Program-made: the position numbers and the translations under genes
In this document: piece after piece, positions 1 through 64,000 of the stretch
Layout: each line of letters opens with the position of its first letter
Numbering within the stretch: the first letter of the stretch is position 1
Source of the DNA: Phaeobacter piscinae
Lineage (GTDB): Bacteria > Pseudomonadota > Alphaproteobacteria > Rhodobacterales > Rhodobacteraceae
Assembly: GCF_002407245.1 (NCBI RefSeq)
Contig: NZ_CP010681.1
Location: forward strand, 1,426,001-1,490,000
Reading direction: 5' to 3'
DNA length: 64,000 nucleotides
The notes under the pieces: model-generated
What the model was told of the DNA's origin: nothing
The model's input: only the letters and a program-made list of their open reading frames with translations
The model's database searches: none

Positions 1-223
1 GACCACCCTGACGAAGGAAATGTTCCTCAACCATCTTTATGGTGGCATGGACGAACCTGAGCTGAAGATCATCGACGTCTTCATCTGCAAGCTGCGCAAG
101 AAACTGAGCACGGCGACGGGCGGTGACAATTACATCGAAACGGTCTGGGGCCGGGGCTATGTGCTGCGCGACCCGCAGGACGATCAGATGTCCGGTGGTC
201 ATCGGATGGCGGTAGGAGCCTGA
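1..223 (+). CDS. ctrA: Cell cycle response regulator CtrA, C-terminal part (5' end outside window)
   Basis: Only the last 73 or so residues are present; the gene enters from the left edge, with its first whole codon at base 2. The segment reads as the end of an OmpR/PhoB winged-helix DNA-binding domain ([11 protein letters not shown], then [11 protein letters not shown], then [12 protein letters not shown]). This is a very close match to the CtrA C-terminus. CtrA is the alphaproteobacterial master regulator that receives phosphate from the CckA-ChpT relay. In Rhodobacteraceae it mainly controls motility and gene transfer agent functions and is not usually essential; that is family knowledge. 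A strong hairpin terminator follows 36 bases after the stop. Confidence 0.9.
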
Positions 224-259
224 GAGGGCACTTTACCACTCTAGTTTGATACCCGAACG

Positions 260-282
260 ATCCCGCCGCGGCGGGATTTTTC
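260..282 (+). terminator. Rho-independent terminator after ctrA
   Basis: ATCCCGCC/GGCGGGAT is a self-complementary GC-rich stem followed directly by TTTTT. It lies 36 bases after the ctrA stop and about 80 bases before ligA, so it should separate the two transcripts. Confidence 0.8.
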
Positions 283-337
283 ATATCGCGAACCTTGCTG
301 CGGCTGGACGCGATGGCGTCACCGTCCTATCACCTAG

Positions 338-4707
<4,370 letters not shown>

Positions 4708-4730
4708 TCTCGTCCCAGCGTCGAGGGAGT

Positions 4731-4765
4731 ACAGAAAACGCGGCATCCGTTGTCGGCGTTTCTGT
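4731..4765 (+). terminator. Possible weak terminator after recG (imperfect hairpin)
   Basis: ACAGAAAACGC (4731-4741) pairs with GCGTTTCTGT (4756-4765) with one bulged base and a 14-base loop. No long T run follows, only TCGCTGTTCC, so it may be a weak terminator or a structural element. It sits between recG and the GTTC array. Confidence 0.35.
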
Positions 4766-4769
4766 CGCT

Positions 4770-4828
4770 GTTCCTGTTCCATGTTCTTTCGTGTTCGCAA
4801 ATGTTCTCATAAAGTTCTTTACAGGTTC
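4770..4828 (+). promoter_or_regulatory. Array of seven GTTC half-sites including two overlapping LexA-type SOS boxes
   Basis: GTTC occurs at 4770, 4776, 4783, 4793, 4803, 4814 and 4825. The last three are spaced exactly 11 bases start to start. This gives two overlapping copies of GTTC-N7-GTTC (4803-4817 and 4814-4828), the established LexA recognition motif of alphaproteobacteria. The 4783, 4793 and 4803 copies are spaced 10 bases apart (GTTC-N6-GTTC). A TTTACA that could serve as a -35 element lies inside the second box, but I cannot place a convincing -10. The array ends 70 bases before the ATG of the small membrane-protein gene, whose promoter it most likely covers. Confidence 0.7.
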
Positions 4829-4898
4829 CGCTGGATATGAGAACAAATAGGCAACAAGACGCCAGAGAGCGATAGCAAGACAGACAGGAGGACGTACC

Positions 4899-5021
4899 AT
4901 GATGACCCAAATCAAGACGACTGTTCAGAATGCCCAATCGACACTGCTGCAGGACGCCATTGGCGCGGCAGCGCTGGTTGTGATGCTGGTGGCGGGTTTG
5001 CACCTGCCCGGCCTGCTGTGA
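4899..5021 (+). CDS. 40-residue single-pass membrane peptide, probably SOS-regulated
   Basis: This small gene starts with ATG ATG at 4899, eight bases after a strong Shine-Dalgarno AGGAGG. It ends at TGA 5019-5021. The peptide begins MMTQIKTTVQ with a polar, possibly amphipathic first half (residues 1-19). One hydrophobic segment follows (about 20-37, AIGAAALVVMLVAG) and the protein ends HLPGLL. I do not recognise a named family. The GTTC-N7-GTTC array immediately upstream suggests LexA control. Small SOS-induced inner-membrane peptides are known: SidA inhibits division in Caulobacter and TisB depolarises the membrane in E. coli. By analogy this could be a division inhibitor or a membrane-active peptide. 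The function is inferred from context only. Confidence 0.65.
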   Translation: MMTQIKTTVQNAQSTLLQDAIGAAALVVMLVAGLHLPGLL

Positions 5022-5039
5022 TGCGACCGACCGGCCAGC

Positions 5040-5216
5040 TGTGAGGTTTTAGATTTCCTGATCGCACTCTTTATGCCGGACGGGGCCGCCTGTCCCAAGC
5101 CTGCCCGGTTTGCCTGCCGGTCTGGCCGACCTGCCTCAGGTCAACAGGTCCCGTTCGGGTCCCGCATGAGAGAGCATACTGCCGCCGCCACCCCCTCGGG
5201 TGTGCGGCGGTTTTTT
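5040..5216 (+). ncRNA. Hairpin-rich region ending in a terminator: candidate small RNA or structured 3' UTR
   Basis: The roughly 300 bases between the small membrane gene and the convergent scaffold gene hold no credible reading frame but several hairpins. These are GGTC-tggcc-GACC and GACCTG-cct-CAGGTC near 5120-5145, then CCCG-tt-CGGG near 5150-5165. A strong terminator ends the region at 5182-5216. This could be the 3' UTR of the small-protein mRNA or an independent small RNA. I see no promoter that decides between them. The signal recognition particle RNA core is absent. Confidence 0.3.
5182..5216 (+). terminator. Rho-independent terminator
   Basis: CCGCCGC-CACCC pairs with GGGTG-TGCGGCGG with a short bulge, followed by TTTTTT at 5211-5216. 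It would end the transcript of the small membrane-protein gene or of a small RNA downstream of it. Confidence 0.75.
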
Positions 5217-5323
5217 CGTGTGGTTCGTGGAATATGGATCCGACGACCGCCGTGCGCGGATGTCAGGGCTGCGTCGTAGCCACGCAGCTTGCGGGCCTGT
5301 GGTCAGGCTTGAGCGCAGACCGC

Positions 5324-5776
5324 TTAGGCGCAGGTCTGTTCCTGATGGGTCTGCATCGCCTCAAAGGTGGCATCCAGCGCCAGCAGGATCGAGGCGTGGC
5401 GGTTCTTGAACTCCCGCGCCGGGATCAGCACCTCAAACCCGTCAAAAGGTGCATCCGGGACTGGCCCGTCTTCGGTCAGCATCGCCTTCAGCTGCTGGCG
5501 GGCCTGCGCGACCTCAGGCAGGGTGCGGCCAAGGATGACATCACCCACAACTGCGGCGGAGGCCTGACCCAGCGCGCAGGCTTTCACATCCTGTCCAAAG
5601 GCGGCGATGGCGCCCTCCTTGATCTGAAGATCCACCGTCACGGTCGAGCCACAGAGGGGGGAGCGTTTTTTCACGGTCACATCCGGGGTGTCGAGCCGGT
5701 CCAGATGCGGAATATCGGCGGCCAGCGCCAGGATCCGTGCGGAGTAGAGTTTTATCAGATCAGTCTCGCCGGACAT
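5324..5776 (-). CDS. SufU/IscU-like iron-sulfur scaffold protein, third cysteine absent
   Basis: The protein belongs to the NifU N-terminal/SufU scaffold family, which holds or relays nascent Fe-S clusters or zinc. The start at MSGETDLIKLY (150 residues) fits the family better than an upstream ATG. Cys42 (SPLCGS) and Cys67 (KACALGQAS) match the first two conserved cysteines. At the usual third position the protein reads NRHASILLAL, with His127/Ala128 where an R-x-Cys-A motif is expected. One further cysteine is near the C-terminus (Cys149). It is divergent from hisI. Because a ligand is missing, a role as a classical scaffold is uncertain. Confidence 0.75.
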   Translation of the reverse strand: MSGETDLIKLYSARILALAADIPHLDRLDTPDVTVKKRSPLCGSTVTVDLQIKEGAIAAFGQDVKACALGQASAAVVGDVILGRTLPEVAQARQQLKAMLTEDGPVPDAPFDGFEVLIPAREFKNRHASILLALDATFEAMQTHQEQTCA

Positions 5777-5835
5777 GGGGTACCTCGGGCTTTCCCTTAT
5801 GCGCTGTTCCCAATACATAGGGGGCCAGTTCCCAG

Positions 5836-6213
5836 ATGCAAAAGGTTTTTGCCATGTCGTTTGATCCTCTTAGCCTAAAGTATAATGAGGCCGGTCTGAT
5901 CCCCTGCATTGCACAGGAGGAAGACAGCGGTGAGGTCCTGATGATGGCCTGGATGAATGCTGATGCGGTGATGAAAACGCTGGAGAGCCGCCGGGTCACC
6001 TATTGGTCACGATCCCGTCAGGCGTTCTGGATCAAAGGGGAAAGCTCCGGCCATGTGCAGGAGCTGGTTGATCTGCGGGTGGATTGCGACCGCGATTGCC
6101 TGTTGGCGGTGGTGCGTCAGACCGGGGCGGCCTGCCACACCAACCGGCGCAGCTGTTTCTACACCGCCATTCGCGATGGCGAAGAGGTGGAGTTGATGCA
6201 GCCAATGGTCTAA
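5836..6213 (+). CDS. hisI: Phosphoribosyl-AMP cyclohydrolase HisI
   Basis: HisI opens the purine ring of phosphoribosyl-AMP, the third step of histidine synthesis. The metal-binding signature is complete: Asp83, Asp85 and Asp87 in VDCDRDC for Mg2+, and Cys84, Cys100 and Cys107 (CHTNRRSC) for Zn2+. The protein is the monofunctional type, with no fused HisE. Two starts are possible: ATG 5836 (125 residues) or ATG 5854 (MSFDPLSL, 119 residues), and the latter has AAAGG upstream. It stands alone, not in a his operon. The gene is followed by a repeated hairpin element and the convergent gluQ. Confidence 0.95.
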   Translation: MQKVFAMSFDPLSLKYNEAGLIPCIAQEEDSGEVLMMAWMNADAVMKTLESRRVTYWSRSRQAFWIKGESSGHVQELVDLRVDCDRDCLLAVVRQTGAACHTNRRSCFYTAIRDGEEVELMQPMV

Positions 6214-6233
6214 GGCGTGCTGCCCGCTGGAGA

Positions 6234-6282
6234 CGGCCCTGAGGGGCCGCGCCTCCGGTGGGGATATTTTTAGCCAGACGAT
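6234..6282. repeat. Intergenic hairpin repeat, copy 1
   Basis: CGGCCC-tgag-GGGCCG (6234-6249) is a perfect six-pair hairpin. It is followed by a tail starting CCTCCGGTGGGGATA at 6252 and ending AGACGAT at 6282. The same arrangement recurs at 56029-56084: a GGCC hairpin, then a tail matching at 27 of 31 positions by my alignment. The last bases of this copy also encode the C-terminus and stop of gluQ on the other strand. Confidence 0.6.
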
Positions 6283-7145
6283 GGGGCTGGGCTGGCCTCA
6301 ATGAGGCCAACCAGGGCGCGTATATCCTGCGGGGTTGCGCCTTCGGCACGGTATTTGGCAATGGCGCGGGCATCGTCGCGTTTGGCGAGCCGTTTGCCGC
6401 TGTCATCGCGGATCAGAGTGTGATGGTGGTAGAGTGGCGTGGGCAGGCCGAGCAGCGCTTGCAGCAGCACGTGGATCTGCGTTGCCTCAAACAGATCAGC
6501 GCCGCGCACCACATGGGTGATATGCTGGTCTGCATCATCTACCACCACCGAGAGGTGATAGGCGCTGCCCATGCCGCGGCGCACAAGGATAATGTCCCCG
6601 ACGGTTGTGATCAGTCGCTCAGGATCAAGCGGATATTGGCCGCCATATGTCTCACCGGTCTCCGTGAAGGACCGCAGCCGGGCAGCGCGCACGGCGCTTT
6701 CCATATTGAGGCGGATCACATCCTCGGCGCCAGCGTCCGCCATCGCGCGGTTCCGGCAGGTGCCGGGGTAGATGCGTCCGTCGGGGCCGAATTGCGGCAC
6801 ACCTTCCTGGGGTGCACCTGCGGCGGCCTCAATATCGCGGCGATTGCAGCGGCAGGGATAGGTGAGCCCCATGGTGCTGAGCTGATCAAGCGCGGCCCGG
6901 TAACGGGGCAGCCGCTGTGATTGCCGCATCACCGGCTGCGGCCAGTCAATCCCCAGCCAGGCCAGATCCTCGTAGATCTGCTGTTCCCAGTGCGGGCGAG
7001 ACCGGGCCGTGTCGATATCTTCGATCCGAAGTAGAAAGACGCCGTCATTCGCGGCGGCCATGTCCTGTGCCAGAAGGGCGGAATAGGCGTGGCCAAGATG
7101 CAGCGGACCGGTTGGCGAGGGCGCAAAGCGGGTGGTGAATGTCAA
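6270..7145 (-). CDS. gluQ: Glutamyl-Q tRNA(Asp) synthetase
   Basis: GluQ attaches glutamate to the queuosine at position 34 of tRNA(Asp). It is a truncated glutamyl-tRNA synthetase that lacks the anticodon-binding domain, which explains the 291-residue length. The class I HIGH signature is HLGH at 16-19, and a KMSKS-like loop reads SGKRLAKR. The zinc ligands typical of this subfamily are present (Cys98, Cys100, Tyr126, Cys130). The start overlaps the stop of the upstream methyltransferase gene by four bases, so the two are co-transcribed. Confidence 0.93.
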   Translation of the reverse strand: MTFTTRFAPSPTGPLHLGHAYSALLAQDMAAANDGVFLLRIEDIDTARSRPHWEQQIYEDLAWLGIDWPQPVMRQSQRLPRYRAALDQLSTMGLTYPCRCNRRDIEAAAGAPQEGVPQFGPDGRIYPGTCRNRAMADAGAEDVIRLNMESAVRAARLRSFTETGETYGGQYPLDPERLITTVGDIILVRRGMGSAYHLSVVVDDADQHITHVVRGADLFEATQIHVLLQALLGLPTPLYHHHTLIRDDSGKRLAKRDDARAIAKYRAEGATPQDIRALVGLIEASPAPSSG

Positions 7146-7756
7146 GATTTCTCAATTACGTAGACGGTGGACTTAAGGTCGATACCGGGGAGATGATCGC
7201 CATGCTCCCGAGATAGCAGCCGCGCAGCGGAACAGTCCAGCCATTCATTGAGCTTGCCCGTGTAGGCGGGATCCGCCAGCGCGTGATCGTTGTAGGAGAA
7301 CACAAACAACCCGCCCCGTGGCAATGCGTGCATAATCATATCAAATACCGCTGGTGGGGCGGCCCCGGTTCCCAATACGCCGCAACCGGTGATCAGGCGA
7401 TAGGCGCCTTTGGTGATTGGTTGGGTGTCGGTCACTTCTATCTGCGTCAGGTGCCGATAGGCGCCTTTGGCACGCGCCTGTTCCAACATTTCGCGAGAGG
7501 GTTCCATACCGTCGATGGTCTGAAATCCCGCGCGTCGCAGCGCCAGGCCGGAAAGTCCGGTGCCACAGCCAAAATCCAGAACCGGTTCGGACATATCGGA
7601 CTGAACGCTTGCCAAAGCCTCTGCAATGCGACCGGGGGTGGCATAGCCGTTTTCGGCGATCTCGGCGTCATAGGAAGCGGCCCATCGGTCGTAGTGGGTC
7701 AGGGTCGCTTCCGGTGTTTCAAGGTCATAGGCTTTGTCGAGAAACTTTTTGCTCAT
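7142..7756 (-). CDS. Class I SAM-dependent methyltransferase
   Basis: This 204-residue protein has a Rossmann methyltransferase fold. Motif I is VLDFGCGTGLSG, and the acidic loop after strand 2 is DGMEPSREML. It resembles small cytosolic methyltransferases of the UbiE/Williams-Beuren type, but the substrate cannot be read from the sequence. It overlaps gluQ by four bases (ATGA), so it may be translationally coupled to that tRNA-modifying enzyme. A link to RNA metabolism is only an inference from this neighbour. Confidence 0.8.
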   Translation of the reverse strand: MSKKFLDKAYDLETPEATLTHYDRWAASYDAEIAENGYATPGRIAEALASVQSDMSEPVLDFGCGTGLSGLALRRAGFQTIDGMEPSREMLEQARAKGAYRHLTQIEVTDTQPITKGAYRLITGCGVLGTGAAPPAVFDMIMHALPRGGLFVFSYNDHALADPAYTGKLNEWLDCSAARLLSREHGDHLPGIDLKSTVYVIEKS

Positions 7757-7789
7757 GCGGGCAGTTTAGGCGCTGCCCGCATGAGGCGT

Positions 7790-9133
7790 CTAGGAAAAGT
7801 TTGCCAGCCATTCCTGCCAAGCGGCCTTTGCCCGGTCGGTGTAGGCCTTGTAGCGGTCTTTGCGGCCGCGGCGGCCCCCTTTCAACCCTTCCACCGGGCG
7901 GAACAGTCCGAAGTTGACATTCATCGGCTGGAAGGTCTTCGCCTCGGCACCGCCGGTGATGTGGTGGATCAGGGCACCCATGGCGCTGTCCTGCGGCACT
8001 TCGGGTAGGGTTTTGCCCAGAATTTCCGCTGCTGCCATCCGGCCCGCAAGCAGACCCATCGCGGCACTTTCGACATAGCCCTCAACCCCGGTGATCTGCC
8101 CGGCAAAGCGCAAATGGGGTTTCGATTTCAGCCGCATCTGATTGTCCAGAAGCGTGGGCGAGTTGAGGAAAGTGTTGCGGTGAATGCCGCCGAGCCGGGC
8201 AAAGCTGGCGTTCTCCAGCCCCGGGATCATCCGCAGAACCTCTGTCTGGGCGCCGTATTTCATCTTGGTCTGGAAGCCGACGATGTTGAAAAGGGTCCCC
8301 AGCGCATTGTCGCGACGCAGCTGGACGACCGCATGAGCCTTGACCTCTGGCTGATGCGGATTGGTCAGGCCGACGGGCTTCATCGGGCCGTGGCGCAGGG
8401 TTTCACGGCCGCGTTCGGCCATCACCTCGATCGGCAGGCAGCCGTCAAAATAACCTGCGGTCTCGCCGTCGTGGAACTCGGTCTTGTCGGCGGCCAGAAG
8501 CGCGTCGATGAAGGCCTCATACTGGTCCTTGTCCATCGGGCAGTTGAGATAGGCGGTGCGCTCTTCCTCGGTCTCGCCTTTGTCATAGCGCGATTGCATC
8601 CAGGCCTTCGACATGTCGATGCTGTCGGCGTAGATGATTGGCGCAATGGCATCGAAGAAGGCCAGCGCCTCGGCGCCGGTTTCCTGCTGAATGGCCTGTC
8701 CCAGGCTGGCGGAGGTCAGCGGGCCGGTGGCAAAGATCCAGTGACCGTCCGTGGGCAGGTCGGTGATTTCCTCGTAAGAAACGGAGATATTCGGCAGCGC
8801 TTTCAGCCGGGCTGTCACGGTTTCGGCAAAGGGCTCACGGTCCACGGCCAATGCGCCCCCTGCGGGCAGGCGATGCTGCTCGGCGGTGGACATGATCAGA
8901 CCGTTTGCCGCTCGCATTTCCCAATGCAACAGGCCGACGGCGTTCTGCTCATCATCATCCGAACGGAAGGAGTTGGAGCAGACCATCTCACCCAGATTGC
9001 CGGTTTGATGGGCAAAGGTCTCTACCTTCGGGCGCATTTCATGCAGCACCACGTCTACGCCCATATGTGCGGCCTGCCATGCGGCCTCTGAGCCGGCCAT
9101 GCCGCCGCCCACGATATGCAATGTTTTTGTCAT
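7790..9133 (-). CDS. trmFO: Folate-dependent tRNA m5U54 methyltransferase TrmFO
   Basis: TrmFO forms ribothymidine at position 54 of tRNA using 5,10-methylenetetrahydrofolate and FAD. The N-terminal dinucleotide-binding motif is [14 protein letters not shown]. The family-specific segments [11 protein letters not shown] and [10 protein letters not shown] are present. ATG 9133 ([11 protein letters not shown], 447 residues) is preferred over an upstream GTG at 9142. The gene has its own long upstream region (9134-9499) holding a structured element. It runs in the same direction as the methyltransferase and gluQ genes, about 33 bases upstream of the former. Confidence 0.96.
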
Positions 9134-9280
9134 GCCCGCCACATAGGGCAGCTGGGGCCGTCACGCAATATTGCGCGGTGCGGCTTGTGCTGATCGGTGC
9201 GAAAAACTGGCATTTTTGGGTCTGTGCTAACCCAACGCCATCAGTCGCAATGTCGATTGGTCTGCGCGGGAGGGGTATTG

Positions 9281-9346
9281 GGGTCGCTGGGGAACTGTCT
9301 GGCCGGGGGAGAGACCCGGTGGAGGGACGGTCCGCATCAGCGACCC
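9281..9346. other. Long stem-loop element in the 366-base gap upstream of trmFO
   Basis: The gap 9134-9499 has no credible gene. GGGTCGCTG (9281-9289) is perfectly complementary to CAGCGACCC (9338-9346) and encloses a second hairpin, CCGGG (9303-9307) with CCCGG (9314-9318). This gives a 66-base closed structure 148 bases upstream of the trmFO start. Further on, TTGTGA-N7-TCACAA (9362-9380) forms an operator-like dyad. The element could be part of the trmFO leader RNA or a free small RNA. No known riboswitch consensus is recognised. Confidence 0.4.
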
Positions 9347-9499
9347 TAATTGTGCCGGGGTTTGTGACCGTGTCTCACAAGCCCTGCCCAATCTTTGCCA
9401 TGATCTTGCCTTGTTTGAAAGACCCGACATGGAAACAATAAATCGCCAATCGTAAACAAAGACTAAAATTTTCGACATCTTTTATATTTTTTAAGCGGA

Positions 9500-10288
9500 T
9501 CAGCGATTTTTCCAGTTCGGGTCGCGTTTTTCCAGAAAGGCATCAATGCCTTCGATGGTGTCGCCCAGCATCAGGTTTTCAACCATCACCGCGCCGGTAT
9601 GGGCATAGGCCTCGGCGGTGGGTAGCTGGAGCTGGTCATAAAACGCGCGTTTGCCGATCTTAACGGCGGCGCCGAGCTTGTCGGCAACGGTTCGGGCCAG
9701 AGCCTGTGTGACCTCTGTCAGATCCTCAGGCGCGGCGATACGGTTGATCAGGCCCAACTTCTCTGCGCGCGCGGCGCTGATGAATTCGCCCGTGGTCAGC
9801 ATCTCAAACGCGTGTTTGCGCGAGATATTTCGGGTGAGCGCCACCATGGGCGTGGAGCAGAACAGGCCGATATTGACGCCATTGACCCCGAACCGCGTGC
9901 CCTCCGCAGCGACAGCCATATCGCAGGAGGCAACCAGCTGGCAGCCCGCTGCGGTGGCGATGCCGTGCACCTGCGCGATTACCGGCTGGGGGATCTGCTG
10001 CAGGCCCAGCATGACCTTCGTGCAGCGGTCAAAGAGGTCCGCAAAATAGGCCTGCCCGCCATCTTCTGCCTGACGTCCCGCGGTCATTTCACGCAGATCA
10101 TGGCCGGCACAGAAGGCTTTGCCTCGTCCGGCCAGGATCACCACGCGGGTTTCACTGTCGTGGCGCAGGCGGTCGATTTCTGTCTGCAAGGCGCCCAGCA
10201 TCGCATCTGAGAGCGCATTTAGCCGCTCCGGCGCGTTCAGATGAAGCGTGGCGATGCCGTTGCTGTCGTGACGTTCCAAAATTGTCAT
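9500..10288 (-). CDS. Enoyl-CoA hydratase/isomerase family protein, ECHDC3-like
   Basis: This is a 262-residue crotonase-fold protein. The oxyanion-hole segment FCAGHDL is present. The second segment reads GIATAAGCQLVASCDMAVA, where active hydratases have a Glu in place of this Gln. The later segment GVNIGLFCSTP also lacks the second catalytic Glu. This pattern matches the ECHDC3 subgroup. The protein probably binds an acyl-CoA but is unlikely to be a standard 2-enoyl-CoA hydratase. It is divergent from the thioesterase gene at 10417, with about 130 bases between them. Confidence 0.8.
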   Translation of the reverse strand: MTILERHDSNGIATLHLNAPERLNALSDAMLGALQTEIDRLRHDSETRVVILAGRGKAFCAGHDLREMTAGRQAEDGGQAYFADLFDRCTKVMLGLQQIPQPVIAQVHGIATAAGCQLVASCDMAVAAEGTRFGVNGVNIGLFCSTPMVALTRNISRKHAFEMLTTGEFISAARAEKLGLINRIAAPEDLTEVTQALARTVADKLGAAVKIGKRAFYDQLQLPTAEAYAHTGAVMVENLMLGDTIEGIDAFLEKRDPNWKNR

Positions 10289-10416
10289 CTTGTGTCCCTC
10301 CCCGGATTGAGGCCAACGTTAGACCATGTTGCGCAAAGGGGGGAACCGGTATTGCGCGGCAACCCCATGCGACATCCGCTCGCAGGGAACCGGGAAAATG
10401 AGGGAGAGAGCACATA

Positions 10417-10839
10417 ATGGGATTGGCGTTTGATGCCGCAGGGCTGGGGGCGTATCTGCAAGAGGTATTTGCAGAGGTTGCCAATGACTTTGTCATCGAC
10501 AGATTGGACGAGGACGGCATCACCATGCGGCTTCTGGTGGATGAGCGCCACCTGCGCCCCGGCGGGACGATCTCCGGCCCGTCGATGTTCGGGCTGGCCG
10601 ATGTCACGGTTTATGCGCTGGTTCTGTCGCGACTGGGGCGCAAGGCGCTGGCGGTGACCACCAACGCCTCCTTCGATTTCATGCGCAAGCCGGTCGGCGG
10701 CACGCCTCTGGTGGCGGAGGGCAAGCTGTTGAAACTGGGCCGCCAGCTTGCGGTGGGCGATGTGCTGTTGTTTTCGGAAGGGGATCCGCGACCGGTGGCG
10801 CGCTCCACCATGACCTATGCGATCCCGCCAGAACGATAA
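10417..10839 (+). CDS. PaaI-family hotdog thioesterase
   Basis: The 140-residue protein fits the single hotdog-fold PaaI/YdiI thioesterase family. The segment LRPGGTISGPSMFGLADVTVYA corresponds to the helix carrying the catalytic Asp/Glu region. The segment TTNASFDFMRKP is typical of the family strand. The likely activity is hydrolysis of an acyl-CoA, substrate unknown. The Shine-Dalgarno AGGGAGAG lies about eight bases before the ATG. It is divergent from the crotonase gene, so the two may act on related acyl-CoA esters (inference). Confidence 0.75.
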   Translation: MGLAFDAAGLGAYLQEVFAEVANDFVIDRLDEDGITMRLLVDERHLRPGGTISGPSMFGLADVTVYALVLSRLGRKALAVTTNASFDFMRKPVGGTPLVAEGKLLKLGRQLAVGDVLLFSEGDPRPVARSTMTYAIPPER

Positions 10840-10857
10840 GCACCTGGGCGCTAGACG

Positions 10858-11748
10858 TCAGATAGCCGTGGCCAGCGGCTGGCCGACTTTCACCAGCGTC
10901 TCGCGGCCCTTGGCACTGTTGGCGACCAGATCGTCGCTGAACTGCACGCGGCCCGGTTCAAACACCACCACAACCGTGGAGCCACCAAATTTGAAGTAGC
11001 CTTTTTCGTCCATCTTCTCGACAGCGCCTGAGGTGCGGGTGTTGATGATGGAGCCGACGCCAAAGGCGCCCACTTCAACAAAGGCGTAGCTGCCGATGGC
11101 GTCTGTGTCGATCAGGGTCCAGCTGCGTTTGTTCTCGCCAAAGACATCCGGCCCGGCGCCCAGTGCAATCGGGTTCACCGAATGGAGCGCGCCGGGCAGA
11201 TCCTTTGCGGCGCTGATCCGACCGGAGGCGGGGAAATGATAGCGGTGATAATCCGCAGGACACAGCCGCACGATGGCGAGCGCGCCACCGATGAAACGAT
11301 CCGCGATGCCGGGCAGCATGGTGCGAATGGACATCGGATGACCCTTCACGGGGACAAAGACATCCTCGGCCAGTTCAGGAAACACCAGCACGCGGCCGTC
11401 TGCGGGGCTGGCAATCACGCTGGGGGAAGGATCAAAAGGCCGCGCCTCAGGCTTCAGGTTCCGTGCGAAAAACTCATTGAATGTCTTATATTTATCAGCC
11501 TGTTGGGTGGCTTCGCTCATGTCGATGGATAGATCCTCGATCACGGCGCTGATCTTGCCTCTGGAGAACCGCGAGTCGAACCACGCGCCCATCAACCGAC
11601 TGATCAGGGCGGAGCGGAACAGCAGTTTTTCCACCGGTTTTGCGCTGGCGTTCTGATAGGCCCAGCGGATCCATTTTTCCCCAAGCACCACCTCCTCAAA
11701 GGTTTCGCCGGTGTCGCGGTCAACAACTAGGATCGGGTCGCGCTGCAT
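10858..11748 (-). CDS. psd: Phosphatidylserine decarboxylase
   Basis: Psd converts phosphatidylserine to phosphatidylethanolamine at the inner membrane. It is made as a proenzyme that cleaves itself to form a pyruvoyl group. The cleavage motif appears as FKFGGST, with Ser257 becoming the pyruvoyl. The triad partners are visible as the Asp in SPADGR and the His in DYHRYHF. At 296 residues it is the long form related to the E. coli enzyme rather than the short archaeal-like type. It is convergent with the thioesterase gene, with only about 18 bases between the stops. Confidence 0.93.
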   Translation of the reverse strand: MQRDPILVVDRDTGETFEEVVLGEKWIRWAYQNASAKPVEKLLFRSALISRLMGAWFDSRFSRGKISAVIEDLSIDMSEATQQADKYKTFNEFFARNLKPEARPFDPSPSVIASPADGRVLVFPELAEDVFVPVKGHPMSIRTMLPGIADRFIGGALAIVRLCPADYHRYHFPASGRISAAKDLPGALHSVNPIALGAGPDVFGENKRSWTLIDTDAIGSYAFVEVGAFGVGSIINTRTSGAVEKMDEKGYFKFGGSTVVVVFEPGRVQFSDDLVANSAKGRETLVKVGQPLATAI

Positions 11749-11844
11749 AGGGGCCTGCCAGAATTTGTTTCGCTCCCGTCGCGCCTAGCAAGAAGCGCGC
11801 CCCGGGCCAAGGGTTTAACGACCCTCGCTACCGGGCCGTGTCCT

Positions 11845-12081
11845 TCAATCGATCTTATCCTGTACCCAGTGGATTTGCGTCTTTGCAGCGGCAATCGCGG
11901 CTTCGGCATCTGTAAACACCTGTTCGCCGTAATGACCAATGCTGTACCAACCGCGTCCATCCTCGGGATCGCGGCGGAACTCGTCGAAGCCATAACTCCC
12001 GTCAGGTCGCTGAAAAATATCGGTGCAGATCAACTCGCCGTCCAAGTTGATCGATTTGATAACCTTGTTGATATGAGCCAT
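11845..12081 (-). CDS. Small conserved protein of unknown function (78 residues)
   Basis: The protein starts MAHINKVIKS with a GGAGAGA ribosome site just before the ATG. It is rich in aromatic and acidic residues (DGSYGFDEFRRDPEDGRGWYS). There is no signal peptide, membrane segment or metal motif, so it is probably a soluble cytoplasmic protein. I do not recognise its family. It lies between psd and the speE terminator on the same strand, with its own short upstream region. Confidence 0.65.
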   Translation of the reverse strand: MAHINKVIKSINLDGELICTDIFQRPDGSYGFDEFRRDPEDGRGWYSIGHYGEQVFTDAEAAIAAAKTQIHWVQDKID

Positions 12082-12148
12082 ATGTCTCTCCCTGCAGAGC
12101 AGCGTCAGCTGCGCAGAGCGCGGGCTGCAAGCGTAAAGTCAGCGCAAA

Positions 12149-12171
12149 AGAAAAAGGGGGCCGAAGCCCCC
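12149..12171 (-). terminator. Rho-independent terminator after speE
   Basis: On the minus strand GGGGGC-ttcg-GCCCCC is followed by TTTTTCTTTT. It lies 15 bases after the speE stop and ends the speD-speE transcript. Confidence 0.85.
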
Positions 12172-12185
12172 AAATGCCTGTCCCG

Positions 12186-13036
<851 letters not shown>

Positions 13037-13040
<4 letters not shown>

Positions 13041-13558
13041 GCTGCCGCCTCCTTCGAAGGAATGCCCTTGGCGAGGAATTCCTCACCGCGCAGCAGTTCA
13101 CGCACCTCAACGGTGGGCGTGTCAAAGGCCTCTTTCAGCACATCAACCGCTTTCCATGGTTCGGCATCGCCACACATGAAGACGTCAAAGGCGCCATAGC
13201 CGATCTCGGGCCAAGTATGGACGGAGATATGGCTCTCGGCCAGCACCGCGACACCGGACACGCCCTGCGGCGAGAATTTATGCGTGTGGATATGGAGCAG
13301 CGTGGCGCCGCAGACGTCCACGCATTTACGGAATGCGTTCTGAATGCGGGTTTCGCAATCCAGACCGCTGCCGTTCATGACCTCGATAATAAGATGGGTT
13401 CCGGCAAACACCTTTCCATCCCGACGGATGAAATGGTCTTCGCGATCCGAATCCACAAGTGAGTTTACGATCGCAGTGGTTGCACTGCGGGCGGTATCTT
13501 CCTCTTGGGCGCCTGTCTCCAGACCGATCCCCAGTTGGAAGAGGTTGGCGTCCGTCAT
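13037..13558 (-). CDS. speD: S-adenosylmethionine decarboxylase proenzyme
   Basis: SpeD makes decarboxylated AdoMet for spermidine synthesis. It is a pyruvoyl enzyme processed at Glu108-Ser109 within LAESHISVHTWPE. The MTDANLF start (173 residues) has a strong GGGGAG ribosome site, which favours it over an in-frame start 30 bases further upstream. The catalytic Cys region is KCVDVCGATLLH. It heads the speD-speE operon. The leader contains a perfect hairpin at 13610-13629. Confidence 0.95.
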
Positions 13559-13609
13559 GACACTCCCCTTCGTTCCAGTAGATGACAATCCAGCCGGCCC
13601 TTAGCGCCC

Positions 13610-13629
13610 CCCCGGATAAGAGTCCGGGG
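13610..13629 (-). promoter_or_regulatory. Leader hairpin upstream of speD
   Basis: CCCCGGA-taagag-TCCGGGG is a perfect seven-pair stem 52 bases upstream of the speD ATG. There is no adjoining T run. In a polyamine operon such a leader structure could take part in feedback control, but nothing in the sequence proves it. Confidence 0.3.
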
Positions 13630-13717
13630 TTGGGATCGGTACCGAAAGTGAAGCGGCATCTATGGTGGGTGCGGGATTCGATCAAGAGGTTTTTTCTAAA
13701 ATGGATGCGGTCTGCCC

Positions 13718-13745
13718 ATAAAAAAGGCCGGGGCAAGCCCCGGCC
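13718..13745 (-). terminator. Rho-independent terminator after the DUF1127 gene
   Basis: On the minus strand GGCCGGGGC-tt-GCCCCGGCC is followed by TTTTTTATGGG. It ends the DUF1127 transcript before the speD leader. Confidence 0.85.
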
Positions 13746-13770
13746 GTCAGGTGGTTCCGTTGCCCGGGGA

Positions 13771-14004
13771 TCATGGGCGCCAGAACGGAAGAGTTCCTTG
13801 ATGTCGCGCATCTTCACGGGTCAGCCCAACATCTTTGAGCAGTTCCGGAGGCAATTGCCGCAATGCCTGGCGGGTGCGCTGGCGCACTGTCCATTTGGTG
13901 ACCAGAACCGCAAAGGAGACTGCAACCTCCGCCAGCACCGGCAGGGCGGGGCGGCTGGAGAGATAGAGCATATCCGTCGAAGGGGGAGTTGCGTTCTGTG
14001 TCAT
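13771..14004 (-). CDS. DUF1127 domain protein
   Basis: The 77-residue protein has the short basic DUF1127 motif at its C-terminus (RQRTRQALRQLPPELLKDVGLTREDA). Ahead of it is a moderately hydrophobic stretch (PALPVLAEVAVSFAVLV). In other alphaproteobacteria, DUF1127 proteins bind RNA and influence small-RNA and phosphate or carbon metabolism; that is family knowledge. It is divergent from a MocR-type regulator. A TTGTA-N4-TACAA palindrome sits 12 bases upstream of its start, so that regulator probably controls it. A terminator follows. Confidence 0.85.
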   Translation of the reverse strand: MTQNATPPSTDMLYLSSRPALPVLAEVAVSFAVLVTKWTVRQRTRQALRQLPPELLKDVGLTREDARHQGTLPFWRP

Positions 14005-14015
14005 GGCATTTTCCT

Positions 14016-14031
14016 ATTGTATTGATACAAT
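14016..14031. promoter_or_regulatory. Putative MocR operator 1 (ATTGTA-TTGA-TACAAT)
   Basis: This perfect palindrome of TTGTA-N4-TACAA form lies between the divergent DUF1127 and MocR genes. It overlaps a possible -35 hexamer TTGATA (14022-14027), which has CACAAT 17 bases downstream. Two related palindromes occur at 14091 and 14206, plus single TACAA half-sites at 14058 and 14173. Confidence 0.55.
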
Positions 14032-14090
14032 CCTGTGTTAATATCACAATGCTTGGGTACAATTTGTGAGGCATCATGTCCAAGGAAGGA

Positions 14091-14105
14091 TTGTAATGGG
14101 TACAA
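14091..14105. promoter_or_regulatory. Putative MocR operator 2, overlapping the start codon
   Basis: TTGTA-ATGGG-TACAA has the same arms as the operator at 14016 with a five-base spacer. The spacer contains the ATG start (14096-14098) of the regulator gene, so a bound protein could block transcription or initiation directly. Confidence 0.5.
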
Positions 14106-15511
14106 TTTGGCCGAATGAGTTGCCAACTGATCTTTCTGGCCGATCCGGTCCCAAATATCAGCGGGTCGCCGATACAATCCGAAACGCGGTTGAGGATGGC
14201 ACCCTTTGTATCGGTACAAAGCTGCCGCCGGTGCGGGAGCTTGCTTACCAGCTGAAGATCACCCCGGGCACTGTGGCGCGGGCCTATTCTCTGCTGACGG
14301 ATGCGGGGCTTTTGCAGGCTGAGGTGGGGCGCGGCACCTTTGTGGCGGAACCGGAAACCAAGGTTCAGGACGATGTCTGGTCGCGGCAGCTCCACCTGAA
14401 GGAAGTCAAAGATCCGGGTCATGTCAGCCTGTTTAGCCCCCGGTTGGTGGATGTGGGGCAGGTGGCGGCGATCCGGGAGGCGCTGGTCAAGATTTCGCAA
14501 GGGGACCCGTTACAGCTCCTGAATTACCCAACGAGAGATGCCTACCGCCCCCTGCGTGAGGCTGTGGTCGACTGGCTGTCGCAGGACCCGCTGGGCCCGC
14601 TGGATGAGCGTGACGTGGTGCTGACCCATGGTGGACAGAACGGCATCCTGACGGTGATGCAGGCTATTCTGAAGGGGCCGCAACCGACCGTGCTGGTGGA
14701 AGATCTCTCCTATGCTGGGTTCCGGCGCGCGGCGGAACTGGTGCGCGCGCGGGTTGTGGGCGTTGCGATGGATGAGCATGGCATTCTGCCCGACTCTCTG
14801 GAACTTGCGATCCGCAAAACCGGCGCCATGGTGCTCTGCACCAGTCCCGAGGTGCATAATCCAACCGGGCTTTATACGCCGCTGGAACGCCGCCAGCAGA
14901 TCCTTGAAGTGCTGCGCCGCCATGAGGTGCAGATCATTGAGGATGACTGTTATCGCATGGGCGAAGCCCGCGCGCCAAGCTATCGCGCGCTGGCGCCGGA
15001 TCTCTCTTGGCATGTTTCGTCGATTTCCAAAACTCTGACACCGTCGCTGCGGGTTGGGTTTGCGCTGGCCCCCAAGGGGCGTGGCCGGGATCTGCGACGG
15101 ATGGCGGAATACAGCTACTTCGGAATTGCGCAGCCGGTTGCTGAGCTGACGCGTATTCTGCTGTCTGATCCGCGCACCAGAAAGCTGGTCGCCGATGTGC
15201 GTCGCGAAATGGACAATTACATACGGATCGCGGTCAACACTCTGGGTGGGTTTGATCTGATCTGGTCGCAGAGCGTGCCGTTTCTGTGGCTAAAACTGCC
15301 CTCGGGCTGGCGCGCCGCCGCCTTTACCCGCGCGGCGGAGGCCGAGGGCGTTCAGATCCGGTCGGCCGATGAGTTTGCCCTGCGCGATGGCCGCGCCCCT
15401 AATGCGGTGCGGATCGCGGTGAACGGCCATGTCACGCCGAAGCAGTTCGAAGACGCCATGCTGCGCCTGCGGGCCCTCTTGGACAACCCGCCAGAGCAAA
15501 TCAGCGTGTGA
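14096..15511 (+). CDS. MocR-type (GntR/aminotransferase fusion) transcription regulator
   Basis: The protein has an N-terminal GntR winged helix-turn-helix (about residues 20-85: KYQRVADTIRNAVEDG, KLPPVRELA, ITPGTVARAYSLL). A fold-type I aminotransferase-like domain follows. The PLP-binding lysine is Lys312 in SSISKTLTPSLR. ATG 14096 (471 residues) is preferred over an in-frame ATG at 14066 because AAGGAAGG precedes it. MocR proteins sense PLP-linked amines or amino acids; the effector here is not known. Three TTGTA-N4/5-TACAA palindromes in and before the gene suggest autoregulation and control of the divergent DUF1127 gene. Confidence 0.88.
   Translation: MGTIWPNELPTDLSGRSGPKYQRVADTIRNAVEDGTLCIGTKLPPVRELAYQLKITPGTVARAYSLLTDAGLLQAEVGRGTFVAEPETKVQDDVWSRQLHLKEVKDPGHVSLFSPRLVDVGQVAAIREALVKISQGDPLQLLNYPTRDAYRPLREAVVDWLSQDPLGPLDERDVVLTHGGQNGILTVMQAILKGPQPTVLVEDLSYAGFRRAAELVRARVVGVAMDEHGILPDSLELAIRKTGAMVLCTSPEVHNPTGLYTPLERRQQILEVLRRHEVQIIEDDCYRMGEARAPSYRALAPDLSWHVSSISKTLTPSLRVGFALAPKGRGRDLRRMAEYSYFGIAQPVAELTRILLSDPRTRKLVADVRREMDNYIRIAVNTLGGFDLIWSQSVPFLWLKLPSGWRAAAFTRAAEAEGVQIRSADEFALRDGRAPNAVRIAVNGHVTPKQFEDAMLRLRALLDNPPEQISV
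14206..14219. promoter_or_regulatory. Putative MocR operator 3, inside the coding region
   Basis: TTGTA-TCGG-TACAA lies about 110 bases into the regulator gene. With the sites at 14016 and 14091 it forms a set over roughly 200 bases, which would permit looping or a roadblock by the encoded regulator. Confidence 0.4.
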
Positions 15512-15550
15512 TGTTGACCAGTTCAGGGAGGGCTGTCCGGCGAAGGAGAA

Positions 15551-15577
15551 AGGGGCCTGAACAGTCAGGCCCCTTTA
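15551..15577. terminator. Bidirectional terminator between the MocR gene and the lipoprotein gene
   Basis: AGGGGCCTGA-acag-TCAGGCCCCT is a near-perfect ten-pair stem. On the plus strand TTTATAT follows it; on the minus strand it is followed by TTCTCC. It serves two convergent genes. Confidence 0.75.
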
Positions 15578-15605
15578 TATATGATAGGATGATCGACCGG
15601 GTCGG

Positions 15606-16130
15606 TTATTCGACCAGGATCGACACGCCCGAGGTATGGTTGCCGATGAACGACCAGTTGTCGCGACCAGCAGCGATGCCTGCGGTAATGGCAGCAGTCA
15701 GAAGACCTGCAGCCGAGGCGCCGCCCACCACTGTGCCGTTCAGCTCAGGCTTGAGCATGGTCCGGCCGGACTGTTCGCCTGCGTTGCATTGCACATAAGC
15801 CGGTGTCGGACGACGTTTGAGCACCGGAACGTTGACTTTTGCCGGGGTGATGAATGTTGCCTTGAATTCGGTGCTTTCGACTGTGCACCTGGCGCCAACA
15901 ACCTCGCGCATATTGGCGCTGCTGGGTTGACCGCCCGTCGCCTTCATCTTCTCCTTGTCCAGCACGACATGGGTGCGGAAGGTCAGCTCTTTGTAGCCCT
16001 GAATGCGCGGCGCTGTCGCATTTTGATTCTTGAGCGCCACCGTCACCGGGGGAGCGGTAACTTCGGCGTTTTGCATGCAGGCACCAAGGGCCAGCGGCAG
16101 GGCGCCAGCCAGAGCAAGTTTTCGAAACAT
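15606..16130 (-). CDS. Lipoprotein of unknown function
   Basis: The 174-residue protein starts MFRKLALAGALPLALGAC. The signal peptide ends with a lipobox LGAC, so Cys18 should be lipidated and the protein anchored in the outer or inner membrane. Two further cysteines (GARCTVES and YVQCNAG) could form a disulfide in the periplasm. The C-terminal region is rich in small residues (GTVVGGASAAGLL, ITAGIAAG), like a glycine-zipper segment. I do not recognise a named family. It is convergent with the MocR gene and shares its terminator. Confidence 0.7.
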   Translation of the reverse strand: MFRKLALAGALPLALGACMQNAEVTAPPVTVALKNQNATAPRIQGYKELTFRTHVVLDKEKMKATGGQPSSANMREVVGARCTVESTEFKATFITPAKVNVPVLKRRPTPAYVQCNAGEQSGRTMLKPELNGTVVGGASAAGLLTAAITAGIAAGRDNWSFIGNHTSGVSILVE

Positions 16131-16272
16131 GTTAGTGAGATCCTATAATTCGTCTTTCCGATGCAGCTTTAACGTGTGGGGTAACGGCTGAAAAGGCGTG
16201 TTAGCCTGCTCCGCGTCGACAGTTGCGGTTTTTGATCGGTGCAGCAGCGCGTCGGTCGGTGTCAAAATTTGG

Positions 16273-16286
16273 GGTATTATTATACC
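16273..16286. promoter_or_regulatory. AT-rich palindrome in the lipoprotein/rplM gap
   Basis: GGTAT-tatt-ATACC is a perfect five-pair dyad followed by TATTTTTT in an unusually AT-rich stretch (about 16260-16325). It may be an operator for the lipoprotein gene or an upstream element for rplM. The function cannot be settled from sequence. Confidence 0.25.
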
Positions 16287-16334
16287 TATTTTTTAAGTGT
16301 ATGTTTTTGAACAATTAAATCTGATTTACGGGTG

Positions 16335-16363
16335 TTGACCTGCGCATTGGGCTGCCGTAAACC
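16335..16363 (+). promoter_or_regulatory. Probable sigma-70 promoter of rplM-rpsI
   Basis: TTGACC (16335-16340) and TAAACC (16358-16363) are separated by 17 bases. The pair lies about 65 bases upstream of the rplM ATG. Confidence 0.5.
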
Positions 16364-16427
16364 CCGTCCATCGAATTCGGGCGTGCCGCCTTGGTGTGCC
16401 CTTCACGTCAAACAGGATTGACCTGAT

Positions 16428-16886
16428 ATGAAAACCTTCTCTGCTACTCCGGCAGACATCGAGAAGAAGTGGATCATCATCGACGCCGAAGGCGTGGTGC
16501 TGGGCCGTCTTGCCTCGATCGTCGCCATGCGCCTGCGTGGTAAGCACAAGCCGTCCTTCACTCCTCACATGGATATGGGCGACAATGTCATCGTGATCAA
16601 CGCTGACAAAATCCAGATGACCGGCAAGAAGCGCGAAGAGCACTTCTACTGGCACACCGGTCACCCCGGTGGCATCAAATCCCGCACCAAACAGCAAATT
16701 CTGGAAGGCGCGCACCCTGAGCGCGTGGTCTACCAGGCTGTGAAGCGCATGCTGCCCGGCAACCGCCTGTCGCGCCAGCAGATGACCAACCTGCGCATCT
16801 ATGCAAGTGCCGAGCACCCGCATGAAGCCCAGTCCCCCGAGGTTCTGGATGTTAAATCCATGAACAAGAAAAACACCCGGAGCTGA
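16428..16886 (+). CDS. rplM: 50S ribosomal protein L13
   Basis: L13 is an early-assembling protein of the large ribosomal subunit. The sequence has the typical core: [16 protein letters not shown], then the lysine-rich [12 protein letters not shown], then [11 protein letters not shown] and [12 protein letters not shown]. The length of 152 is normal for alphaproteobacteria. It is followed five bases later by rpsI, the almost universal L13-S9 pair. A promoter-like TTGACC/TAAACC lies upstream. Confidence 0.98.
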
Positions 16887-16891
16887 GACCG

Positions 16892-17377
16892 ATGGCTGAT
16901 CAGATCAACACTCTCGAAGAGCTCGGCGCCGTTGCAGGCGTAGAAACCGTAGCCGAAGAAACCATTTCGCGCGAACCCGTTCGTGACGAACTGGGCCGCG
17001 CCTATGCCACCGGCAAGCGGAAAGATGCGGTTGCCCGCGTCTGGATCAAGCCGGGTTCCGGCAAGGTCTCCGTCAACGGTAAAGAGCTGAACGCATATTT
17101 TGCACGCCCTGTGCTGCAGATGATCCTGCGCCAGCCGTTCCAGGTTGCCGGTGTCGAAGGCGAATTCGACGTCTACGCAACCGTCAAGGGCGGTGGCCTC
17201 TCCGGTCAGGCCGGTGCGGTCAAGCACGGCATCTCCAAGGCGCTGCAACTCTACAACCCGTCCCTGCGTGGCGCGTTGAAAGCTGCTGGCTTCCTGACCC
17301 GCGACAGCCGTGTCGTTGAGCGTAAGAAATTCGGTCGTCGCAAAGCGCGTCGTTCGTTCCAGTTCTCCAAGCGTTAA
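16892..17377 (+). CDS. rpsI: 30S ribosomal protein S9
   Basis: S9 contacts the anticodon loop of P-site tRNA through its basic C-terminal tail, seen here as [13 protein letters not shown]. The S9 core begins at [13 protein letters not shown]. The first 38 residues are an acidic extension ([16 protein letters not shown] onward) seen in alphaproteobacterial S9, which explains the length of 161 against about 130 in E. coli. It is co-transcribed with rplM, and a strong terminator follows. Confidence 0.98.
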
Positions 17378-17400
17378 TCGCTGGATCACATGGATTGGAA

Positions 17401-17430
17401 AAGGCCGCAGAGCAATCTGCGGCCTTTTTT
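17401..17430 (+). terminator. Rho-independent terminator after rpsI
   Basis: AAGGCCGCAGA-gcaa-TCTGCGGCCTT is a perfect eleven-pair stem running into TTTTTT. It lies 23 bases after the rpsI stop. Confidence 0.92.
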
Positions 17431-17489
17431 CGTTGTCTGGACTGTTTAGAGGCTACGTCAGTCGGTGCAGATGCCACCGGCCGTCAGTC

Positions 17490-18107
17490 TCAGCTATCCG
17501 GTTCAATCAGACCTAACCCGCGCAGATAGATGCCAATGCCGCTTTCCAGCAGATCCTCAGGCGGGAAGGGAGAGGCGGCACCGGGTGAGTTGCGCGCATA
17601 AAGCTCAACCACCCCATGGCTCATCGCCAAGATATGAGCGGAGAACATGGAGGCGGGCGGGCGTTTTTCGGCCGGGATGTGCTGGCTCAGATCCGCTGCG
17701 GCCCGCTCCAGAATGGCACGCGCGCGATTGGCGGCCTCGGCCAGCTCCGGGGTGCGGTTCACGGAAATGCCGCTTTCAAACATGGCGATGTAATGGCCTG
17801 GATGTTTGCGCGCAAAGGCGAGATAGGCCCGGCCTGTGGCCTCAAACGCGGCCAGGGCAGAGGGCTGATATTTGTCATAGGCGTGCTGCATCAGATCGGC
17901 AAACATGACGTAGCCCTGTCGGCCTGCCTCGGCAATCAGATCCTCTCGCCCGTCGAAATGACGGTAGACCGCAGCTGGGGTGACGCCTGCCTTCTTGGCC
18001 GCCTCTGATAGCGTAAACCCGGTTGGACCCTTCGCCTCGATCAGGTGCAATGCGGCTTCGACCAGCGCCTGACGCAGGTTGCCGTGGTGATATCCGCGTT
18101 TAGGCAT
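17490..18107 (-). CDS. TetR-family transcription regulator
   Basis: The N-terminal helix-turn-helix is clear ([19 protein letters not shown], then [21 protein letters not shown]). A ligand-binding C-terminal domain (WHG type) follows. The [10 protein letters not shown] start gives 205 residues; longer in-frame starts would run deep into ppk2. Even so, the start lies eight bases inside the ppk2 3' end, indicating an operon with ppk2 upstream. The target and effector are unknown. The short spacing suggests it may regulate the polyphosphate kinase transcript (inference). Confidence 0.85.
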
Positions 18108-18969
18108 CCCAAAGTTCCGGTCCGCCACAGATCGTACCATCCAGATCACCAAGCGCCTTGGCGTCCTTGTTGGCATAATCAACCGCATGCAGCACCCGGC
18201 GGATGGCGGCCAGCCGCGCGCGGCGTTTGTCATCCGAGCGGACGATGGTCCAGGGCGCGTGGTCCGAATGGCTGCGCGTCAGCGTGTCTGCAATCGCGGT
18301 GGAGTATTCCTGCCAGAGGCTCAGCCCCTTTACGTCAATCGGGCTCAACTTCCATTGTTTCAAAGGATCGGTTTCGCGCGACAGGAACCGGCGCAGCTGT
18401 TCCGCGCGCCCGACGTTGAGCCAGATCTTGAAGACCTGAATGCCATCCTCAACCAGTGCATCCTCAAACCCGTTGACCTGATCAAAGAACCGTTCGCGTT
18501 GGCCGTCGGTGCAAAAGCCAAAGACTGGCTCCACCACGCCTCGATTGTACCAGCTGCGATCAAAGAAAACGATTTCACCGGCCGCAGGCAGATGGGTGAT
18601 ATAGCGCTGGAAATACCACTGCGTCTGTTCGCGTTCGCTGGGTTTCGACAGGGCCACGATGCGGGCACCGCGTGGGTTCAGGTTTTCCCGGAACCTCTTG
18701 ATGGTGCCGCCTTTGCCAGCCGCATCGCGGCCTTCGAAAATGATCGCAATCCGCGCGCCGGTAGCGCGCACCCAGGACTGCATTTTCACCAGTTCGATCT
18801 GCAGGCGCTTCATCTCTTTGTCATAGCGCTTGCGGCTCATCCGTGTGTCATAGGGAAAGCCGGGATCCAGCACATCGTCCTTGTCCGAGCTTTTGAGGGC
18901 GGCGCGGATCTCATCCGGGGCTTCGGTCTGGTAAAACGCGCTGATGGCACCGTCAAAGGGCAGGGGCAT
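18100..18969 (-). CDS. ppk2: Polyphosphate kinase 2
   Basis: PPK2 transfers phosphate between polyphosphate and nucleotides, mainly making GTP or ATP from the diphosphate. Walker A reads [11 protein letters not shown] (Lys86). The Walker B/lid region reads [11 protein letters not shown] (Asp137). The single-domain 289-residue form fits class I PPK2 of alphaproteobacteria. The TetR gene overlaps its 3' end. No ppk1 or ppx is visible in the window. Confidence 0.92.
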
Positions 18970-19030
18970 TCGAAAATTCCTTCTGTCTTCTGTCCCTTAT
19001 ATGGGGCTTTGCAGAGAAATGTGAATCGTT

Positions 19031-20062
19031 TTAACGCAAATTCTCTGTCGGTGCGGCCCGCGCTGCCGCCCGGTCTACCGCCGCCACAACCGCATCGGTG
19101 GCGACCTGATGCGGCATATGGCCGATCCCATCCAGCACCGTGAGAGTGAGCGTGGGCACATCGCGTTCCAGCTGGCGCGCGTGCAGATCCAGCCCGACGG
19201 TGGTATCCGCGCTGCCATGGACCGCCTCAATGGGCAGGCGAAGGGCATTGTATCGGGGCGCCATCAATTTGATTTCGGCCAGAAGGTCAGCGCGCTGGCG
19301 CGCATTGGCCCGCAAGGCAGAGCGGCGCAGGGTCAGGCCGGGGCCGAAATGCTCAAAATACCCCGCCGGAACGGGTTGCGGGGCGAAGACCTCAGTCAGC
19401 GTGTCGCGAATGGTGGTCTCCGGCACATAGGCGGTCAGCAGGGGGACCGCCAGCCGCTGACCCAAGGGTGAGGAGGTCACCTTGTAGAAGGTGCTGAGCG
19501 GCGTCAGCCAGGGGTGAGAGACCGCACCCACGGTGACCAGCGCTGAGAGACTGTCGGGATCATCCAGCGCCCAGGCCAGCGCAACCCCGCCGCCGTAGCT
19601 TTGCCCCAAGACGATGGGACGCTCTGCCCCCAGGTCGGCCACCGCACCACGGATCAGGGCGGCTTGCTTGCTCAGGGAGGCTTGCGCGCCGCGGGTGCGG
19701 TCACTGTAGCCCAATCCGGGCCGGTCGACGATGATCACCCGGTAGCGGTCGCTGAGGGCTGGTGCGAGGCGGAAGGTCATATCGCGGATATGGCCGCTCG
19801 CGCCGTGGATCAGCACCAGATCCGGCGCGCGTTCGCCTGCGGGCAGGGTGGCAGGCTGTCCCAGATCCAGCAGGTGCATCTGCTGCCCCTCGACAGTCAC
19901 AAATGTGCCCTGCGGTGGGTAAGCCGACACCGCTTCCGCCTCGCGCGCGTTTGCGCGCCACAGCGTCACGCCAACGCCAAGCGCCAGAACCAACCCGGCG
20001 GTCACCATGCCCTTAACGACCAATCTCAGCCATGTCGAAGGGGGTGGATTGGTAGATGTCAT
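19031..20062 (-). CDS. Membrane-anchored alpha/beta hydrolase
   Basis: This is an alpha/beta-hydrolase-fold protein. The oxyanion segment is [11 protein letters not shown], the nucleophile elbow GQSYGG, the acid Asp in HGSADTTVG and the His in GIGHMPHQ. A single N-terminal membrane segment ([22 protein letters not shown]) anchors the catalytic domain outside the cytoplasm. The start is uncertain: ATG 20062 (MTSTNPPPS) overlaps the metA 3' end, while ATG 20008 begins just after the metA stop but cuts the anchor short. The substrate is unknown; an esterase, lipase or haloperoxidase-like role is possible. It is probably co-transcribed with metA. Confidence 0.75.
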
Positions 20063-20930
20063 TGATCCAGTTGCCATAAAGAAGATGCGCATGGCTGCGC
20101 CATCTGTTTTGCGGTTTGCGGCTAGGATCATCATCCGGGTAGTAGTTCATCGGCACGTTGATCGGCGTCCCGCTGGCCACGTCGCGGTCATATTCCTGCT
20201 TCAGCGTATCACTGTCGTATTCAAAGTGGTTGAAGATATAGAGCGCCCGGTGGCTCGGATCCTCGATCAGGCAGGGACCGGCATCCTGACTGCCCAGAAG
20301 GCTGCGCAGGCCGGGGCGTGCGTCGATCTCGGACTGGCGGATTTCGGTCCAGCGCGACACCGGAATGACGCAATCATCCGAAAACCCCCGCAGATAGGGC
20401 GAGGCAGGATCAAGGTTCTGATGCCGGAAACAGCCAAAGACCTTGTGATCCAGGAGGTGTTTTTTCACCCCGTGGAAGTAGTTGATCATCGCCATGCCGC
20501 CCCAGCAGACACCAAAGGTGGAATGCACATTGGTCTGGGTCCAGTCAAAGACCTCGCACAGCTCGTCCCAATAGGTGACGTCCTCGAACTCCAGATGCTC
20601 AATCGGCGCGCCAGTGATGATCAACCCGTCAAAGCGCTGGTCCTTGATCTCCTGAAAGGGACGGTAGAATTCGGCCATATGTTCAGCGGCAGTGTTGCGG
20701 GTCTGATGCTCTGTCATGCGGATCAGCGACAGGTCGATCTGCAAGGGCGTCGCGCCGATCAGCCGGGCGAACTGGTTCTCGGTCTGGATCTTCTTCGGCA
20801 TCAGGTTCAACAGGCCGATGCGCAGCGGGCGAATGTCCTGACGGGCCGCCTGATCCGGCGACATGACCATCACGCCTTCGTTCGTGAGAACGTCATAGGC
20901 AGGGAGGTCTGAAGGGATCTTGATCGGCAT
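20013..20930 (-). CDS. metA: Homoserine O-acyltransferase MetA, predicted acetyl-CoA type
   Basis: MetA activates homoserine by O-acylation at the entry to methionine synthesis. It belongs to the class I glutamine amidotransferase-like fold family. The nucleophile is Cys142 in FGVCWGG, and the His/Glu partners lie in FNHFEYDSD. Residue 111 is Glu ([13 protein letters not shown]). In the characterised family, Glu at this position goes with acetyl-CoA and Gly with succinyl-CoA. The protein may therefore be a homoserine O-acetyltransferase despite the usual succinyltransferase label. Its 108-base upstream region carries two hairpins; no SAM-II riboswitch consensus is seen. Confidence 0.93.
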
Positions 20931-20983
20931 ATCGTGTCCTTTGGTATGTTTGCCCCGCCCATAGCGGTCGGGATCGTTCTGAT

Positions 20984-21025
20984 CCGGAGATGATCTCCGG
21001 CGAGGGGCCTGTCTCTGGCCCCTCG
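20984..21025 (-). promoter_or_regulatory. Two adjacent perfect hairpins between the P-loop gene and metA
   Basis: CCGGAGA-tga-TCTCCGG (20984-21000) and CGAGGGGCC-N7-GGCCCCTCG (21001-21025) lie side by side in the metA leader, just after the stop of the upstream P-loop gene. Neither is followed by a T run on the minus strand. They could be a weak terminator, an RNA stabiliser or a leader control element for metA. Confidence 0.4.
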
Positions 21026-21038
21026 TGATGTAGAAGGC

Positions 21039-21902
21039 CTAGCCGCGCGCCTCAAGAGCGCCCGCGATCACGTCTGTGAAATCAGCCTCGGTGCGGATGC
21101 CTGATATCTGATCGGCTGTCACCGTGACGCCCCAGTTCTCAGCCATAGCGGCATAGCGCGGCTGGCGATGGGCCAGCGCCTGCTCATAGGTCCAGCGAAT
21201 GAAACTATCAGGATCCACATCGGCCTCTGATAGGGTGTTTTCCTTTAGATACTTTTGCCAAACGCGGGTGAGGAAGGCCGGTTCATAGGCCATGGGTTTC
21301 GGCGCGCGGTCGAACCGGCGGATCAGCTCTTGGGTATGGGCTTCGTCGCCCTTGATCCAGACCATCAGCGTCTGCTGCGACAGCGCCGTCAGCAGCGGGT
21401 CGTTGGGGTCGCTTGCGTCGACCCATTCGCAGATGCTGCCGCCAGTGTCGCAGATGAAGTTCGGATAATCATAAAGCCGCGCAGCCCGGTGGATGAAATA
21501 GCCAGTATCACGCAGCGCGTTCAGCTCAGCCGTGCGGAACTGGTCCTGACGGCGGGTATATTCCTGCATCGCCAGCCCGCCCTTGGCCGGATCACCGGGT
21601 TTGCCCAGGTAGGACGCGACCGGTGTCAGGTTCTCAAAGCTGATGTTGGAGCCGATGTATATCGAGTCCGACAACAGCAGATCGCGCAGGAACGGCACTT
21701 TCATCGCCTCGGCCTTGGCATTGTCGGCGATATATTCGCCCATGTAGCGGGTGCCGATGCGGTAATCGATGGAATAGTGAAACCAGCTGCCCGCACCGCG
21801 CAGGATATTGCTGACATAGGTCTTGCCCAGACCGGACATGCCAAAGAACAAAACCCGCTTATGCGGCGCCTTACGCCACTCTTCGGCAGACGAATAGAGC
21901 AT
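21039..21902 (-). CDS. Uncharacterised P-loop ATPase
   Basis: The 287-residue protein opens with a nucleotide-binding loop, RVLFFGMSGLGKTYVSNIL (Lys about 27). It has no helicase, ABC signature or AAA+ arginine-finger motif that I recognise. A conserved-looking segment NFICDTGGSICEWVD could hold the Walker B acid and cysteines. The overall layout resembles small P-loop kinases rather than AAA+ motors. It lies directly upstream of metA on the same strand with about 108 bases between. No function can be assigned. Confidence 0.7.
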   Translation of the reverse strand: MLYSSAEEWRKAPHKRVLFFGMSGLGKTYVSNILRGAGSWFHYSIDYRIGTRYMGEYIADNAKAEAMKVPFLRDLLLSDSIYIGSNISFENLTPVASYLGKPGDPAKGGLAMQEYTRRQDQFRTAELNALRDTGYFIHRAARLYDYPNFICDTGGSICEWVDASDPNDPLLTALSQQTLMVWIKGDEAHTQELIRRFDRAPKPMAYEPAFLTRVWQKYLKENTLSEADVDPDSFIRWTYEQALAHRQPRYAAMAENWGVTVTADQISGIRTEADFTDVIAGALEARG

Positions 21903-22004
21903 TTGAAATCCGGTCCCTGTTGGTTCCTTGCCTTGCTACTGACCAATGTCGCGTGGGTCAATCAGCAGCACCCGAAGGTGACCTGATCAGATGTAGTCGT
22001 GACA

Positions 22005-22034
22005 CGAAAAACCCCCGCACCATGGGTGCGGGGG
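22005..22034 (-). terminator. Rho-independent terminator after the FadL-type porin gene
   Basis: CCCCCGCAC-catgg-GTGCGGGGG is a perfect nine-pair stem. On the minus strand it is followed by TTTTTCGTG, about 65 bases after the porin stop. Confidence 0.85.
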
Positions 22035-22100
22035 CAAAGCTGGTCCTGGCCCTGTCTTTGTTACAGCGCGGCCTGTAGCGCACGCAGGTTTTACGCAGGA

Positions 22101-23207
22101 TCAGAAGCTGTAGCCGACTTTCAGGCCAAAGCTGACGGCGTCGTTGTCCTCGAAATAGGCAACGGGGGTGCCACCTGGCGAGGCGAATGCATCACCCAGC
22201 TTTGTGTAGCGGATGCCAGCGGAGATTTTCATCTTATCCTGCTGGTACTGGACGCCCAGGCGAATGGCTTCCATGCCTTGGGTTGGTGCAAGCGGGGAGA
22301 CCCGGTTGTCACCGTCGGCATCTTCATAGATGAACGCCAGCGATCCGGACCAATTCTCATTGAATTTGCGCCCAACGCCGATCGTGTAGGTGAAGGAATC
22401 GTCCAGATCGATCAGGTCACGGCCAAAGGTCGTTGGGATGAGGTTTGTCACGCTATGCTCGGCCCAGCGAATATTCGCAAACAGTAATGTATCCGCCGCA
22501 ATGCCGGTCTGGAAATCCAGATTTACCGATTGAGGTGTCTTGGTCTCAGCCGAAGTGGCGGCACCGCCGGGAGTGAGGTTCTCATTGGTGGTGAAATTAT
22601 GAGTGATCTCGGAGCTGTAGGTCAGAGCTGCGCGCAGGGCGATTTCTGGAATTTCATACGCAACACCGGCAACCCAGCCAAACGCACCATCCTTATTCAC
22701 ACGGACATTATAAGTGCCACCGGGAATAGAGGCGTAGGCTCCTCCGGCCAGATTGATCTCACCGTCGATTTCTTGGTAGCGAATGCCGCCGTGGACGCTG
22801 AAGTTCTCGTTGAACCGGTAACGCAGCAGTGCGGTTACTGCGTTCGAATTTGCCTCGGCGGTGGTGCCGCCCAGAAGCAGCGAGTTTCCAACGGGATAGG
22901 CAATGTCAACGCCCCAGGGCTGATCGAAGATCACAGCAAAGGACAGCTGTTCATTGATGTCCCGTTTGTAGCCAGCGCCAAACATGTTGAAGCGATCGCC
23001 AACATCGCCGGAGGCAGACCCGAACGGGTTGAGCGTCGTCAGGTCTTTGCCCGAGACGTCAGCCGAGGTGGTGGCGATCGAAAATTCGGCATAGGAGCCT
23101 TCTTCGAAGATGATGCCAATCGGCTGACCGGTGCGGTCAAGACCGCTGGCCATAGCTGAGCCAGAAGCCAGCGCCAGCGCCGCTGACGTTGCAAGATAGC
23201 GTTTCAT
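22101..23207 (-). CDS. FadL/OmpP1/TodX-family outer membrane transport protein
   Basis: The protein has a Sec signal peptide (MKRYLATSAALALASGSAMAS). It ends in the aromatic-terminated beta-strand FGLKVGYSF typical of outer membrane barrels. Alternating hydrophobic strands fill the 368 residues. The family carries long-chain fatty acids or other hydrophobic compounds across the outer membrane; the substrate here is unknown. The GGGAGGAAC ribosome site is strong. A perfect hairpin (23221-23238) lies just before it in the leader. A strong terminator follows the gene. Confidence 0.85.
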   Translation of the reverse strand: MKRYLATSAALALASGSAMASGLDRTGQPIGIIFEEGSYAEFSIATTSADVSGKDLTTLNPFGSASGDVGDRFNMFGAGYKRDINEQLSFAVIFDQPWGVDIAYPVGNSLLLGGTTAEANSNAVTALLRYRFNENFSVHGGIRYQEIDGEINLAGGAYASIPGGTYNVRVNKDGAFGWVAGVAYEIPEIALRAALTYSSEITHNFTTNENLTPGGAATSAETKTPQSVNLDFQTGIAADTLLFANIRWAEHSVTNLIPTTFGRDLIDLDDSFTYTIGVGRKFNENWSGSLAFIYEDADGDNRVSPLAPTQGMEAIRLGVQYQQDKMKISAGIRYTKLGDAFASPGGTPVAYFEDNDAVSFGLKVGYSF

Positions 23208-23220
23208 TGTTCCTCCCTGT

Positions 23221-23238
23221 CCAGACTTGAGCGTCTGG
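23221..23238 (-). promoter_or_regulatory. Leader hairpin just before the porin ribosome site
   Basis: CCAGAC-gctcaa-GTCTGG on the minus strand is a perfect six-pair stem ending about 14 bases before the ATG, next to GGGAGGAAC. Outer membrane porin mRNAs are often controlled by Hfq-dependent small RNAs at this position, so it may be a regulatory or stabilising structure. Confidence 0.3.
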
Positions 23239-23314
23239 TTTTAACATTGGAAAACGCTAGCAAGGGGGAATTTTTCGGTCAATGTTGACGCAAAGGCAAT
23301 CTACGGTGAGAAAC

Positions 23315-24217
23315 TCAGGCTGATGTTTCCTGGTCCAAATACCTAGGCAGACGCCCGGCAGCATCCAGAATATTGATGTAGTTGGCGCAAAAGATCACTG
23401 CAGCGCCCAGCAAGATCCAGTGGTTAAGCGCTTCACCATAAATCAACATTCCGGCCACAGCGATGGTGGGCAGGCGAGCGAAATCGATGGGCACGACAAC
23501 AGTGGCCGGAGCAATAGAGAGCGCCTTGGTCATGCAAAAATGCGCGGCCAACCCGGCGCAGCCGATGATCAGCAACCAAAGTGCCGTTGCGGCATTTGGG
23601 ATTGCAATTACCCCGTCCCAGCCAGATATCGCCAGACCCATTGCCAGTTGCATCAGGGTGAGCCACAGCAGGATGGAGCTGATCGGCTCATGCCGGGTCA
23701 GCCGCTTGGTAAACATGATGGTAAGCGCGAAGAAGACAGCAGAGCTGGCCGCAGCGATCACGCCGAGGTTCAGGGTCTCTGGGCTTGGGCGCGCCACGAT
23801 CAGGATCCCGATAAAACCAAGAGCCGCCGCCAGCACGCGCGGTTTTGTCAAAGCTTCGCCCAGCAGCAGCGGTGACAGCATCAACACCCAGAGCGGAGAG
23901 GTGAATTCCAGCGCAAAAACCTGTGCCAGCGGGATCAGGGTCACAGCAAAAAACCAGAGGTTCTGCCCTGTGAAATGGGCCGCGTTGCGGATGAGGTGCA
24001 GGCCCAGCCGGTCGCGCCGCACCTGTGGCCAGCTGCCCGTGGCGGTCAGAACCACGACGACGATCACCAGGCCGACAGCACTGCGGTAGGTCATGATCTC
24101 AAACGTGTCGAGGCTCAAACCCGCCTCCCGTCCGGCAATCGCCATTGAGGAGAAAGAAATAATCGCCCCGATCATCCAGATCGCAGCCGTCCCAATCGGT
24201 CGGTCGTTCAATTCCAT
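23315..24217 (-). CDS. DMT-superfamily (EamA) transporter
   Basis: The 300-residue protein has ten predicted membrane segments in two EamA repeats, for example AIWMIGAIISFSSMAIAG and LGVIAAASSAVFFALTIMF. EamA proteins export or import metabolites; the substrate is unknown. ATG 24217, preceded by GAGGGGCAG, was chosen over an adjacent GTG. It runs in the same direction as the porin gene, about 107 bases upstream of it, and may be transcribed separately. Confidence 0.85.
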   Translation of the reverse strand: MELNDRPIGTAAIWMIGAIISFSSMAIAGREAGLSLDTFEIMTYRSAVGLVIVVVVLTATGSWPQVRRDRLGLHLIRNAAHFTGQNLWFFAVTLIPLAQVFALEFTSPLWVLMLSPLLLGEALTKPRVLAAALGFIGILIVARPSPETLNLGVIAAASSAVFFALTIMFTKRLTRHEPISSILLWLTLMQLAMGLAISGWDGVIAIPNAATALWLLIIGCAGLAAHFCMTKALSIAPATVVVPIDFARLPTIAVAGMLIYGEALNHWILLGAAVIFCANYINILDAAGRLPRYLDQETSA

Positions 24218-24326
24218 CACTGCCCCTCATGCGCCATTCTAACGGGCAGAAGGGGTCAGTTTTCAACTTAGGTCAAGCTATGTTCGCCGCGCGGTCCAGT
24301 GCCGGGACACTGATATGCCGTGACAG

Positions 24327-25907
24327 CTATTCGGCAGCAACCCTCCCGGTCGCCGCGCACTGGCGTGGCAGGGCTGGAACATCGAGCCGGTTCCCGCGCT
24401 GGATAAAGGCCAGGGCTGCCTCTTCGGCATCGAAATTCACCCGTGAAAGCAGTGTTTCCACCTCAGCAACAAGTGTATCCGTTATATTGCCATTTTGCGG
24501 TGATGCATTCGCCTTGGGTGGCAGCTTTGGGTGCCCTTTATGTCCTAGCGCCCGAAGCAGTTTCGCCGCTCCATCCGGGGTAACGGCGTCTTCCAATGTA
24601 GACTCGATGAATTGGAGCTGACCACCATAGATATGTTTATAGTAGGCATATCGCGCCTCCATTTCCAACGCATACCAGATCGCGCTGCCGACATCTCCCA
24701 AATGCTTCAGAGGAGCCGGATCCACAATCTTGTTGTGATAATCGGGATGCAGGTACCATTGCCAAGGGATGGTGATATTGAAGAAATCATTGCGCACGAC
24801 ATAGCTTGCGATCTGTTTGGCAAGGTTGCGACGCAGGATGATGATGGTGGTGCGCGGCGCAAGACCGTGGTCAATAAGGGCCTCAATGAGTCCGCACTTT
24901 CCTAAGGTGTGATTGCTTTCAGCGTAGGGCGCTTGAAGCTCACTAAGCTTGCCCTCCCAAAAATCGCAGAGAGGTCCGTTCATGCCGTAGGTGTTGAAGT
25001 GCCTCATATGGCCGATACTGGGCAGGCGGGTGCCATAGGCATCAAGGCCAAGGGGTTCATGCACTGACGGAATATTCAGGTTATCGCTAAGAAATCGCGC
25101 GAGCCAGGCGGTGCCGGTGCGCCCTGCAGAGAGAGTGAAGATGAAATCGGGCTGAGAGCTATCTGACGGGGCGCTGACTGAGGGGGTGTCGCCGGACGCA
25201 CGAGGGGGGGCATGCTCGGCTGTGCCGGGGGCTGGCGTTGGATTTGGGCGCGTGTAGCCGAACCGGGCAATTTCGGATGCGGCTTCCTGTTCAATCAGAT
25301 CAGCTGTATCGGGATGCTTGGCGAAGAGGGTTGCCGGATCGGCGCCACGTTTGGGACGAAGTGCGGCCTTGGCGCTTAGGCTTGAGAACCGCGCCCAGAG
25401 GTCATCGACACCCAGCGCGTTGACATCCTCCTCAAGATGTTCGTATCGCAGGAAGATGTCGGGGCTGTTCGGCCCACCCAGCGGCGCGATACGACGGTTC
25501 TCGCTCAAAACGCTGCGGAAGTTCTCGACAAACAGATCAAATGGAATGTTGCGTTTGTCCATGCCCTCCCAGTAGTAGCGCGAGATAATCGCATCATAGG
25601 GATCACGCCATATCGTGATCTTGGTGTAACTCTCCCAGATTTCCTGCGGAACAGCGGCGCGGATCTGCCCGGCGGTCATGTGATTGACGAACGCCTGCTT
25701 GCCCTCATTTCCATCTGGCCAGGTCTGGGTTTGATGGTTCTGAGGCCCCGGGTAGCTCAATGCCTTCCGGATCTCTTCATCCTTTGGGCTGATCGGCGTA
25801 ATGATGCTGTTTTCGTCGCAATAACTGGACAGTGCGATCTCAAATGAGGTTCCGCCAACTTTCTTTGTCTTGATGAAAATAAGCTTGAGCGGATGGCAGA
25901 TGATCAT
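24327..25907 (-). CDS. Two-domain sulfotransferase-like protein
   Basis: The 526-residue protein appears to carry two sulfotransferase folds. The first (about 1-220) has a 5'-phosphosulfate loop IFIKTKKVGGTSFE (10-23) and a 3'-phosphate segment IWRDPYDAIISRYYW (Arg101, Ser109). A Pro/Ser/Ala-rich linker spans about 221-254. The second (about 255-526) begins FIFTLSAGRTGTAWLA (255-270), with a matching IIILRRNLAKQIASYV segment. Such enzymes move sulfate from PAPS to carbohydrates, lipids or other acceptors. The acceptor is unknown, and the two domains may act on different groups. It stands alone with its own upstream region. Confidence 0.75.
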   Translation of the reverse strand: MIICHPLKLIFIKTKKVGGTSFEIALSSYCDENSIITPISPKDEEIRKALSYPGPQNHQTQTWPDGNEGKQAFVNHMTAGQIRAAVPQEIWESYTKITIWRDPYDAIISRYYWEGMDKRNIPFDLFVENFRSVLSENRRIAPLGGPNSPDIFLRYEHLEEDVNALGVDDLWARFSSLSAKAALRPKRGADPATLFAKHPDTADLIEQEAASEIARFGYTRPNPTPAPGTAEHAPPRASGDTPSVSAPSDSSQPDFIFTLSAGRTGTAWLARFLSDNLNIPSVHEPLGLDAYGTRLPSIGHMRHFNTYGMNGPLCDFWEGKLSELQAPYAESNHTLGKCGLIEALIDHGLAPRTTIIILRRNLAKQIASYVVRNDFFNITIPWQWYLHPDYHNKIVDPAPLKHLGDVGSAIWYALEMEARYAYYKHIYGGQLQFIESTLEDAVTPDGAAKLLRALGHKGHPKLPPKANASPQNGNITDTLVAEVETLLSRVNFDAEEAALAFIQRGNRLDVPALPRQCAATGRVAAE

Positions 25908-26009
25908 TCTGAAGATACTCTCAATTAAGGTTCTACGAAACCTCGCAGAGAGAATTGTTCAAATCATTAATAGACAGATGAAAACACAATAAGAGCAGGG
26001 CTTTCCAAA

Positions 26010-26041
26010 AAAGAGAAACCCCGGCCGCTGGGCCGGGGTTT
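26010..26041 (-). terminator. Rho-independent terminator after guaA
   Basis: AAACCCCGGCC-gctg-GGCCGGGGTTT is a perfect eleven-pair stem. On the minus strand it is followed by CTCTTTTTTGG. It ends the guaA transcript. Confidence 0.9.
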
Positions 26042-26052
26042 GGTGTGTAGGT

Positions 26053-27621
26053 TTATTCCCACTCGATGGTGCCGGGCGGTTTTGAGGTGATGTCATAGGT
26101 GCAGCGATTGATGCCTTTCACCTCGTTGATGATTCGCGTGGCGGTTTCACCAAGGAAGTCGTGGCTGAATGGATAGTAATCCGCCGTCATGCCATCAACA
26201 GAAGTCACCGCGCGCAGGGCGCAGGCGTAGTCATAGGTGCGCCCGTCGCCCATCACACCCACGGTGCGGACCGGCAGAATTGCAACAAAGGCCTGCCAGA
26301 TGTCGTCATAGAGACCGTGCTTGCGGATCTGGTCGATATAGATCGCATCGGCTTCGCGCAGGATCTCCAGCTTCTCGCGGGTGATCTCACCTGGGCAGCG
26401 GATCGCAAGACCTGGTCCGGGGAAGGGATGGCGGCCAATGAAACTTGTCGGCAGGCCCAGTTCGCGGCCCAGGGCGCGGACCTCGTCCTTGAACAGTTCG
26501 CGCAACGGCTCCACCAGCTTGAGGCCCATCTTCTCTGGTAGGCCACCGACATTGTGGTGGCTCTTGATGGTGACTGATGGGCCGCCGGAAAAGGACACCG
26601 ATTCAATCACATCCGGGTAGAGCGTGCCCTGGGCCAGAAACTCGGCGCCCTCAATCGTGTTGGCGTGTTTCTGGAATACGTCGATGAACAGCTTGCCGAT
26701 GATCTTGCGTTTGGTTTCGGGATCCGACTGACCGTCCAACTCGCCCAGGAACAACTCCTGCTCATCCGCGTGGATCAGCTGGATGTTGTAGTTGTCACGG
26801 AACATCGTGACGACCTCTTCAGCCTCATTCTTGCGCAGCAGGCCATGGTCTACAAACACGCAGGTCAGCTGATCGCCGATTGCCTCATGGATCAGGATCG
26901 CAGCCACCGAGCTGTCGACACCGCCGGAGAGACCACAGATAACTTTCTTGTCGCCAACCTGATCGCGGATCGCCTGGATCGCCTGCTCACGGTAGGCACC
27001 CATGGTCCAGTCACCGGTGAAGCCGGCAATCTTCACGAAGTTCTCGTAGAGTTTGGCGCCATTCGGGGTGTGATGCACCTCCGGATGGAACTGCACGGCG
27101 TAGAAATTGCGGCTGACATCTGCGGTGATCGCGAAGGGCGCATTGGGGGAGGTGCCGTAGACCTCAAACCCCGGTGCAATCTCACTGACGTGGTCACCGT
27201 GGCTCATCCAGACCTGTTCACGGTCGCTGTCGTCGGCAAACCAGCCGTCCAGCAGGGGCAGGCTGCTGACTGTTGGGGTCACATAGGCGCGACCAAACTC
27301 GGCGGTGCCATGGCCGGATAGCACCTTGCCGCCCAACTGGTGCATCATCACCTGCTGGCCGTAGCAAATGCCCAGGATCGGCACCCCAAGATCAAAGATC
27401 TCCTGCGGGGCGCGGGGGCTGCCGTCGCGGGTCACGCTGTCGGGTCCACCGGAGAAAATCACCGCCTTGGGCGCCATCTCGCGCACAAAGTCCATAGTGA
27501 CATTCTGGTAGGGATGGATTTCGCAATAGACATTCAGCTCGCGGAGGCGGCGCGCGATCAGCTGCGTCACCTGGCTGCCAAAGTCGATGATGAGAAGGCT
27601 GTCGTGGGATGTCTCTGTCAT
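26053..27621 (-). CDS. guaA: GMP synthase (glutamine-hydrolysing)
   Basis: GuaA converts XMP to GMP using glutamine and ATP. The N-terminal class I glutamine amidotransferase domain has nucleophile Cys86 (GICYGQQ) and the FHPEVHHT partners. The ATP pyrophosphatase domain has the PP-loop [10 protein letters not shown], and a C-terminal dimerisation domain follows. The 522 residues are normal. It is divergent from the MttB homologue and ends in a strong terminator. The other purine salvage gene in the window is hpt at 34865. Confidence 0.98.
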
Positions 27622-27860
27622 GCACGCGCCATAGGGCAGTGGCGCAGAATTCGCAAGGGATTTTCGCGCCTCGGAGCGCGTTTGCGCTATCTGCCGCGTG
27701 CGGTCGCTGCGCCGGTGGCAAGGTGAAAATCCCGGCCGGTTTCGCGAGAAACCTGTCGGGAATGTCGCTTTTCAACTTCAATGGCCGTAATCCTGCGGCG
27801 GCCTTTTGTCTGAGCGATATAATCACAGCTGCAACGAAATGCCTGTGGTGAGGAAAAACC

Positions 27861-29414
27861 ATGACAGAAGCAGCTCCAGCAGCACCGCGCCGCCGCGCAC
27901 GTGGAGGCGGTGGTGCCGCCCGTCGCGCAGAACGTACCGGCGTCAAGATCGACACCGCAAAATACATTGAGCGGAATATCCCGAACTTTGAGGTGCTGAG
28001 CGAAGAGGCGCTGCAGGCCATCGAAGCCAACGCCGAGACCATCCTCGAGGAGGTGGGCGTCAATTTCGTGAACAACCCCGCCGCGCTGGAGCGCTGGCGT
28101 GAAGCTGGCGCCACCATTGATGGGGAACGCGTTCGCATCCCGCGTGGTCTGGCGCGTGAGCTTTGCAAAACCGCCCCGTCCGAATTCACCCAGCATGCGC
28201 GCAACCCTGAGAAATCTGTGGTAGTTGGTGGCAAGAACATGGTGCTGGCACCTGTCTACGGCCCGCCGTTTGTGCGCGATGCCAAGGGCGGCCGTCGCTA
28301 TGCGACGCTGGATGATTTCCAGAAGTTCGTGAAGCTGGGCTATATGTCGAAGTGGTTGCACCATTCCGGCGGCACCGTTTGCGAGCCGACCGATGTGCCG
28401 GTGAACAAGCGTCACCTCGACATGCTGATGGCGCATATGACGCTGAGCGACAAACCCTTCATGGGGTCGGTGACGGAACCCAGCCGGGCGCAGGATTCCA
28501 TCGAGATGTGCGAAATCTTGTTCGGTAAAGATTTTGTGCGCGACAACACGGTGATGACCTCGCTGATCAACATCAACTCGCCAATGACATTTGACGATGT
28601 GATGATGGGCGCGCTGGAGGTCTATGCCGCACACAACCAGGCCTGCATCATCTCGCCGTTCATCGTTGGTGGCGCGATGGCGCCGGTGTCGGTTGCCGGG
28701 ACATTGGTTCAGGTCCTGGCCGAAGTTCTGGCCGGTGTCGCCTACAGCCAGTTGATCCGCCCCGGTGCGCCGGTGATCTTTGGTGCCATGGTGACCTCGA
28801 TCGACATGAATTCCGGCGCGCCCACCTTTGGCACACCCGAAGCCTCCCAGATCACCTATGGTGCAGGCCAGCTGGCCCGCCGTCTGGGCCTGCCGTTCCG
28901 GTCCGCCGGCTCCTTCTGCGGCTCCAAATTGCCGGATGCACAGGCGGCTTATGAAACGGCGAACTCGCTCAATATGGGTCTGCTGGCCGGTGTGAATTTC
29001 CAGCTGCACTCCTGTGGCTGGCTGGAGGGCGGTTTGGTTGCTGATTTTGAGAAATTCGTGATGGATGCCGATCAGCTGGGCGCGCTGCATGGTTTGGCCA
29101 AAGGTGTTGTGGTTGACGACGACACGTTGGCCATGGGCGCGATCCGCGAAGTTGGTCCGGGCGGTCACTATTTGGGCTGCGAACACACGCAGGCCAACTT
29201 CAAAACCGCGTTCTGGAAATCCGATCTTCTGGACTACAAACCGTTTGAAACCTGGGAAGAGGAAGGCGCGCGCGACACTGTTGCTTTGGCCAGCAACCGG
29301 GTTGAAACCCTGCTGAACGCCTATGAGGCGCCGCCGCTGGATCCTGAGATCCTGGGTAAGCTGGAAGCTTATGTTGCTGAGAAAAAAGCCTCCATGCCTG
29401 ACGCCTTCATGTAA
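27861..29414 (+). CDS. MttB-family methyltransferase, non-pyrrolysine type
   Basis: The 517-residue protein is a full-length member of the trimethylamine methyltransferase MttB superfamily. It is read through without any in-frame TAG, so the pyrrolysine of true archaeal MttB is absent. Non-pyrrolysine members are known to demethylate quaternary amines such as glycine betaine with a corrinoid protein. No corrinoid protein or activator gene is next to it. The N-terminus is an unusual Arg/Gly/Ala-rich tract (PRRRARGGGGAARRAERT). GAGGAAAA precedes the ATG. The substrate is not determined; betaine or a related methylated compound fits a marine organism (inference). Confidence 0.82.
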   Translation: MTEAAPAAPRRRARGGGGAARRAERTGVKIDTAKYIERNIPNFEVLSEEALQAIEANAETILEEVGVNFVNNPAALERWREAGATIDGERVRIPRGLARELCKTAPSEFTQHARNPEKSVVVGGKNMVLAPVYGPPFVRDAKGGRRYATLDDFQKFVKLGYMSKWLHHSGGTVCEPTDVPVNKRHLDMLMAHMTLSDKPFMGSVTEPSRAQDSIEMCEILFGKDFVRDNTVMTSLININSPMTFDDVMMGALEVYAAHNQACIISPFIVGGAMAPVSVAGTLVQVLAEVLAGVAYSQLIRPGAPVIFGAMVTSIDMNSGAPTFGTPEASQITYGAGQLARRLGLPFRSAGSFCGSKLPDAQAAYETANSLNMGLLAGVNFQLHSCGWLEGGLVADFEKFVMDADQLGALHGLAKGVVVDDDTLAMGAIREVGPGGHYLGCEHTQANFKTAFWKSDLLDYKPFETWEEEGARDTVALASNRVETLLNAYEAPPLDPEILGKLEAYVAEKKASMPDAFM

Positions 29415-29466
29415 GAGCGGCGGTTTATATCTGCACATGCACCAACCGGCATAGCCCGGCTGGCAT

Positions 29467-29493
29467 ACGGCGGTCCCAAGGGGCCGCCGTTTT
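29467..29493 (+). terminator. Rho-independent terminator after the MttB homologue
   Basis: ACGGCGG (29467-29473) pairs with CCGCCGT (29484-29490), with extra TCCC/GGGG pairing inside, followed by TTTTG. It is about 50 bases after the stop. Confidence 0.75.
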
Positions 29494-29515
29494 GCGGTTT
29501 CATCGCATGTGTCGG

Positions 29516-29818
29516 TCAGGCGACGTTCAAACGGGGGCGGCGCAGCCCGTCTGCTTCGCCCATCAGCGCGATCAATACGTCAACGTGGCGAGTCAGTGAA
29601 TACCCGGCATCTCCCGCTTCACGCCTGCGGTTGTGATCGCGCTCCAGATCCAGAAGCCGCATCACAGCTGCTGCGGGTTTGGGCAATGTGCCATACCCTA
29701 GCACCCGTTTCAGATCACGCCGTCGGCTATAGTCGCGCGCCCCGATCCTCGCTGTCCGCACCAACAGCCGAGGGCGGCGCAAAGCGGCTAGATGAGCAAA
29801 GATATCCTGCATCGTCAT
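29516..29818 (-). CDS. DUF6477-type small protein
   Basis: The 100-residue protein begins MTMQDIFAHLAALRRPRLLV and is rich in Arg and Leu (ARDYSRRRDLKRVLGYG). It matches the small DUF6477 family, which is restricted to Rhodobacteraceae relatives and has no known function. The start is chosen for the GGAAAGGAC ribosome site; a longer frame exists but lacks one. It has no membrane segment. It is divergent from the DUF6456 gene across about 230 bases, an arrangement suggesting shared regulation. Confidence 0.7.
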   Translation of the reverse strand: MTMQDIFAHLAALRRPRLLVRTARIGARDYSRRRDLKRVLGYGTLPKPAAAVMRLLDLERDHNRRREAGDAGYSLTRHVDVLIALMGEADGLRRPRLNVA

Positions 29819-30051
29819 GTCCTTTCCAGCTCCGTCGATAGCGCTGTTTAACACAACCAGTGCGGGTGTTGCCGAAAGGGGCGGTTCTGCGAACGGTCTA
29901 TTCGATATTGATTGATGAAAATTTGAAACCAATGATGCTCTGACTGAGACTATCCAAAAAAATCAGGCCAGTACGGTGAATTGTGTCTGTGAATAACACG
30001 TAAGCGGCCCGTGGGAGGATAGTTTCGAATGATCACATGTGGGGTGATAAA

Positions 30052-31125
30052 ATGCAAACTATGGCTGTATCCGGCTTGCCGGAATGGGTGCCTGAGGAGG
30101 CGTGCCGATATCTTGAACATACCGAAGCGGGCCGGTCGATCCGCAATCTGGCGAAACAGGCGGGCTGCCACCCGTCTACCGTGCTGCGACAGGTCCGTCG
30201 GGTTGAGACCCGGCGCGATGATCCGCTGGTTGATGCGGCCTTGGCGTCGCTTGCTGCCAGTCACTATTCCGCTGGCATGACGGGGCCCCGACCGATGTCA
30301 GCCCGTGCGTTGGCTTTGGGGACCGTGCCAGCCTGCGCTGAGGCTTTCGAGAGTGAGGCGGTTGAGGTTCTGACCTGTCTAAATCCGCAGGGCGCTGTCC
30401 TTGCGGTGGCGGATGGGATGGAGAAGGCGGTGGTGGTGCGCGAGGCAACGGCCGGTGACAAGAAGGTCGTTGTCGACCGCACTCTGGCGGAGGCGCTGGC
30501 GCTGCGCGACTGGATTGCCTGTCAAGCGCCCGGGCGGCTTAGCCGCTATCATATTACATCGGAGGGCCGCAGCGCGCTCAGCCAGTTTGTGGCCAGTCGT
30601 GAAAACCGCGCCCGGTCACGGCTGGAAAGCGCCAGCTTGGCGACGCGCAAATCCAGCCGCAACCGACGCCGCCCCCGGCGGGCCCGTTATGGCCTGGGAG
30701 AGACCCCGTTGCATATGCTGGCACGGCTGACCGATCGCAATGGCACTCCGTTTCTGACCACCGATCTGGTACGTGCGGGAGAGCGCCTGCGCGAGGATTT
30801 TGAGCTTGCGCAGGTGGCTGAACATCTCGCGCAATCGACTGCGCAGTTCAGTGAGGGGGATTGCTGTCCCGCTACGGCCCGTCGTCGGCGGCCTGGACAG
30901 GCCGCTTCAGCGGCCAAAAAGCGAGCCGCCGCCGCGCTGAATGCGCTTGGTGAAGGGCTGAGTGATATCGTAATGCGTTGTTGTTGCCATTTGGAAGGCT
31001 TGGAAGCCGCCGAACGTCAACTGGGTTGGTCAGCGCGATCCGGCAAAGTGGTGCTGCGCATTGCATTGCAACAGTTGAAACTACACTATGACAGACAGCA
31101 GACACGGGATGAGTTGATTGGCTGA
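30052..31125 (+). CDS. DUF6456 helix-turn-helix protein
   Basis: The N-terminus carries a helix-turn-helix (AGRSIRNLAKQAGCHPSTVLRQVRRVE). A basic central linker with RRRPRRAR follows. The C-terminal DUF6456 domain includes ARLTDRNGTPFLTTDLVRAGERLREDFE and the ending GWSARSGKVVLRIALQQLKLHY. It is a likely DNA-binding regulator of unknown target, found in Rhodobacterales. ATG 30052 (357 residues) has GGGGTGA upstream; ATG 30037 is an alternative. A bidirectional terminator follows. Confidence 0.8.
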   Translation: MQTMAVSGLPEWVPEEACRYLEHTEAGRSIRNLAKQAGCHPSTVLRQVRRVETRRDDPLVDAALASLAASHYSAGMTGPRPMSARALALGTVPACAEAFESEAVEVLTCLNPQGAVLAVADGMEKAVVVREATAGDKKVVVDRTLAEALALRDWIACQAPGRLSRYHITSEGRSALSQFVASRENRARSRLESASLATRKSSRNRRRPRRARYGLGETPLHMLARLTDRNGTPFLTTDLVRAGERLREDFELAQVAEHLAQSTAQFSEGDCCPATARRRRPGQAASAAKKRAAAALNALGEGLSDIVMRCCCHLEGLEAAERQLGWSARSGKVVLRIALQQLKLHYDRQQTRDELIG

Positions 31126-31145
31126 ACGCGTTGCACTTTAACTAA

Positions 31146-31176
31146 AAAACCGGCGCCATCGGGCGCCGGTTTCGTT
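31146..31176. terminator. Bidirectional terminator between the DUF6456 and peroxiredoxin genes
   Basis: ACCGGCGCC-atcg-GGCGCCGGT is a perfect nine-pair stem. TTTCGTT follows on the plus strand and TTTTTT on the minus strand. Confidence 0.85.
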
Positions 31177-31239
31177 CTGTTAATCAAATCAGATTGCACC
31201 GGGATGCTGTAGATCAGGGCGCATCTGAAGACCTGTCGA

Positions 31240-31788
31240 TCAGGCGGCGACTTCGGCCTTGGCAGTTTTCAGGTACTCGAGAACGGTCTCCGGCGAGGAC
31301 ACACCATAGGGATCTTCGCCGTGGTTGTCGCACAGGCCTGGCTCTTCGAACCATGCCTCGACCACACCGTTGTTGACGATGGCCGCATAGCGCCAGGAGC
31401 GGTTGCCAAAGCCCAGGTTGTCCTTGGCCACCAGCATGCCCATCTTGCGGGTGAATTCACCGGATCCGTCAGGAATAACACCGACGTTTTTCAGGTTCTG
31501 GGATTCGGCCCATTTGTTCATCACAAAGCTGTCGTTCACCGACATGCAGTAGATCGCGTCGATGCCTTCGGCCTGAAAATCGGCAAAGCCTTTTTCAAAA
31601 CCGGGCAGCTGATAGGTCGAACAGGTGGGGGTGAAGGCGCCGGGCAGGGAGAACAGCACAACGCGCTTGCCGGCAAAATAGTCGGCGGTGGTTTTGTCTT
31701 CCCAGCGGAACGGGTTGGGGCCGCCTACGGATTCGTCGCGAACACGGGTGCGGAAGGTCACGTCGGGCAGTTTTACGCCAGCTTTCAT
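31240..31788 (-). CDS. Prx5-type peroxiredoxin
   Basis: This thiol peroxidase reduces peroxides. The peroxidatic cysteine is Cys56 in PGAFTPTCS. Further motifs FGNRSWRYAAIV and EDPYGVSSPETVL are typical of the AhpE/Prx5 group. Other cysteines (IYCMSVND and PGLCDNHG) could act as resolving residues or the enzyme may use glutathione or glutaredoxin. The AAGGAG site favours the tandem ATG at 31788-31791 over a farther upstream start. The upstream gap to lipA (31789-32182) holds the promoters of both genes. No OxyR site is recognised. Confidence 0.92.
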   Translation of the reverse strand: MKAGVKLPDVTFRTRVRDESVGGPNPFRWEDKTTADYFAGKRVVLFSLPGAFTPTCSTYQLPGFEKGFADFQAEGIDAIYCMSVNDSFVMNKWAESQNLKNVGVIPDGSGEFTRKMGMLVAKDNLGFGNRSWRYAAIVNNGVVEAWFEEPGLCDNHGEDPYGVSSPETVLEYLKTAKAEVAA

Positions 31789-32182
31789 CATCGGCTCCTT
31801 AAGGATCAATTCGTCGTCGCGCGGTGATTTATAATAGTTCTAAATCGCCTGCAATGGGGTTTTCGCGGGCGCAATGCCGCAGCGGATGACGGGATGCGGA
31901 TCGCACCAGAAGGGTTGCCAATTCGCGCCGTTTAGCGAGAGTGATGCGACCTGCCCGCAGCGACTCGGCAGCCGGGACCAGCGGGCAGATTGCCCGGTTG
32001 TTCAAAACCGGGTGGCGGGGTTGCACCATCCGCAATCTGGATCAAAATATTCATATAAACAGTGTATTGCACTGGTGAGTTGCGTCGCGCGGGAATGTGG
32101 ACCGGGCCGAGAACTGGTCGTGCCAAGCGATTGCAACTATGTTACGAAGATCAAAAGACCATTGCCGCAAGGGAACATCGAC
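31789..32182. other. 394-base divergent gap between the peroxiredoxin and lipA genes
   Basis: I see no convincing gene here. Two overlapping hairpins share the CCC at 31993-31995: GGGCA-gat-TGCCC (31983-31995) and CCCGGTT-N6-AACCGGG (31993-32012). They cannot both form, so they could be alternative structures in the lipA leader about 170 bases before its start. An AT-rich stretch near 32040-32065 may hold the lipA promoter. Confidence 0.3.
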
Positions 32183-33133
32183 GTGCGAGATCTGAAAATC
32201 CCCGAGCAACGCCACCCGGAAAAGGCCCATCGCCCTGACAATGCTCAGCCGAAAAAGCCAAGCTGGATCCGGGTCAAGGCGCCAGGGGGCAAGGGCTACG
32301 CGGAGACGCATAAGATCATGCGTGAGAATAACCTCGTCACCGTCTGCGAAGAGGCCGGCTGCCCGAATGTTGGCGAATGCTGGAGCCAGGGTCACGCTAC
32401 CATGATGATCATGGGCGAAATCTGTACCCGGGGTTGTACCTTCTGCAACATTGCCACTGGTCGTCCGGATACGCTGGATGCGTTTGAACCGGGGCGGGTG
32501 GCCCATGCGGTGCAGAAGCTGGGACTGAATCACGTGGTGATCACCTCTGTGGATCGCGACGATCTGGAAGATGGCGGCGCGGAGCATTTTGCCCAGACCA
32601 TCCGTGCGGTGCGTCACCGCAGCCCGAAGACCACGATTGAGATCCTGACGCCGGATTTTCTGAAATGCGCACCTGAAGTGCTGGAAACCGTGGTGGAAGC
32701 GCGGCCCGATGTCTTCAACCACAATCTGGAAACTGTGCCCGGCCTCTATCCCGGTGTGCGGCCCGGCGCGCGGTATTTCCACTCCCTGCGGCTGCTGCAG
32801 CGGGTGAAAGAGATGGATCCGGCGATCTTTACCAAATCCGGCATCATGGTCGGCCTTGGCGAGAATGCGCAGGAGGTGAAGCAGGTGATGGACGATATGC
32901 GCGCCGCGGACATCGATTTCCTGACCATTGGCCAGTATCTGCAGCCGACGCCGAAACACCATGCGGTCGATCGGTTTGTGACGCCGGAAGAGTTTGAAAG
33001 CTATGAGAAAGCCGCCTATGGCAAGGGTTTCCTGATGGTTTCGGCAACGCCGCTGACCCGGTCGTCCTACCATGCGGGGGATGATTTCGCCCAGCTGCGC
33101 GCCGCCCGCAACAAGAAGCTCGGCTTGGCATGA
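32183..33133 (+). CDS. lipA: Lipoyl synthase
   Basis: LipA inserts sulfur into protein-bound octanoyl groups to make lipoate. It is a radical-SAM enzyme with the main cluster CTRGCTFC (Cys81, Cys85, Cys88). The auxiliary cluster is [12 protein letters not shown] (Cys55, Cys60, Cys66), and the C-terminal RSSY supplies a Ser ligand. The GTG start ([10 protein letters not shown], 316 residues) has AAGGGAAC upstream. An upstream ATG at 31874 would add about 100 residues unlike the family. The stop overlaps the next start (ATGA). Confidence 0.95.
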
Positions 33134-34272
33134 CGCCGGACCGTCTGGCGCAGCTGACAGAGCTGCGCCACGCGTTGCACCAGATCCCGGAAGTGTCGGG
33201 CGCCGAGGAAAAGACTGCGGTCTTCATCACCGACTATCTGCGCGGGTATGATCCTGACCAGCTGCTGACGGGCCTAGGTGGGCACGGTGTTGCGGCAGTC
33301 TACGACGGCGCGGCGGATGGGCCGACCGTGATGATCCGTTGTGAGCTGGACGGGCTGCCGATCGAAGAGATATCTGACCAACCCTATCGCTCCACCCATG
33401 CCGGGCGGGGCCATCTCTGTGGGCATGACGGACATATGACCATCGTGGCTGCGCTGGCGCAGGATCTGGCCGCACGGCGCCCTGCGCGGGGCCGTGTCGT
33501 GCTGATGTTTCAGCCGGCCGAAGAAACCGGCAAGGGCGCGCCTGCGGTCATTGCCGATCCGGCCTTTGGCGAACTTGCGCCAGACTATGCGTTTTCCCTT
33601 CACAATTTACCGGGGCTGCCGGTGGGGCAGCTTGCCCTGTGCAGCGGCCCGGCCAATTGTGCGTCCCGCGGGATGCGCATCCGACTAACGGGCAAGACCT
33701 CCCATGCGGCGGCCCCGCAGGACGGGATTTCACCTGCCGGTGCCATGGCGCAGCTGCTGCCGGGGCTGGTGGCGCTTGGCGGTGGGGACGATCTTGGCGC
33801 TGACTATGCGCTGGTCACGCTCACCCATGCGCGCCTTGGCGAGGCAACCTTTGGCATCGCGCCCGGTGAGGGCGAGGTCTGGGCGACCTTGCGCACGGTG
33901 AATGATGCGCGGATGGAGGCGTTGATCGCTGAGGCCGAGGATCTGACACGTCAGATCTGCACGGAGTGTGGCCTGGGCGTTGAGATCAGCTTTGACGATG
34001 TGTTTGAGGCGTGCACCAATGAGGCTGAGGCTGTTGCACTCCTGCAGACTTCCTGCCGCGCCGCAGGGCACCCGGTTGAAATGCGTGATCAACCGCAGCG
34101 CTGGTCCGAAGATTTCGGCCAGTTTGGGAAGAGCGCACGGGCCGCGATGCTCTGGCTTGGCTCAGGTGAAATGCAGCCGCAGCTTCATAATCCTGACTAT
34201 GATTTCCCCGATGATGCGATCCCGGTTGGCGTGTCCATTTTTACGGCTGTCATCGATAACATGCTGAGATAA
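33130..34272 (+). CDS. M20-family amidohydrolase
   Basis: The 380-residue enzyme belongs to the M20D group of N-acyl-L-amino acid amidohydrolases (hippurate hydrolase/IAA-amino acid hydrolase type). Metal ligands are seen in LCGHDGH, in the Glu pair of [10 protein letters not shown], in SLHN and near the C-terminus in [12 protein letters not shown]. It would release amino acids from N-acyl or N-aromatic conjugates. It is translationally coupled to lipA by a four-base overlap, but no metabolic link is evident. It may be the last gene of the operon. Confidence 0.85.
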
Positions 34273-34323
34273 GTTTTATCTTACAGTATCTTATCTGCGC
34301 ATGTTGATGTTGAGAAACGGCGA

Positions 34324-34650
34324 TCAATCGATCAGCGCATCAACCAGCGCCACCGCGCCCACAATCGCCAGCGTGTCCCGCACCACTTCGTAAATCCGGT
34401 CATCCTTGCGGATATAGCGGTGACCCGGAGCAGGCGGCGCCAGCCCCCAACGGGCATGATCGTCAATATAGTCCCAGTCACCGCGCAGCTGCTGGAAACC
34501 CTTGTGGCGCGGTTTGTGCTGTCTCTTGATCTGACCGGGGGAATGGTGTGCGACAGTGCTTTTGTGGTCGGGGGCCCATTTCGGGGGCGCGGCGGCGCCT
34601 GCGACAGGGGACAGGGCGAGCGAGGCTGCAGCGATATAGGCCAGTCTCAT
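34324..34650 (-). CDS. RcnB-like periplasmic protein
   Basis: The 108-residue protein has a signal peptide (MRLAYIAAASLALSPVAGAAA) and a His/Lys-rich middle (HHSPGQIKRQHKPRHKG). The DDHARWGLAPPAPGHRYIRKDDRIYEV segment matches the RcnB/YohN nickel-cobalt homeostasis family. It ends with a hydrophobic helix (AIVGAVALVDALID). In E. coli RcnB works with the RcnA efflux pump, but none is visible here. A good AAGGAGAT ribosome site precedes the ATG. The metal role is inferred from the family. Confidence 0.75.
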   Translation of the reverse strand: MRLAYIAAASLALSPVAGAAAPPKWAPDHKSTVAHHSPGQIKRQHKPRHKGFQQLRGDWDYIDDHARWGLAPPAPGHRYIRKDDRIYEVVRDTLAIVGAVALVDALID

Positions 34651-34864
34651 TGGCGATCTCCTTCATGATCTCAACACTTGGATGAGGCTTGGCGGGGATC
34701 GGGGGATTTGGCAAATGGACTGTGCCGAAAGACGCTGACGCAACAGCGGGTCATCGGCGGGCTGGTGCCGGTTTTAAAAACCGCAGGGCGCAGGGCGCGG
34801 ATGTTTGCGCCCCACGTCGGATTGTTCGGCGGATATTGGCGACCGGGAGGGACCGGGCGCGGGT

Positions 34865-35410
34865 TCAGCCCTCTTCGGTAAAGCGAACCTTGCCGATAAA
34901 GGGCAGGTTCCGGTTGCGCTGCGCGTAATCGATTCCATAGCCGACGACAAATTCGTCCGGGATCTCAAAACCGATCCAATCAGAGCGGAAATCCACCTCT
35001 CGTCGGGAGGGTTTGTCCAGCAGCGCGATGGATTTCAGCCGGGCTGGCTGGCGGCTGCGCAACAGATGCGTCACGTGGTTCAGCGTGTGGCCGGTGTCGA
35101 CGATATCCTCAACAACCAGCACATCGCGCCCTTCAATTGCGCCGCGTAAGTCTTTGAGAATGCGAACCTCCCGGCTGCTTTCCATAGCATCACCGTAAGA
35201 AGATGCCTCAAGAAAATCGACTTCGATCGGCAGATCCAGCTCCCGCACCAGATCGGCGATAAAGACGAAGCTGCCGCGCAAGAGCCCCACCACCACCAGT
35301 TTGTCGGTGCCTTCAAATTCCGTCTGGATCTCGGCGCAAAGCTCTTCGATCCGGGCCGCAATGGCCTTGGCTGAGATCATCACATCGATGACATATGGCC
35401 GCTGTGTCAT
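34865..35410 (-). CDS. hpt: Hypoxanthine phosphoribosyltransferase
   Basis: Hpt salvages hypoxanthine (and possibly guanine) with PRPP to form IMP or GMP. The PRPP-binding loop is [10 protein letters not shown]. The active-site loop is [13 protein letters not shown], and the purine site is marked by [13 protein letters not shown]. The length of 181 is typical. It is divergent from the Coq10-like gene across about 70 bases. With guaA it provides GMP in this window. Confidence 0.94.
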
Positions 35411-35483
35411 GGGTGCCCCCTTGAATTTCCCGCGCGTTCATATGACATGACGCGGGACGATCATAGCAGGAAATGCGCCTCTT

Positions 35484-35930
35484 ATGCCTACCCATTCAGA
35501 AACCCGGCCAATGCCTTACACGGCGCAGCAGATGTATGATCTGGTGGCTGATGTCGGGGATTACCCCAAGTTTCTGCCTTGGTGTTCCGCTGCCCGTATC
35601 CGCAGCCGCACGCCCTTGGGGGAGGCTGAGGTGATGGAGGCGGACTTGGTGATCTCCTTCAAGGTGTTTCGCGAACGCTTCGGCAGCCGGGTCACGCTGT
35701 TCGCAGAGGAGAAGAAAATCGACACGGAATATCTGGACGGGCCGTTTCGTTACATGAAATCCAATTGGGCCTTTGCGGATCGCGCGGATGGTGGCTGTGA
35801 TGTGTCGTTCTATGTTGATTTCGAATTCAAGAACGCCGTGCTGCAGGGCATCATCGGTGTGGTGTTCAACGAGGCGATGCAGCGGATCGTGCGTGCCTTT
35901 GAACGTCGCGCGGCGGAGCTTTATGGCTGA
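35484..35930 (+). CDS. Coq10/RatA-type START domain protein
   Basis: The 148-residue protein matches the polyketide cyclase/START family that includes mitochondrial Coq10 and E. coli RatA. Characteristic segments are QQMYDLVADVGDYPKFLPWC and VSFYVDFEFKNAVLQGIIGVVF. Members bind ubiquinone or other lipids, and in E. coli RatA binds the ribosome. In alphaproteobacteria the Coq10 role is more likely (inference). AGGAAA lies a little far from the ATG, so initiation may be modest. Confidence 0.88.
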   Translation: MPTHSETRPMPYTAQQMYDLVADVGDYPKFLPWCSAARIRSRTPLGEAEVMEADLVISFKVFRERFGSRVTLFAEEKKIDTEYLDGPFRYMKSNWAFADRADGGCDVSFYVDFEFKNAVLQGIIGVVFNEAMQRIVRAFERRAAELYG

Positions 35931-35956
35931 TCCGCAACCACGGCTAAGCCGTTGAA

Positions 35957-35990
35957 TAAAAGCGGACCCGCGATGCAGGCCCGTTTTCGT
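35957..35990. terminator. Bidirectional terminator between the Coq10-like gene and amtB
   Basis: CGGACC (35963-35968) pairs with GGCCCG (35978-35983) with one G-T wobble. TTTTCGTTT follows on the plus strand and TTTTATTC on the minus strand. Confidence 0.55.
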
Positions 35991-36012
35991 TTGTGATATT
36001 GGCTGATTGACG

Positions 36013-37194
36013 TCAGCTGGTCATGTCGTAGGCGCGTTCACCGTGAACCGTGATATCCAGACCGTTGGTCTCCGTCTCCAGGTCGACGCGCAGCGGGGTG
36101 ATAGCGGCGGTAACCTTGACCAGAACGACGGTCACGACAGCCGTGAAGATGCCGACAACCGCGAGACCACCCAGCTGCGCCAGCCAGCTGCCCGCACCAA
36201 AGACCGCGATCATGATGGTGCCGAAGATGCCGCCGACACCATGCACCGCAAAGACATCCAGCGTGTCGTCGATCTTCAGCAGGTTTCTGACGACGTTCAC
36301 GGCCTCCTGGCAGAGGATACCTGCGACAGCACCGATCACCAGGGCCTCAACCGGGCCGACAAAGCCGGAGGCGGGCGTGATAGAGGCAAGGCCCGCGATG
36401 GTGCCGGTGACAAGGCCCACCATGGACGCCTTACCGTATTTGATCTTCTCCCAGAGCGCCCAGGTCAGCGAGGCTGTGGCGGCGGAGATATGGGTGACCG
36501 TGAGGGCCATCGCCGCGCCACCGTCTGCGGCCAGCTGCGAACCACCGTTGAAGCCGAACCACCCAACCCAGAGCATGGCCGCGCCGATGAAGACATAGCC
36601 GGGGTTATGCGGCGGAGTGGTGCGGTTTTTGCGCGGGCCAAGGAACACCGCGATGATCAGCGCCGCCAGACCTGCGGTTTCATGCACCACGATGCCACCG
36701 GCAAAGTCGCGCACGCCGATCTCGCCAAAGATGCCGCCATCGGCCAGCATGCCGCCGCCCCAGATCCAATGCACGACGGGCGCGTAGCACAGGAGCATCC
36801 AGAGACCGGAGAACACCAGCACAAAGCCAAAGCCCACGCGCTCAACATAGGCGCCGACGATCAGGGCAGGCGTGATGATGGCAAAGGTCATCTGGAAGGC
36901 AAAGAACAGCACCTCGGGCAGGGTGCCAGAGAGGCTGTCTGCGGTGACGCCGGACAGGAACATCTTGTCCAGCCCGCCCCAGAGGCCAGAGGTGCCGCCA
37001 CCAAAGGCAATGGAATAGCCAAAGGCGAGCCACAGAACGCTCATCAAACAGGCAATGGCATAACATTGCATAAACACGCTGAGCACATTTCGGGCACGGA
37101 CAAGGCCGCCGTAAAACAGGGCAAGCCCCGGCAAAGTCATGAAGAGGACAAGGGCCGTGGCCACAATAATCCAAGCTGTATCGGCTGCGTTCAT
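36013..37194 (-). CDS. amtB: Ammonium transporter
   Basis: The 393-residue protein has the eleven-segment Amt fold. The two pore histidines are in FAGGIVVHETAGL and in FAVHGVGGIFG. It conducts ammonia across the inner membrane when nitrogen is scarce. In most bacteria glnK (PII) sits next to amtB, but none is visible here, so its PII partner must be encoded elsewhere. The ntrBC/ntrYX block is about 3.6 kb downstream on the other strand. A TTGACA-like element (37307-37312, minus strand) lies upstream. Confidence 0.95.
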   Translation of the reverse strand: MNAADTAWIIVATALVLFMTLPGLALFYGGLVRARNVLSVFMQCYAIACLMSVLWLAFGYSIAFGGGTSGLWGGLDKMFLSGVTADSLSGTLPEVLFFAFQMTFAIITPALIVGAYVERVGFGFVLVFSGLWMLLCYAPVVHWIWGGGMLADGGIFGEIGVRDFAGGIVVHETAGLAALIIAVFLGPRKNRTTPPHNPGYVFIGAAMLWVGWFGFNGGSQLAADGGAAMALTVTHISAATASLTWALWEKIKYGKASMVGLVTGTIAGLASITPASGFVGPVEALVIGAVAGILCQEAVNVVRNLLKIDDTLDVFAVHGVGGIFGTIMIAVFGAGSWLAQLGGLAVVGIFTAVVTVVLVKVTAAITPLRVDLETETNGLDITVHGERAYDMTS

Positions 37195-37399
37195 CGCCGT
37201 TCCTTCCGCATCTGCAGGCTGTTTCTTGATCTGAAGCCTGACAAAGCGGAACTGGGGCGTTGAAAAAAGCGGCAGGTTTCATATCGGCGCCAGAAAACCG
37301 GGCTTTTGTCAAAATGCTGAAAAAATGAGCGACCCTGCGGGCGTGTTGCTCAATTCCCGCCCGTTCTACGAAATAGCGGCAGATGGGCTGCGGTTTGCG

Positions 37400-37882
37400 T
37401 CAGCCCAGCGGGTCGGCAGTGAGCGATTGCCAGATCAGGGTCAGCGCATGGTCGCGTGTCGCTATGCGCACGCCGTCGCGGCCAAGCGGGCCGAAATCAA
37501 TTGTTTCGACGTGCGTGGGTTGGTTGCGCCGTGCCAGCGCAAAGCAAACCCGCCCCTCAGGTTTGTGCTCCGAGCCGCCGGGACCAGCAATACCGGTGAC
37601 CGCTACGGCGATGTCCACATCGGCGCGGCTCTGCGCACCCTCAGCCATCTCAATGGCCACCTCCTCGCTGACGGCGCCGACGGCTTCCAGGGTTGCCTGC
37701 TCGACACCCAGCATCTCCTGCTTGGCGCGGTTGGAATAGGTGACATAGCCCCGGTCCACGACCGCGGAGGATCCGGCCACATCGGTGAGGGCCGCCGTAA
37801 TCATGCCGGCGGTGCAGCTTTCTGCGGTGGCAAGGGTGAGGCCTTTGGCACGGGCCTCACGGATTATGTCTGTCGTGTCCAT
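37400..37882 (-). CDS. pncC: Nicotinamide-nucleotide amidohydrolase, CinA C-terminal type
   Basis: The 160-residue protein is the stand-alone CinA C-terminal domain. It deamidates nicotinamide mononucleotide to nicotinate mononucleotide in NAD recycling. The motifs LATAESCTAGMI, GYVTYSNRAKQEMLGV and VTGIAGPGG (Ser and substrate loop) are clear. The N-terminal molybdopterin-like domain of full CinA is missing, as in E. coli YgaD. It is the third gene in the run ispDF-pgpA-pncC, starting 17 bases after pgpA. Confidence 0.9.
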   Translation of the reverse strand: MDTTDIIREARAKGLTLATAESCTAGMITAALTDVAGSSAVVDRGYVTYSNRAKQEMLGVEQATLEAVGAVSEEVAIEMAEGAQSRADVDIAVAVTGIAGPGGSEHKPEGRVCFALARRNQPTHVETIDFGPLGRDGVRIATRDHALTLIWQSLTADPLG

Positions 37883-37899
37883 ATCACCCTCTCCTCAGA

Positions 37900-38406
37900 T
37901 TAGAGGCCAAGCACCCCATGTGAGAATCCAGCAAGGGCGGCGACGCCAATCGCGGCAAGGATACCGGCGATGATGTCGTCCATCATTACGCCTGTGGCGC
38001 CCTTCTGGCGGTCGGCCCAGCCGACGGGGCCAGGTTTCCAGATGTCGAACAGCCGAAACAGCACAAAGGCGGCGATCCAGCCCGGCCAGAGCGCGGTGAT
38101 TGCGATGTCATGCGCCCATGCAGGGTAAGAGATTGCCCAAAGAGCGACGAACTGGCCTGCCACCTCATCTAGCACAAATTCGGAGGGGTCCATGTTCTCG
38201 CGGTTGCGGGTCATCGCCTCTGCAGCCCAGACGCCGACCACCATGCAAATCACGGTCGCAAGCGCCAGCAGGAGAAAGCCGCCCAGCTGGTGCAGGACAA
38301 ACGCCAGAGGGAGGGCTGCCAGTGAGCCCCATGTACCGGGGGCGGGGCGCAGATAGCCAACACCGCCGACGGTGCCAATCAGAAAGGCGAGGCGCGACCG
38401 TTTCAT
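37900..38406 (-). CDS. pgpA: Phosphatidylglycerophosphatase A
   Basis: PgpA removes phosphate from phosphatidylglycerophosphate in phosphatidylglycerol synthesis. Family motifs include [17 protein letters not shown] and [10 protein letters not shown]. Several membrane segments and the C-terminal [12 protein letters not shown] are also present. The length of 168 is normal. The start overlaps the ispDF stop by four bases, so it is coupled to isoprenoid synthesis genes. Confidence 0.92.
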
Positions 38407-39623
38407 GGTTTCACCACGCAGGCTGTGGCAATGGCGGCGATGCCTTCGCCGCGCCCGGTGAACCCAAGCCGTTCGGAGGTTGTCGCCTTGATCGAGACGC
38501 GTGAGAGATCAATCGACAGGATCTCCGCCACGGCGGCGCGCATGGCGGGGGCGTGGGGGGTGATCTTGGGGAATTCACAGACCAGCGTGCAGTCCACATT
38601 GGAGATCTGGTAGCCTTTGGAACGCGTCAGCTCGGCGGCATGGCGCAGGAAGATATCGCTGGCGGCACCTTTCCATTGCGGATCAGACGGCGGGAAGTGG
38701 CGGCCGATGTCGCCCTCTGCCAGCGCGCCGTAGAGGGCATCGGTGATGGCATGTAGCCCGACATCGGCGTCAGAATGCCCCTGAAGGCCGCGATCATGGG
38801 CCACCGGCACCCCGCAGAGCACGACCTCATCCCCCGGTCCAAACCGGTGAACATCATAGCCATTGCCAAGCCTTACATCCATGTCGCCCCCTAAATTGCG
38901 CGCAGCCCGATCGAAATCCTCCGGGCGGGTGATTTTGATATTGTCTGCGTCGCCCGGAATGATGGCAACGTCAATCCCTGCCGCGCGGGCGACCTCCACA
39001 TCATCGGCGGCGTCACCGCCATTTGCCGCAAGCTGCTGATGAGCAGCGCGGATCTGGGGCAGGTGGAAGCCTTGCGGGGTCTGCGCTGCAAACAGCCCAT
39101 TGCGGTCTTCAGTGCCGGTGACATAACCATCGCCCCCGCGCCAAAGCGCATCCGTCACGGCCAGCGCCGGGGCCGCCGCCAGATGGGTGTCGAGCGCGGT
39201 CATTACTCCCCGGATCATGCGTGCTGAGACACAAGGGCGGGCGGCGTCATGGATCAGCACCCGGTCGAGACCGTGTGCGGCCAAGAGATCAAGGCCGTTT
39301 GCCACCGATTGCGCACGAGTGCTGCCTCCACTGGCCAGAAGAAGGCCCGGCTGGGCAGAAAACTCCCGCCAGTGGTCGTGATCCTCGGCATTGAGGACCA
39401 GTGCGACCCGGTCTACGCCTGCAGTGAGGAAGGCATCCAGCGTCCAGTCGATCACCCGGCGTCCCGCCAGCGGGCGCCACTGTTTGGCCAGACCTCCGCC
39501 CGCGCGCAGCCCCTTGCCTGCGGCGACAATCAGTGCGGCGGTTCGGTGTTCCGGGGCATGGGGCGCCTCGGGTGTGTCTGCGCCGACGGCTACAGACGGG
39601 GAGGGGAAGGGATCGGACGGCAT
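38403..39623 (-). CDS. ispDF: Bifunctional IspD/IspF, methylerythritol phosphate pathway
   Basis: This fusion covers two steps of isoprenoid precursor synthesis. IspD (about 1-235) has [15 protein letters not shown] and the CTP-site segment DAARPCVS. IspF (about 245-406) starts [16 protein letters not shown] and has [17 protein letters not shown] and [10 protein letters not shown], which carry zinc and cyclodiphosphate-site residues. The fusion is typical of alphaproteobacteria. ATG 39623 (MPSDPFPS) with an AGGCG site is preferred over earlier ATGs. It is divergent from dusB, and pgpA and pncC follow. Confidence 0.93.
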
Positions 39624-39814
39624 CAGGCGCCTCATTGTTGGGTCGCAATTGTTTAGGAGGTGATGCAAGGGGAGGCAATGGCAGCAGGTCACCCCGCGTA
39701 ATATGCTCAAAAATTAGGCATATGCCAAAAGATGCAGCCTTGCCGCCGGGGGTTTCATTGTCGCATAGAGGCTGCTTCGGTTAGAAACGCTTCATATGCA
39801 CAAGGATTAGGCAG

Positions 39815-40828
39815 TTGTCCTTCACTCTCGGTTCCACTTCTCTGACACCTCCCATCGCGCTGGCGCCGATGGCCGGAATCACGGATCGTCCCTTTCGCGA
39901 TCTGGTGCGCAGCTTTGGTGTTGGGCTGATGGTAAGCGAGATGGTCGCCAGTCAGGAGATGGTACAGGCCAAGCCCGGTGTGCGTGAACGCGCCGAGCTG
40001 AGCGCCGATGTCGAGAATACCGCCGTGCAGATTGCCGGGCGCGACGCCTATTGGATGGCAGAGGCCGCGCGCCAGGTGGAGAGCCGCGGGGCCAAGGTCA
40101 TCGATATCAATATGGGCTGTCCTGCCAAGAAGGTGACCAATGGCTATTCCGGCTCCGCGCTGCTGAAGACACCGGATCACGCGCTGTCGCTGATTGAGGC
40201 GGTGGTGGCTGCGGTTTCAGTGCCGGTCACGCTGAAGACGCGGCTTGGCTGGGACGACAACAGCCTCAATGCCGCTGACGTGGCCCGCCGCGCGCAGGAT
40301 GCGGGCGTGCAGATGGTCACCATTCATGGCCGCACCCGCTGTCAGTTCTACAAGGGGAGCGCGGATTGGAAGGCGATCTCTGCCGTAAAAACCGCTCTGA
40401 CCGTGCCGCTGCTGGCCAATGGCGATATTGTCGATACGGCGAGCGCACGTCGCGCGCTGGCCCAGTCTGGCGCGGATGGTGTGATGATCGGTCGTGGCGC
40501 GCAGGGCAAACCCTGGCTGCTGGCTGAGGTGGCCCATGACATCTGGGGCAGCGCCGCCCCCGATGTTCCCACCGGTGCGGAACTGGTTCAGATGGTCTGC
40601 GCCCACTATGAGGCGATGATCGCGTTCTATGGCACTGACCTGGGCCTGCGGGTCGCGCGCAAGCATCTGGGTTGGTATATGGATGAGGCTGCTACACCGG
40701 CGCCGCTGCGCCGCGAGGTGCTCACGGCCAAAGACCCTAAGGCGGTGCTGAAGCTATTGCCTGATGCGCTGACCAGTGGCGCTGGGCCCGATCGCAGCCC
40801 CGACCTGACGCAAGGGCAGGCAGCATGA
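39815..40828 (+). CDS. dusB: tRNA-dihydrouridine synthase (NifR3)
   Basis: DusB reduces uridine in the tRNA D-loop with FMN and NADPH. The catalytic cysteine is Cys102 in INMGCPAKKV. The FMN-binding APMAGITDRPF and DGVMIGRGAQGKPW are present. The start appears to be TTG, with AAGGAT eight bases upstream and no in-frame ATG near. It overlaps ntrB by four bases; in Rhodobacter capsulatus this gene (nifR3) heads the ntrBC operon. The rare start codon may limit translation. Confidence 0.95.
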   Translation: MSFTLGSTSLTPPIALAPMAGITDRPFRDLVRSFGVGLMVSEMVASQEMVQAKPGVRERAELSADVENTAVQIAGRDAYWMAEAARQVESRGAKVIDINMGCPAKKVTNGYSGSALLKTPDHALSLIEAVVAAVSVPVTLKTRLGWDDNSLNAADVARRAQDAGVQMVTIHGRTRCQFYKGSADWKAISAVKTALTVPLLANGDIVDTASARRALAQSGADGVMIGRGAQGKPWLLAEVAHDIWGSAAPDVPTGAELVQMVCAHYEAMIAFYGTDLGLRVARKHLGWYMDEAATPAPLRREVLTAKDPKAVLKLLPDALTSGAGPDRSPDLTQGQAA

Positions 40829-41970
40829 CCGGCCACGTGGGGGAGGCCCCTGCGGGGGTTACAGGATGGAACGGGGCCGATAGTGCGCTTTGGGCCTCGT
40901 TGCCCGTGCCGGCCTTTGTGATAGATCCAGAGGCCCGGATCGAAGATGTGAACTCCGCTGGTGAAGGGTTCCTCAACACCTCGCGCAAGGCGCTGCTGGG
41001 GAAGGCGATCTGGCAGCATGTGATCATTGCTCCGGCCATTGACGAGGCGGTGGCGCGTGCCCGCGACAATGGCACGCCCCTGTTTGTCAATGACATTGAT
41101 GTTGGTGCGCCGGGGCGTGCGCCGCTGCAATGCAATGTACAGGTGGCGCGGGTGCAGGGCGTTGAGGGGCGGATGCTGATCCTGCTCTCCCCGCGCGAAC
41201 TGGCCGGGCGGCTGACGCAGAACCACTCCGCCAAATCTGCCGCGCAATCTGCGATCGGCATGGCGGAGATGCTGGCCCATGAGATCAAGAACCCGCTGGC
41301 TGGGATCACCGGGGCTGCGCAGCTGTTGTCGATGGGGCTGTCGGGCGATGATCTGGAGCTGACCGATCTGATCGTCAGCGAAAGCCGACGTATTGTGAAG
41401 CTGTTGGAGCAGGTCGAGCAATTCGGCAATCTCTCTGTCCCGGCCTTTCAGGAGGTCAATCTTCACGATGTGCTGGACCGCGCCCGCCGTTCGGCGCTTT
41501 TGGGTTTTGGCGCGCAGATGACGATTGTCGAAGATTATGATCCCTCCCTCCCGATGGCCTGGGGGGATGGGGATCAGCTGTTGCAGGTGGTGCTGAATCT
41601 TCTGAAGAACGCAGCTGAGGCCGCGGATCCGGGGGGTGGCACCATTCGGATCCGGACGTTCTATGAACATTCCTTCCGGCTGCGCCGCAGTGACGGGTCC
41701 GGCAAGCTGTTGCCGCTGCAAATTGAGATCTCGGATGATGGCCCCGGCCTGCCTGAGGCAATCCGCGACGATATCTTTGATCCCTTTGTCTCGGGTCGGG
41801 AGAATGGCACCGGACTGGGGTTGGCGCTGGTCAGCAAAATCATCGCCGATCATCAGGGCTGGATCTCGGTCAATTCCGAACCTGGCCGGACGGTTTTTCG
41901 ATTGTCACTGTCGCGCGTGCCGACCGCACCGCGTCCAGTACCCATCCCAAACGCCCCACGGCAGGAGTAG
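40825..41970 (+). CDS. ntrB: Nitrogen-sensing histidine kinase NtrB
   Basis: NtrB phosphorylates NtrC when nitrogen is limiting and is controlled by PII. A PAS domain (about 20-125) is followed by the kinase core. The phosphorylated His is His152 in LAHEIKNPLAGITGAA. The ATP-binding boxes include NLLKNAAEA, ISDDGPGL and GTGLGLALVSKI. The protein has no membrane segments, so it is cytoplasmic. It is coupled to dusB by a four-base overlap and is followed six bases later by ntrC. Confidence 0.95.
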   Translation: MTGHVGEAPAGVTGWNGADSALWASLPVPAFVIDPEARIEDVNSAGEGFLNTSRKALLGKAIWQHVIIAPAIDEAVARARDNGTPLFVNDIDVGAPGRAPLQCNVQVARVQGVEGRMLILLSPRELAGRLTQNHSAKSAAQSAIGMAEMLAHEIKNPLAGITGAAQLLSMGLSGDDLELTDLIVSESRRIVKLLEQVEQFGNLSVPAFQEVNLHDVLDRARRSALLGFGAQMTIVEDYDPSLPMAWGDGDQLLQVVLNLLKNAAEAADPGGGTIRIRTFYEHSFRLRRSDGSGKLLPLQIEISDDGPGLPEAIRDDIFDPFVSGRENGTGLGLALVSKIIADHQGWISVNSEPGRTVFRLSLSRVPTAPRPVPIPNAPRQE

Positions 41971-41976
41971 CACATC

Positions 41977-43389
41977 ATGGACGGCACCGTTCTGGTCGCA
42001 GATGACGATCGCACAATTCGCACGGTCTTGACCCAGGCTCTGACGCGTGCCGGGTGTAAGGTCCATGCGACCTCCTCCCTGACCACGCTGATGCGCTGGG
42101 TGGGAGAGGGCAAAGGCGATGTCGTGATCTCCGATGTGATGATGCCGGATGGCAACGGGCTGGAAATGCTTCCGAAGATTGCTGATGACCGTCCCGGGCT
42201 GCCAGTGATCGTGATTTCGGCGCAGAACACCATTATGACTGCGATCAAGGCGGCGGAGGCGGAAGCCTATGATTACTTGCCCAAACCGTTTGATCTGCCG
42301 GAGCTGATGAAGCGGACGGCCAAGGCGCTGACTGAAAGGCGGAGCGGGCAGGGGGCGTTGCGCGCTGCTCCGCAGACTGGCGCCACGCCGGATGGGGCGG
42401 AGACCGCGAACGAGAGCCATGAGGATCTGCCGCTGGTCGGGCGCACCGAGGTGATGCAAACGCTTTACCGGCTGATCGCGCGGGTGATGAACACCGATAT
42501 CCCGCTGCTGATTACCGGTGAAAGCGGCACCGGAAAATCCCTGATTGCCCGGTCGATGCATGATCTGTCGGACCGCCGCACGCTGCCGTTTGTCCGGGCG
42601 GAGGCGGCTGATCTGGCGTCACTTGACGGTCCGGCGCAGCTGCTGGCCAAGGTCCGTGGCGGAACGCTGTTGCTGGATGAGCTGGCGGATCTGTCGGAGG
42701 AGGCGCAGGCCCGCGTGGTGCGGATGATGGATGCGCCGGGGGATCATCAGCCCCGATTTATCGCCACCAGTCAGCAGAATCTCACTGCGGCGATGGAGGC
42801 CGGCACGCTGCGACAGGATCTCTACTACCGGATCAGCGGCACCGAGCTGCCGGTGCCTGCCTTACGTGCCCGCGTGGACGATATTTCCCTGCTCTGCGCG
42901 CATTTCCTGACGCGTGCTGAGAACGAGGGCGCGCCGCACCGCCGGCTGAGCGAGGCGGCCCGTGAGCCGTTGCGGCAGTTTCCGTGGCCGGGCAATGTGC
43001 GTCAGCTGGAAAACGTGGTGCGCCGTCTGGCGCTGACGGCCCGCAGCGAGGAGATCAGCCTCGACGAAGTCAACGCGGCGCTGGGCGCACAAACGGGCGG
43101 TGAGCCGATGGCGGCGACTGGTGGCGCACTCAGCAGTGAAAAACTGTCGGAATCAGTGGCGCGCCATCTGCAGCGGTATTTCGATCTGCATGGCGATATT
43201 CTGCCACCGCCGGGGCTCTATGCCCGTTTGATGCGCGAAGTTGAGACCCCATTGATCGAAATATCGCTCGCGATGACAGGCGGAAATCAGGCAAAATGTG
43301 CGGATTTACTTGGCATTAACCGCAATACGTTGCGCAAGAAGATCACGGATCTTGATATTGAGGTGACACGCCGTCGCAAACTGATGTAA
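41977..43389 (+). CDS. ntrC: Nitrogen response regulator NtrC, without GAFTGA loop
   Basis: The receiver domain has the phosphoacceptor Asp53 (ISDVMMPDG). The AAA+ domain has Walker A GESGTGKS (Lys187) and Walker [10 protein letters not shown]. The region that should carry GAFTGA (about 211-226) instead reads [16 protein letters not shown], so the sigma-54 contact loop is deleted. The Rhodobacter capsulatus NtrC has the same loss and works with sigma-70. The Fis-type helix-turn-helix at the C-terminus is intact ([17 protein letters not shown]). Targets likely include nitrogen assimilation genes such as amtB (inference). Confidence 0.95.
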
Positions 43390-43488
43390 TATAGCCACAG
43401 AACCGTGGCGGATCGGCGTTTAGGCTGGTGATGATCACGACATATGGCGGTCGACCAGAAGGGTCGCACATCAGGATGAGGGCAGTAC

Positions 43489-45768
43489 GTGGCGCAGAGG
43501 TCACATCTTCGCTCGGCATATGGGCCATTTGCGGCCCTTGACCGGTGGCGCAGAACACGCAGGGCGCGCAATGTTGGCGCGCTCGGGCTGGTTGTTTTGG
43601 GGCCGGTGCTGGCGCTTTCGACATTTTTGATCATTGGCCCGTTTTCGCAAGGGGTGGCGTCGCTGTCGCTGCGGCTGATCCTGCTTGCCGATCTGATTTA
43701 TGTGCTGGCTGTCGCGGCGCTTGTGCTGACGCAGGTGGGACGTCTGATCGCCGCGCGCCGGGCCAAATCCGCAGGCTCCAGGTTGCACCTGCGTCTGATC
43801 GGGGCCTTCGCCTTTCTGGCGCTGACGCCCACCGTGATTGTGGCGCTCTTTGCTGGGCTGACGGTTAATGTTGGCCTTGAAGGCTGGTTCTCTGACCGGG
43901 TGCGGCAAGTCGTGGGCAGCTCTCTTGCGGCGGCCGAGGCCTATCAGGACCAGCAGCAGCGTGACCTCTCTGAGGATGCAGTGGCGCTGGCGCGCTATAT
44001 TGACAACAGCCGAAACCGCAATTTTTTTATCAGTGACGGGCAACTGCGCCAGGTTCTGACACAGGGGCAGTTGCAAATCCAACGCGGGTTGCAAGAAGCC
44101 TATGTGGTGGATGGTGCAGGCGCTATTCGGGCCCGTGGTGAGCGGTCTTACGAGTTCGACTTTGAAGAGCCGAGCACAGCGGATATCAGCCAGGCCTCTT
44201 TTGAAGGTGTCACCCTGATCCAGGATTGGGAGAACAGCGAACTGCGCGCACTGGTGCGGCTGGATGCGTTTGTCGACCGGTTTCTCTATGTCAGCCGGGA
44301 TGTGGACGGCGAATTGCTGAGCCTCCTGGATGACACCAAGGAGACTGCGCATCTCTATCAGCAGTTGGAGAGCGAGCGGGGGCGGGTACTGTTTGACTTT
44401 GTCCTGCTGTATCTGGGCTTTGCGGTGATCCTGATCCTCGCGGCAATGTGGCTTGGCATGTGGTTTGCCGAACGGCTGTCGCGCCCGGTTGGGCGGCTGA
44501 CCATTGCGGCGCGGCGCGTCGGGGCAGGCAACCTGAATGTGCAGGTGCCAGAGGACGATGGCGATGATGAGATCTCGCAATTGGGTCGCTACTTCAACCA
44601 GATGACACTGGAGCTGCGGGAACAACGCGACACGCTGCTGGAAAACACCCATCAGATTGAACGCCGCCGCCGGTTGTTTGATTCCGTGCTGATGTCGGTG
44701 ACTTCGGGCGTGGTAGGGCTGGATCCTGAGGGGCGGGTGACCTTTGTGAACCGGTCCGCGGAGCGGCTCTTGGGTTGGAGCGGTGATCGCCAGTCGCTGG
44801 CCCTGGCAGTGGCCGTGCCGGAGTTCGGACCGCTGTTTCAGGAATTGACCGAAACTGGCGCCGATGTGGTGCAGGGTGAGATCAAGGTGACCCGTCAGGG
44901 GCAGCTGGAGAACCTTCTGGTGAGGATGTCCCCCCGGCGGAGCGAGGAAGACCGGCTTGAGGGCTATGTGGTGGCCTTTGACGATGTCACGGATCTGGTC
45001 AGTGCGCAGCGGATGGCGGCCTGGGGCGATGTCGCACGTCGGATCGCCCATGAGATCAAGAACCCGCTGACACCGATCCAGTTGAGCGCGGAGCGCATCA
45101 AACGCAAATTTGCGCCGAAATTGGGCGAGGAAAACAGTGACCTTCTACAATCCATGACAGATGTGATTGTGCGTCAAACCAACGACTTGCGCCGTATTGT
45201 TGATGAGTTTTCCAAATTTGCCCGGATGCCGGAACCCGAGCGGCGTGAGGAAGATCTGGTGAAGCTGCTTCGCGAGGCGGTGACCCTGCAAAAGGCCGGT
45301 CAGCCTGATTTGCGTATTGTCGCGGATCTGCCGTCGGAGCCGATGCTGGCGGATCTGGACGCGACGATGATTGGCCAGGCCTTGACCAATTTGATCAAGA
45401 ATGCGGGCGAAGCCGTTGAAACGCTGAAACAAAAAGGCACCGTTGCGGATCTTGATCCGGAAATCCGCATCGCAGTAAGTCCGACGAAATCCGGCTATGA
45501 GGTCACCATCGCCGACAATGGTATCGGTCTGCCAGAAGACCGCGCCCGTTTGTTTGAACCCTATGTGACCACCCGCGACGAAGGCACCGGTCTTGGCCTG
45601 CCGATCGTCAAGAAAATTATCGAAGAACACGGCGGAACACTGGCGCTGGAAGATGCGCCGGTATTCGACGGTCAGACCCACTACGGGGCCATGGCTGTGA
45701 TCCGCCTGCCTGCTGCACATGAGGCGGCAGACCATCATAAGAGTACAGTGAAAGCAGGTCTGACATGA
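43489..45768 (+). CDS. ntrY: Membrane histidine kinase NtrY
   Basis: NtrY pairs with NtrX in nitrogen, redox or envelope signalling. The N-terminal half has several membrane segments (VLALSTFLIIGPF, VLALTPTVIVALF region, and VILILAAMWLGMWFAE), a periplasmic sensor part and a HAMP domain. A PAS domain and the kinase core follow, with His521 in RRIAHEIKNPLTP and the box GTGLGLPIVKKI. The length of 759 is typical. GTG is the start, with GAGGG upstream. The stop overlaps ntrX by four bases. Confidence 0.94.
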   Translation: MAQRSHLRSAYGPFAALDRWRRTRRARNVGALGLVVLGPVLALSTFLIIGPFSQGVASLSLRLILLADLIYVLAVAALVLTQVGRLIAARRAKSAGSRLHLRLIGAFAFLALTPTVIVALFAGLTVNVGLEGWFSDRVRQVVGSSLAAAEAYQDQQQRDLSEDAVALARYIDNSRNRNFFISDGQLRQVLTQGQLQIQRGLQEAYVVDGAGAIRARGERSYEFDFEEPSTADISQASFEGVTLIQDWENSELRALVRLDAFVDRFLYVSRDVDGELLSLLDDTKETAHLYQQLESERGRVLFDFVLLYLGFAVILILAAMWLGMWFAERLSRPVGRLTIAARRVGAGNLNVQVPEDDGDDEISQLGRYFNQMTLELREQRDTLLENTHQIERRRRLFDSVLMSVTSGVVGLDPEGRVTFVNRSAERLLGWSGDRQSLALAVAVPEFGPLFQELTETGADVVQGEIKVTRQGQLENLLVRMSPRRSEEDRLEGYVVAFDDVTDLVSAQRMAAWGDVARRIAHEIKNPLTPIQLSAERIKRKFAPKLGEENSDLLQSMTDVIVRQTNDLRRIVDEFSKFARMPEPERREEDLVKLLREAVTLQKAGQPDLRIVADLPSEPMLADLDATMIGQALTNLIKNAGEAVETLKQKGTVADLDPEIRIAVSPTKSGYEVTIADNGIGLPEDRARLFEPYVTTRDEGTGLGLPIVKKIIEEHGGTLALEDAPVFDGQTHYGAMAVIRLPAAHEAADHHKSTVKAGLT

Positions 45769-47180
45769 GTGACATTCTGATTGTTGACGATGAACGCGAC
45801 ATCCGTGAGCTGGTTTCTGATATCCTGGAGGATGAAGGCTACGCGACGCGCAAGGCTGGCAGTTCCGAGGAATGCATGGCCGCTCTGAATGAGGCGCCGC
45901 CCGCGCTCATGGTGTTGGATATCTGGCTGAAGGACAGCCAGATGGACGGCATCGACATTCTGAAAGTGGTGAAACGGGACAATCCGGAAATCCCCGTGGT
46001 GATCATTTCCGGTCATGGCAATATCGAGATCGCGGTCGCTGCGATCAAGCAGGGCGCCTATGACTTTATTGAAAAACCGTTTAATATTGACCAGTTGCTG
46101 GTCGTTATTCGCCGCGCGATGGAAACCTCAAAGCTGCGTCGCGAGAACACGGATCTGAAACGTCAGGACTCCGGCGCCAGCGAGATGATTGGCGCCTCAG
46201 CTGCCTATCGCGCATTGGTCAGCCAGCTGGATAAGGTGACAAAATCCAACGGGCGGGTGATGCTGACCGGGCCTGCGGGCAGCGGCAAGGAAATTGCCGC
46301 GCGGTATATCCATACCCAGTCCAACCGCGCCTCAGCGCCTTTTGTGACGGTGAACTGTGCCAGCATTGAACCCGACCGGATGGAGGAGGTGCTGTTTGGC
46401 CGCGAAAGTGCCGAGCGCGGGGTTGAGCCGGGTCTCTTGGAGCAGGCACATGGCGGCGTTGTGTTCTTTGATGAGGTTGCGGATATGCCGCTTGGCACCC
46501 AGTCAAAGATCCTGCGCGTGCTGGTTGATCAGCAGTTCCAGCGGGTTGGCGGCTCTGACAAGGTGCGCGTCGATCTGCGGGTTATCTCCGCGACCAACAA
46601 GGACTTGGAACGCGAGATTGAGGCGGATCGCTTTCGGCAGGAGCTTTATCATCGCCTGAATGTGGTGCCGATCCCAGTTCCATCACTGGCGGAACGGCGC
46701 GAGGATATTCCGCTGCTGGCTGATCATTTCATTGCACAGTTCAACCAGAGCCAAGGCCTACCACTGCGCAGGCTGAGCGAAGATGCCATCGCGCTGATGC
46801 AGACGATGCTGTGGCCTGGCAACGTGCGCCAGTTGAAGAACATGGTGGAACGTATTCTGATCCTTGGTGAAAGCAGTGGTCCAATCGAGCCAAAAGACCT
46901 TCCGCGCGAAGATGAGGCCGCGGAAGATCAAAGCCGTGTTGTTCTGTCCGGCGCACTAGCAACCCTGCCATTGCGGGAGGCGCGTGAGGCGTTTGAGCGG
47001 GAGTATCTGCTCACACAGATCAACCGCTTTGGTGGCAATATCAGCCGCACCGCGTCCTTTGTCGGTATGGAACGGTCTGCGTTGCATCGCAAACTGAAGT
47101 CGCTGGGGGTGGTGACCTCCAACAAGGCGGGCGCGCGGATTGCACATGTTGAGAAAGAAGCAGAGGAGGATATGGTTTGA
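45765..47180 (+). CDS. ntrX: Response regulator NtrX, without GAFTGA loop
   Basis: The receiver has Asp52 (VLDIWLKDS). The AAA+ domain has Walker A GPAGSGKE (Lys175) and Walker B GVVFFDEVADM. Where GAFTGA is expected, the sequence reads LFGRESAERGVEPGLLEQA (about 210-228), so the sigma-54 contact loop is absent. A Fis-type DNA-binding helix ends the protein (NISRTASFVGMERSALHRKL). It is coupled to ntrY. NtrX of Rhodobacteraceae controls envelope and respiratory genes; that is family knowledge. Confidence 0.94.
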   Translation: MSDILIVDDERDIRELVSDILEDEGYATRKAGSSEECMAALNEAPPALMVLDIWLKDSQMDGIDILKVVKRDNPEIPVVIISGHGNIEIAVAAIKQGAYDFIEKPFNIDQLLVVIRRAMETSKLRRENTDLKRQDSGASEMIGASAAYRALVSQLDKVTKSNGRVMLTGPAGSGKEIAARYIHTQSNRASAPFVTVNCASIEPDRMEEVLFGRESAERGVEPGLLEQAHGGVVFFDEVADMPLGTQSKILRVLVDQQFQRVGGSDKVRVDLRVISATNKDLEREIEADRFRQELYHRLNVVPIPVPSLAERREDIPLLADHFIAQFNQSQGLPLRRLSEDAIALMQTMLWPGNVRQLKNMVERILILGESSGPIEPKDLPREDEAAEDQSRVVLSGALATLPLREAREAFEREYLLTQINRFGGNISRTASFVGMERSALHRKLKSLGVVTSNKAGARIAHVEKEAEEDMV

Positions 47181-47256
47181 CCTGAACCTACCCACGGCCC
47201 ATGTTTGGTTTCAGATCAATGTCTTGGCGGTCAATGGTAAACCATGCTGCGGGTCG

Positions 47257-47736
47257 TCAGGGAGCGGAGGCGATAATCTGAGGGGGCTGACCGCGCCGCG
47301 CAATGGCGCAGGATGTCTGGGTCAGCGGCGGAAGCGTCGATGCACGGCGGCTGCCCACGGCATCCGCCATCGATTGCGGACAGCGTTTCAGGGCGATGCT
47401 CTGATAGCCTTTGGACGCCATGCAGGACTGCTCCACCCGCCCGCGCAGATCTGCGTTGACGTCGACGGTATAGATGCCGCCGTCCTCCCAATAGCCCGCA
47501 CGGTGATAGCAGCGCCCATTGCGGCAGATTTCGCCGCCGGGTCGATAGATGGGTGGGTGCTGTCGGATTTGGGTCGCGACGGGTGCATCCCGCAGGGCGC
47601 TGACCTCGCAAGACAGCAGATCCGCGTCGCGTCGGGCCACATCCGCGCCCGCGCGGTAATAGACCGGAACCGGTCCGCAGGCCGCCAGTCCCGAGACCAG
47701 CAACAGTGCGGCAAACGTATGTTTTGCGAAGAACAT
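47257..47736 (-). CDS. Small cysteine-rich lipoprotein of unknown function
   Basis: The MFFAKHTF start gives 159 residues with a signal peptide ending in the lipobox GLAAC, so Cys19 or thereabouts is lipidated. The mature part is rich in cysteines (LLSCEVSAL, EICRNGRCYH, EQSCMASKGY, ALKRCPQ, QTSCAIA). The CMASKGY motif recurs in many proteobacterial outer-membrane lipoproteins. It probably folds with disulfides in the periplasm. I do not recognise its function. It is convergent with ntrX, and no clear terminator is seen between them. Confidence 0.75.
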   Translation of the reverse strand: MFFAKHTFAALLLVSGLAACGPVPVYYRAGADVARRDADLLSCEVSALRDAPVATQIRQHPPIYRPGGEICRNGRCYHRAGYWEDGGIYTVDVNADLRGRVEQSCMASKGYQSIALKRCPQSMADAVGSRRASTLPPLTQTSCAIARRGQPPQIIASAP

Positions 47737-47847
47737 CCTGTGATTGTGCTGCAAATTCCTCTGCAAGACAATTGAATTGACCGTTACTGCGGCTTCTGTC
47801 ATTCAAAACCGGCGATTGCGCGTATCAGCGCCCCGAGGGACAAGCAC

Positions 47848-49224
47848 ATGAAAGTAATTATTTGTGGCGCAGGTCAGGTCGGCTGGCAGATCGCCCGCCA
47901 CCTGTCGGGTGAGCACAACGACGTGACGGTGGTGGATAACAACCCTGATCTGGTGCGTCGTGCGACGGATACGCTGGATGTTCAGGGGATTGCGGGGTTT
48001 GCCTCCTATCCGGATGTGCTGACCCGGGCCGGGGCGCGGGATGCGGATATGATCATCGCGGCCACCCATTCGGATGAGGTGAATATGGTCACCTGCCAGG
48101 TGGCGCATTCCGTGTTTTCCATCCAACGCAAGATCGCGCGGCTGCGTTCCAAGAGCTATCTGGAGGCGATTTACTCGGATTTGTATCGCCGTGACCATCT
48201 GCCGATTGATGTGGTGATCAGCCCCGAGCGCGAGGTGGCCGCTGCGGCGATGCAACGCCTGTCGGCGCCGGCTGCTTTTGATACTGAGATGTTCATGGAA
48301 GGCGGCGCGCAGCTGCTTGGGGTGCAGATCGACGAGGATTGTCCTGTCGTCAACACGCCGCTGCGCCAGCTGACAGATCTGTTTTCGACCCTGCGGGCCA
48401 TCGTTGTCGGCATTCGCCGGGACGGCAGCCTATTTGCACCGGAGCCGGGCGACCAGCTCTTCGTCGGCGACAGTGCTTATGTGTTTGCCCATGTGGATGA
48501 TGTGAGCCGCACCATCGAAGTCTTTGGCAAACAACAAAAACGTCAGGATCGTGTGGTGATCGTGGGCGGCGGCAATGTCGGCCTTGAAGTGGCCAAGGCG
48601 CTAGAATCCCGCACAGGACGCACGCGCGCCAAGATGATTGAGCGGAACCGCAAATGCGCCGAACGTGCGGCGGAGACGCTGGAACGGACAATCGTGCTGA
48701 ACGGCGATGGCTTGGATCGCAGCCTTATGATTGAGGCGGGGATAGACCGCGCTGACGCCATGCTGGCTGTGACCGATGACGATAAGGTCAATATGCTGGC
48801 AGCTGTGCGCGCGAAGGCCGAAGGCTGCCCTCTGGCCATTGCGCTGATCAATGATCCGACACTGGTGCCGCTGATGGCGCCCTTGGGCATTGATGCTTAT
48901 ATCAACCCGCGCGCCACCACCGTAAGCTCGATCTTGCGCCACATTCGCTATGGCCGGGTGCGACAGGTCTATTCGATCGGCGACGCCGAAGCCGAGGTGA
49001 TCGAGGCCGAGGTGATGTCGACCTCCCCGATGGCCGGGCAGATGATCCGCGATATCGATTTCCCTGAAGGTGTGCTGGTTGGCGCCGTCAGCAAAAACGG
49101 TGTTGTGATGCGCCCAACGGGCGGCATGCGGATTGAGGAAGGCGATGTGATTGCCCTCTTCGCCATGGCCGCGGATGTGCCCGAGGTCGAGCGCCTGATG
49201 CAGGTCTCGATTGACTTCTTCTAG
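47848..49224 (+). CDS. trkA: Trk system potassium uptake protein TrkA
   Basis: TrkA is the cytoplasmic NAD(H)-binding regulator that gates TrkH. It has two RCK N-terminal repeats: the first dinucleotide-binding fold begins MKVIICGAGQVGWQIA, and the second VVIVGGGNVGLEVAKAL. Each is followed by a TrkA-C domain. The 458 residues match the tandem form. trkH starts one base after its stop, so the two subunits are made together. Confidence 0.96.
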   Translation: MKVIICGAGQVGWQIARHLSGEHNDVTVVDNNPDLVRRATDTLDVQGIAGFASYPDVLTRAGARDADMIIAATHSDEVNMVTCQVAHSVFSIQRKIARLRSKSYLEAIYSDLYRRDHLPIDVVISPEREVAAAAMQRLSAPAAFDTEMFMEGGAQLLGVQIDEDCPVVNTPLRQLTDLFSTLRAIVVGIRRDGSLFAPEPGDQLFVGDSAYVFAHVDDVSRTIEVFGKQQKRQDRVVIVGGGNVGLEVAKALESRTGRTRAKMIERNRKCAERAAETLERTIVLNGDGLDRSLMIEAGIDRADAMLAVTDDDKVNMLAAVRAKAEGCPLAIALINDPTLVPLMAPLGIDAYINPRATTVSSILRHIRYGRVRQVYSIGDAEAEVIEAEVMSTSPMAGQMIRDIDFPEGVLVGAVSKNGVVMRPTGGMRIEEGDVIALFAMAADVPEVERLMQVSIDFF

Positions 49225-49225
49225 G

Positions 49226-50773
49226 ATGTCGCGGCACCGCAAACCCTCGCAGGAGAGGACGCGCGGCCTTTTGCGCCTGCCGCTGTTTCTGCTGATCCTG
49301 TTGGTGGCAGCGCTGGCGATGTGGGTGCCGGCCATCCACGCGCTGATCCTTGATGATCATCAGACCTCGCGCAGCTTCTTCTACTCTGGCGTTGTGGGGC
49401 TGATCGTCGTTGTGCTGGTCGGGCTGTCGATGGGCAACCGCGTGCCGCGCTACAGTATGCCTGGGCAATTAACCTCGCTGCTGGCAAGTTTTGCGGTGCT
49501 GCCTGCGTTTCTGGCGGTTCCGGTGCAGGATGCGTTAGGGAATACCAGCTATCTCAACGCATATTTCGACATGGTCAGCGCCATTACCACGACGGGCGCG
49601 GATGTATTTGCCGACCCGAACCGGCTGCCGCCCAGCGTACATCTGTGGCGGGCCATGGTTGGCTGGCTTGGAGGGCTGCTGATGTGGGTGGCGGCCTCGG
49701 CCATTCTGGCACCGCTGTCGCTGGGCGGGTTTGAGGTTACCGCACGGGGCGAGCCGGGACGCGGCACCGAAACACCGCTGCATATGCAGCGCGCAGATCC
49801 CCGTCGCAAACTGGTGGTGGTGACCAAAACCCTGGCGCCGCTTTATGCCGGGCTGACACTGGTGTTGTGGATTTTGCTGATCGTCACCGGTGAGACGGCC
49901 CTGGTGGCGCTCGGCCATGCGATGTCGGTTCTGGCCACCTCCGGTATTTCTGCGGTTGGCGGGGCGGAGAATGGTGCCAGCGGCATTGCCGGCGAAATGG
50001 TGATGTTCCTGTTCATGTTCTTTGCCCTGTCGCGGCTCACGTTTTCGACCGATACAGTGACCAGTGGTCATAGTCGGTTGGACAGGGATCCTGAGTTCCG
50101 CATTGGTCTGCTGATTGTCTTTGGCGTGCCATTGCTGCTGATTTTGCGCCATTGGATTGCCAGTTTTGACGTCGCCACCACCAGCGATCTGGTGCAGGGG
50201 CTGCACTCCTGGTGGGGGGCGACGTTTACCGTTTTGTCGTTCCTGTCGACCACTGGGTTCGAAAGTGCCGATTGGGAAACCGCGCGACAATGGTCGGGGC
50301 TGGACACGCCAGGCATGATCCTTCTGGGGTTGGCAGTGATCGGCGGTGGTGTGGCAACCACCGCGGGCGGTGTGAAGCTGCTGCGGGTCTATGCGCTCTA
50401 CCTCAATGGGTTGCGGGAGATGGAACGGCTGATTCATCCCTCTTCCGTAAGCAATGAGGGCAAGGGCAACCGGCGTCTCCAACGCAATGGCGCCTTTGTG
50501 GCCTGGGTATTTTTCATGCTGTTTGCGCTGTCGCTGGCAGTGATCAGCATCAGCCTCGCCGCTGTGGGGTCGGATTTTGAGCAGGCGCTGATTCTGACCA
50601 TTGCGACACTCTCGACCACAGGGCCGCTGACTGAAATCGCAGGGTCCGAACCCATCGCGCTCATCCATCTGACGGCCACTGCAAAGCTGATCCTGTGCTT
50701 TGCCATGGTGCTGGGGCGGCTGGAAACTCTGGCGATCATTGCGCTGATGACACCAAACCTCTGGCGCAGTTGA
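49226..50773 (+). CDS. trkH: Trk system potassium uptake protein TrkH
   Basis: TrkH is the pore-forming K+ transporter of the inner membrane. Four repeated pore loops carry selectivity residues such as TTTGADVF, ATSGISAVGG, STTGFESADW and STTGPLTE. Membrane segments flank each loop. ATG 49226 (515 residues) follows the trkA stop directly and is preferred over an ATG inside trkA. TrkAH here sits between the ntr genes and hfq, a conserved layout in alphaproteobacteria. Confidence 0.95.
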   Translation: MSRHRKPSQERTRGLLRLPLFLLILLVAALAMWVPAIHALILDDHQTSRSFFYSGVVGLIVVVLVGLSMGNRVPRYSMPGQLTSLLASFAVLPAFLAVPVQDALGNTSYLNAYFDMVSAITTTGADVFADPNRLPPSVHLWRAMVGWLGGLLMWVAASAILAPLSLGGFEVTARGEPGRGTETPLHMQRADPRRKLVVVTKTLAPLYAGLTLVLWILLIVTGETALVALGHAMSVLATSGISAVGGAENGASGIAGEMVMFLFMFFALSRLTFSTDTVTSGHSRLDRDPEFRIGLLIVFGVPLLLILRHWIASFDVATTSDLVQGLHSWWGATFTVLSFLSTTGFESADWETARQWSGLDTPGMILLGLAVIGGGVATTAGGVKLLRVYALYLNGLREMERLIHPSSVSNEGKGNRRLQRNGAFVAWVFFMLFALSLAVISISLAAVGSDFEQALILTIATLSTTGPLTEIAGSEPIALIHLTATAKLILCFAMVLGRLETLAIIALMTPNLWRS

Positions 50774-50901
50774 TCAATCATGGTTACCGTGAATGTCATA
50801 TGAGTAATTTTCGGGTGGAAACTCCGACTATCTGCGTTCATAGTATTCATTAACAGGGCGCTGGTCCGCAGCGCGACAAGAACAAAGGCGAGATAATAAT
50901 A

Positions 50902-51141
50902 ATGGCTTCGGACAGACAGAATCTTCAGGATGCCTTCCTGAACCACGTTCGTAAAACCAAGGTTCCGGTCACCATCTTTCTGATCAACGGCGTTAAGTTG
51001 CAGGGTGTGATCACATGGTTTGACAATTTCTGTGTCCTGCTGCGTCGGGACGGGCAGTCGCAACTGGTTTACAAACACGCCATTTCGACGATCATGCCTG
51101 CCCAGCCGATCAGCCTTTATGAAGGTGAAGACGCCTCTTGA
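50902..51141 (+). CDS. hfq: RNA chaperone Hfq
   Basis: Hfq forms hexameric rings that pair small RNAs with mRNAs. The Sm1 motif is [19 protein letters not shown], and Sm2 is [12 protein letters not shown] with the uridine-binding YKHA. The distal N-terminus reads [15 protein letters not shown]. The length of 79 is typical of alphaproteobacteria, lacking the long C-tail of E. coli. The hflX start overlaps its stop. The small-RNA-like and leader structures elsewhere in this window are candidate clients. Confidence 0.97.
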
Positions 51142-52412
51142 TGGAGCATGATAGGACGCCCACCCGTGCCTGGGTGGTGCATCCCGATATCAAATCAGAC
51201 CGCGACCGCCGCGACCCGGTGTCCGCCCTTGCTGAGGGCGTGTCCCTGGCCGAGGCCTTGCCCGACATTGAGGTGATCGGCTCCGATGTTGTGCGCCTGC
51301 CAAAGGCGCATGCGGGGATGTTGTTTGGATCGGGTAAAATCGATGAGTTGAAAACGCTGTTCCACGATGAAGAGGTGGAATTGGTGTTGATTGATGGCCC
51401 GGTCTCACCGGTGCAGCAGCGCAATCTGGAGAAGGCCTGGAAGGTCAAGATCCTTGACCGGACCGGGCTGATCCTTGAGATCTTCTCGGATCGTGCGCGC
51501 ACCCGTGAAGGCGTGCTGCAGGTGGAGATGGCGGCGCTCAGCTATCAGCGGACGCGGTTGGTGCGGGCCTGGACCCACCTAGAACGTCAACGGGGTGGGC
51601 TTGGCTTTGTCGGTGGTCCCGGCGAAACCCAAATCGAGGCGGACCGTCGTGCCATTGACGAACAGCTGGTGCGCTTGCGTCGTCAGCTCGACAAGGTGGT
51701 CAAAACCCGGACCCTGCATCGTGCGGCGCGGGCGAAGATCCCCTATCCGATTGTGGCGCTGGTCGGCTATACCAACGCCGGAAAATCCACTTTGTTCAAC
51801 CGGTTAACCGGTGCAGAGGTGATGGCGAAGGATATGCTCTTTGCCACATTGGACCCGACAATGCGTCGGGTTCAGCTGCCGGATGGGCCGGAAATCATCC
51901 TGTCTGACACCGTTGGTTTTATCTCGGATCTGCCGACGGAGCTGGTTGCGGCCTTCCGCGCCACGCTGGAAGAGGTGCTGGCCGCTGATGTGGTCGTGCA
52001 TGTGCGCGACATCAGCCATGACGAGACCCAGAACCAGGCCGCAGATGTCGAAAGCATTCTGACCTCTCTCGGGGTTGATGACAGCCGCGCGCGGTTGGAG
52101 GTTTGGAACAAGCTGGATCTGCTGGACGATGAGCAGGCTGAGGCGCGCCGCCAGCGCGCGGAGCGTGAAGAGGGCATCCACGCCATCTCTGCGATCAGCG
52201 GTGAGGGGCTGGAGGATCTGCTTGCGGATATCACCGCAAAGCTGCGTTTGATCCGCCATGAAGATGAGATCACCCTGACATTTGCGCAAGGCAAGCAACG
52301 TGCCTGGCTGTTTGAGCAGGATGTTGTGCAAAGCGAAACCCAGACAGAGACCGGGTTCGAATTGACGGTTCTGTGGACCGAAACCCAGAAAAACCGGTTC
52401 GCTGCGCTCTAA
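51141..52412 (+). CDS. hflX: GTPase HflX
   Basis: HflX is a ribosome-splitting GTPase active after stress. The N-terminal HflX domain has AGMLFGSGKIDELK and the LIDGPVSPVQQRNLE segment. A glycine-rich linker (RGGLGFVGGPGETQIE) follows. The G domain starts with the P-loop GYTNAGKST and has G3 DTVGFISDLP and G4 NKLD. ATG 51141 gives 423 residues and shares one base with the hfq stop; a TTG three bases earlier is possible. A bidirectional terminator follows. Confidence 0.95.
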   Translation: MEHDRTPTRAWVVHPDIKSDRDRRDPVSALAEGVSLAEALPDIEVIGSDVVRLPKAHAGMLFGSGKIDELKTLFHDEEVELVLIDGPVSPVQQRNLEKAWKVKILDRTGLILEIFSDRARTREGVLQVEMAALSYQRTRLVRAWTHLERQRGGLGFVGGPGETQIEADRRAIDEQLVRLRRQLDKVVKTRTLHRAARAKIPYPIVALVGYTNAGKSTLFNRLTGAEVMAKDMLFATLDPTMRRVQLPDGPEIILSDTVGFISDLPTELVAAFRATLEEVLAADVVVHVRDISHDETQNQAADVESILTSLGVDDSRARLEVWNKLDLLDDEQAEARRQRAEREEGIHAISAISGEGLEDLLADITAKLRLIRHEDEITLTFAQGKQRAWLFEQDVVQSETQTETGFELTVLWTETQKNRFAAL

Positions 52413-52437
52413 TCAGCGTTTCTGACAGGACATCAAG

Positions 52438-52477
52438 AAACCCCCGCAGCCCATTCGGTAGCGGGGGTTTTTGTTTT
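52438..52477. terminator. Bidirectional terminator between hflX and the acylase gene
   Basis: AAACCCCCGC pairs with GCGGGGGTTT around a 13-base loop. TTTTGTTTT follows on the plus strand, and a shorter T run on the minus strand. Confidence 0.8.
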
Positions 52478-52510
52478 ACTGCAGTCGGTTAGGGATGGTT
52501 TCTGTCGCGG

Positions 52511-55000
52511 TCATTCGGTGGCGGTGGCCGGGATTAGGCGCGTGACACCAACGGCGGCCGCGCGGGCCAGATCCTCATCCAGTGACATTGGGATATATTC
52601 TCCCCGCCGCCAGAGCTGGGACATGTCGTCATAGTAACGTGACAGGAAGTGCCCGGATTGGCCGGTGGCGATGATGAAGACGGAACTATCGGGATCAGCA
52701 AAATCATAGACCCCCCGATAGCCTGCGGCGTGCACATTGCGGAACGGGTGTTTCCCTTCACCGGAGGTGCGCCCCCGTTGCAGTGTATTGTCGCCACCAC
52801 TTGTGGACTGGCGGATATTCACAAAGACCCGAAGCAGCGGTACATCCCCCAGCACCTCGTGGTTCTGTGTCGCCTGATGCGCATCACCCCAACGCAGCGC
52901 TTCCAAGGCGTTACCATAGGTTTCTTCGATCCAGATCAGCGCATCGTCCAGCGCCAGACGAGCCAGCTCACTACAGGTTTCAGTGGGAGCACTTTGGCGA
53001 ATATCGCACCAGACCGAGGCCCCCTCCACATCGCGAAACACCCGCTCAAGGAACAACGGATCCACCTGTGTAAATTCAGCAGCCAGCGGCCCAAGGTCGT
53101 CTGTGATCAGACGTTTTTGCAAAGCCCGCACCCAGGCGGCATAGATCAGCGGCTCTGGCAGATGTTCGTTCATTTCGCCGTTCCACTCCGACAGCAGCGT
53201 CAGTGCAATCTGGCGCTGCCGCTCACGGGTGCCTTCGGGCGCGGCTTCGCCGGTGAACCACAGATCGGCGCCAATGAGTGGCAACAGGCTGCGGGCGGTA
53301 TAGGAGACGGTATCCAGCTGTGCCTCGATGAAACTGTCACGGGTGTGGACCTGCCGGTCCTGCATCAGCTTCTTCCAGCGATTGATGCGCTGGGTATCGC
53401 CCCAAGTGTAAGAGACGTGATTGGGAAACGGGCGGTCCAAGAGCTTGTTGTTGGTGTTTCCGAGGATGCCTCCAATGGGGGAGACGAACTCAGGATTGGC
53501 AGCATAAGGCGCGCGGCCCTGCCATTGGTTCTCACTCCGCCAGCCTTGGCTCGGCATCCGGCCCTGACTCTGATGGCGGGCGTCACGTTGCGGAATGGCG
53601 CCAACGGTTTTCAGCGCAACAGTCGTCTTGTCGGCAAGGGTCAGGTTCTGCGAGGGGGCGATATAACCTTCACTGATCTCAATCGCCTGAGCCACGGAGT
53701 TCGCACGCATCAGCTCAAGCGCTGCGCTGATGGAGGTGTCCTCAGCGCTGAGGCCCGTCCAGCCAAGGCTGACAACGTGACCCGGCGGCGTGATTGCCGC
53801 GAGATCAAACAGGGACCGGGGCAGAACCGGGCCATTGTCGGTCCAGCGCAGGGTCAGGGTGACCGGGGTTTCGTCCTTGATGTTGATGATCGAGGGGCGG
53901 CTGGTGAAGCGCTTGTAACCGTCGGCGGTTTTGTATTCCTCGGCATTGTCGGGGTTCAGCTGTTCGATGAACAGATCCTGATCATCCATATAAGAGGAGG
54001 TCACGCCCCAGCCCAGCAGGTCCGAGCGGCCGGAGATGACAGCGGGGATACCGGGAATGGTGGCGCCGATCACACCGCCGGTGCCCAGTTCCAGCCGCGC
54101 CAGATACCACACGCCGGGGGCGGTCAGCTCCAGATGGGGATCGTTGGCCATCAGCGTGCCGCCTGCGGCAGACCGGCTGGGTGCGGCAGCCCAGGCATTG
54201 GACGCGCCTGCCAGCCCACGGGGAGCAATCGGCATGAAGGGCAGGGTCCGGCTGATGTCCGTGCTGGCGCTGGCATGGCGCGGCAGGTTTGGAAACAGCG
54301 CCGCATATTCCGGCAGCGCGGCAACACCGTTGCCCGGCGCATCCGGCAGAATATCCTTCAACCGTTCGGGGTCGGGCAACGCCAGAGAGGTACGGGCGCG
54401 CAGGATTTCTTCCTGCATATGACCGGAGAGTTTCAGCCCCATCAACTTCATCACCGCAATGCTGTCAGCAGGCTGCCACGGCGCCATTGGGACGTTAAAG
54501 AGGAACATCTCCGGCGCCCCGCGCCCCAGTGCGTCCTCATTGATTTCCTGCAGGCGTGCGTTGACCCCGGCAGAATAGGCGCGCAGCGCGGTCATGGTTT
54601 CGGGGGTCTGGGCGGCGACGGATTGCTGCGCCAGACGGTAGATATCGAGGCGGCGGATCAGCGTGTCGACCTGCAGCGTGCGGCTGCCGAAGATCTCCGA
54701 CAGGCGGCCCATGGCGGTACGTCGCATCGTAGTCATCTGCCACAGGCGGTCCTGGGCATGGGCATAGCCGAGGCCAAAATAGACATCCTCGTCGCTGGCG
54801 CCATAGCTGCCGAAAATATGTGGCACATTGGCGTTATCACGCACAATTTCCACCGGCGCCAGAAGGCCGGGCAGGGTGATCTCCTTATTGTAGTCCGGCA
54901 GTGATTGCGCCGCGAGGAAATAGACCAGTCCAAGCCCCATCACCAAGAGTAGAATCAAAGCGGCGGCAAGGCGCAGAAGCCAGCGAAAGAGAAGTCCCAT
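52511..55000 (-). CDS. Penicillin acylase-family N-terminal nucleophile hydrolase
   Basis: The 829-residue protein is an Ntn hydrolase precursor that should cleave itself into alpha and beta chains. The predicted nucleophile is Ser267 in LAGASNAWA, with supporting residues in GGTLMANDPHLEL. An N-terminal membrane segment (LLRLAAALILLLVMGLGLVYFL) anchors it in the envelope. The family includes penicillin acylases and acyl-homoserine-lactone acylases that quench quorum sensing. Roseobacters use such signals, so an AHL acylase role is possible, but the sequence does not settle the substrate. It is convergent with hflX. Confidence 0.85.
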   Translation of the reverse strand: MGLLFRWLLRLAAALILLLVMGLGLVYFLAAQSLPDYNKEITLPGLLAPVEIVRDNANVPHIFGSYGASDEDVYFGLGYAHAQDRLWQMTTMRRTAMGRLSEIFGSRTLQVDTLIRRLDIYRLAQQSVAAQTPETMTALRAYSAGVNARLQEINEDALGRGAPEMFLFNVPMAPWQPADSIAVMKLMGLKLSGHMQEEILRARTSLALPDPERLKDILPDAPGNGVAALPEYAALFPNLPRHASASTDISRTLPFMPIAPRGLAGASNAWAAAPSRSAAGGTLMANDPHLELTAPGVWYLARLELGTGGVIGATIPGIPAVISGRSDLLGWGVTSSYMDDQDLFIEQLNPDNAEEYKTADGYKRFTSRPSIINIKDETPVTLTLRWTDNGPVLPRSLFDLAAITPPGHVVSLGWTGLSAEDTSISAALELMRANSVAQAIEISEGYIAPSQNLTLADKTTVALKTVGAIPQRDARHQSQGRMPSQGWRSENQWQGRAPYAANPEFVSPIGGILGNTNNKLLDRPFPNHVSYTWGDTQRINRWKKLMQDRQVHTRDSFIEAQLDTVSYTARSLLPLIGADLWFTGEAAPEGTRERQRQIALTLLSEWNGEMNEHLPEPLIYAAWVRALQKRLITDDLGPLAAEFTQVDPLFLERVFRDVEGASVWCDIRQSAPTETCSELARLALDDALIWIEETYGNALEALRWGDAHQATQNHEVLGDVPLLRVFVNIRQSTSGGDNTLQRGRTSGEGKHPFRNVHAAGYRGVYDFADPDSSVFIIATGQSGHFLSRYYDDMSQLWRRGEYIPMSLDEDLARAAAVGVTRLIPATATE

Positions 55001-55136
55001 CGGTGGTGCGTTTCCTCAGATTTTTGACGTTATTGGCCCGGTTACGGCGCAGTTTCTCGCCCTCGCAGATTGCACCGGGCGGCGCGGCTGTTAGGGTGGC
55101 GCCAACATAGGACAAGACGCATCAGGGGGAAAGCAG

Positions 55137-56009
55137 ATGGCGAAGGTTGCATTCTTGGGTTTGGGAGTGATGGGCTATCCGATGGCAGGTCATCTGGCCG
55201 CTGCCGGACATGAGGTGACAGTCTACAACCGCACCGCAGCAAAGGCGGAAGCCTGGGCAAAGGAGCATACTGGCACCGCCGCTGCGACACCACGGGAGGC
55301 GGCAGCGGGCGCGGAGTTCGTGATGGCCTGCGTTGGCAACGACGATGATTTGCGCAGCGTGTGCCTTGGCGATGCCGGGGCCTTTGGTGGTATGGATGCG
55401 GGCGCGATTTTCGTGGACCACACAACGGTGTCGGCGAAGGTGACCCGCGAGCTGAACACGGCGGCGGCGGACCTGGGGCTGTCTTTCGTGGATGCGCCGA
55501 TTTCCGGCGGTCAGGCCGGGGCAGAAAACGGTGTGCTTTCAGTTATGTGCGGCGGCGATCAGGCGGCCTACGACAAGGCCGAGCCGACTATCGCAGTTTA
55601 CGCTCGGATCTGCCGCCGGATCGGCGAAAGCGGCGCCGGTCAGATGACCAAGATGTGCAATCAGATTGCGATTGCCGGGTTGGTTCAGGGGCTCAGCGAG
55701 GCACTGCATTTCGCCGAAAAGGCTGGGCTGGATGGTCGCGCGGTCGTCGAGGTGATCAGCCAGGGGGCCGCAGGCAGCTGGCAGATGGCCAACCGGCATG
55801 AGACCATGCTGGATGACCATTTTGAGCATGGGTTTGCGGTTGACTGGATGCGCAAGGATCTGGGCATCTGCCTTGATGCGGCGGAGGAGACCGGGGCCAG
55901 CCTGCCGGTCACCGCTCTGGTCGATCAGTTCTACAAAGAGGTGCAGAAACTGGGCGGCGGGCGCTGGGATACTTCCAGCCTGTTCAAACGTTTGAAGGCG
56001 TTTGAGTAA
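55137..56009 (+). CDS. 3-hydroxyisobutyrate dehydrogenase-family NAD(P)-dependent reductase
   Basis: This is a beta-hydroxyacid dehydrogenase of 290 residues. The cofactor motif is FLGLGVMGYPMAGHL; NRT after strand 2 (VTVYNRT) suggests NADP. The substrate loop is FVDAPISGGQAG, and the catalytic lysine is Lys172 in GAGQMTKMCNQ. Possible substrates include 3-hydroxyisobutyrate, tartronate semialdehyde or succinate semialdehyde. It is divergent from the acylase gene. An 11-pair hairpin and a copy of the intergenic repeat follow. Confidence 0.87.
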   Translation: MAKVAFLGLGVMGYPMAGHLAAAGHEVTVYNRTAAKAEAWAKEHTGTAAATPREAAAGAEFVMACVGNDDDLRSVCLGDAGAFGGMDAGAIFVDHTTVSAKVTRELNTAAADLGLSFVDAPISGGQAGAENGVLSVMCGGDQAAYDKAEPTIAVYARICRRIGESGAGQMTKMCNQIAIAGLVQGLSEALHFAEKAGLDGRAVVEVISQGAAGSWQMANRHETMLDDHFEHGFAVDWMRKDLGICLDAAEETGASLPVTALVDQFYKEVQKLGGGRWDTSSLFKRLKAFE

Positions 56010-56028
56010 GTAAAAGCACGAAATGATA

Positions 56029-56084
56029 ATGGCCTTTCCTGACGGAAAGGCCATGCTTCCGGCGGGGATATTTTCAGCCAGAAG
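56029..56084. repeat. Intergenic hairpin repeat, copy 2
   Basis: ATGGCCTTTCC-tgac-GGAAAGGCCAT (56029-56054) is a perfect eleven-pair hairpin. The tail CTTCCGGCGGGGATATTTTC follows at 56056, ending GAAGAT. This matches the element after hisI (6234-6282) both in layout and in 27 of 31 tail positions. It may act as a terminator or mRNA-end structure for the dehydrogenase gene. Confidence 0.6.
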
Positions 56085-56119
56085 ATAAATCGGATCTTAC
56101 GGCACGCAGCCGGGTCGGA

Positions 56120-56695
56120 TCAGGGGATGATCCGGGTATACTTGGTGCCTTCCAGCGTGGCACCCAGGCGCAGGCCTGCCTGACCGAAGACAGCGGCCAG
56201 AACCGGGCTGTTCAGCGTATTGGTGTCTGCCGCCAGCGAGTCGCCCTCGTCGCGGATCACATACTCCAGATCGGCGCCTGCGGCCCAGCCGGAGGAGCGG
56301 CGGAAGTTGGAGAGTGCGTCCTGCGTCATGAAGAACAGCACATGGGCATATTGCTGGGCGCCGATTTGCAGACCTGCATTGCCCTTTACCGTGGAATAAT
56401 AGTCGACCGTCACGCCATCAATGCGCAGGGCGCCACGACCAAAGGCCCCGCCGACGAAGAAGCCGGCCTCTGTCACCAGCGGCATCACCAGCATGCCGGT
56501 TGATTTCTCAGCCAGGGTGACGGCGCCGGGGTACTGGCTGTACATCTGGCTCAGGGTCGCATCGACGCGGGCGTCGATGGTGGAGGCGTTGCTGTTTCCG
56601 ATACCATTGCCACATGCGGCGGTGACACCAGCACCAGCCAGCGCGCCAAGCGCAAAGCCACGCCGGGTCAAACGGGAAGAATAAGAACTGCTCAT
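56120..56695 (-). CDS. SYLF (YSC84-type) lipid-binding lipoprotein with twin-arginine signal
   Basis: The 191-residue protein has a twin-arginine-like signal (SRLTRRGFALGALAGAG) ending in a lipobox VTAAC. The mature part matches the SYLF/DUF500 family: AKALVVMP-like LAEKSTGMLVMPLVTEAGF, GGAFGRGAL and NAGLQIGAQQYAHVLFFM. Eukaryotic SYLF proteins bind phosphoinositides and membranes; the bacterial role is unclear. It would be exported and lipid-anchored. Its upstream region runs toward the hemB 3' end. Confidence 0.85.
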   Translation of the reverse strand: MSSSYSSRLTRRGFALGALAGAGVTAACGNGIGNSNASTIDARVDATLSQMYSQYPGAVTLAEKSTGMLVMPLVTEAGFFVGGAFGRGALRIDGVTVDYYSTVKGNAGLQIGAQQYAHVLFFMTQDALSNFRRSSGWAAGADLEYVIRDEGDSLAADTNTLNSPVLAAVFGQAGLRLGATLEGTKYTRIIP

Positions 56696-56906
56696 CTTGG
56701 GTTGCCTGTTATCTGGGGCCGGGGCCGCGCGGGGCTATTGTCTCGGCCTGTCACTGTTCAATTGCGGCCAGTTTTCTGGCTCTGCGGCAAGGTATACGCG
56801 GAAAGCTGCCGCCTGTCATCACTGAGACAGGTGCAATCAGCGGCTTCCTGCCGGCAATTTTGCGTGATCATTCACCCTGCGGGTCCGGTGGTGCCGCCTA
56901 TGTCAC

Positions 56907-57905
56907 CTAGCCATTCAGCAGCCGTGCAGCTGCCGGTGCGTAATAGGTCAACACCCCATCACAGCCTGCGCGTTTGAAGGCCATCAAGCTCTCCATCATG
57001 ATACGTTCGCCATCGATCCACCCGTTCTGGGCGGCGGCCTCGATCATCGCGTATTCGCCAGAGACCTGATAGGCAAACGTAGGCGCGCCGAAAGTGGATT
57101 TCACCCGCTGGCAGATATCGAGATAGGCAAGACCGGGTTTGATCATAACCATATCTGCGCCCTCGGTCAGATCGCGTTCGATCATGCGCAGGGCCTCATC
57201 AGTGTTGCCGGGGTCCATCTGATAGGTTTTCTTGTCGCCCTTGAGCGCGCCGGAGGCACCGACGGCGTCACGGAACGGGCCGTAATAGGCAGAGGCATAT
57301 TTGGCGGCATAGGAGAGGATGGTGACATTGCGGTGGCCTGCGGCCTCCAGCGCGCGGCGCATGGCTCCGATCCGGCCATCCATCATATCCGACGGACCGA
57401 TGATATCGGCACCTGCATCGGCCTGGGCCACGGTCATCTTCACCAGCGCCTCGACGGTTTCGTCATTGACGATCTCACCGTCCACCACATAGCCGTCGTG
57501 CCCGTTGATATTATAAGGATCCAGCGCCACATCGGTCATCACTGCTATATCCGGCGCGGCGGATTTAATGGCACGAATGGCCCGGTTCACCAGGTTGTCC
57601 GGGCTCCAGGCCTCGGCGCAATCCTCGGTTTTGAGCGCGGGGTCGGTATAGGGAAACAGGCAGATCGCCGGGATGCCAAGCGCCTGCGCCTCAATCGCGG
57701 CCTCCACCACCTTGTCGATGCTGCGACGGGTAACGCCGGGCATGGAGGGGATCGGCTCCTCAATCGCGTCGCCATCCCGCACAAAGACTGGCCAGATCAG
57801 ATCATCGCTGGTCAACGTGGTCTCGCGCACCAGATTGCGCAGGGCAGGGGCGCTGCGCAAACGACGCGGGCGGGCAGCAGGAAAAGGGGCGACGGTCGGC
57901 TTCAT
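56907..57905 (-). CDS. hemB: Porphobilinogen synthase (delta-aminolevulinic acid dehydratase)
   Basis: HemB joins two aminolevulinate molecules in haem and chlorophyll synthesis. The Schiff-base lysines are Lys202 (SYAAKYAS) and Lys256 (MIKPGLAY). The zinc-cysteine cluster of other forms is replaced: DVALDPYNINGHDG has Ala127, Asp129 and Asp137, so this is the non-zinc class. The MKPTVAPFPA start (332 residues) is preferred over longer frames. It is divergent from the membrane protein and mfd genes. Confidence 0.95.
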   Translation of the reverse strand: MKPTVAPFPAARPRRLRSAPALRNLVRETTLTSDDLIWPVFVRDGDAIEEPIPSMPGVTRRSIDKVVEAAIEAQALGIPAICLFPYTDPALKTEDCAEAWSPDNLVNRAIRAIKSAAPDIAVMTDVALDPYNINGHDGYVVDGEIVNDETVEALVKMTVAQADAGADIIGPSDMMDGRIGAMRRALEAAGHRNVTILSYAAKYASAYYGPFRDAVGASGALKGDKKTYQMDPGNTDEALRMIERDLTEGADMVMIKPGLAYLDICQRVKSTFGAPTFAYQVSGEYAMIEAAAQNGWIDGERIMMESLMAFKRAGCDGVLTYYAPAAARLLNG

Positions 57906-58103
57906 CGGGTCCTCGCAGATCAGGGTGCGATCCGGCAAGCGGTCGCAGTTGATCCCTTGGGTCGCATGGAATGGCGGCGGCGACAAGTGACAGATTCGCC
58001 GCGCCAGCCTGCCTATCCTGTGGCCAGTGGGACCACCCCTTGTGCCAGAGTGCCGCGCGAGGGATATAGGGGCGCAACGACTGGACGAGAGAAGGGCCGC
58101 GCA

Positions 58104-58628
58104 GTGGATCTGTTTCATACCTTGACCGAGCTGATTGATCTGCGGTCCTTTTCCAACCTGTGGTACTGGATCGCGCTGGCCGTAGTCTGGTCCTCCGCCA
58201 GCCATTGGGTGATGGGGGTGCCGTTTGACATGGTCTATCGCGCCCGCAAGCAAGGCGGGCAGGCTGCGCTGGATCTGGAGGCCATTGCCCGCGTCAATGT
58301 GAACCGGATGATGTATATCACTGAGGTGTCGGGCCATTGGGTTCTGGGGATGACCTGCTTTGTGCTCGCGATGCTGGGGATGCTGGGCTTCTACTACGGG
58401 GTGGAATTTGCCCAAGCGGTGTTTCTTCTGGCCTTTCCCATGGCGATCGTCGGCCTAATTAACTGGAGCTCGGCGCGTCGCATCCATCGCGAGGGGCTGG
58501 CGGGGGAGGCCCTGGCCCGGCAACTGACCATCACCCGGTTGTTCATCCAGCTGGTGGGTATGGTCGCGATTTTTGTGACCGCGCTCTGGGGCATGTATCA
58601 GAACCTGCAGATCGGGTTCCTCGGCTAA
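58104..58628 (+). CDS. Small polytopic membrane protein upstream of mfd
   Basis: The GTG start (VDLFHTLTELIDLRS) gives 174 residues with GAGAGAAGGG upstream. There are three or four membrane segments, including LWYWIALAVVWSSASHWVMG, VLGMTCFVLAMLGMLGFYYG, AVFLLAFPMAIVGLI and FIQLVGMVAIFVTALWGM. A basic loop sits between the first two (YRARKQGGQA). I do not recognise a characterised family. It is 34 bases upstream of mfd in the same direction and is probably co-transcribed. No catalytic motif is visible. Confidence 0.75.
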   Translation: MDLFHTLTELIDLRSFSNLWYWIALAVVWSSASHWVMGVPFDMVYRARKQGGQAALDLEAIARVNVNRMMYITEVSGHWVLGMTCFVLAMLGMLGFYYGVEFAQAVFLLAFPMAIVGLINWSSARRIHREGLAGEALARQLTITRLFIQLVGMVAIFVTALWGMYQNLQIGFLG

Positions 58629-58662
58629 TTGCCTGCGGGCAGACGACGAAAGAGAGACAGAG

Positions 58663-61600
58663 ATGGCGCAACGGGCAATCACCGCAGGCGGCGCACCAGA
58701 GGGTTTTGATGCGCGGCTGATCCTGAAGGAAGCCGCAAGCAGCGATGCGCCGGTGGTGCATGTCGCACGGGATGACAAGCGAATGGAGGCGACGCGGGCG
58801 GCGTTGGCTTTCTTTGCGCCGGATATGCCTGTGATCAGCTTTCCGGGTTGGGATTGCCTGCCCTATGACCGGGTGTCCCCCAATGCCGATATCGCCGCCG
58901 CGCGGATGGCCACGCTGGCGGCGCTGGTGCATCAGATGCCGGGGCAGTTTGTGCTGCTGACTACGCTCAATGCGGCCACTCAGCGTGTCCCTGCGCGCCA
59001 GGTTCTGAAGGATGCCGCCTTTGTGGCGGAGGTGGATCGACGTATCGATGAGGAGGCGCTGCGCAGCTACCTGACGCGGATGGGCTTCACCAAGAGCCCG
59101 ACGGTGATGGAGCCGGGCGATTTTGCCGTGCGGGGCGGGATCATTGATATCTTTCCTCCCGGGCAGAGCGGCCCGGTGCGGCTGGATCTTTTTGGTGATG
59201 TGCTGGATGGAGCGCGGCGGTTTGATCCGGCGACCCAGCGGACCACGGAGAAGCTGTCGATTGTCGAGCTGGCGCCGGTTTCCGAGGTGATTTTGGACGA
59301 GGCCGCGGTAACCCGGTTCCGGCAGAACTATCGGATCGAGTTTGGCGCGGCGGGCACGGATGATCCGCTGTATGAGGCGGTGTCTGCAGGGCGGAAATAC
59401 CAGGGCATCGAACATTGGTTGCCGTTTTTCCATGATCGGCTGGAGACGTTGTTTGACTATCTGCCGCAGGCCACAGTGACTCTGGACGATCAGGTGACGC
59501 CCGCCCGATTGGCGCGCTGGGACAGCATCGTGGATCAGTATGAGACCCGCAAGATTGCGATGGCGCAAAAGGGGCGGATGGACACGGTCTACAAACCTGT
59601 GCCGCCGGGGTTGCTTTATCTTGATGACGCATCTTGGGAGGCGGCAATCGGGGATCATCGGGTGATCCAGTTCCATCCGCTGCCACAGGCCAGCGAGCCG
59701 GGTGTGATTGATGCGGGGGGGCGGATAGGGCGTAATTTTTCTCCTGAACGACAGCTGGAAAGTGTCAGCCTTTTCAAATCTCTGGCGGATCACATTAAAG
59801 CACGGATGCAGGTGGGACCGGTTGTGGTCGCCTCCTATTCCGAGGGCGCACGGGAGCGGTTGACCGGTCTGATTGAGGATGAGGGCCTGGCGGAGGTCAT
59901 CGCGATCAAGGACGGAACCCGGATTGGCAAATCCGGTCTGCATCTGGCAGTCTGGGCGCTGGAACATGGGTTTGAGACCGATGATCTGACGGTGATTTCC
60001 GAACAGGATGTGCTGGGGGATCGGCTGATCCGCGCGCCAAAGAAACGCCGCAAGGCGGAGAATTTCCTGACCGAGACACAATCGCTCAGCCCCGGCGATC
60101 TGGTGGTGCATGTGGACCACGGGATTGGCCGCTACAAGGGGCTTGAGGTTGTCACTGCCGCAGGCGCTGCGCATGAATGCATCCTGCTGGAATATGCAGA
60201 GCAATCAAAGCTGTACCTGCCGGTTGAAAATATTGAGCTGCTGTCCAAATACGGCCATGACGAGGGTCTTCTGGACCGTCTGGGCGGCGGTGCCTGGCAG
60301 GCCAAAAAGGCAAAGCTGAAGGAGCGGATCCGCGAGATGGCGGATCGGCTGATCCGGGTCGCCGCAGAGCGCGCGCTGCGCAAGGCGCCGATGATGGATC
60401 CACCGCCGCATGCCTGGGAAGAATTCTCCGCCCGCTTCCCCTATCAGGAAACCGACGATCAGCTGCGCGCGATTGGCGAAGTGATGGAGGACCTGCAATC
60501 CGGCTCTCCCATGGATCGGCTGATCTGCGGTGATGTCGGTTTTGGCAAGACTGAGGTTGCGATGCGCGCTGCCTTCATTGCGGCGATGTCCGGTGTACAG
60601 GTCGCGATTGTTGCGCCCACCACGTTGCTTGCCCGTCAGCATGCGGCGGCCTTCGCGCAGCGGTTTCGCGGGTTTCCTTTGGAAGTCAGGCAGTTGTCGC
60701 GGTTTGTTACTGCAAAGGAAGCCGCCAAAACCCGCGAGGGTATGGCCAAAGGGACCATTGATATTGTCGTTGGCACCCATGCTTTGCTGGCAAAATCCGT
60801 CCGGTTCCAGAACCTCGGCCTGCTGATTATCGACGAGGAACAGCATTTCGGTGTCGCCCATAAGGAACGGCTAAAGCAGATGCGCAGCGACATCCACGTG
60901 CTGACGCTGACCGCAACGCCAATCCCGCGAACGCTGCAATTGAGCCTGACTGGCGTGCGGGATCTCTCCATCATCGGCACCCCGCCGGTGGACCGTCTGG
61001 CCATCCGCACCTATGTGAGCGAGTTTGATGCGGTCACCATCCGAGAAGCCCTGCTGCGGGAGCATTATCGCGGCGGGCAGAGTTTCTATGTGGTGCCGCG
61101 CATCACCGATCTGCCGGACGTTGAGGCCTTCCTGCAGGAGCAGCTGCCCGAACTGTCCTATGTCGTCGCCCATGGTCAATTGGCGGCGGGCGATCTGGAT
61201 GACCGGATGAATGCCTTTTACGATGGCAAATTCGACATTCTGCTGGCCACAACAATTGTCGAATCCGGTCTGGATATCCCGACCGCCAACACGATGGTGG
61301 TGCATCGCGCGGATATGTTCGGTCTGGCGCAGCTTTATCAGATCCGGGGCCGCGTGGGGCGGTCAAAAACGCGCGCCTATGCGTATCTCACCACCAAGCC
61401 CCGTGTGCGGCTGACGCCCGGTGCGGAAAAACGTCTGCGCGTGCTGGGATCGCTGGATACGTTGGGGGCAGGGTTCTCGCTGGCCTCGCAGGATCTGGAT
61501 ATTCGCGGGGCGGGCAATCTCCTGGGTGAAGAGCAATCCGGCCAGATGCGCGATGTGGGCTATGAGCTTTATCAATCCATGCTGGAAGAGGCGATTGCCA

Positions 61601-62130
61601 AGATCAAATCTGGTGAGCTGGAAGGCCTGTCCGGCAGCGATGACCAATGGGCGCCGCAGATCAACCTTGGCGTACCTGTGTTGATCCCGGAGAATTACGT
61701 GCCGGATCTGGATGTGCGTCTGGGTCTTTATCGACGGCTCTCGGATTTGAGCAGCAAGGTGGAGCTGGAAGGTTTTGCCGCGGAGCTGATCGACCGTTTT
61801 GGGCCGCTGCCCAAAGAGGTTAACACGCTGATGCTGGTGGTGCGGATCAAGGCGATGTGCAAACGCGCCGGGATCGCCAAGCTAGACGGTGGGCCAAAAG
61901 GTGCAACCATTCAGTTCCACAATGATAAATTCGCCTCACCGCAGGGTTTGGTGGAATTCATTCAGGCGCAGGACGGTCTGGCCAAGGTGAAGGACAACAA
62001 GATTGTCGTACGCCGTGACTGGAAGAAAGACAGCGACAAGATCAAAGGTGCCTTTGCCATCGCGCGGGATCTGGCTGAAAAGGTTGTTGCCGAAAAGAAG
62101 AAAGCCAAGGCGAAGGCGAAATCTGGTTGA
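58663..62130 (+). CDS. mfd: Transcription-repair coupling factor Mfd
   Basis: Mfd removes stalled RNA polymerase from DNA lesions and recruits UvrA. The UvrB-homology region lies at the N-terminus. The RNA polymerase-interaction domain includes SPGDLVVHVDHGIGRYKGL. The RecG-like translocase has Walker A GDVGFGKT (Lys629) and the DEEQHFGV box. The C-terminal TRCF domain follows. The 1155 residues are normal. A lysine/alanine-rich tail ends the protein. It is followed by a strong bidirectional terminator. Confidence 0.97.
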   Translation: MAQRAITAGGAPEGFDARLILKEAASSDAPVVHVARDDKRMEATRAALAFFAPDMPVISFPGWDCLPYDRVSPNADIAAARMATLAALVHQMPGQFVLLTTLNAATQRVPARQVLKDAAFVAEVDRRIDEEALRSYLTRMGFTKSPTVMEPGDFAVRGGIIDIFPPGQSGPVRLDLFGDVLDGARRFDPATQRTTEKLSIVELAPVSEVILDEAAVTRFRQNYRIEFGAAGTDDPLYEAVSAGRKYQGIEHWLPFFHDRLETLFDYLPQATVTLDDQVTPARLARWDSIVDQYETRKIAMAQKGRMDTVYKPVPPGLLYLDDASWEAAIGDHRVIQFHPLPQASEPGVIDAGGRIGRNFSPERQLESVSLFKSLADHIKARMQVGPVVVASYSEGARERLTGLIEDEGLAEVIAIKDGTRIGKSGLHLAVWALEHGFETDDLTVISEQDVLGDRLIRAPKKRRKAENFLTETQSLSPGDLVVHVDHGIGRYKGLEVVTAAGAAHECILLEYAEQSKLYLPVENIELLSKYGHDEGLLDRLGGGAWQAKKAKLKERIREMADRLIRVAAERALRKAPMMDPPPHAWEEFSARFPYQETDDQLRAIGEVMEDLQSGSPMDRLICGDVGFGKTEVAMRAAFIAAMSGVQVAIVAPTTLLARQHAAAFAQRFRGFPLEVRQLSRFVTAKEAAKTREGMAKGTIDIVVGTHALLAKSVRFQNLGLLIIDEEQHFGVAHKERLKQMRSDIHVLTLTATPIPRTLQLSLTGVRDLSIIGTPPVDRLAIRTYVSEFDAVTIREALLREHYRGGQSFYVVPRITDLPDVEAFLQEQLPELSYVVAHGQLAAGDLDDRMNAFYDGKFDILLATTIVESGLDIPTANTMVVHRADMFGLAQLYQIRGRVGRSKTRAYAYLTTKPRVRLTPGAEKRLRVLGSLDTLGAGFSLASQDLDIRGAGNLLGEEQSGQMRDVGYELYQSMLEEAIAKIKSGELEGLSGSDDQWAPQINLGVPVLIPENYVPDLDVRLGLYRRLSDLSSKVELEGFAAELIDRFGPLPKEVNTLMLVVRIKAMCKRAGIAKLDGGPKGATIQFHNDKFASPQGLVEFIQAQDGLAKVKDNKIVVRRDWKKDSDKIKGAFAIARDLAEKVVAEKKKAKAKAKSG

Positions 62131-62152
62131 ATAGGCTGACGCGCTGGACATG

Positions 62153-62187
62153 AAAAAGCCCCTCCAACTGCTTGGAGGGGCTTTGTT
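62153..62187. terminator. Bidirectional terminator between mfd and the Bcr/CflA gene
   Basis: AAAGCCCCTCCAA-ctgc-TTGGAGGGGCTTT is a perfect thirteen-pair stem with a T run on each side (GTTTTC on plus, TTCATG on minus). Confidence 0.85.
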
Positions 62188-62207
62188 TTCTATCGTGATA
62201 TGCGGGG

Positions 62208-63431
62208 TTACTCCGCCGCCACCCGGTTTTCGACCCGTGCCATATGCACCATGATGGCGTAGCCTGCGACCACCATCAGCAGGATCGCCCCAGTGAGTGG
62301 CGCAATGGAGCCATCAAACAACAGACCCACCGTCGCGGCAGCTGCGGCGGCAAACACCGTGGACACACCACCCACGATAGAGGCGGCCATGCCTGCGATA
62401 TGGCCCATCGGCTCCATCGCCATGGCGTTGAGGTTGCCAAGCGTCAGACCGGCCATGAAAAACACGCTGGTCTGCCAGGCCACAAACAGCCCGAACATAA
62501 GATCTCCGGAAAGTGGAAATGTCTCGAGGCTCAGCATGAGGGTTGAGAAGATGATCTGCCCCCCCAGTGCCCAGGACACCATACGCCGCATGCCAAGGCG
62601 CACCACAAGCGACGCGTTGATGAGGCTGCTGCTGCCCGACATGATGGCTATGAAACCAAACCAGAACGGGAAACTGGCTGCGCGATCAAAGACCACATCG
62701 TAGATGGGCTGAACCAATGTGATCATGCAAAACAGCATCGCAAGACAGAAACATTGCACCATCATCGACAGCCGAACCGTGGGATGCCGCAGCATCTCGA
62801 TCAGGGCTGCCTTAAGATTTGGCAGGCGAAACGGGCGGCGGTTTTCGACGGGCAGCGGCTCGGGTAGGCGCAGGCCCATCCACAGGACGATGATGACCGC
62901 AAACAGCGCGAAGGCCAGGAAGATGCCGCGCCAGCTGGTCAGCACGATAATGCCCGCGCCCATCATCGGAGCGATGGCTGGCACGAGGGTGAAAATCAGC
63001 ATGGCGATGGACATCATCCGGGCCATTTCCCGACCAGAATAGAGGTCGCGCACAATCGCCAGTGCCACGACGCGCGGTCCGGCAGCACCGAGCCCCATCA
63101 CCACACGGCTCAAGAGCAGCATTTCGATGGAAGAGCTGGCGTAGGCCACCAGCGCGGCAGCAATATAAAGGCCCGCAGCGGCAAAAATGACGGTTCGGCG
63201 GCCAAAGGCATCGGAGAGCGGCCCGGTAAAAAACGTGCCGATCCCCATGCCAAGCGCAAAGGTCGCAATGACCAGCTGCGCGCGGTTGGGGTTGTCGGAG
63301 CTGAGCGTCTGACCAATTTCGGGCAGCGCAGGCAGCATGGCGTCGATGGAAAATGCAACAGTTGCGAACATCATCGCAATCAGGGCAATGAACTCAGCTT
63401 TGGACATGCTGATCTGTATATCTTTTGTCAT
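62208..63431 (-). CDS. Bcr/CflA-type MFS drug transporter
   Basis: The protein has twelve predicted membrane segments and the DHA1 motifs. Motif A reads GPLSDAFGRRTVIFA, and motif C lies in the LVPAIAPMMGAG region. It would export drugs or metabolites with proton antiport. ATG 63431 (MTKDIQISMSK, 407 residues) with GAGG upstream is preferred over a 41-residue longer frame without a membrane segment or ribosome site. It shares the mfd terminator and is followed upstream by the FrnE-like gene on the same strand. Confidence 0.87.
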   Translation of the reverse strand: MTKDIQISMSKAEFIALIAMMFATVAFSIDAMLPALPEIGQTLSSDNPNRAQLVIATFALGMGIGTFFTGPLSDAFGRRTVIFAAAGLYIAAALVAYASSSIEMLLLSRVVMGLGAAGPRVVALAIVRDLYSGREMARMMSIAMLIFTLVPAIAPMMGAGIIVLTSWRGIFLAFALFAVIIVLWMGLRLPEPLPVENRRPFRLPNLKAALIEMLRHPTVRLSMMVQCFCLAMLFCMITLVQPIYDVVFDRAASFPFWFGFIAIMSGSSSLINASLVVRLGMRRMVSWALGGQIIFSTLMLSLETFPLSGDLMFGLFVAWQTSVFFMAGLTLGNLNAMAMEPMGHIAGMAASIVGGVSTVFAAAAAATVGLLFDGSIAPLTGAILLMVVAGYAIMVHMARVENRVAAE

Positions 63432-63652
63432 TTGAAACCTCAGGCGACACATCAGGAGCCCCGGTAATCGGGAGCTGTCTGGGCGGCGCTCTGTCCGCGC
63501 TAACATATCTCTCGGGATTGGACCAGCAGCCAAAACGCACAGTTTTATGTGCATCGTTGTATCTGGCCGCGCCGCAAAGGTCTGGACTGCCCTGTGCAGC
63601 AGATCCAGACTTTCAATATAGGGCTAGGTGTACTGAGGGCGCGCGTTCAGGC

Positions 63653-64000
63653 TTAGTCGGCCTCCGCGGCGTCACCTTCCTGCAGCTGTCTCTGGATGTC
63701 GGCGATCACCTGTTTCCACAGTTCGGGCTGCTGCGCGCCCGGCACGGCGTGCTGGTTCGCGACAACAAATGTTGGCACAGATGTGACCCCCATCTTGCGC
63801 GAGTGGGCGTCGCGGTTGCGGATCTCCTCGGCGTCGGTGTCGCCAGACAACAGCCGTAGGGTAACGGCGCGGTCCATTCCCGCAGCCTCAGCAATATCGG
63901 CGAGGATTTCTGCGTCGCCAATATCCTTGGCCTGCACGAAATAGGCATCAAACAGCGCATCGACCACCGCGCTCTGCTTGCCCTCAATCCCCGCCCAGTG
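63653..64000 (-). CDS. DsbA-family (FrnE-like) protein, C-terminal part (5' end outside window)
   Basis: The frame stays open to the right edge, so only the last 115 residues are present. The segment GKQSAVVDALFDAYFVQAKDIGD and the cis-proline loop VTSVPTFVVANQHAVPGAQ match FrnE-like DsbA-fold oxidoreductases. The N-terminal CxxC active site lies outside the window. It is a thiol-disulfide protein, probably cytoplasmic in this subgroup. The C-terminus is acidic (GDAAEAD). Confidence 0.85.
   Translation of the reverse strand, partial: HWAGIEGKQSAVVDALFDAYFVQAKDIGDAEILADIAEAAGMDRAVTLRLLSGDTDAEEIRNRDAHSRKMGVTSVPTFVVANQHAVPGAQQPELWKQVIADIQRQLQEGDAAEAD

Follow-up and report, generated by a model that had tools for sequence, protein, structure and literature searches.

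Introduction

SidA of Caulobacter crescentus is an SOS-induced division inhibitor and a very short membrane peptide with a single span, and the SOS-regulated TisB of Escherichia coli is also a short membrane peptide. DinQ of E. coli is described as an SOS-regulated, toxic single-span peptide (PMC3567139). Among regulatory RNAs, sX13 of Xanthomonas has been reported to act through C-rich loops, its targets carrying G-rich motifs close to start sites (PMC3771888). In Rhodobacter sphaeroides, RSP_7527/UdsC is reported to combine a small ORF and an sRNA from the 3'UTR in one transcript of ~300 nt, with an RpoHII-type promoter and a mature sRNA of 67 nt (PMC9779115, PMC8625941, PMC6238624). Pos19 of the same species is presented as a small coding RNA which combines a translated ORF with regulatory action, is dependent on RpoE, lies between cxp and fadB on chromosome 2 and is reported to be absent from other species (PMC5036791). 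SOS-type membrane peptides and dual-function RNAs are each known, but singly.

The locus described here was found in a stretch of 64,000 nt of Phaeobacter piscinae DNA, analysed as a whole (the window). It shares with SidA an alphaproteobacterial host, a LexA-type promoter and a short single-span membrane peptide, a likeness of description and not of sequence, and it differs in the structured RNA that follows the peptide and in its location behind recG. TisB and DinQ resemble the Phaeobacter peptide in being short membrane peptides under SOS regulation (for Phaeobacter, a damage-type promoter as judged by sequence), whereas the conserved helix face and the family-wide single copy of the latter set it apart. 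The Phaeobacter RNA has stable stems with C-rich loops in common with sX13, but unlike it follows a peptide gene. The likeness to RSP_7527/UdsC, a small ORF and a 3' RNA on one transcript, is again descriptive, and the promoter type and mature sRNA length reported for UdsC differ from the present unit. Pos19 is comparable as one RNA with a small ORF and regulatory action (which for Phaeobacter is inferred), but its RpoE dependence, its cxp-fadB location and its reported confinement to one species differ. The recG gene is not mentioned in the available parts of the three RSP_7527/UdsC papers, nor in R. pomeroyi and Paracoccus sRNA papers. Literature searches limited to CC-licensed PMC papers listed none that was recognised as describing a recG-linked peptide-RNA unit, RSP_7527/UdsC being a possible exception.

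Genomic Location and Distribution

The constant upstream neighbour of the unit is recG (2617–4707, plus strand). A scan of named genomes returned 201 stretches encoding a relative of the peptide, from which 80 loci were kept (81 with the window). In all 80 the peptide is preceded, on its own strand, by the C-terminus of recG, with 100 to 504 bases (median 147) separating the end of recG from the peptide ATG. The order behind recG is fixed, namely promoter, peptide ORF and structured RNA, and all three parts are conserved.

At E<=1e-3, 244 of 295 Rhodobacteraceae genomes (217 of the 260 good ones) gave a match to the peptide, one in each. A class-wide draw gave a match in 4 of 289 genomes, all four being Rhodobacteraceae. 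No match to the peptide occurred in phage and plasmid collections, and a mobile origin was rejected on this basis. The first-pass annotation of this DNA had proposed that the peptide and its upstream box be sought behind recG in other Rhodobacteraceae, and both were indeed found there, the GTTC at offset -11 (defined below) being present in 79 of the 81 loci.

Beyond the RNA lies a convergent ORF (5324–5818, minus strand), which presumably encodes an iron-sulfur scaffold (NifU-like) protein. The terminator of the RNA stands between this gene and the peptide-RNA unit and could serve both.

Features of the Peptide

The ORF at 4899–5021 (plus strand) encodes a 40-residue peptide and is preceded by the Shine-Dalgarno sequence AGGAGG at 4886–4891, the strong ribosome site that had been noted earlier. 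A single-sequence query retrieved 29 relatives at E<=1, while a 27-row profile retrieved 262 from the protein database at E<=0.01 and a divergent 8-row profile retrieved 152. Relatives are mostly of 39–42 residues among the matches listed (the best 120 of 262 and the best 120 of 152), and none of those listed carries a precomputed Pfam domain. Pfam and NCBIfam models were run on four members, of which three matched nothing and one gave, in each library, a match far below the cut-off. The expectation that gene callers would easily miss so small an ORF was partly right, although several relatives have been deposited as 'hypothetical protein'.

Evidence for translation comes from the pattern of substitution. 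Codon analysis was carried out on 76 stop-free frames of 120 nt (the window and 75 of the 80 loci), and pN was lower than pS in 75 of 75 comparisons of relatives' frames with the peptide ORF of the window. Mean entropies at codon positions 1, 2 and 3 were 0.80, 0.39 and 1.38, respectively. The peptide is under purifying selection, with clear coding constraint.

A 42-row alignment shows no variation at residues M1, D19, G22 and L34 and very little at K6, L26, L30 and P37; G22, L26, L30 and L34 would fall on one face of a helix. Hydropathy analysis identified one hydrophobic segment, and the AlphaFold2 model is a single helix spanning residues 2–39 (mean pLDDT 83.6), in agreement with the earlier description of the ORF as one hydrophobic helix. 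The product is accordingly a short single-span membrane peptide of the SidA kind in its build.

Promoter Architecture

Seven GTTC half-sites lie between recG and the ORF, as first observed, starting at 4770, 4776, 4783, 4793, 4803, 4814 and 4825 (spacings 6, 7, 10, 10, 11 and 11). This is the densest 59-bp GTTC stretch on the plus strand of the window, with seven copies against 0.2 expected (Poisson 3e-9, a value for that stretch alone, uncorrected for its choice as the densest); the densest 59-bp stretch on the minus strand has four. The bare motif GTTC-N7-GTTC was rejected as evidence, being enriched neither in the window (2 found, 1.39 expected) nor genome-wide (94, compared with 91 for the backward control). 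As it is as common as chance would have it, the motif alone proves nothing, and the case rests on conservation.

A conserved promoter block precedes the peptide ORF in the 80 loci. Offsets were counted from the GTTC at 4814, and the alignment was anchored on positions 0 and +27/+28, an anchor present in all 80 loci. Operator 1 (GTTCTCATAAAGTTC, 4803–4817, plus strand) is of the LexA type and is the best matrix site of the window (score 19.2); its GTTC at -11 is the one conserved in 79 of 81 loci, and its spacing is N6 instead of N7 in two loci (L095 and L096). Upstream of it are two phased GTTC half-sites (4783–4796, plus strand), of which the one at offset -31 is present in 50 of the 81 loci and the one at -21 in 72. 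Operator 2 (4841–4855) is a reverse LexA-type site, on the minus strand, which reads GAAC-N7-CAAC on the plus strand and is the second-best site of the window (14.6). Its GAAC is at +27 in 79 of 81 loci and at +28 in the other two, the CAAC at +38 is 96–100% conserved per position across the 81 loci, and in three divergent relatives (L281, L283 and L284) the site is a perfect GAAC-N7-GAAC.

The first-pass annotation had described two overlapping GTTC-N7-GTTC boxes. Both exist in the sequence, but only that at 4803–4817 is conserved. The other, at 4814–4828 (plus strand, matrix score 8.6), requires a GTTC at +11 which is present in fewer than 3 of 81 loci, and it was rejected as an operator. 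From the sequence, the second operator appears better placed at 4841–4855.

Between the operators is TTTACA (4818–4823, plus strand), presumed to be the -35 element, of which TTTAC is 96–100% conserved per position in the 81 loci. A scan of 4690–5330 found no consensus sigma-70 promoter and no consensus -10. Two terminator-like sites lie upstream of the peptide ORF at 4741–4770, against a mean of 1.0 in shuffles. A promoter can be read on the minus strand (TTGTTC-N17-TGTAAA), but it was set aside, since the conserved elements are oriented oppositely and such a promoter would face the end of recG.

Similarity to lexA and recA Boxes

A 21-column matrix was built from 24 distinct lexA, recA and SRAP boxes of Rhodobacteraceae, boxes from other families being excluded. 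Its two best sites in the window are 4800–4820 (plus strand, 19.2) and 4838–4858 (minus strand, 14.6), which contain the two operators; the third-best scores 10.9. Among the 80 loci the peptide promoter ranks first in 78 and second in two, with a mean score of 19.4; outside the promoter the best site averages 7.3, counting loci that have one above 2 there. Inside the promoter, the forward GTTC-N7-GTTC scores highest in 46 loci, the reverse GTTG-N7-GTTC in 34. The earlier proposal of a LexA-type promoter before a membrane peptide is therefore well supported by sequence; its operator pair was misplaced, and control by LexA is not certain.

The genome of P. piscinae encodes LexA (C1:1704623), the gene having its own box, and GAACATGCGTAGAAC and GAACAAGAGGCGAAC are found upstream of lexA and recA. 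In many recA promoters of the Rhodobacteraceae a forward AATGTTCTC box faces a reverse box resembling GAACAAGAGGCGAAC; the peptide promoter shares this layout of a forward AATGTTCTC box opposite a reverse GAACAA...AAC box. In one of these (L199, upstream of position 1501) the sites are GTTC-N7-GATC forward and GAAC-N7-GAAC reverse, and the box starts are 22 bp apart, compared with 38 bp in the peptide promoter. The phased 10-bp half-sites further upstream in the peptide promoter were not seen in the lexA and recA boxes examined.

Among 20 other motif regions of the P. piscinae genome, LexA-type boxes were noted in L150 (~1025), L153 (~957) and L156 (~1027). The ORF behind the last was confirmed to encode a SRAP protein, and we take those behind L150 and L153, from their resemblance, to encode MmcB-type and radical-SAM proteins. 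Within the window, two overlapping weak LexA-type sites (24268–24299, scores 10.0 and 10.9) sit between the ORFs at 23315–24220 and 24327–25907, both on the minus strand. In Dinoroseobacter shibae, excerpts of a published study list computed LexA sites for lexA, recA, dprA, pde2, pilus, flagella and GTA genes, and recG is not mentioned in those excerpts (PMC6473078).

Structured RNA

The first-pass annotation had overlooked a structured RNA downstream of the ORF which extends to 5216 and accounts for roughly half of the presumed transcript. This RNA (5054–5216, plus strand) was identified by folding and by a covariance model, contains CUGYC motifs and would form the 3' part of the transcript. 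It ends in a terminator hairpin (CCGCCGC...GCGGCGG and a T run, 5182–5216, plus strand), which is invariant or nearly so in a 40-row alignment and paired in RNA folds, although a simple terminator scan did not list it. The same hairpin and T run close the stretch after the stop codon in most loci (window and 40 of the 80 loci examined). That stretch is 174–276 nt long in 78 loci (79 of 81 being measurable, and the 34 nt obtained for L053 a mismeasurement by the script).

In a plain MAFFT alignment of 40 sequences, RNAalifold predicted 19 pairs, 13 of them with two-sided changes; these correspond to the outer stem and the terminator, the inner hairpins not emerging from this alignment. Single-fold z-scores were -2.83 for the window and -4.21 for L113. 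The covariance model (R1) was built from 22 sequences, the window not being in the training set, and matches the window at 5054–5216 with 75.7 bits (E 4e-19), the next match in the same genome having 25.8 bits. It matches 81 of 82 given sources at E<=1e-7. The structure-fitted alignment has 75 distinct rows; 92.6% of its cells pair, and two-sided changes are seen in 30 of 37 pairs, with a covariation score of 0.408 compared with 0.160 when shuffled and at most 0.085 when slid; these pair counts and scores come from an alignment that leans towards its own structure.

Under stricter filters the RNA was found in 195 of 295 Rhodobacteraceae genomes at E<=1e-5. Of these, 188 are also peptide-positive (compared by eye), and in the other seven a divergent match to the peptide is present (E 1e-10 to 0.009). 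Each RNA carries on average 3.25 copies of the motif CTGYC (0.92 after shuffling), and in 70 of 79 RNAs the mean probability of being unpaired is higher for the motif than for the RNA body (average 0.63 vs. 0.44). Conserved stems and exposed C-rich motifs, the marks of a C-rich-loop regulatory RNA, are thus both present. A search of Rfam gave no match at threshold. The best hit was sX13 (RF02232) with 19.9 bits (E 0.21), and as this is below the gathering score of 50 the Phaeobacter RNA is not a member of that family. By analogy with sX13, the RNA probably acts on G-rich leaders of other mRNAs through its CUGYC-rich unpaired parts. Complements of the loops, counted in the 64-kb window only, were uninformative on targets (GGGACAGG once, GGACAGGCAG not at all and GAGGCA 15 times).

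Occurrence in Genomes without LexA

The LexA DNA-binding domain was detected in 278 of 295 Rhodobacteraceae genomes and in 253 of the 260 good ones. The peptide is absent from four of the seven good LexA-less genomes (G035, G089, G196 and G224), compared with 39 of the 253 with LexA (Fisher p 0.016, which may be confounded as some of these genomes are small). A second peptide profile gave nothing convincing in these four. The figure of 39 is an upper one, since a retry of five LexA-bearing 'absent' genomes (G007, G010, G020, G021 and G029) recovered the peptide clearly in G021 and weakly in G007 and G029, the two weak matches having the promoter visible.

The other three good LexA-less genomes (G179, G099 and G189; loci L277, L269 and L273) keep the peptide and both operators, so that no decay of the operators after loss of LexA was seen in any of the three. 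A search with the P. piscinae LexA protein at E<=1e-5 found nothing in them, and its sole hit among all seven good LexA-less genomes was a partial one in G089, covering the second half of LexA. The 400 kb of G179 that were examined include recA and do not include lexA; upstream of recA there is no GTTC-N7-GTTC, only the decayed box GAACAAAAAGGGAAT (matrix score 10.7). In a separate draw of 26 genomes, a recA box was present in 19 of 21 genomes with LexA (G001 being the twentieth) and in one of five without it (G038 but not G014, G041, G042 or G046). Taken together, these counts suggest that recA boxes tend to go with LexA, and that the boxes of the peptide promoter can outlive it.

Discussion

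On balance, the evidence somewhat favours a Rhodobacteraceae-wide unit in which a LexA-type promoter drives one transcript yielding a partner-binding membrane peptide and a C-rich-loop regulatory RNA. From the sequence of the boxes, control of this promoter by LexA appears likely, but sole control is not certain, as three good LexA-less genomes keep the boxes. Their retention there, the decayed recA box of G179 and the absence of recA boxes from four of five LexA-less genomes of the other draw would agree with the phased GTTC half-sites next to the -35 being read by another regulator, the resemblance to LexA boxes being partial or the site being shared by both proteins. Phasing at 10, 10 and 11 bp is in keeping with this. 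On the other side, the layout resembles that of a recA promoter and the boxes resemble those of lexA, and two response-regulator motifs considered as readers of the array, CenR TGA-N8-TGA (PMC9275681) and ChvI TTGC-N3-GCAA (PMC9731502), were rejected as their reported forms do not match. A different regulator is the main rival reading, though the less probable one. A broader model, in which a near-universal dual-function unit of the Rhodobacteraceae is read by LexA and by a second regulator that retains the array after LexA loss, and couples DNA repair to a partner-binding membrane peptide and to an RNA whose C-rich loops act on many mRNAs, is put forward as speculation and is doubtful.

Regarding the products, it is rather unlikely that the RNA is the main product with the peptide as a mere leader, or that the RNA is just the stable 3' end and terminator of the mRNA for the peptide and does not act on other mRNAs. 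The conservation of motif-rich unpaired parts while the stems vary does favour a role for the RNA itself, but the coding constraint on the peptide and the divergent peptide match in every one of the seven genomes that have the RNA but had fallen short of the initial threshold for the peptide argue against a leader. Structure would be expected of a protective 3' end as well; the enrichment and exposure of CTGYC exceed what a plain 3' end needs. Far less probable is a depolarising toxin of a type I toxin-antitoxin system similar to TisB or DinQ, as might be proposed for a short hydrophobic peptide behind a damage-type promoter, DinQ being a precedent (PMC3567139). The conserved helix face, with D19, G22 and L34 invariant, suggests a specific partner, and one match per genome with none in phages or plasmids is unlike mobile toxin modules. 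By analogy, a partner-binding role of the SidA type fits the conserved face better than a TisB-type pore.

Under the favoured reading of a LexA-type promoter with two products, LexA bound to the facing operators at 4803–4817 and 4841–4855, with the phased half-sites upstream, would silence the promoter between them, and DNA damage would free it. One transcript of roughly 370 nt may then be made. Its first half would be translated into the 40-residue inner-membrane peptide, whose conserved face (D19, G22, L26, L30 and L34) may dock, much as with SidA, on a partner in the membrane, most likely one that belongs to the envelope or takes part in division. The second half would fold into the multi-hairpin RNA, whose CUGYC-rich unpaired parts may pair with G-rich mRNA leaders as those of sX13 do, acting either inside the whole transcript or after cutting.

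If RSP_7527/UdsC proved orthologous, part of the Phaeobacter unit would already be known by that name. A peptide matching no model of Pfam or NCBIfam and an RNA matching no family of Rfam occur together behind a damage-type promoter in most of the sampled Rhodobacteraceae, the large family to which the roseobacters belong. The LexA-less genomes offer a natural test of other readers of the promoter, and the peptide-RNA unit is a direct, testable candidate for a damage response of the Rhodobacteraceae.
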